Under the pieces are notes generated by a model. That model had not been told where the DNA came from, made no database searches, and worked only from the letters and a program-made list of their open reading frames with translations. A program made the position numbers and the translations under genes. DNA of 16,181 nucleotides from an uncultured Eubacteriales bacterium. GTDB taxonomy: Bacteria > Bacillota > Clostridia > Lachnospirales > Lachnospiraceae. Of this stretch, positions 1-16,181 are shown in pieces (within the stretch, counting starts at the first letter, position 1; each line of letters opens with the position of its first letter). The DNA lies in contig ONXW01000393.1 of NCBI GenBank assembly GCA_900321915.1, forward strand, positions 1 through 16,181. Direction: 5' to 3'.

Positions 1-1
1 C

Positions 2-367
2 CACGGCGACATCCGCCGCGAGACGGTGAGCCGTTTTGTGGAGGAGATTCCGGAAAACCTGCTGGAAAAGGCGGCGGGATTCCGGGATCCCGGCAGCAGA
101 AAGGGAGCTTCCTTCGGAAACGCGCAGGGAAGCCGGCCCGCGGGAAAGACCATCTCAAAACAGCCGTCCTTCGGCAAAACATTTTCCATACAGAAGGCCG
201 ACAGGCTGGACTATGCCGTGGGAGACCGGGTACTGCATTCCCGCTTCGGGGAGGGCACCGTTACGGAGATCAAGGACGGCGGACGGGATTTCGAGGTGAC
301 CGTGGAATTCGATGAGGCCGGTGTGAGAAAGATGTTTGCCTCCTTTGCGAAGCTTGCGAAGATCTGA
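2..367 (+). CDS. pcrA: ATP-dependent DNA helicase PcrA/UvrD, C-terminal end (partial)
   Basis: This is the 3' end of a superfamily 1A helicase gene whose start lies outside the window. The frame is open from base 2 and begins HGDIRRETVSRFVEEIP, which matches the end of the helicase core, where UvrD/PcrA proteins carry a conserved SRFIEEIP-type stretch. A low-complexity Gly/Ser/Lys linker follows. The last 50 or so residues (VGDRVLHSRFGEGTV, then a beta-rich segment ending in KLAKI) form the Tudor-like C-terminal domain typical of PcrA. In the family PcrA unwinds DNA during repair and at replication-transcription conflicts, and this C-terminal domain contacts RNA polymerase. The motor motifs are upstream of the window and cannot be checked. 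The stop TGA is at 365-367. Confidence 0.88.
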   Translation, partial: HGDIRRETVSRFVEEIPENLLEKAAGFRDPGSRKGASFGNAQGSRPAGKTISKQPSFGKTFSIQKADRLDYAVGDRVLHSRFGEGTVTEIKDGGRDFEVTVEFDEAGVRKMFASFAKLAKI

Positions 368-387
368 GGGACAGAAGGCATTTTCCG

Positions 388-417
388 TTGCAAAGGAAGA
401 AGGGCGCGTGATATAAT
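388..417 (+). promoter_or_regulatory. Sigma-A type promoter for the small membrane protein gene
   Basis: A TTGCAA box (388-393) and a perfect TATAAT (412-417) are separated by 18 nt. A TG precedes the -10 by one base (extended -10). It lies 20 bp after the pcrA stop, so the next gene has its own promoter and a leader of about 85 nt. Confidence 0.8.
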
Positions 418-422
418 ATAGG

Positions 423-486
423 AGCAGCAGGACGGCAGGGGGCGTCCGGGATTATCCGCATGGTGCGGCATCCCGCGGACGCTGCT
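423..486 (+). promoter_or_regulatory. Hairpin-forming 5' leader
   Basis: The leader folds on paper into a nested stem. GCGTCC (442-447) pairs with GGACGC (477-482), GGGAT (448-452) with ATCCC (470-474), and CCGCA (456-460) with TGCGG (464-468) around a TGG loop. AGCAGC (423-428) can also pair with GCTGCT (481-486), slightly overlapping the main stem. The ribosome binding site follows directly at 491-500. It could stabilise the mRNA or regulate translation. I recognise no riboswitch class. Confidence 0.5.
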
Positions 487-507
487 AAGGGAAAGGAGAG
501 TATGCCA

Positions 508-930
508 ATGAACAGATTTGAGAATGTCAGGGGAGATGCACTGGCAAGATTAGAGGAACTTATCGGCGCAACCAGACTGAACGATCTTCTCCGGAAACAG
601 GAGGAGGAAGAGAAGAAGAAAAGCTGCTTTCTCTGGGTGTTTGCCGTCATCGGAGCCATCGCCGCGGTAGCGGGTATCGCCTATGCGGTTTACCGCTTCC
701 TGGAGCCGGATTATCTCGAGGATTTCGAGGATGATTTCGACGATGAGGATGAGGATGAGTTTGATTATCCCGACGATGAGGAAGAAGCTGCCGAAAAGGT
801 GAAAGAAGCTGCTGAGAAGGCGGAAGAGGCTGTTGATGCCGCTGCCGAAAAAGCGGAGGAAGCCGTGGACGCCGCTGCCGAGAAGGCAGAGAAGGTTGCG
901 GAAGCAGTCAAGGAAGCTGTGCAGGAGTAA
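508..930 (+). CDS. Small membrane protein with acidic segment and 11-residue repeats, function unknown
   Basis: Start chosen at ATG 508, 7 nt after GGAGAG. An in-frame ATG at 502 is too close to this site, and one at 460 sits in a leader hairpin. The 140-residue product has an N-terminal part with predicted helical character (1-30), a charged stretch QEEEEKKK, and one membrane segment (about 41-62). A very acidic region follows (about 68-93, nearly all D/E with F/Y). The tail holds three tandem 11-residue units of the type AAEKAEEAVDA (residues 101-133), followed by a degenerate end. Such 11-mers form long amphipathic helices in LEA and apolipoprotein-like proteins and may lie on a membrane or pack as a coiled coil. 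There is no signal peptide. I recall similar proteins in other Lachnospiraceae but know no function. The gene stands alone between a promoter and a weak terminator. Confidence 0.8.
   Translation: MNRFENVRGDALARLEELIGATRLNDLLRKQEEEEKKKSCFLWVFAVIGAIAAVAGIAYAVYRFLEPDYLEDFEDDFDDEDEDEFDYPDDEEEAAEKVKEAAEKAEEAVDAAAEKAEEAVDAAAEKAEKVAEAVKEAVQE
808..906 (+). repeat. Three 33-bp tandem units coding for 11-residue repeats
   Basis: Units run at 808-840, 841-873 and 874-906 and encode AAEKAEEAVDA, the same sequence again, and AAEKAEKVAEA. Several codons differ synonymously between units, so the protein repeat has been kept while the DNA has drifted. Confidence 0.75.
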
Positions 931-977
931 TCCTGAAAGGCTTATGCTGCGGCAGAAAACAGAAGTAAAGGTAAAAA

Positions 978-1008
978 GCGGAGGCGCTGCGGCGTCTCCG
1001 CATTTTGT
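978..1008 (+). terminator. Probable weak intrinsic terminator
   Basis: GCGGAGGCG (978-986) pairs with CGTCTCCGC (993-1001), nine pairs including one G-T, with a 6-nt loop. Only a short ATTTT run follows, so termination may be partial. Confidence 0.5.
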
Positions 1009-1096
1009 GCGATAAGGCCGGAGAATGGCCGCCGTGCTTGCACGGGCGGACATACGACGGCCAACGGATATTGAATGGCCGCCGCGGGAGGGTGCT

Positions 1097-2506
1097 ATGA
1101 AAAAGGGTGATATTCTGGAAGGCATTGTGGCGAGGGTGGATTTCCCGAACCGCGGGATTGTGGAGACAGAACCTGCGGAGGAGAACCCCGCAGAAGACGG
1201 GAAAACCGTCGTGACAGTAAAAAACACGATCCCGGGCCAGAGGATCCGGTTCCGGGTCAGCAAAAAGCGCGGAGGCCGCGCGGAAGGACAGGTCCTGGAG
1301 ATACTCTCCCCCTCTCCGCAGGAGAAGGCGGAGGATGTCTGTCCCCATTTCGGCGCCTGCGGCGGGTGCCTATACCAGACAATGACCGGGGAAGCGCAGC
1401 TGGCCATGAAAGAGGGGCAGATAAGGCGCCTGTTCCGGGAGGTCTGTCCGGACATGCACTTTGAGGGGATATCTGACAGTCCCCTGCTGCAGGAATACCG
1501 GAACAAGATGGAATTCACCTTCGGCGACGAGTACATGGGAGGCCCCCTGGCGCTGGGCATGCACCGGCGCGGGAGCTTCTACGACATTGTGACGGCGGAC
1601 GGCTGCCGTATTGTGCATCCGGATTTCTGCAGGGTTCTCTCGGCGGCGAGGGAGTATTTTGCCGGGCGGGGAATCCCCTTCCTGCACCGGCGGACCCATG
1701 AGGGATATCTCAGGCACCTGCTGGTGCGCCGGACCTTTAAGACCGGGGAGATGCTGGCTGACCTGGTGACGACTTCACAGATGGAAAAGGAGGCGGAGAG
1801 AGAACTGCTTTCCGGTTTTAAGGAGAGGCTCCTGGAGCTGCCGCTGGAAGGAAAGATCGCGGGTATCCTCCACACGTCGAACGATTCCCCGGCGGACGCG
1901 GTGATAGACGAAGGGACAGAGATCCTGTACGGGACGGATGTAATCCGGGAGGAACTGCTGGGACTGCAGTTCAGGATTACGCCGTTTTCATTTTTCCAGA
2001 CCAACTCCGGAGGCGCGGAGGTCCTGTACGGCAAGGTGCGGGAATATGCCCTGGAGAACGCGGGAGAAACGCCGCGGGTGATCTTTGACCTCTACAGCGG
2101 TACCGGCACCATTGCCCAGATGCTGGCGCCGGTGGCGGAGAAGGTGGTGGGCGTGGAGATCGTGGAGGAAGCCGTGGAGGCTGCCCGGGAGAACGCGGCG
2201 CTGAACGGCCTTTCCAACTGCGAGTTCATCGCCGGGGACGTGCTCCGGGTGGTGGACGGCCTTTCGGAGAAGCCGGACCTTATCATCCTGGACCCGCCCA
2301 GGGACGGCATCCACCCGAAGGCCATAGGCAAGATCATCGGATTCGGCGTAAAGCGTATCGTCTATGTGTCCTGCAAGCCCACCAGCCTGGTCCGCGACCT
2401 GGAGATCCTGCAGAATGCCGGATACCGGGAAAAACGCACCTGCTGCGTGAACATGTTTCCCTCCACGTCGGGGATAGAGACCGTGATGCTGCTTGAGAAG
2501 GACTGA
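1097..2506 (+). CDS. rlmD: 23S rRNA (uracil-5-)-methyltransferase, RlmD/RlmCD type
   Basis: Family role: transfers a methyl group from S-adenosylmethionine to C5 of a uridine in 23S rRNA (in Firmicutes one enzyme often handles U747 and U1939). The 469-residue protein has an N-terminal TRAM domain (about 1-70), which binds RNA. Four cysteines are placed as in RumA for a [4Fe-4S] cluster: Cys82, Cys88 and Cys91 in VCPHFGACGGC, and Cys170 in DGCRIV. The SAM-binding motif is DLYSGTGTIA (331-340). The conserved DPPRDG is at 399-404, and the catalytic cysteine is Cys426 in YVSCKPTSL. The frame is open upstream to 1025, but ATG 1097 has a GGGAGGG site just before it and begins exactly at the TRAM domain. 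All key residues are present, so the enzyme should be active. The exact uridine target cannot be told from sequence. Confidence 0.93.
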   Translation: MKKGDILEGIVARVDFPNRGIVETEPAEENPAEDGKTVVTVKNTIPGQRIRFRVSKKRGGRAEGQVLEILSPSPQEKAEDVCPHFGACGGCLYQTMTGEAQLAMKEGQIRRLFREVCPDMHFEGISDSPLLQEYRNKMEFTFGDEYMGGPLALGMHRRGSFYDIVTADGCRIVHPDFCRVLSAAREYFAGRGIPFLHRRTHEGYLRHLLVRRTFKTGEMLADLVTTSQMEKEAERELLSGFKERLLELPLEGKIAGILHTSNDSPADAVIDEGTEILYGTDVIREELLGLQFRITPFSFFQTNSGGAEVLYGKVREYALENAGETPRVIFDLYSGTGTIAQMLAPVAEKVVGVEIVEEAVEAARENAALNGLSNCEFIAGDVLRVVDGLSEKPDLIILDPPRDGIHPKAIGKIIGFGVKRIVYVSCKPTSLVRDLEILQNAGYREKRTCCVNMFPSTSGIETVMLLEKD

Positions 2507-2520
2507 GAGGAAAAATCTGT

Positions 2521-2548
2521 TTGCACCCGCCGTTTTTTTGTTTATACT
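2521..2548 (+). promoter_or_regulatory. Probable sigma-A promoter for the DUF3048 lipoprotein gene
   Basis: TTGCAC (2521-2526) and TATACT (2543-2548) are 16 nt apart, just after the rlmD stop and about 45 bp before the lipoprotein start. Confidence 0.55.
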
Positions 2549-2591
2549 GGAATATAGAATCCTTCTGAAAAAGGGCAAAGGGGAAACGGGT

Positions 2592-3773
2592 ATGAGAAAA
2601 AAGATCAAGTGGCACGGGAACCTGAAGTATGCGGCGATGGCGGCCCTTCTCGGGGCGGCTTTGGCGCTGGGCGGCTGCGGCGGAGGAAACGGGGAGACAG
2701 CTCCCGCGGAGACGGAGACAGAGCCGACGGAAGCGGTACTGGAGATTGAGGATGAGACCGAGGCCGAGACTGTCCCGGAGGTGAAAGAGGATATCCCTCC
2801 GCAGGAAGGGATGGTGCGGTCCAGCCTGACCCACCAGTGGGTCACGGAGGAGGAGAACGCGAAGCGCCCGCTTGCCGTGATGTATCCCATTGACAGGAAA
2901 GCGCAGCCCCAGTACGGTATCAACCGCGCGGAGGTTTTCTACGAGATTCTGGAAGAGGGCGATATGAGCCGCCAGATGGGAATCCTGGTCAACTGGGAGG
3001 ATCTCCCGAGGCTCGGAAACATCCGGAGCATCCGGGACTACTACGTGACCATCGGACTGGAATGGGACCCCATTTTTGTCCATGCGGGCGGCCCGGAGGT
3101 CTTTGTAAAACCCATCCTGACCAGGGAAGACGTGGATAACCTGAACGGCGTCGGCGGCGTGATGGGTTCGGAGTACGGGGCATTTTACAGGATTCCCAAG
3201 GGATCCCGGTCGGAGCACACCCTGTACACCGACGGGGAGCACGTGGAGGCGGCGCTGGAAAAAGCCGGGTTTGCCCGGACCCACAAGGACGTGTACGAGC
3301 CGGACCACTTCAACTTTGTGTTCGGGGATGAAGAGAATGACATGACCGGATACGCCGACACCTACGACGCTTTCGAGATAGACATGCGGGGATCCTTCCC
3401 CGTGACGAAATCCTCCTATCATTACAACGCGGAGGACAAAAAGTATTACCGCTCTATCTACGGCGAACCCCAGAAGGATGCCGTCGACGATGTGCAGCTT
3501 TCCTTCGACAACATCCTGGTAGAGTGCTGCGCCGCCGGCGAGCGGGGCTTAAGCTACAAGATCTTCCATACCATCGACGAGGGACACCACGGGTACTTTA
3601 TTACCCGGGGAAAGATGATCCCGGTGCTCTGGAAGAAGGAAGGGGATTACAGCCCGACCCGGTTTTATGACGGCGCGGGGAATGAAGTGGTGCTGAACAC
3701 CGGGCGGACCATGATCAACGTCATCCGGGAAGGAAAAGACCACTTTACGGTGAACGGGGCCGATTTCTGGTAA
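2592..3773 (+). CDS. DUF3048 (YerB-like) lipoprotein
   Basis: The 393-residue protein begins with a lipoprotein signal peptide: basic MRKKIK, hydrophobic AAMAALLGAALALG, then a lipobox LGGC with the lipidated cysteine at about residue 29. A linker rich in Glu, Thr and Pro follows. The rest matches what I know of DUF3048 proteins such as Bacillus YerB. Recognisable landmarks are RPLAVMYPID, YGINRAEVFYEILEEG, the region around GNIRSIRDYY, and a C-terminal part with LVECC and GKMIPVLWKK. It should be anchored on the outer face of the membrane. Its function is not established, and the sequence suggests no catalytic motif to me. The ATG at 2592 is preferred to the upstream frame because it starts the signal peptide and has an AAGGGG-type site upstream. 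The gene is convergent with larE, the two stops lying 33 bp apart. Confidence 0.85.
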   Translation: MRKKIKWHGNLKYAAMAALLGAALALGGCGGGNGETAPAETETEPTEAVLEIEDETEAETVPEVKEDIPPQEGMVRSSLTHQWVTEEENAKRPLAVMYPIDRKAQPQYGINRAEVFYEILEEGDMSRQMGILVNWEDLPRLGNIRSIRDYYVTIGLEWDPIFVHAGGPEVFVKPILTREDVDNLNGVGGVMGSEYGAFYRIPKGSRSEHTLYTDGEHVEAALEKAGFARTHKDVYEPDHFNFVFGDEENDMTGYADTYDAFEIDMRGSFPVTKSSYHYNAEDKKYYRSIYGEPQKDAVDDVQLSFDNILVECCAAGERGLSYKIFHTIDEGHHGYFITRGKMIPVLWKKEGDYSPTRFYDGAGNEVVLNTGRTMINVIREGKDHFTVNGADFW

Positions 3774-3806
3774 ATGTCCCCGCTCACGAAAGACAGAACA
3801 GAAACA

Positions 3807-4622
3807 TCAGGTATCATAGCTTCCTGAGCGAAAGCCCGAGAGATCCAGGGTAATGAACTGAAAGCCCAGGTCTCTCAGGGCTTTTGTGATCTCTGCCCGG
3901 TGTTCCGAAAGGGCCGGGAACTGCTCCGGATCCGCCTCGATGCGCGCCAGGTTCCCGTGTATCCGCAGCCGGATATTTCCGGTGATGAAGTTCCGCAGGA
4001 CGGCTTCCCCTTCTTCCGCGGTCCTGAGCATCTCCGGCGTCAGGTGCGTGTGATAGGGGAACCGCGTGGCAAGGCACGGCGCGGAAGGGCGGGAGGATAC
4101 GGAAAGACCGCGCTCCGCGGCCATGCGGCGGACATCGGCCTTCGTCATGCCGGCATCCTTCAGGGGGCTCTTTATTCCCAGCTCCGCAAGAGCTTTGAGA
4201 CCCGGACGGTAAACCATCGTGTCATCCAGGTTTGTCCCGTCGATGACGGCGGGAGCGGAGACGGAAGCCGCAAACTCCCGGAGGGTTTTAAACAGCATCT
4301 TCTTGCAGAGATAACAGCGCTCCGGAGGGTTTTCCATGATCTCCGGACTGGCCGTTTCATCGATATCCAGGATAAGGTGGCCGGTTCCCAGTTCCCTGCA
4401 TACCTTTCCCGCCGCTTCCAGATCCGCTGCCGGATGGAGGACGGTGCGGAAGGTTACCGGGAGGACCTTTGTGCCGTTTGGGCCTGAGGCTTCCTTCAGG
4501 AGGGAGAGGAGGAGGGCGCTGTCCACGCCGCCTGAGAAGGCCAGCACGGTGTCGGTCCTGCACAGCTCTTCAATCTGCCTGCTGAGGCGCTCTTTTTTCC
4601 GGTTGTAATCCATAAATGGCAT
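3807..4622 (-). CDS. larE: ATP-dependent sulfur transferase LarE-type (PP-loop), three-cysteine class
   Basis: LarE enzymes adenylate a carboxylate on a pyridinium-dicarboxylate mononucleotide and insert sulfur, a step in making the nickel-pincer cofactor. The 271-residue protein has the PP-loop SGGVDSA (residues 30-36), as in ATP pyrophosphatases. It also has ERCYLCKK with Cys103 and Cys106, and PSAPCLATRFPY with Cys183. Cys183 lies where Lactobacillus LarE has its sacrificial cysteine. The added CxxC matches the pattern of LarE proteins that bind a [4Fe-4S] cluster and can transfer sulfur catalytically. No larB, larC or larA lies nearby, so the partners must be elsewhere or the sulfur goes to another acceptor. 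ATG 4622 is used. The in-frame ATG at 4613 is equally possible, because the GAGG site is 2 nt from the first and 11 nt from the second. Confidence 0.82.
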   Translation of the reverse strand: MPFMDYNRKKERLSRQIEELCRTDTVLAFSGGVDSALLLSLLKEASGPNGTKVLPVTFRTVLHPAADLEAAGKVCRELGTGHLILDIDETASPEIMENPPERCYLCKKMLFKTLREFAASVSAPAVIDGTNLDDTMVYRPGLKALAELGIKSPLKDAGMTKADVRRMAAERGLSVSSRPSAPCLATRFPYHTHLTPEMLRTAEEGEAVLRNFITGNIRLRIHGNLARIEADPEQFPALSEHRAEITKALRDLGFQFITLDLSGFRSGSYDT

Positions 4623-4669
4623 ATCCTCTTTTCCTAGATTTTCAAGTCCCGCAGGAGGAACCTGGAAAA

Positions 4670-4698
4670 ATTATATACGGGTGACGAATGTATTACAA
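4670..4698 (-). promoter_or_regulatory. Sigma-A promoter for larE
   Basis: On the minus strand TTGTAA (plus positions 4693-4698) and a perfect TATAAT (4670-4675) are separated by 17 nt, about 48 bp upstream of the larE start. Confidence 0.7.
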
Positions 4699-4734
4699 GA
4701 GTGTAAGAAAACTGTTATAAATGTAAGTTTTTTG

Positions 4735-4763
4735 TTGCATTTTCAACTTCACTTTGGTATCGT
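4735..4763 (+). promoter_or_regulatory. Possible promoter for the DUF6935-like gene
   Basis: TTGCAT (4735-4740) and TATCGT (4758-4763) are 17 nt apart. TAGAAT (4764-4769) is an alternative -10. The match is moderate. Upstream, TTACAAGAGTGTAA (4693-4706) is a short inverted repeat overlapping the divergent larE -35 box and could be an operator. Confidence 0.4.
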
Positions 4764-4814
4764 TAGAATCAAAGAAGCAAAGCTTTGGAGTCTGAAAAAA
4801 AAGGAGGGGAGGAT

Positions 4815-5372
4815 ATGACGAACAGTGCTAACCTGATTGTTTACCGGCTGCCGGCAAACCTGGCCGAAATGCTGAAGATGCCCGAAGCATCGATGCGCGC
4901 GCCGGAGCAGACGGCGTTTCTGACACTGGCGGCGCTCTGCGCTTATGTCGAGGATCGCAGCGACGGCCTGGAAATGCTGAATTACCTGCGCGGGCCGCGT
5001 CCGCTGGGAATTTACGACAGACAGTTTCTTGCTGAACGTTTCAAAGGACAGACATATATCCCATACTCCTATTTTGCCGGCGCCGTCCCGGAGAACGGCT
5101 ATACGCCGGAAGTTCCTTACTGCCTTGCCCTGTATGAGAATTCCTACAGCAGGGATAACCTGAACGACGGTTTCCTTACGATTTACCTGAGATCCGGCGG
5201 GGCGGAGACGGAACGGCCGATGACGTTCCGGATGAAGCCTTCCACGGGACAGTGGTTCCTCTGGGAGCAGTCCCTGATGGTCGGAATCCGGCCGCCGAGG
5301 ACACACGGTTCCTCGGGAACGCGCGTACGGACTTTCAGCAGGCTCCGAAGTTATGACATCGGACGGAGATAA
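4815..5372 (+). CDS. DUF6935-like protein of unknown function
   Basis: The ATG at 4815 has an excellent AAGGAGGGG site (4801-4809). The 185-residue soluble protein has no signal peptide or membrane segment. Landmarks are VYRLPANLAEMLKMPEASMR, PEQTAFLTLAALCAY, YLRGPRPLGIYDRQFL, YIPYSYFAGA and MKPSTGQWFLWEQ. These match a small family I remember from clostridial genomes (I believe DUF6935), for which I know no function. Up to about residue 160 it fits. The last 25 residues are arginine-rich and do not resemble the short family ending. The reading frame shifted by two bases at this point reads AAEDTRFLGNARTDFQQAP before a stop at 5354-5356, so the annotated end may result from an indel. The gene precedes a structured RNA and may be co-transcribed with it. 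Confidence 0.72.
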   Translation: MTNSANLIVYRLPANLAEMLKMPEASMRAPEQTAFLTLAALCAYVEDRSDGLEMLNYLRGPRPLGIYDRQFLAERFKGQTYIPYSYFAGAVPENGYTPEVPYCLALYENSYSRDNLNDGFLTIYLRSGGAETERPMTFRMKPSTGQWFLWEQSLMVGIRPPRTHGSSGTRVRTFSRLRSYDIGRR

Positions 5373-5377
5373 CTGCA

Positions 5378-5595
5378 GTGTGGGATGTCCCCGCTTCTTA
5401 AGGCGGGTAACAAACCAGACTCAGCAGTGGGGGACAATCCCCCGATGAGTTATACGCTGCGCTGGCATGCGCACACGTGCTGACTGGTAATTGATGCCTG
5501 GCGGCATCCGGCACGTGGCGCGCAGGACACGCGGGCGTGTCTTGAATGATATAAATGACCGGGGCTGCGGAATGTTCTGCAGCCCCGTTTTTATT
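5378..5595 (+). ncRNA. Structured non-coding RNA, possibly raiA-motif class
   Basis: This intergenic block has no convincing ORF but many compatible helices. CCCGC (5390-5394) pairs with GCGGG (5403-5407), GGGGGA (5429-5434) with TCCCCC (5438-5443), TGCGC (5458-5462) with GCGCA (5469-5473), GATGCC (5493-5498) with GGCATC (5503-5508), and GACACG (5526-5531) with CGTGTC (5536-5541). A long-range stem joins ACCAG+TCAGCA (5414-5426) to TGCTGA+CTGGT (5478-5488). CACGTGC (5474-5480) can also pair with GCACGTG (5511-5517), which competes with or complements that stem. The block ends in a strong terminator. Size, a large multihelix core and a private terminator fit a structured RNA such as the raiA motif, which is found in Firmicutes and linked to sporulation and aggregation in Clostridium. 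The class name is from memory and not from an alignment. The 5' end is a guess and I found no clear promoter. Confidence 0.62.
5560..5595 (+). terminator. Strong intrinsic terminator
   Basis: CGGGGCTGCGGA (5560-5571) pairs with TCTGCAGCCCCG (5576-5587), 12 pairs with one G-T and a 4-nt ATGT loop, followed by TTTTTATT. It ends the structured RNA and separates it from the DUF3810 gene. Confidence 0.9.
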
Positions 5596-5625
5596 GCAGC
5601 GGGGCTTGAATGGAGAGTGAGTAAT

Positions 5626-6699
5626 TTGTCTGGAAATAATAAAAAGCGGAACCGGTGGGGCATATCCGCCGCAATGGCGGCGGCGGGGGTCCTGCTGAGC
5701 CTTGCGTCGGTTTTTGTGCCCGGCTTTGCCTCAGGGTACCGGGCATATTTTTATCTTCCGGCGGCAGCCGCGGTCAGCAGCGTGTCCGGGCTTTTTCCCT
5801 TTTCCCTCTCGGAGGTCCTTCTAGCGGCGGTGCTTCTGGGACTGCTGTTCCGGATTGTGCTGTGCCTTCTGGGGAAAGCCCGTGTCCGGGATGCGGCATC
5901 TTATGCGGCGGCCGCTTTGAGCGCCGGGTTTCTTTTATACACCGTGTTCTGCGGGGTCAACTACAGGGCGGAATCATTTGCCGGACAGGCCGGCCTTGCG
6001 GTCCGGGAGAGCAGCGCGGAAGAACTTGAAAACCTCTGCCGTTGCCTGGCGGAGCAGGTCAACCTGCACGCCGCGGATCCCGGAAGCCTTATGAAACCTT
6101 CCCTCCGGGAGCAGGCCGAAGAGGGGAGGCGCGCCATGGAAGCGCTGGGGGAGGAATTCCCGGGGCTTAAGGGAAGGTATCCTGCGCCCAAGTTCCCGCT
6201 CTTTTCCCGGTTCTTTACCGTACAGCAGGTGACAGGCATTTACAGTCCCTTCTGCGTGGAGGCGAACTGCAACCGGGAAATCCCGGGGTATAACATGCCG
6301 TTCACCATCTGCCACGAACTGTCCCACCTGCGGGGCTGGATGCGGGAGGATGAGGCGAACTTCATCGGTTTTCTCGCCGCCAGCCGTTCCACGGATCCCT
6401 GGTTTTCCTACAGCGGATGGCTGTCAGGGTGGGTGTACGCGGGCAATGCGCTCGCCTCGGCCGACCGCGAGGCTTTTCGGGAAATATACGGGACACTCTG
6501 CGCGCGTGCCAGGGAGGACATGCGGGAAAACAACCTGTTCTGGGAGCAGTATGACGGGACGTACGCCGAGGCGCACGAGCGCATCAATGACACTTACCTG
6601 AAAGCGCAGGGGCAGCGGGACGGGACAAAGAGCTACGGACGGATGGTGGACCTGATGCTGGCGTACTACAGGGAACATCCCTGTTTCTTAACAAACTGA
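5626..6699 (+). CDS. DUF3810 membrane protein with HExxH zinc-protease motif
   Basis: The frame is open from 5491, but that part lies inside the RNA and its terminator, so a start after 5595 is needed. TTG 5626 has GGAGAG (5612-5617) 8 nt upstream and is my choice. GTG 5617 is possible. The 357-residue protein has three membrane segments (about 12-34, 62-83 and 92-110) and then a long domain, probably outside the cell. That domain contains ICHELSHLRGW with HELSH at 230-234, and a downstream DEANF (about 242-246) that would give the third zinc ligand, as in gluzincin-type metalloproteases. This arrangement matches DUF3810 proteins. The substrate is unknown. No promoter is obvious between the terminator and the start, so expression may depend on readthrough or a weak promoter. 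Confidence 0.8.
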   Translation: MSGNNKKRNRWGISAAMAAAGVLLSLASVFVPGFASGYRAYFYLPAAAAVSSVSGLFPFSLSEVLLAAVLLGLLFRIVLCLLGKARVRDAASYAAAALSAGFLLYTVFCGVNYRAESFAGQAGLAVRESSAEELENLCRCLAEQVNLHAADPGSLMKPSLREQAEEGRRAMEALGEEFPGLKGRYPAPKFPLFSRFFTVQQVTGIYSPFCVEANCNREIPGYNMPFTICHELSHLRGWMREDEANFIGFLAASRSTDPWFSYSGWLSGWVYAGNALASADREAFREIYGTLCARAREDMRENNLFWEQYDGTYAEAHERINDTYLKAQGQRDGTKSYGRMVDLMLAYYREHPCFLTN

Positions 6700-6726
6700 C
6701 AGTTTCATTAATATTTCACGGTGAAC

Positions 6727-6755
6727 TCGATATTTTGGCCGGAACATGATATGAT
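6727..6755 (+). promoter_or_regulatory. Possible promoter for the cdaA operon
   Basis: A good -10 TATGAT (6750-6755) has TCGATA (6727-6732) 17 nt upstream, four of six matches to the -35 consensus. It is the only promoter-like signal before the seven-gene operon. Confidence 0.45.
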
Positions 6756-6807
6756 GATATATGTGTCAATATGTCGTCTGTTCCGCAAATACCGGGGAGA
6801 AAACAGC

Positions 6808-7236
6808 ATGCTGAGAGAGGATAAGCTGAGGATGATGACGGACCTGGCTATGTTTGAAAAGAAGCATGGCGCCGAGATCCGCGAAACCTCGGATTTTTTC
6901 AGGAGTGATTATGTAGGCCGCCATCTGCTGCGTGGCTTTTTTCGCTATTCTGTCAGTTTCCTCCTGATTTTCGGACTGTTTGTCATCTACAATCTGGACA
7001 GGTATCTTTCCAGCCTGAGCCTGAACCTGCTGACCACGCGGATCACCGTGACGGCGGGAATCTACCTGGTGGGCCTGACGGCTTACCTGGGTGTGCTCAC
7101 AATGCTCCGCACGGCGGAATACGATGACAGCATGGGCGTCCGGAAAACCTATGAGTCAAAGCTCCGGATGATGGCAAGGCGGTACGAATACCGAAACCGC
7201 GCGGAGCGGCTTCAGAGGGAGGGAAAACGTCTATGA
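6808..7236 (+). CDS. Conserved small membrane protein, first gene of the c-di-AMP operon
   Basis: ATG 6808 has GGGGAG (6794-6799) 8 nt upstream. The open frame before it passes through the promoter and is not used. The product has 142 residues. An N-terminal part of about 42 residues, charged and probably cytoplasmic, is followed by two membrane segments (about 45-62 and 80-100). A strongly basic C-terminal tail (about 110-142, many Arg/Lys, probably helical) is presumably also cytoplasmic. I do not recognise a family or catalytic motif. Its stop overlaps the next start as ATGA, so it is translationally coupled to the second membrane protein. Position suggests a role connected with cell envelope, osmolyte or c-di-AMP functions, but this is guilt by association. 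Confidence 0.75.
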   Translation: MLREDKLRMMTDLAMFEKKHGAEIRETSDFFRSDYVGRHLLRGFFRYSVSFLLIFGLFVIYNLDRYLSSLSLNLLTTRITVTAGIYLVGLTAYLGVLTMLRTAEYDDSMGVRKTYESKLRMMARRYEYRNRAERLQREGKRL

Positions 7237-8168
7237 GGGGACTCCTTGAATTCCGGGAACGTCTTCGGGCGTTTTATGAAAAATACAGTGTATATGCGGA
7301 TTACGCGGTGCGGTTTGCGCTGTTTCTCGGCGGACTGCTGTTCTTAAGGCTCTATGCCCCTTACCAGCCTTCGCTGGGGAGAATCCCGGTCATCCTGGTG
7401 CTGAGCGCTGTGTTCGCGTTTCTGCCGATGGGCGTGTCCGTGGTGCTTGCGGGAATTGTGCTTCTGGCGGATTTCTACTCGGTATCCCCGGAGGTGGCGC
7501 TCGTGGCAGGCATGATACTTGGCGTGATTGTGCTCCTGCTTGCCGGCGTGCGCGTAAAGTCCTTATGGAGTGTGATCCTGGCGCCGATCCTTCTGGCGGC
7601 AAAGATTCCCTTTGTGCTTGCTATCCTGGTCGGCCTCTCGGGCACGGTCGTCTCCATAGTCCCAATGTCCGTCGGGATATTTGTCTATTACATGGTCCTG
7701 TACGTGCGGCAGAACAGCAGCCTGTTTGCCGGGGGAGAGCAGACGGAGATGACAAATCTCCTGGCCCGCATCACGAGAGGCTTCCTGGCGAACCCCGTCA
7801 TGATAGTCATGGTCTTTTCCTGCGGCCTGCTGGTCCTCGTCGTGGTTATCGTGAGGAAGCTTTCTGTCAATTATGCCTGGGAGATCGCCGTGTTTGCGGG
7901 GATCCTGGCGGGGCTTTCCATGCAGCTTGCCGGCAATATCGCCCTGGGGCTTCCGGTTTCCGTACCGCAGACGGTGCTGTCTGTGGTGCTGGCCCTCGGG
8001 TGCGCGGCCATTTACCGTTTTTTCGTTTTTTCCGTGGATTATTCCCGGACAGAATACCTGCAGTTTGAAGATGAAGATTATTACTATTACGTCAAGGCCG
8101 TGCCGAAGTCAACCATCGCCATGGCCGACGTGAGAGTACAGAAAATAAACAGGGTGAGAAGGAGGTGA
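7233..8168 (+). CDS. Polytopic membrane protein of unknown function, upstream of cdaA
   Basis: The 311-residue protein starts at the ATG of an ATGA overlap, with GGAGGG shortly upstream. After a soluble N-terminus of about 22 residues there are roughly eight to nine hydrophobic segments between residues 24 and 275. A loop with a few charged residues (about 160-180, AGGEQTEMTNLLARITRG) breaks the series. The C-terminal tail of about 40 residues is odd: an acidic, tyrosine-rich patch, EDEDYYYYVK, then basic residues up to the stop. The tail is probably cytoplasmic. I recognise no transporter signature or named domain. It ends 4 bp before cdaA, so a functional link with CdaA (another membrane protein) is plausible but not shown. 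Confidence 0.72.
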   Translation: MRGLLEFRERLRAFYEKYSVYADYAVRFALFLGGLLFLRLYAPYQPSLGRIPVILVLSAVFAFLPMGVSVVLAGIVLLADFYSVSPEVALVAGMILGVIVLLLAGVRVKSLWSVILAPILLAAKIPFVLAILVGLSGTVVSIVPMSVGIFVYYMVLYVRQNSSLFAGGEQTEMTNLLARITRGFLANPVMIVMVFSCGLLVLVVVIVRKLSVNYAWEIAVFAGILAGLSMQLAGNIALGLPVSVPQTVLSVVLALGCAAIYRFFVFSVDYSRTEYLQFEDEDYYYYVKAVPKSTIAMADVRVQKINRVRRR

Positions 8169-8172
8169 GAGC

Positions 8173-9051
8173 GTGGCTTCGTTTTTTACGACGGTATATT
8201 CCTGGTTTGCGTTTGTACCGCGGATGACATTTAAGAATGTCATCGAGATCGCTCTCATTGCGCTTCTTGTCTATGAGATGCTTCTCTGGATCAAGAATAC
8301 CCGGGCGTGGACGCTGCTCCGGGGAATCCTGTTCATCTTCGCCTTTTTCCTGTTCGCGACCATTCTCCAGCTGGATACCATTCTCTGGCTGCTGGAGAAG
8401 TTTTCCTTTATCGCGGTCACGGCGCTCCTGATTATTTTCCAGCCGGAGCTCCGGAAGGCGCTGGAACAGCTGGGAAGCCAGAATGTGTTCGGCCGCCTGT
8501 TCCAGACCGAGACGGAGATGGCCAGGGCAGAGTTTACAGCGAAGACCATCAGCGAGCTTGTGCGCGCCTGCTTTGAGATGAGCCGGGTGAAGACCGGCGC
8601 CCTGATCGTGATAGAGAAGGGAACCCCCCTCGGGGAGATCGAGCGGACGGGCATTGAAGTGGACGGCGTGGTGACAAGCCAGCTCCTGATCAATATTTTC
8701 GAGCACAATACCCCTCTGCATGACGGGGCGGTGCTGATTCGCGGAAACCGTGTGGCGGCTGCCACCTGTTACCTTCCCCTCTCGGAAAACATGGATATCA
8801 GCAAGGCGCTGGGGACAAGGCACCGCGCCGCGGTGGGCGTAAGCGAGACCACCGACAGCGTAACCCTGGTGGTTTCAGAGGAGACGGGCAGTGTCTCCGT
8901 GGCGCAGGGCGGGCAGCTCAGACGCATCAAGGACCCGGACGCGCTGACGACGCTCCTGAAGCAGGAGATGGTAAAAGAGGAAGAGAATTCCGCAAGGTTC
9001 GGAATTGTATGGAAGATGAGGAAGAAGAATGAAGGGAAGGCTGCTGAATAA
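8173..9051 (+). CDS. cdaA: Diadenylate cyclase CdaA (c-di-AMP synthase)
   Basis: CdaA joins two ATP into cyclic di-AMP, the messenger that controls potassium and osmolyte transport and cell-wall homeostasis in Firmicutes. The start is GTG 8173 preceded by GGAGGTGAG. The 292-residue length is close to the usual 270-290. The N-terminus has three membrane helices (about 20-40, 47-66 and 72-90). The DAC catalytic domain (about 95-260) contains LHDGAVLI with the metal-binding DGA at 184-186, and GTRHRAAVG with RHR at 216-218. Both signature motifs are intact, so it should be active. It overlaps cdaR by 23 bp, which fits the known CdaA-CdaR partnership. Its C-terminal tail is long and charged. Confidence 0.96.
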   Translation: MASFFTTVYSWFAFVPRMTFKNVIEIALIALLVYEMLLWIKNTRAWTLLRGILFIFAFFLFATILQLDTILWLLEKFSFIAVTALLIIFQPELRKALEQLGSQNVFGRLFQTETEMARAEFTAKTISELVRACFEMSRVKTGALIVIEKGTPLGEIERTGIEVDGVVTSQLLINIFEHNTPLHDGAVLIRGNRVAAATCYLPLSENMDISKALGTRHRAAVGVSETTDSVTLVVSEETGSVSVAQGGQLRRIKDPDALTTLLKQEMVKEEENSARFGIVWKMRKKNEGKAAE

Positions 9052-10405
9052 TCTCAGCCTGAAGCTGGTAGCGATTGCGTTAGCTTTTCTTGTGTGGCTC
9101 GCGGTGGTCAATGTGGCGAATCCCAGCAAGACCATCATGCGGGAAATCCCTGTCACCATAGTGAACGCGGAAGTGCTGGAAAAGGCCGATATGACCTATG
9201 AGGTTATCGGGAAAAACACAGCGACGATCAGCTTCAAGGCAAAGACAAAGGATGAATATAAGATCAAATCCGACGACTTTTACGCGTCGGCGGATATCGC
9301 GGAGATGTATGATGTTACCGGGGCCATCCCCATCACGGTCCGGGTCGTCAACCATGAGGACCTGATAGAATCCGGCCCGACCGTCCGGTCCCCGGAGGTC
9401 ATCCGTATCCAGACGGAACCGCTGCAGACGAAGGAATTCGCGCTGCGGGCTTTCCCGCAGGGAACCGTCGAGGGCGGGTACCAGGCGGGCGGCGTCACGA
9501 TGCGTCCGGAGAAGGTAACCGTCAAGGGGCCCCAGTCCCTGGTCGGACAGATCAGTTCCGTGGGCATCGAGTTTGACGTGACCGGCGCGGACGCCGACGT
9601 GAGCGGCCAGGCAACCCCCGGGTTCTACGACGCCAACGGGAACGAGCTGAACCTGGATGAATCCGTGAGGCTTCTCGGGGGCGATATCGCCTATACCATG
9701 CGGGTGCTCAGGCTGAAGGAGATCCCGTTGAACTTTGTTGTGGCCGGGAACGTCGCGCCCGGATTCCGGTTTGTGGGCGCGGAGACGACGGTCCCGACAG
9801 TCACGGTGGCGGGCACCGCGACGGCGCTTGCCTCCGTATCGGAAATCCGGATCCAGAATCCCGCGCTTAACGTGGAGGATGCCCGGGCCGATGTCAAAAC
9901 AGAAGTAGATATCAGCTCTTACCTGCCTTCCGGCGTGTCCCTGACCGGGCTGGACAGCACTGTCATCCCGGTAACCCTGAAGGTTGAAGCTCTCACGGAG
10001 AGAACCTTCACTGTCCGGACCAGCGATATTTCCATTATCGGGGAGAGCGGCAGCTTCAGCTACGGTGTGGAAGCGTCCAATGTGGATGTTTCCGTACAGG
10101 GCTTTGCGGAGGATGTGGAAGGCCTTACCGTGAGCTCCATGCATCCGACGGCGGATGTCAGCAGCCTCGGGGCGGGAACCCACCAGGTGCGCGTCACGCT
10201 GACCCTTCCGGAAAGCTGCGTGCAGAGGGGGAACTCTGAAGTGACTGTGCACATCCGGGAGCGCGGCGAGCAGACGGGACAGGAAACGCAGCTGGAGACG
10301 GGGGAAGAGTCTTCCTCCGCTGCGGAAGAGTCCGCGGATGGTTCGGAAGAGCCTTCGGGGGAGAGCCCCGAGACAGCGCAGGAATCTGCGGAGGAGCAGC
10401 CATGA
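9029..10405 (+). CDS. cdaR: CdaR, YbbR-repeat regulator of CdaA
   Basis: CdaR is anchored in the membrane by one N-terminal helix (here about residues 9-28, LSLKLVAIALAFLVWLAVVN). It exposes YbbR repeats outside the cell and regulates CdaA by contact in the membrane. The 458-residue protein contains about four beta-rich YbbR-type repeats between residues 35 and 405. Beyond the last repeat is a tail of about 45 residues made mostly of Glu, Ser, Gly, Thr and Gln. This low-complexity acidic tail is not needed for the fold and may be a spacer in the wall. ATG 9029 lies inside the cdaA end, so the two are translationally coupled. The stop overlaps the next start as ATGA. The usual third gene, glmM, does not follow. 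Confidence 0.92.
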   Translation: MKGRLLNNLSLKLVAIALAFLVWLAVVNVANPSKTIMREIPVTIVNAEVLEKADMTYEVIGKNTATISFKAKTKDEYKIKSDDFYASADIAEMYDVTGAIPITVRVVNHEDLIESGPTVRSPEVIRIQTEPLQTKEFALRAFPQGTVEGGYQAGGVTMRPEKVTVKGPQSLVGQISSVGIEFDVTGADADVSGQATPGFYDANGNELNLDESVRLLGGDIAYTMRVLRLKEIPLNFVVAGNVAPGFRFVGAETTVPTVTVAGTATALASVSEIRIQNPALNVEDARADVKTEVDISSYLPSGVSLTGLDSTVIPVTLKVEALTERTFTVRTSDISIIGESGSFSYGVEASNVDVSVQGFAEDVEGLTVSSMHPTADVSSLGAGTHQVRVTLTLPESCVQRGNSEVTVHIRERGEQTGQETQLETGEESSSAAEESADGSEEPSGESPETAQESAEEQP

Positions 10406-10659
10406 TTAAGACGACGGTTACCCTAAAGATACCCGGGGGACTGCATCTTCGGCCGGCGGAACATCTCTGCAGCCGGGCCATGCATTTTAAGTCCGACGTG
10501 GAGCTGTTCCTGCGCGGGACCCATTACAATGCCAAAAGCGTACTCAGCGTGCTGGGCGCGTGCATCCGCTGCGGGGATTCCTTTGAGATTGTCTGCACCG
10601 GGCCCGATGAGGTGGATGCGCTGAAGGAGCTTTCCTCTTTTGTGGAAAATGAGTTATGA
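10402..10659 (+). CDS. HPr-family phosphocarrier protein
   Basis: The 85-residue protein has HPr length and fold landmarks. GGLHLRPAEHL puts the active-site histidine at residue 15, with Arg17 and Pro18 as in HPr. NAKSVLSVLGA puts a serine at residue 46, the position phosphorylated by HPr kinase in Firmicutes. In the family, His15 carries phosphate from enzyme I to sugar transporters, and Ser46 links to carbon catabolite control. Differences from typical HPr are Leu16 (usually Ala) and a Cys-containing GACIRCGD region, so it may be a second, specialised HPr and not the main ptsH. It overlaps cdaR and the next gene by 4 bp each. No enzyme I gene is nearby. Its presence between cdaR and a polymerase gene is unusual. 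Confidence 0.88.
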   Translation: MIKTTVTLKIPGGLHLRPAEHLCSRAMHFKSDVELFLRGTHYNAKSVLSVLGACIRCGDSFEIVCTGPDEVDALKELSSFVENEL

Positions 10660-11978
10660 CCGTTTATCTGATTTGTTATGCGGCGTCTTTCCTGCTGTCA
10701 GTGAGCGGGCATGATACCGCTTCCGGCCTGGGCCTCATCGCGGCTGCCTGCTGGCTTTACCTGGAAGACCGGAAAAAGCGCCGGGATCCTCTCACTCTGC
10801 GGGGGCTCTTCGCCCTCAGCTTCGTGGGAGGCGAGGGGCTGGCACTGCTGAAGCTGAGCAGGGTAAGCGGCGTCTGGACCGCGCAGGCCTGGCTCTCATT
10901 CCTGCTGGCTTTCGTAGTATTTTGGGCTGTCTATGAGCTCGTGACGCGCCGGAAAGAGAGGGAGAGTGTTCCCGGAACCGACGCGGCTTCCTGCGGGCAT
11001 TTCGGGATTTTCCTGTCTATCGCGGGCCTTTCGGCCGTGGTTTTCCTGGCCTTTGTGTTTGAGGCGGCGGTCCTGGGGTACATTCCCTTCTTTGTCCGGG
11101 GCGTTCCCCACGCCTATGCGGCCTTCCATGTCAAGGGAGTCCACTACTTTACCGTCAGCGCGGTGCTTCTTCCCGCCATGGCGGTAATATGGTTCCTGAC
11201 AGAAAAGCGCCGCCGGCTTTTATGGGACCTGCCTGTGGCCCTGTCGGCGGGCATGGGGTTCCTGATCCCCATACTCTGCGCGTCACGGTCACAGATGCTG
11301 TTCTCAATCCTCCTGACAGTCCTGGTCTATGCGGGGATGTCCGGAAAACAGCTCAGCCCCATATGGGTCGGGGCGGCCGGAGTCCTGTGCGCCGGCCTGT
11401 TCGCACTGCTGACGGTGGTGCGGGGGCATGATTCCGCGTACCTGAATGCGGTGTTTGAGATGAAGAATGCAGATACGCCGGTGTTTATTTCCCAGCCGTA
11501 TATGTATATAATTAATAACTATGAAAATTTTAATTTCCTGACGCGGCATCTGCGGTTCCACACGATGGGGGCCAAGGGGCTGTTCCCGCTGTGGACCTTT
11601 ACCGGCCTGAAGAACCGGTACTGGTTCCTGACCTGCTGGGGCAACATGTACGTGAAGGCGGAGCTGACGACGACCACCATCATCTATGATGCCTGGTACG
11701 ATTTCGGACTGCCGGGCGTCTGCGCCTTCCAGGCCGCGCTTGCTGCCGCGGCGGCGCAGGTCGGGAGGGCGGCTGTTCACGGCCGGAACCCGTTCATTTA
11801 CCTGCTTTACGGCCAGTTTGCCCTGTACATGATCCTGTCCTTCTTCACCACCTGGTTTTCCCTGCCGATCACCTGGTTTTACTTCGGTGTGACCGGGATT
11901 GCCATGGCGATGGTGTATCTTCTGGACAAGGGCGCCGGGAAAAAACTGATTGGAAGATTCAGGAGGAAAAAACAGTGA
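10656..11978 (+). CDS. Wzy-like oligosaccharide repeat-unit polymerase (membrane)
   Basis: The 440-residue protein is strongly hydrophobic, with about ten to twelve membrane segments and short loops, the size of O-antigen/oligosaccharide repeat-unit polymerases. Landmarks that fit are an arginine in CASRSQML at a membrane boundary and a large loop around residues 250-345. YDAWYDFGLPGV also fits the xDFGxxG pattern often seen near the end of Wzy proteins. Such enzymes polymerise lipid-linked sugar units on the outer face of the membrane. No glycosyltransferase, flippase or ligase gene is in the window, so this would act with enzymes encoded elsewhere. Fold class is fairly likely, substrate unknown. 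A 20-bp stretch at 11502-11521 is notably AT-rich compared with the rest of the gene. Confidence 0.72.
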   Translation: MTVYLICYAASFLLSVSGHDTASGLGLIAAACWLYLEDRKKRRDPLTLRGLFALSFVGGEGLALLKLSRVSGVWTAQAWLSFLLAFVVFWAVYELVTRRKERESVPGTDAASCGHFGIFLSIAGLSAVVFLAFVFEAAVLGYIPFFVRGVPHAYAAFHVKGVHYFTVSAVLLPAMAVIWFLTEKRRRLLWDLPVALSAGMGFLIPILCASRSQMLFSILLTVLVYAGMSGKQLSPIWVGAAGVLCAGLFALLTVVRGHDSAYLNAVFEMKNADTPVFISQPYMYIINNYENFNFLTRHLRFHTMGAKGLFPLWTFTGLKNRYWFLTCWGNMYVKAELTTTTIIYDAWYDFGLPGVCAFQAALAAAAAQVGRAAVHGRNPFIYLLYGQFALYMILSFFTTWFSLPITWFYFGVTGIAMAMVYLLDKGAGKKLIGRFRRKKQ

Positions 11979-13174
11979 TGATTTCAGAGAAAATGATCCC
12001 TCTGGTACACAACAATTCCGCAATCCGGATGATGTTTGAGGAGGGGAACCGTCTGGCAAAAGAGTACGGCCGGGAAAATGTTTACGATTTCAGCCTCGGC
12101 AATCCCAGCGTTCCGGCGCCGGAAGAAGTCAACCGCGCCATCCGCGGGGTGCTGGACGAGGAGGATTCCCTCTTCGTGCACGGCTATATGGCAAATGCCG
12201 GCTATGAGGATGTGCGGGGCGCCATCGCGGAATCCCTGAACAGACGGTTCGGCACGGCTTTCGGGAGCAGGAACCTGATTATGACAGTGGGCGCGGCCAG
12301 CGCGCTGAATATTGCTCTGAAAACGCTGCTTAACCCGGAGGACGAGGTCCTGACCTTTGCCCCGTATTTCGTGGAGTACGGAAACTATGTCCGCAATTAT
12401 GACGGAAAGCTCATCATTGTGTCCCCGAACCTCCCGACCTTCCAGCCGAACCTGGCGGAGATGGAAGAGAAGATAGGCCCCCGGACAAAGGCGGTGATCA
12501 TCAATACCCCGAACAATCCCACGGGCGTCATTTACTCGGAAGAAACCCTCCGGGCCATGGCGGACATCCTCAGGAAAAAAGAGAAGGAGTACGGGACGGA
12601 GATTGTCCTCATTTCCGACGAGCCCTACAGGGAGCTGGCGTATGACGGCGCCGAGGTTCCCTACGTGACGAAATACTATGAGAATACCATGGTATGCTAT
12701 TCTTACAGCAAATCCCTGTCACTTCCGGGAGAGCGTATCGGATACCTGGTGATTCCGGATGAGGTGACGGACAGCGCAGAGGTGATCCAGGCGGCGACCA
12801 TCGCCAACCGCGTGATGGGTGCGGTCAATGCCCCGTCGCTCATCCAGCGGGCAATCATCCGCTGCCTTGACGCGCAGGTCAATGTGGCCGCCTATGACAG
12901 GAACCGGAATGCCCTCTACAACGGCCTCACGGATCTGGGATTTGAGTGCGTCTATCCCCAGGGCGCGTTCTACATGTGGGTGAAATCCCCGGTGGAGAAT
13001 GAAAAGGAATTCTGCGACGAGTGCAAAAAATATAATGTGCTCGTGGTGCCGGGAAGCTCCTTCGCAGGCCCCGGGTACGTGCGCATTGCCTACTGCGTCT
13101 CCTATGATATGATTGTGCGCTCCATGCAGGCCTTCGCGAAGGTGGCGGAGCACTACGGACTGAAGAAGGGCTGA
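11978..13174 (+). CDS. PLP-dependent class I/II aminotransferase
   Basis: A fold-type I aminotransferase of 398 residues. NTPNNPTG (about 176-183) and SDEPYRE (Asp214 and Tyr217 region, contacting the cofactor) precede CYSYSKSLSLPGERIGY, in which Lys245 should form the Schiff base with pyridoxal phosphate. A conserved arginine near the C-terminus (GYVRIAYC) binds the substrate carboxylate. The N-terminus, MISEKMIPLVHNNSAIRMMF, resembles clostridial proteins annotated as aspartate or aromatic aminotransferases. The amino acid specificity is open. AGGAGG (11961-11966) serves either GTG 11975 (8 nt) or ATG 11978 (11 nt). I prefer ATG because family members start at MISEKM. It overlaps the previous gene by 1 base (4 for GTG), is the last gene of the operon and is followed by a terminator. 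Confidence 0.9.
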   Translation: MISEKMIPLVHNNSAIRMMFEEGNRLAKEYGRENVYDFSLGNPSVPAPEEVNRAIRGVLDEEDSLFVHGYMANAGYEDVRGAIAESLNRRFGTAFGSRNLIMTVGAASALNIALKTLLNPEDEVLTFAPYFVEYGNYVRNYDGKLIIVSPNLPTFQPNLAEMEEKIGPRTKAVIINTPNNPTGVIYSEETLRAMADILRKKEKEYGTEIVLISDEPYRELAYDGAEVPYVTKYYENTMVCYSYSKSLSLPGERIGYLVIPDEVTDSAEVIQAATIANRVMGAVNAPSLIQRAIIRCLDAQVNVAAYDRNRNALYNGLTDLGFECVYPQGAFYMWVKSPVENEKEFCDECKKYNVLVVPGSSFAGPGYVRIAYCVSYDMIVRSMQAFAKVAEHYGLKKG

Positions 13175-13200
13175 TGACTTAAACAGCCCCGATGAGATAA

Positions 13201-13240
13201 AACAAGAGGACACCCCTTTCGGGGTGTCCTCTTGTTCGGT
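13201..13240 (+). terminator. Strong hairpin terminator ending the cdaA operon
   Basis: AACAAGAGGACACCCC (13201-13216) pairs perfectly over 16 bases with 13221-13236 around a TTTC loop. The downstream T-run on the plus strand is poor (CGGTTCC). On the minus strand the stem is followed by TTATCT, so it may work in both directions, also stopping the convergent minus-strand cluster. Confidence 0.8.
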
Positions 13241-13514
13241 TCCGGGTACTGGTTGTTTTACCCGGGCCGAGAGATTCTGACCAGTTCTGCCGGGAACGGA
13301 AGTAACGGAGTAATACTCGGGAATTTTCGAATTGTTTTTTTGTTACCATTACCGGCTTCCTGGCAGAGATGATTCTGATCCGTTCAATAGGTTAATGCGC
13401 ACTACACGCATTTTATTGCACTCTCACCAAATAATTATAAAAACTATCTGATGATTAATTATATTCTATTATGAATCGGCTGATTCGTCAAGCTGTCAGC
13501 GCCTTCTGTAAGAA
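13241..13514. other. Intergenic stretch without a gene
   Basis: Between the terminator and the cytidylate-kinase-like gene I see no ORF of interest. A hairpin CCGGGTA/TACCCGG (13242-13248 with 13259-13265) stands next to the terminator. From about 13410 to 13475 the sequence is strikingly AT-rich for this GC-rich window. A short inverted repeat GAATC/GATTC lies at 13473-13486. No T-rich terminator for the minus-strand genes is visible. Confidence 0.6.
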
Positions 13515-14144
13515 TCAGGGCTCATATCCCACCGTCTCCAGGTACCTGCGGATGATGGCCACCGTGCCTTCGATACCCGGCTTTGTGGTGTTGATCACAA
13601 GGTCATAGTGTTCGGAATTGGCCCAGTCGCGGCCGGTGTAATAGCGGTAGTAGTCATTGCGCTCCCGGTCAACCTTGCGGATGAGGCGCAGGACGTCTGT
13701 TTCCTGCGGGTTGCGCTCCGCAATCCTGGCCATGCGGGATTCCAGGTCGGCATTCAGGTGCACGCGCACCAGGTTTTCGGTGCCCTCCAGGACAAAATCC
13801 GCGCAGCGGCCGATGAAGACGCAGGATTCCTCCTCCGCCAGCTTCCGGATCACCTCGGACTGGAACCGGAACAGGTTGTCGGAATCTGTCAGATCCGGAC
13901 CGAAGGAAGGAGAGGATTTCTCCGGCCGCAGGTTCGATACGATGCGGTAGAGAATGCGGCTTCCGGCTTTCTCGTCAGCGAGATGGAAATAGCTCTCCTT
14001 GATGCCGCTCTCGTCGGAATTGATTCGGAGTATGTTTTTGTCATAAAAACTGATGCCAAGTTCTTCCGCAAGCTGTTTTCCGATTGCGGCGCCGCCGCTT
14101 CCATACTGCCTGCCGATGGTGATGACAACGTGCTTTTCTGCCAT
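13515..14144 (-). CDS. Cytidylate kinase-like family protein
   Basis: The 209-residue protein starts at ATG 14144 with AGGAGG 6 nt upstream. It begins KHVVITIGRQYGSGGAAIGKQLAEEL, a phosphate-binding loop (GRQYGSGGxxIGK, residues 11-23), then FYDKNIL. IGRCADFVLE (about 111-120) corresponds to the conserved GR-x-AD of this family. The C-terminal helices hold many Arg residues (VDRERNDYYRYYTGRDW), fitting an ATP lid. These features match the group annotated as cytidylate kinase-like, which is common in Clostridia beside the true Cmk. The substrate is not known for this group. It is probably a nucleoside phosphate kinase, but the CMP-specific insert is not obvious to me. It lies 53 bp downstream of dapF on the same strand. 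Confidence 0.82.
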   Translation of the reverse strand: MAEKHVVITIGRQYGSGGAAIGKQLAEELGISFYDKNILRINSDESGIKESYFHLADEKAGSRILYRIVSNLRPEKSSPSFGPDLTDSDNLFRFQSEVIRKLAEEESCVFIGRCADFVLEGTENLVRVHLNADLESRMARIAERNPQETDVLRLIRKVDRERNDYYRYYTGRDWANSEHYDLVINTTKPGIEGTVAIIRRYLETVGYEP

Positions 14145-14197
14145 ATCCTGCCTCCTGTTCTTCCATATGCTTTTACCGGTTCGGTACCTTACAGATG

Positions 14198-14998
14198 TTA
14201 CAGTTCAATTTCTCCCTGAAAAACCTCCGTGGCAGGGCCGGTCATATAGACAAGATCCTCTTGCCTGTCCCAGCGGATGACCAGGTCGCCGCCCAGCAGG
14301 TGCACCGTCACGGTATCATCCGTATAACCGTGCAGGATACAGGCGACCGCCACAGCGCAGGCGCCTGTGCCGCAGGCCAGGGTTTCGCCGGATCCGCGCT
14401 CCCAGACACGCATCCGCACGTGGGAACGGTCCAGGACCTTCACAAATTCCGTGTTGGTGCGGTTCGGAAAGCGGGGATGGTTTTCCCAGGGCGGCCCGAT
14501 GACCGGAAGGTCGAGGATGGCCGGGTCATCCACGAAGACCACCGCGTGGGGATTCCCCATGGAAATGCCGGTGAAATTCGCCTCCGTGCCGTCGACGGCG
14601 ATTGCCTCGTCGATGGCGGAGGTGAGCTCGGGCCTTCCCATATTGACCGTGGCCGAGGAGACACGTCCGTCTTCCAGCTCCATGTGAAGGTGCTTGATGC
14701 CGGCCAGGGTTTCGATGGAAATATCGGTCCTGTCAACAATGCCGTGATCGTAGGCGTATTTCCCGACGCAGCGGATGCCGTTGCCGCACATTTCCCCGCG
14801 GGAACCGTCGGCGTTGTACATGGCCATCTCGCAGTCTGCCTTATCGGAAGGGTTGATGAGGATCAGGCCGTCGCCGCCGATCCCGAAATGACGGTCCGAG
14901 ACCCGGATCGCGGCGGAGGAAGGATCCTTCACCTTCTCCTCGAAGCCGTTGACATAGACATAATCATTGCCGCACCCGTGCATCTTGGTAAATTTCAA
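14198..14998 (-). CDS. dapF: Diaminopimelate epimerase DapF
   Basis: DapF interconverts LL- and meso-diaminopimelate, the last step before lysine and peptidoglycan precursor synthesis, using two cysteines without any cofactor. The 266-residue protein has both. Cys71 lies in GEMCGNGIRC and Cys209 in TLACGTGACA. Ligand residues are also present: Asn11 in GCGNDY, Asn62 in YNADGS, Asn149 in GNPHAVV, Asn182 in RTNTEF, and Glu200-Arg201 in VWERGSGE. It is therefore a complete, normal enzyme. The start is a TTG (14996-14998), supported by AGGAGG (15005-15010) 6 nt upstream and by the family start KFTKMHGCGND. A second DapF-fold gene ends 42 bp upstream and the two probably share a transcript. Confidence 0.95.
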   Translation of the reverse strand: MKFTKMHGCGNDYVYVNGFEEKVKDPSSAAIRVSDRHFGIGGDGLILINPSDKADCEMAMYNADGSRGEMCGNGIRCVGKYAYDHGIVDRTDISIETLAGIKHLHMELEDGRVSSATVNMGRPELTSAIDEAIAVDGTEANFTGISMGNPHAVVFVDDPAILDLPVIGPPWENHPRFPNRTNTEFVKVLDRSHVRMRVWERGSGETLACGTGACAVAVACILHGYTDDTVTVHLLGGDLVIRWDRQEDLVYMTGPATEVFQGEIEL

Positions 14999-15040
14999 CG
15001 GATAACCTCCTTTTCTGGTGGGAGAGCGAAAGCCGGGAAA

Positions 15041-15904
15041 CTATTTCAGCGCCCGTATCTGCTCGCTGAGTTCATTGCCCAGGGAAATGGATCCGACATA
15101 ATCGACGGCGCCGACCATGTAGACTTCGCCGTCCTCCCGGATCTCCACTTCCAGGATTCCGCCGGGCATGTGCACATACATGTTCCGGTCGGCCAGGCCC
15201 ATCCTGTATGCCGCGCAGGCGGCGGCGCAGGCGTTGGAGCCGCCGGCCAGGGTATAACCGGTGCCGCGCTCCCAGATCTCAATCTGGATGTTGGTGCGGT
15301 CCAGGACATTCAGCAGCTGGGTGTTGACCTTCTCGGGGAAATACTCCGCATTCTCGGAATGCTCGCCGATGCGGCAGACAATATCCTTTGAGATCTCATT
15401 CATCCAGATGACGCAGTGGGGATTCCCCAGGGACAGGCAGGTCGTGACATACGGGATCTTGCCGAACACCATGATCTGGTTCACCATCTCGCGCCGCTCG
15501 CCGGTCACGGGGATCTCATCGCTCCAGAAGGTGGGGATGCCCATGGAAACCTTCAGGCGCCTGCCTTCCTCGTTCAGGTAAATAACATGCTCCTCTCCGG
15601 CGTCGGTATCGAATGTAAAGCTGCTTTTCTGCACATATCCCTGGTCGCGGAGATAGCGGGCGAAGATAGCCATGCCGTTGCCGCTCCTGGCGGATACGCT
15701 GCCGTCGGCATTGTAGATTTTCACGTACATTCTTTCCCGGTCCAGGAAGGGGCCTACGAGAACGCCGTCCGCCCCGATGCCGAAGTGACGGTCGCAGAGG
15801 CGGGCGATGCCGGCGGCGGAGAGCACAACCGGGCTGCGGTTCGGGTCGTAGACCAGGTAGTCATTTCCCATACACTGGTATTTATAAGTTGTAATCTGTT
15901 CCAT
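15041..15904 (-). CDS. DapF-like protein lacking both catalytic cysteines
   Basis: This 287-residue protein has the DapF two-domain fold but not its chemistry. The segment aligned to CGNGIR reads SGNGMA, so the first catalytic cysteine is Ser74. The segment aligned to ACGTGACA reads AGGSNACA, so the second is Gly221. Ligand-binding positions remain: MGNDYLVYD, YNADGS, GNPHCV, VNTQLL, and WERG with Glu212-Arg213. The glutamate before the second cysteine in DapF is Tyr217 here. The frame is intact and codon use looks normal, so this is not a decaying pseudogene. It may bind an amino acid as a sensor or partner of DapF, or carry out another isomerisation. I recall Cys-less DapF homologues annotated as epimerases in other Firmicutes. 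ATG 15904 has AAGGAG 6 nt upstream. Confidence 0.85.
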   Translation of the reverse strand: MEQITTYKYQCMGNDYLVYDPNRSPVVLSAAGIARLCDRHFGIGADGVLVGPFLDRERMYVKIYNADGSVSARSGNGMAIFARYLRDQGYVQKSSFTFDTDAGEEHVIYLNEEGRRLKVSMGIPTFWSDEIPVTGERREMVNQIMVFGKIPYVTTCLSLGNPHCVIWMNEISKDIVCRIGEHSENAEYFPEKVNTQLLNVLDRTNIQIEIWERGTGYTLAGGSNACAAACAAYRMGLADRNMYVHMPGGILEVEIREDGEVYMVGAVDYVGSISLGNELSEQIRALK

Positions 15905-15948
15905 ATCGGTCTCCTTGTCAGATTCATTCTATAAATTAAGATATCATT

Positions 15949-15977
15949 ATTATATCGGATCCTCATGGAAAATACTA
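15949..15977 (-). promoter_or_regulatory. Probable promoter of the dapF-like/dapF cluster
   Basis: A perfect minus-strand TATAAT (plus positions 15949-15954) lies about 45 bp upstream of the first gene. The -35 region at 15972-15977 (TAGTAT on the minus strand) is weak. Confidence 0.5.
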
Positions 15978-16012
15978 CCGCAAATGTTCATGGGAAAGAA
16001 GAGAGCAGATAC

Positions 16013-16041
16013 TTGTATTTTGGCAGGAGATTTAGTATAAT
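16013..16041 (+). promoter_or_regulatory. Promoter of gap
   Basis: TTGTAT (16013-16018) and a perfect TATAAT (16036-16041) are 17 nt apart, about 48 bp before the gap start. Confidence 0.75.
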
Positions 16042-16088
16042 GTAGCAAATTGTTGATCATTAATAACAAATTCAAGGAGGATATTGTC

Positions 16089-16181
16089 ATGGTAAAAGTT
16101 GCGATTAACGGTTTCGGTCGTATCGGTCGTCTTGCTTTCAGACAGATGTTTGAGGCTGAGGGTTATGAGGTTGTTGCTATC
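16089..16181 (+). CDS. gap: Glyceraldehyde-3-phosphate dehydrogenase, N-terminus (partial)
   Basis: The first 31 residues of a type I GAPDH are present and the rest is beyond the window. [20 protein letters not shown] contains the NAD-binding GxGxxG (GFGRIG), followed by EGYEVVAI. In glycolysis GAPDH oxidises glyceraldehyde 3-phosphate to 1,3-bisphosphoglycerate. AAGGAGG (16074-16080) is 8 nt before the ATG. The codons are unlike those of neighbouring genes: Gly and Arg are GGT and CGT throughout, as expected of a very highly expressed gene. The catalytic cysteine region is outside the window. Confidence 0.95.

Follow-up and report, generated by a model that had tools for sequence, protein, structure and literature searches.

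The 16,181-nucleotide stretch of Lachnospiraceae DNA analysed here (the window) encodes a DapF paralogue that almost certainly belongs to a clade of DapF proteins in which both catalytic cysteines have been replaced, mostly by serines, and which we term the serine-type clade. On balance we see an even chance that this window protein is a derived serine-type DapF that would no longer epimerise DAP, would still bind it, and would most simply influence the downstream-encoded DapF as its partner or modulator. What sets the protein apart is that, next to a DapF with both cysteines (Cys/Cys), it has also lost the second serine and a lysine. DapF itself is the textbook example of an epimerase that works with two cysteines and no cofactor, and it is a drug target whose catalytic cysteines are attacked by covalent inhibitors.

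The paralogue and its neighbours

Alignment confirms what an earlier note on this DNA had read from the letters, namely that Ser74 and Gly221 stand in place of the two cysteines and that the asparagines and the Glu-Arg pair holding the amino acid are kept. At the first catalytic place the window protein carries Ser74 within NADGSVSARSGNG, against NADGSRGEMCGNG in the neighbouring DapF, and at the second Gly221 within GYTLAGGSNACA, against GETLACGTGACA; position 73 is Arg. The kept residues are Asn14, Asn65, Asn161, His163, Asn194, Glu212 and Arg213, and all of them except His163 correspond to Asn13, Asn66, Asn164, Asn197, Glu215 and Arg216 of Anabaena DapF, listed as DAP contacts in the part of the source available to us (PMC12039745). 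The protein has the two-domain DapF fold with neither catalytic cysteine, and it scores 215.6 bits with the NCBIfam model for DapF (TIGR00652), whose cut-off is 114.65, so that automated annotation would name it dapF, as the earlier note had foreseen. The Ser/Gly pair is shared with the homologue P0001 (90% identity) and with L032, a locus of another genome record (91% identity). A relocated catalytic cysteine was also considered, and no cysteine able to take over was found: Cys37 and Cys164 are conserved among serine-type rows, Cys37 occurring in 3/18 Cys/Cys rows as well, and Cys226 has given way to other residues in 16 of 40 aligned rows from genomes where the serine-type protein stands alone (solo rows).

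The tandem arrangement with an intact DapF was described correctly before, the Cys/Cys dapF following after 42 nucleotides, and the ribosome-binding site is indeed a good one (Table 1). The promoter of its own that had been ascribed to the paralogue was not recovered, as a consensus scan of the minus strand found no promoter-like site upstream of it. The same scan of the 42-nt gap found neither a promoter-like nor a terminator-like site on that strand, and the layout suggests that paralogue and dapF may lie on one transcript. Gene context was rejected as a clue to function, for the upstream GAPDH gene is divergent and the downstream kinase-like gene points to no function. Elsewhere in the window (8173-10659) lies a row of genes for a CdaA-type diadenylate cyclase, a YbbR-domain protein and an HPr-like protein.

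Table 1. Features around the DapF paralogue, in positions of the window
Feature	Position	Strand	Basis
Cytidylate-kinase-like protein, downstream	13515..14144	-	PF13189, 189.7 bits
Intact Cys/Cys dapF, TTG start	14198..14998	-	TIGR00652, 295.8 bits
Gap between paralogue and dapF, 42 nt, with AAAAGGAGG 5' of dapF	14999..15040	-	Sequence
Serine-type DapF paralogue, 287 aa	15041..15904	-	Ser74/Gly221 at the two catalytic positions
Gly221 codon GGC (= Cys224 of Anabaena DapF)	15242..15244	-	Window sequence and alignment
Ser74 codon AGC (= Cys75 of Anabaena DapF)	15683..15685	-	Window sequence and alignment
Ribosome-binding site AAGGAG	15911..15916	-	Six bases 5' of the paralogue ATG
Start of a divergently oriented GAPDH gene, truncated where the window ends	16089..16181	+	PF00044, 40.1 bits

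The serine-type clade and its carriers

When the best 120 homologues were aligned with the window protein and its neighbour, the 122 rows held the pair Ser/Ser 114 times, Gly/Ser five times, Ser/Gly twice (the query and P0001) and Cys/Cys once, in the neighbouring DapF, so that no Cys/Cys protein stood among the 120 homologues. For a broader tree, 171 sequences were reduced to 128 by removing those more than 97% alike and six of the 128 were omitted, leaving 122 rows; 20 Cys/Cys proteins then fall on one side of a branch with support 98/95, including L182, a very long row of unsure placement. (For the alignment, the Cys/Cys group was counted without L182 and L185, and L186 was dropped entirely.) Within the serine side, the window protein sits in a single clade of 66 Lachnospiraceae-type rows (support 100/99), which includes a few whose records bear the names Clostridiaceae, Clostridiales or Thermoflexaceae. 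The serine side remained one group, with weaker support (88/88), in a tree of 83 chosen rows that had more varied Cys/Cys rows and lacked columns 73, 74 and 221. To the earlier question whether the Ser/Ser and Ser/Gly forms make a clade of their own, both trees answer yes, and no scattered phylogeny was seen.

Compared with Cys/Cys DapF (TIGR00652; Anabaena 9MRO, H. influenzae 1GQZ, E. coli 4IJZ), most of the clade has Ser/Ser and the window protein Ser/Gly; solo serine-type members have Lys instead of the Met that precedes the first cysteine, the Glu at 217 is Tyr, Trp, Phe or His, and the C-terminal tail is about 6-8 residues longer at the median. Identity to the O-ureidoserine racemase (7VDY) is 30%, and that to the histidine racemases HisR of F. 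nucleatum and CntK of S. aureus is 13-15% by structural alignment, the catalytic residues of HisR being Cys67 and Cys209 in the excerpt at hand (PMC11602996). A natural hydroxyl residue in place of a catalytic cysteine is also found in Cys/Thr Asp/Glu racemases and in the Cys-to-Thr trans-3-hydroxyproline dehydratase, but in these enzymes, as the available passages describe them, one Cys is replaced, whereas serine-type DapF has lost both (PMC8142540).

A pattern scan over one genome per species, with serine-type patterns as query, yielded 580 relatives, of which the best 80 were followed up, so that shares within this sample are not frequencies. The serine-type records among these 80 include Opitutaceae, Prolixibacteraceae, Dadabacteria, Spirochaetaceae, Desulfobacteraceae, Phycisphaerales, Chloroflexi and Neobacillus cucumis, and serine-type genes also occur in records named Bacteroidota, Verrucomicrobiota and Planctomycetota; among loci L067-L111, only L092, L097 and L106 are Cys/Cys. 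Outside the Lachnospiraceae the motifs NPDGSEAEKSGNGLRI and ERGAGYTLASGSSSC are near-frozen, and Lys73, Ser74, Ser221 and the listed DAP contacts are invariant in 40/40 aligned sequences, a combination that the window protein, with Arg73, Ser74 and Gly221, does not share. The 120 nearest relatives of each of two solo queries, which are close kin rather than a broad sample, gave Ser/Ser with Lys in 240/240 further proteins.

In these groups the serine-type protein is mostly the sole DapF. Through the serine-type loci outside the Lachnospiraceae (within the best 80 of 580 relatives) 28 genomes were reached, and a search with the DapF model found a single DapF homologue in 25 of them. The three exceptions (G204, G209, G212) each have a Cys-type homologue besides the serine-type copy, which in the metagenome bin G209 is a Cys/Cys dapF flanked by lysA on one side and a DapL gene on the other, and in G204 and G212 is divergent or broken. 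The very divergent Cys/Cys homologue of the Neobacillus cucumis genome G204, L182, is perhaps another racemase.

We then counted larger samples, chosen by relatedness, using a profile of solo members; each genome was assigned its state by profile score, and these scores are two-humped. In the class Opitutae (n=93) 21 genomes were serine-type (at least 333 bits), 62 had other hits (at most 166 bits) and 10 none; in the Prolixibacteraceae (n=60) 31 were serine-type (at least 385 bits), 27 other and 2 none; in the Opitutaceae (n=61, overlapping the Opitutae sample) 47 were serine-type, two of these calls coming from broken or cut genes (G516, G526), with 8 low-scoring others and 6 none. Both forms together were seen in 0 genomes of each of the three samples (Fisher P about 1e-13 for Opitutae, 5e-15 for Prolixibacteraceae and 1e-6 for Opitutaceae, uncorrected for kinship). 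The Bacteroidota at large (n=99) had 2 serine-type genomes, 92 others and 5 with none; one of the two, G200, is the centre of both this sample and that of the Prolixibacteraceae and was counted in both. Residues were read as Ser/Ser in 53/53 distinct serine-type genomes of the Bacteroidota, Opitutae and Prolixibacteraceae samples, and as Cys/Cys in all 51 other hits read out of 181; among newly fetched Opitutaceae loci, 23/24 matched the Ser/Ser pattern. The genomes without any hit (10/93, 2/60 and 6/61) indicate that distant DapF proteins can escape the profile, so that a distant second copy could be overlooked in serine-type genomes too. Five of the 27 other Prolixibacteraceae hits (L281-L285), read as Cys/Cys, score 243-255 bits with the serine-type profile, the other 22 scoring 73 or less, and these five are candidates for near cysteine relatives of the serine-type clade.

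The surroundings of the solo genes were read for the DAP pathway as well. DAP dehydrogenase (Ddh) exceeded its cut-off in 0/28 genomes, with weak matches in six, and the DapL model TIGR03540 in 7/28, a plant-type DapL adjoining L086. LysA was over cut-off in 21/28 genomes (any match in 27/28) and MurE in 25/28, with DNPR, which we take to be the meso-DAP motif of MurE, in 20/28 loci; the MurE loci lacking it are three from Spirochaetaceae and five others. A lysA or dapL-like gene lies inside the fetched flank of 12/40 solo loci, a count that includes a fusion of LysA with a Ser/Ser DapF domain in one 739-aa frame of a Chloroflexi metagenome record (L074:4627-6843, plus strand, the same as L191:1540-3756, minus strand). 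Directly 3' of the solo serine-type dapF at L076, L080, L081 and L083, and in the same downstream place at L091, L100, L102 and L104, there is a hydrolase related to aminofutalosine deaminase that scores below the model cut-off.

Second copies in the Lachnospiraceae

Among 200 Lachnospiraceae genomes, the window's own included, 38 have a serine-type match, and 37 of these also hold a second DapF of at least 247 bits; in the remaining one, G092, the serine-type match is partial and the DapF search gave nothing but fragments. The second copies that were read are Cys/Cys in 30/30 cases. To the earlier question whether such forms usually stand beside a normal DapF, the answer is yes at the level of the genome in this family (37/38), and no both as to direct adjacency and for the solo carriers outside it. 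Within the best 80 of 580 relatives, a Cys/Cys dapF lies in the fetched flank, often a short one, of 8/37 Lachnospiraceae-clade loci, and only L032 has it directly adjacent; the tandem placement is special to the window lineage. Loci L040, L043 and L044 point to an Enterocloster-type cluster of serine-type dapF, glnA, an ANTAR protein, Cys/Cys dapF and a plant-type DapL, pieced together from parts annotated in the different loci, and in Lacrimispora and relatives (L034-L038, about 4976-5998) a D-Ala-D-Ala-ligase-like gene lies directly 5' of the serine-type dapF.

The active site is looser in this clade. In the census of its 66 rows, which omits one partial row, 16 are no longer Ser/Ser (Gly/Ser 4, Ala/Ser 3, Ser/Asn 3, Ser/Thr 4, Ser/Gly 2), and they are spread over four distinct regions of the tree, of which the Ser/Gly one consists of the window protein and L032. 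Outside this clade no such departure was seen, either among the tree's remaining 36 serine-side rows or among the 40 aligned solo rows, so that the loosening is confined to the clade that coexists with Cys/Cys copies. Of the 66 rows in which position 221 holds a residue, 57 have Ser there; Lys73 is kept in only 19 of the 50 Ser/Ser rows, and one of the six DAP contacts is changed in 3/66. The window protein would descend from the Ser/Ser enzyme through one entry of the serine-type gene into the Lachnospiraceae.

Possible functions and their meaning

For the serine-type family as a whole, to conclude from the absence of cysteines that there is no DAP epimerase is unsafe, because the Ser/Ser form is solo in 25 of the 28 genomes reached outside the Lachnospiraceae, excludes the Cys/Cys form by profile score and is once fused to LysA. 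This picture is the one expected of a displaced, working DAP epimerase, and the Ser/Ser pair is probably compatible with epimerase function; placed at the same helix caps as the cysteines, it would carry out the epimerisation, probably aided by Lys73. We lean towards the view that the Lys-Ser/Ser branch is a working, cofactor-free DAP epimerase with two serines, and that the window protein derives from it and probably no longer epimerises. Rather less probable is that the entire clade is non-epimerising and its solo carriers use an unrecognised DAP epimerase, for example a PLP-dependent one. The accessible part of one source proposes such an enzyme, DapF2, for Staphylococcus and others that lack dapF (PMC9026213), and desolvation and pKa are said to favour Cys over Ser in passages of another (PMC8142540). 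In the sections available of a third (PMC5303756), which do not give stereochemistry, DAP was found by GC/MS in Opitutaceae including Opitutus terrae and, at a low level, Lacunisphaera, and Lacunisphaera strains gave no DL-DAP by TLC, these data concerning species whose own DapF sequences lie outside those read here. Against it stand the exclusion of the Cys/Cys form by profile score, which is uncorrected for kinship, the LysA fusion and the lysA or dapL-like neighbours, and the DAP contacts unchanged in all 40 aligned sequences.

The window protein itself quite likely lacks DAP epimerase activity, judging from its residues. The earlier note had said as much, and its conclusion stands in so far as loss of two-base epimerisation is likely for a Ser/Gly protein; its argument does not, as missing cysteines prove nothing by themselves where Ser/Ser proteins are solo. 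Beside a Cys/Cys DapF, Lys73 would have become Arg and the second acid/base, Ser221, Gly, and with both lost a two-base inversion is not expected. Since the fold and the DAP pocket are kept and the gene is under purifying selection, we propose that the protein would bind DAP or a close analogue and act non-catalytically on the DAP step. That it is a partner or modulator of DapF we put forward tentatively, from its adjacency in the window lineage and by analogy, most relatives not being seen adjacent to dapF. There is a precedent for a non-catalytic role in E. coli DapF, whose binding and stimulation of RppH persist when Ala replaces both cysteines, as far as the consulted part of the report goes (PMC4227774).

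The main rival is that the window protein is still an enzyme, working with Ser74 as its one acid/base in alpha-proton exchange, elimination or one-way isomerisation on a DAP-like amino acid. Ser74 and the DAP contacts are kept, and this serine could serve as a single base; only one of the two positions has changed in several Lachnospiraceae lineages; and among related cofactor-independent enzymes a change of one Cys to Thr accompanies irreversible racemisation or dehydratase activity, according to the passages at hand (PMC8142540). With 50/66 rows of the Lachnospiraceae clade Ser/Ser and 4/16 departures leading to Thr, itself a hydroxyl residue, the clade may be catalytic there too. We hold one-base chemistry in the window protein to be unlikely, given that Lys73 is lost as well, that the window neighbourhood offers no substrate candidate, and that the residues now standing at the changed positions (Gly, Asn, Thr, Ala) would seem to have no chemistry in common. 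By analogy, the protein might instead have assumed some DapF function that needs no epimerisation, for instance the binding of an RppH-like Nudix hydrolase, which we regard as very improbable. The link between DapF and RppH is to our knowledge known only from E. coli. In that species the interaction is independent of catalysis, in the available text of the report (PMC4227774). Decay into a functionless duplicate is very improbable too: the Ser/Gly change and the loss of Lys73 do resemble a loss of catalysis, and sister lineages left Ser/Ser independently, but between the window and the L032 genome dN/dS of the paralogue is 0.076 at dS 0.79 (0.089 for the neighbouring dapF), and the frame and binding pocket are intact. 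The same values, and the same Ser/Gly pair in this second genome record, make a sequencing error unlikely, which the earlier note had named as a possible refutation, and disfavour a pseudogene.

In the titles and abstract openings of the open-licence literature we found no DapF with both cysteines naturally replaced, and since the serine-type genes listed from these genomes, inside and outside the Lachnospiraceae, score over the cut-off of the DapF annotation model, annotation will probably name them dapF with no warning. The Lachnospiraceae offer a natural experiment in which the Ser/Ser state was left four times where a Cys/Cys copy is present, with the one measured pair still under purifying selection. 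The serine-type branch, for its part, would either overturn the need for thiols in DAP epimerisation or else reveal a hidden second DAP epimerase.
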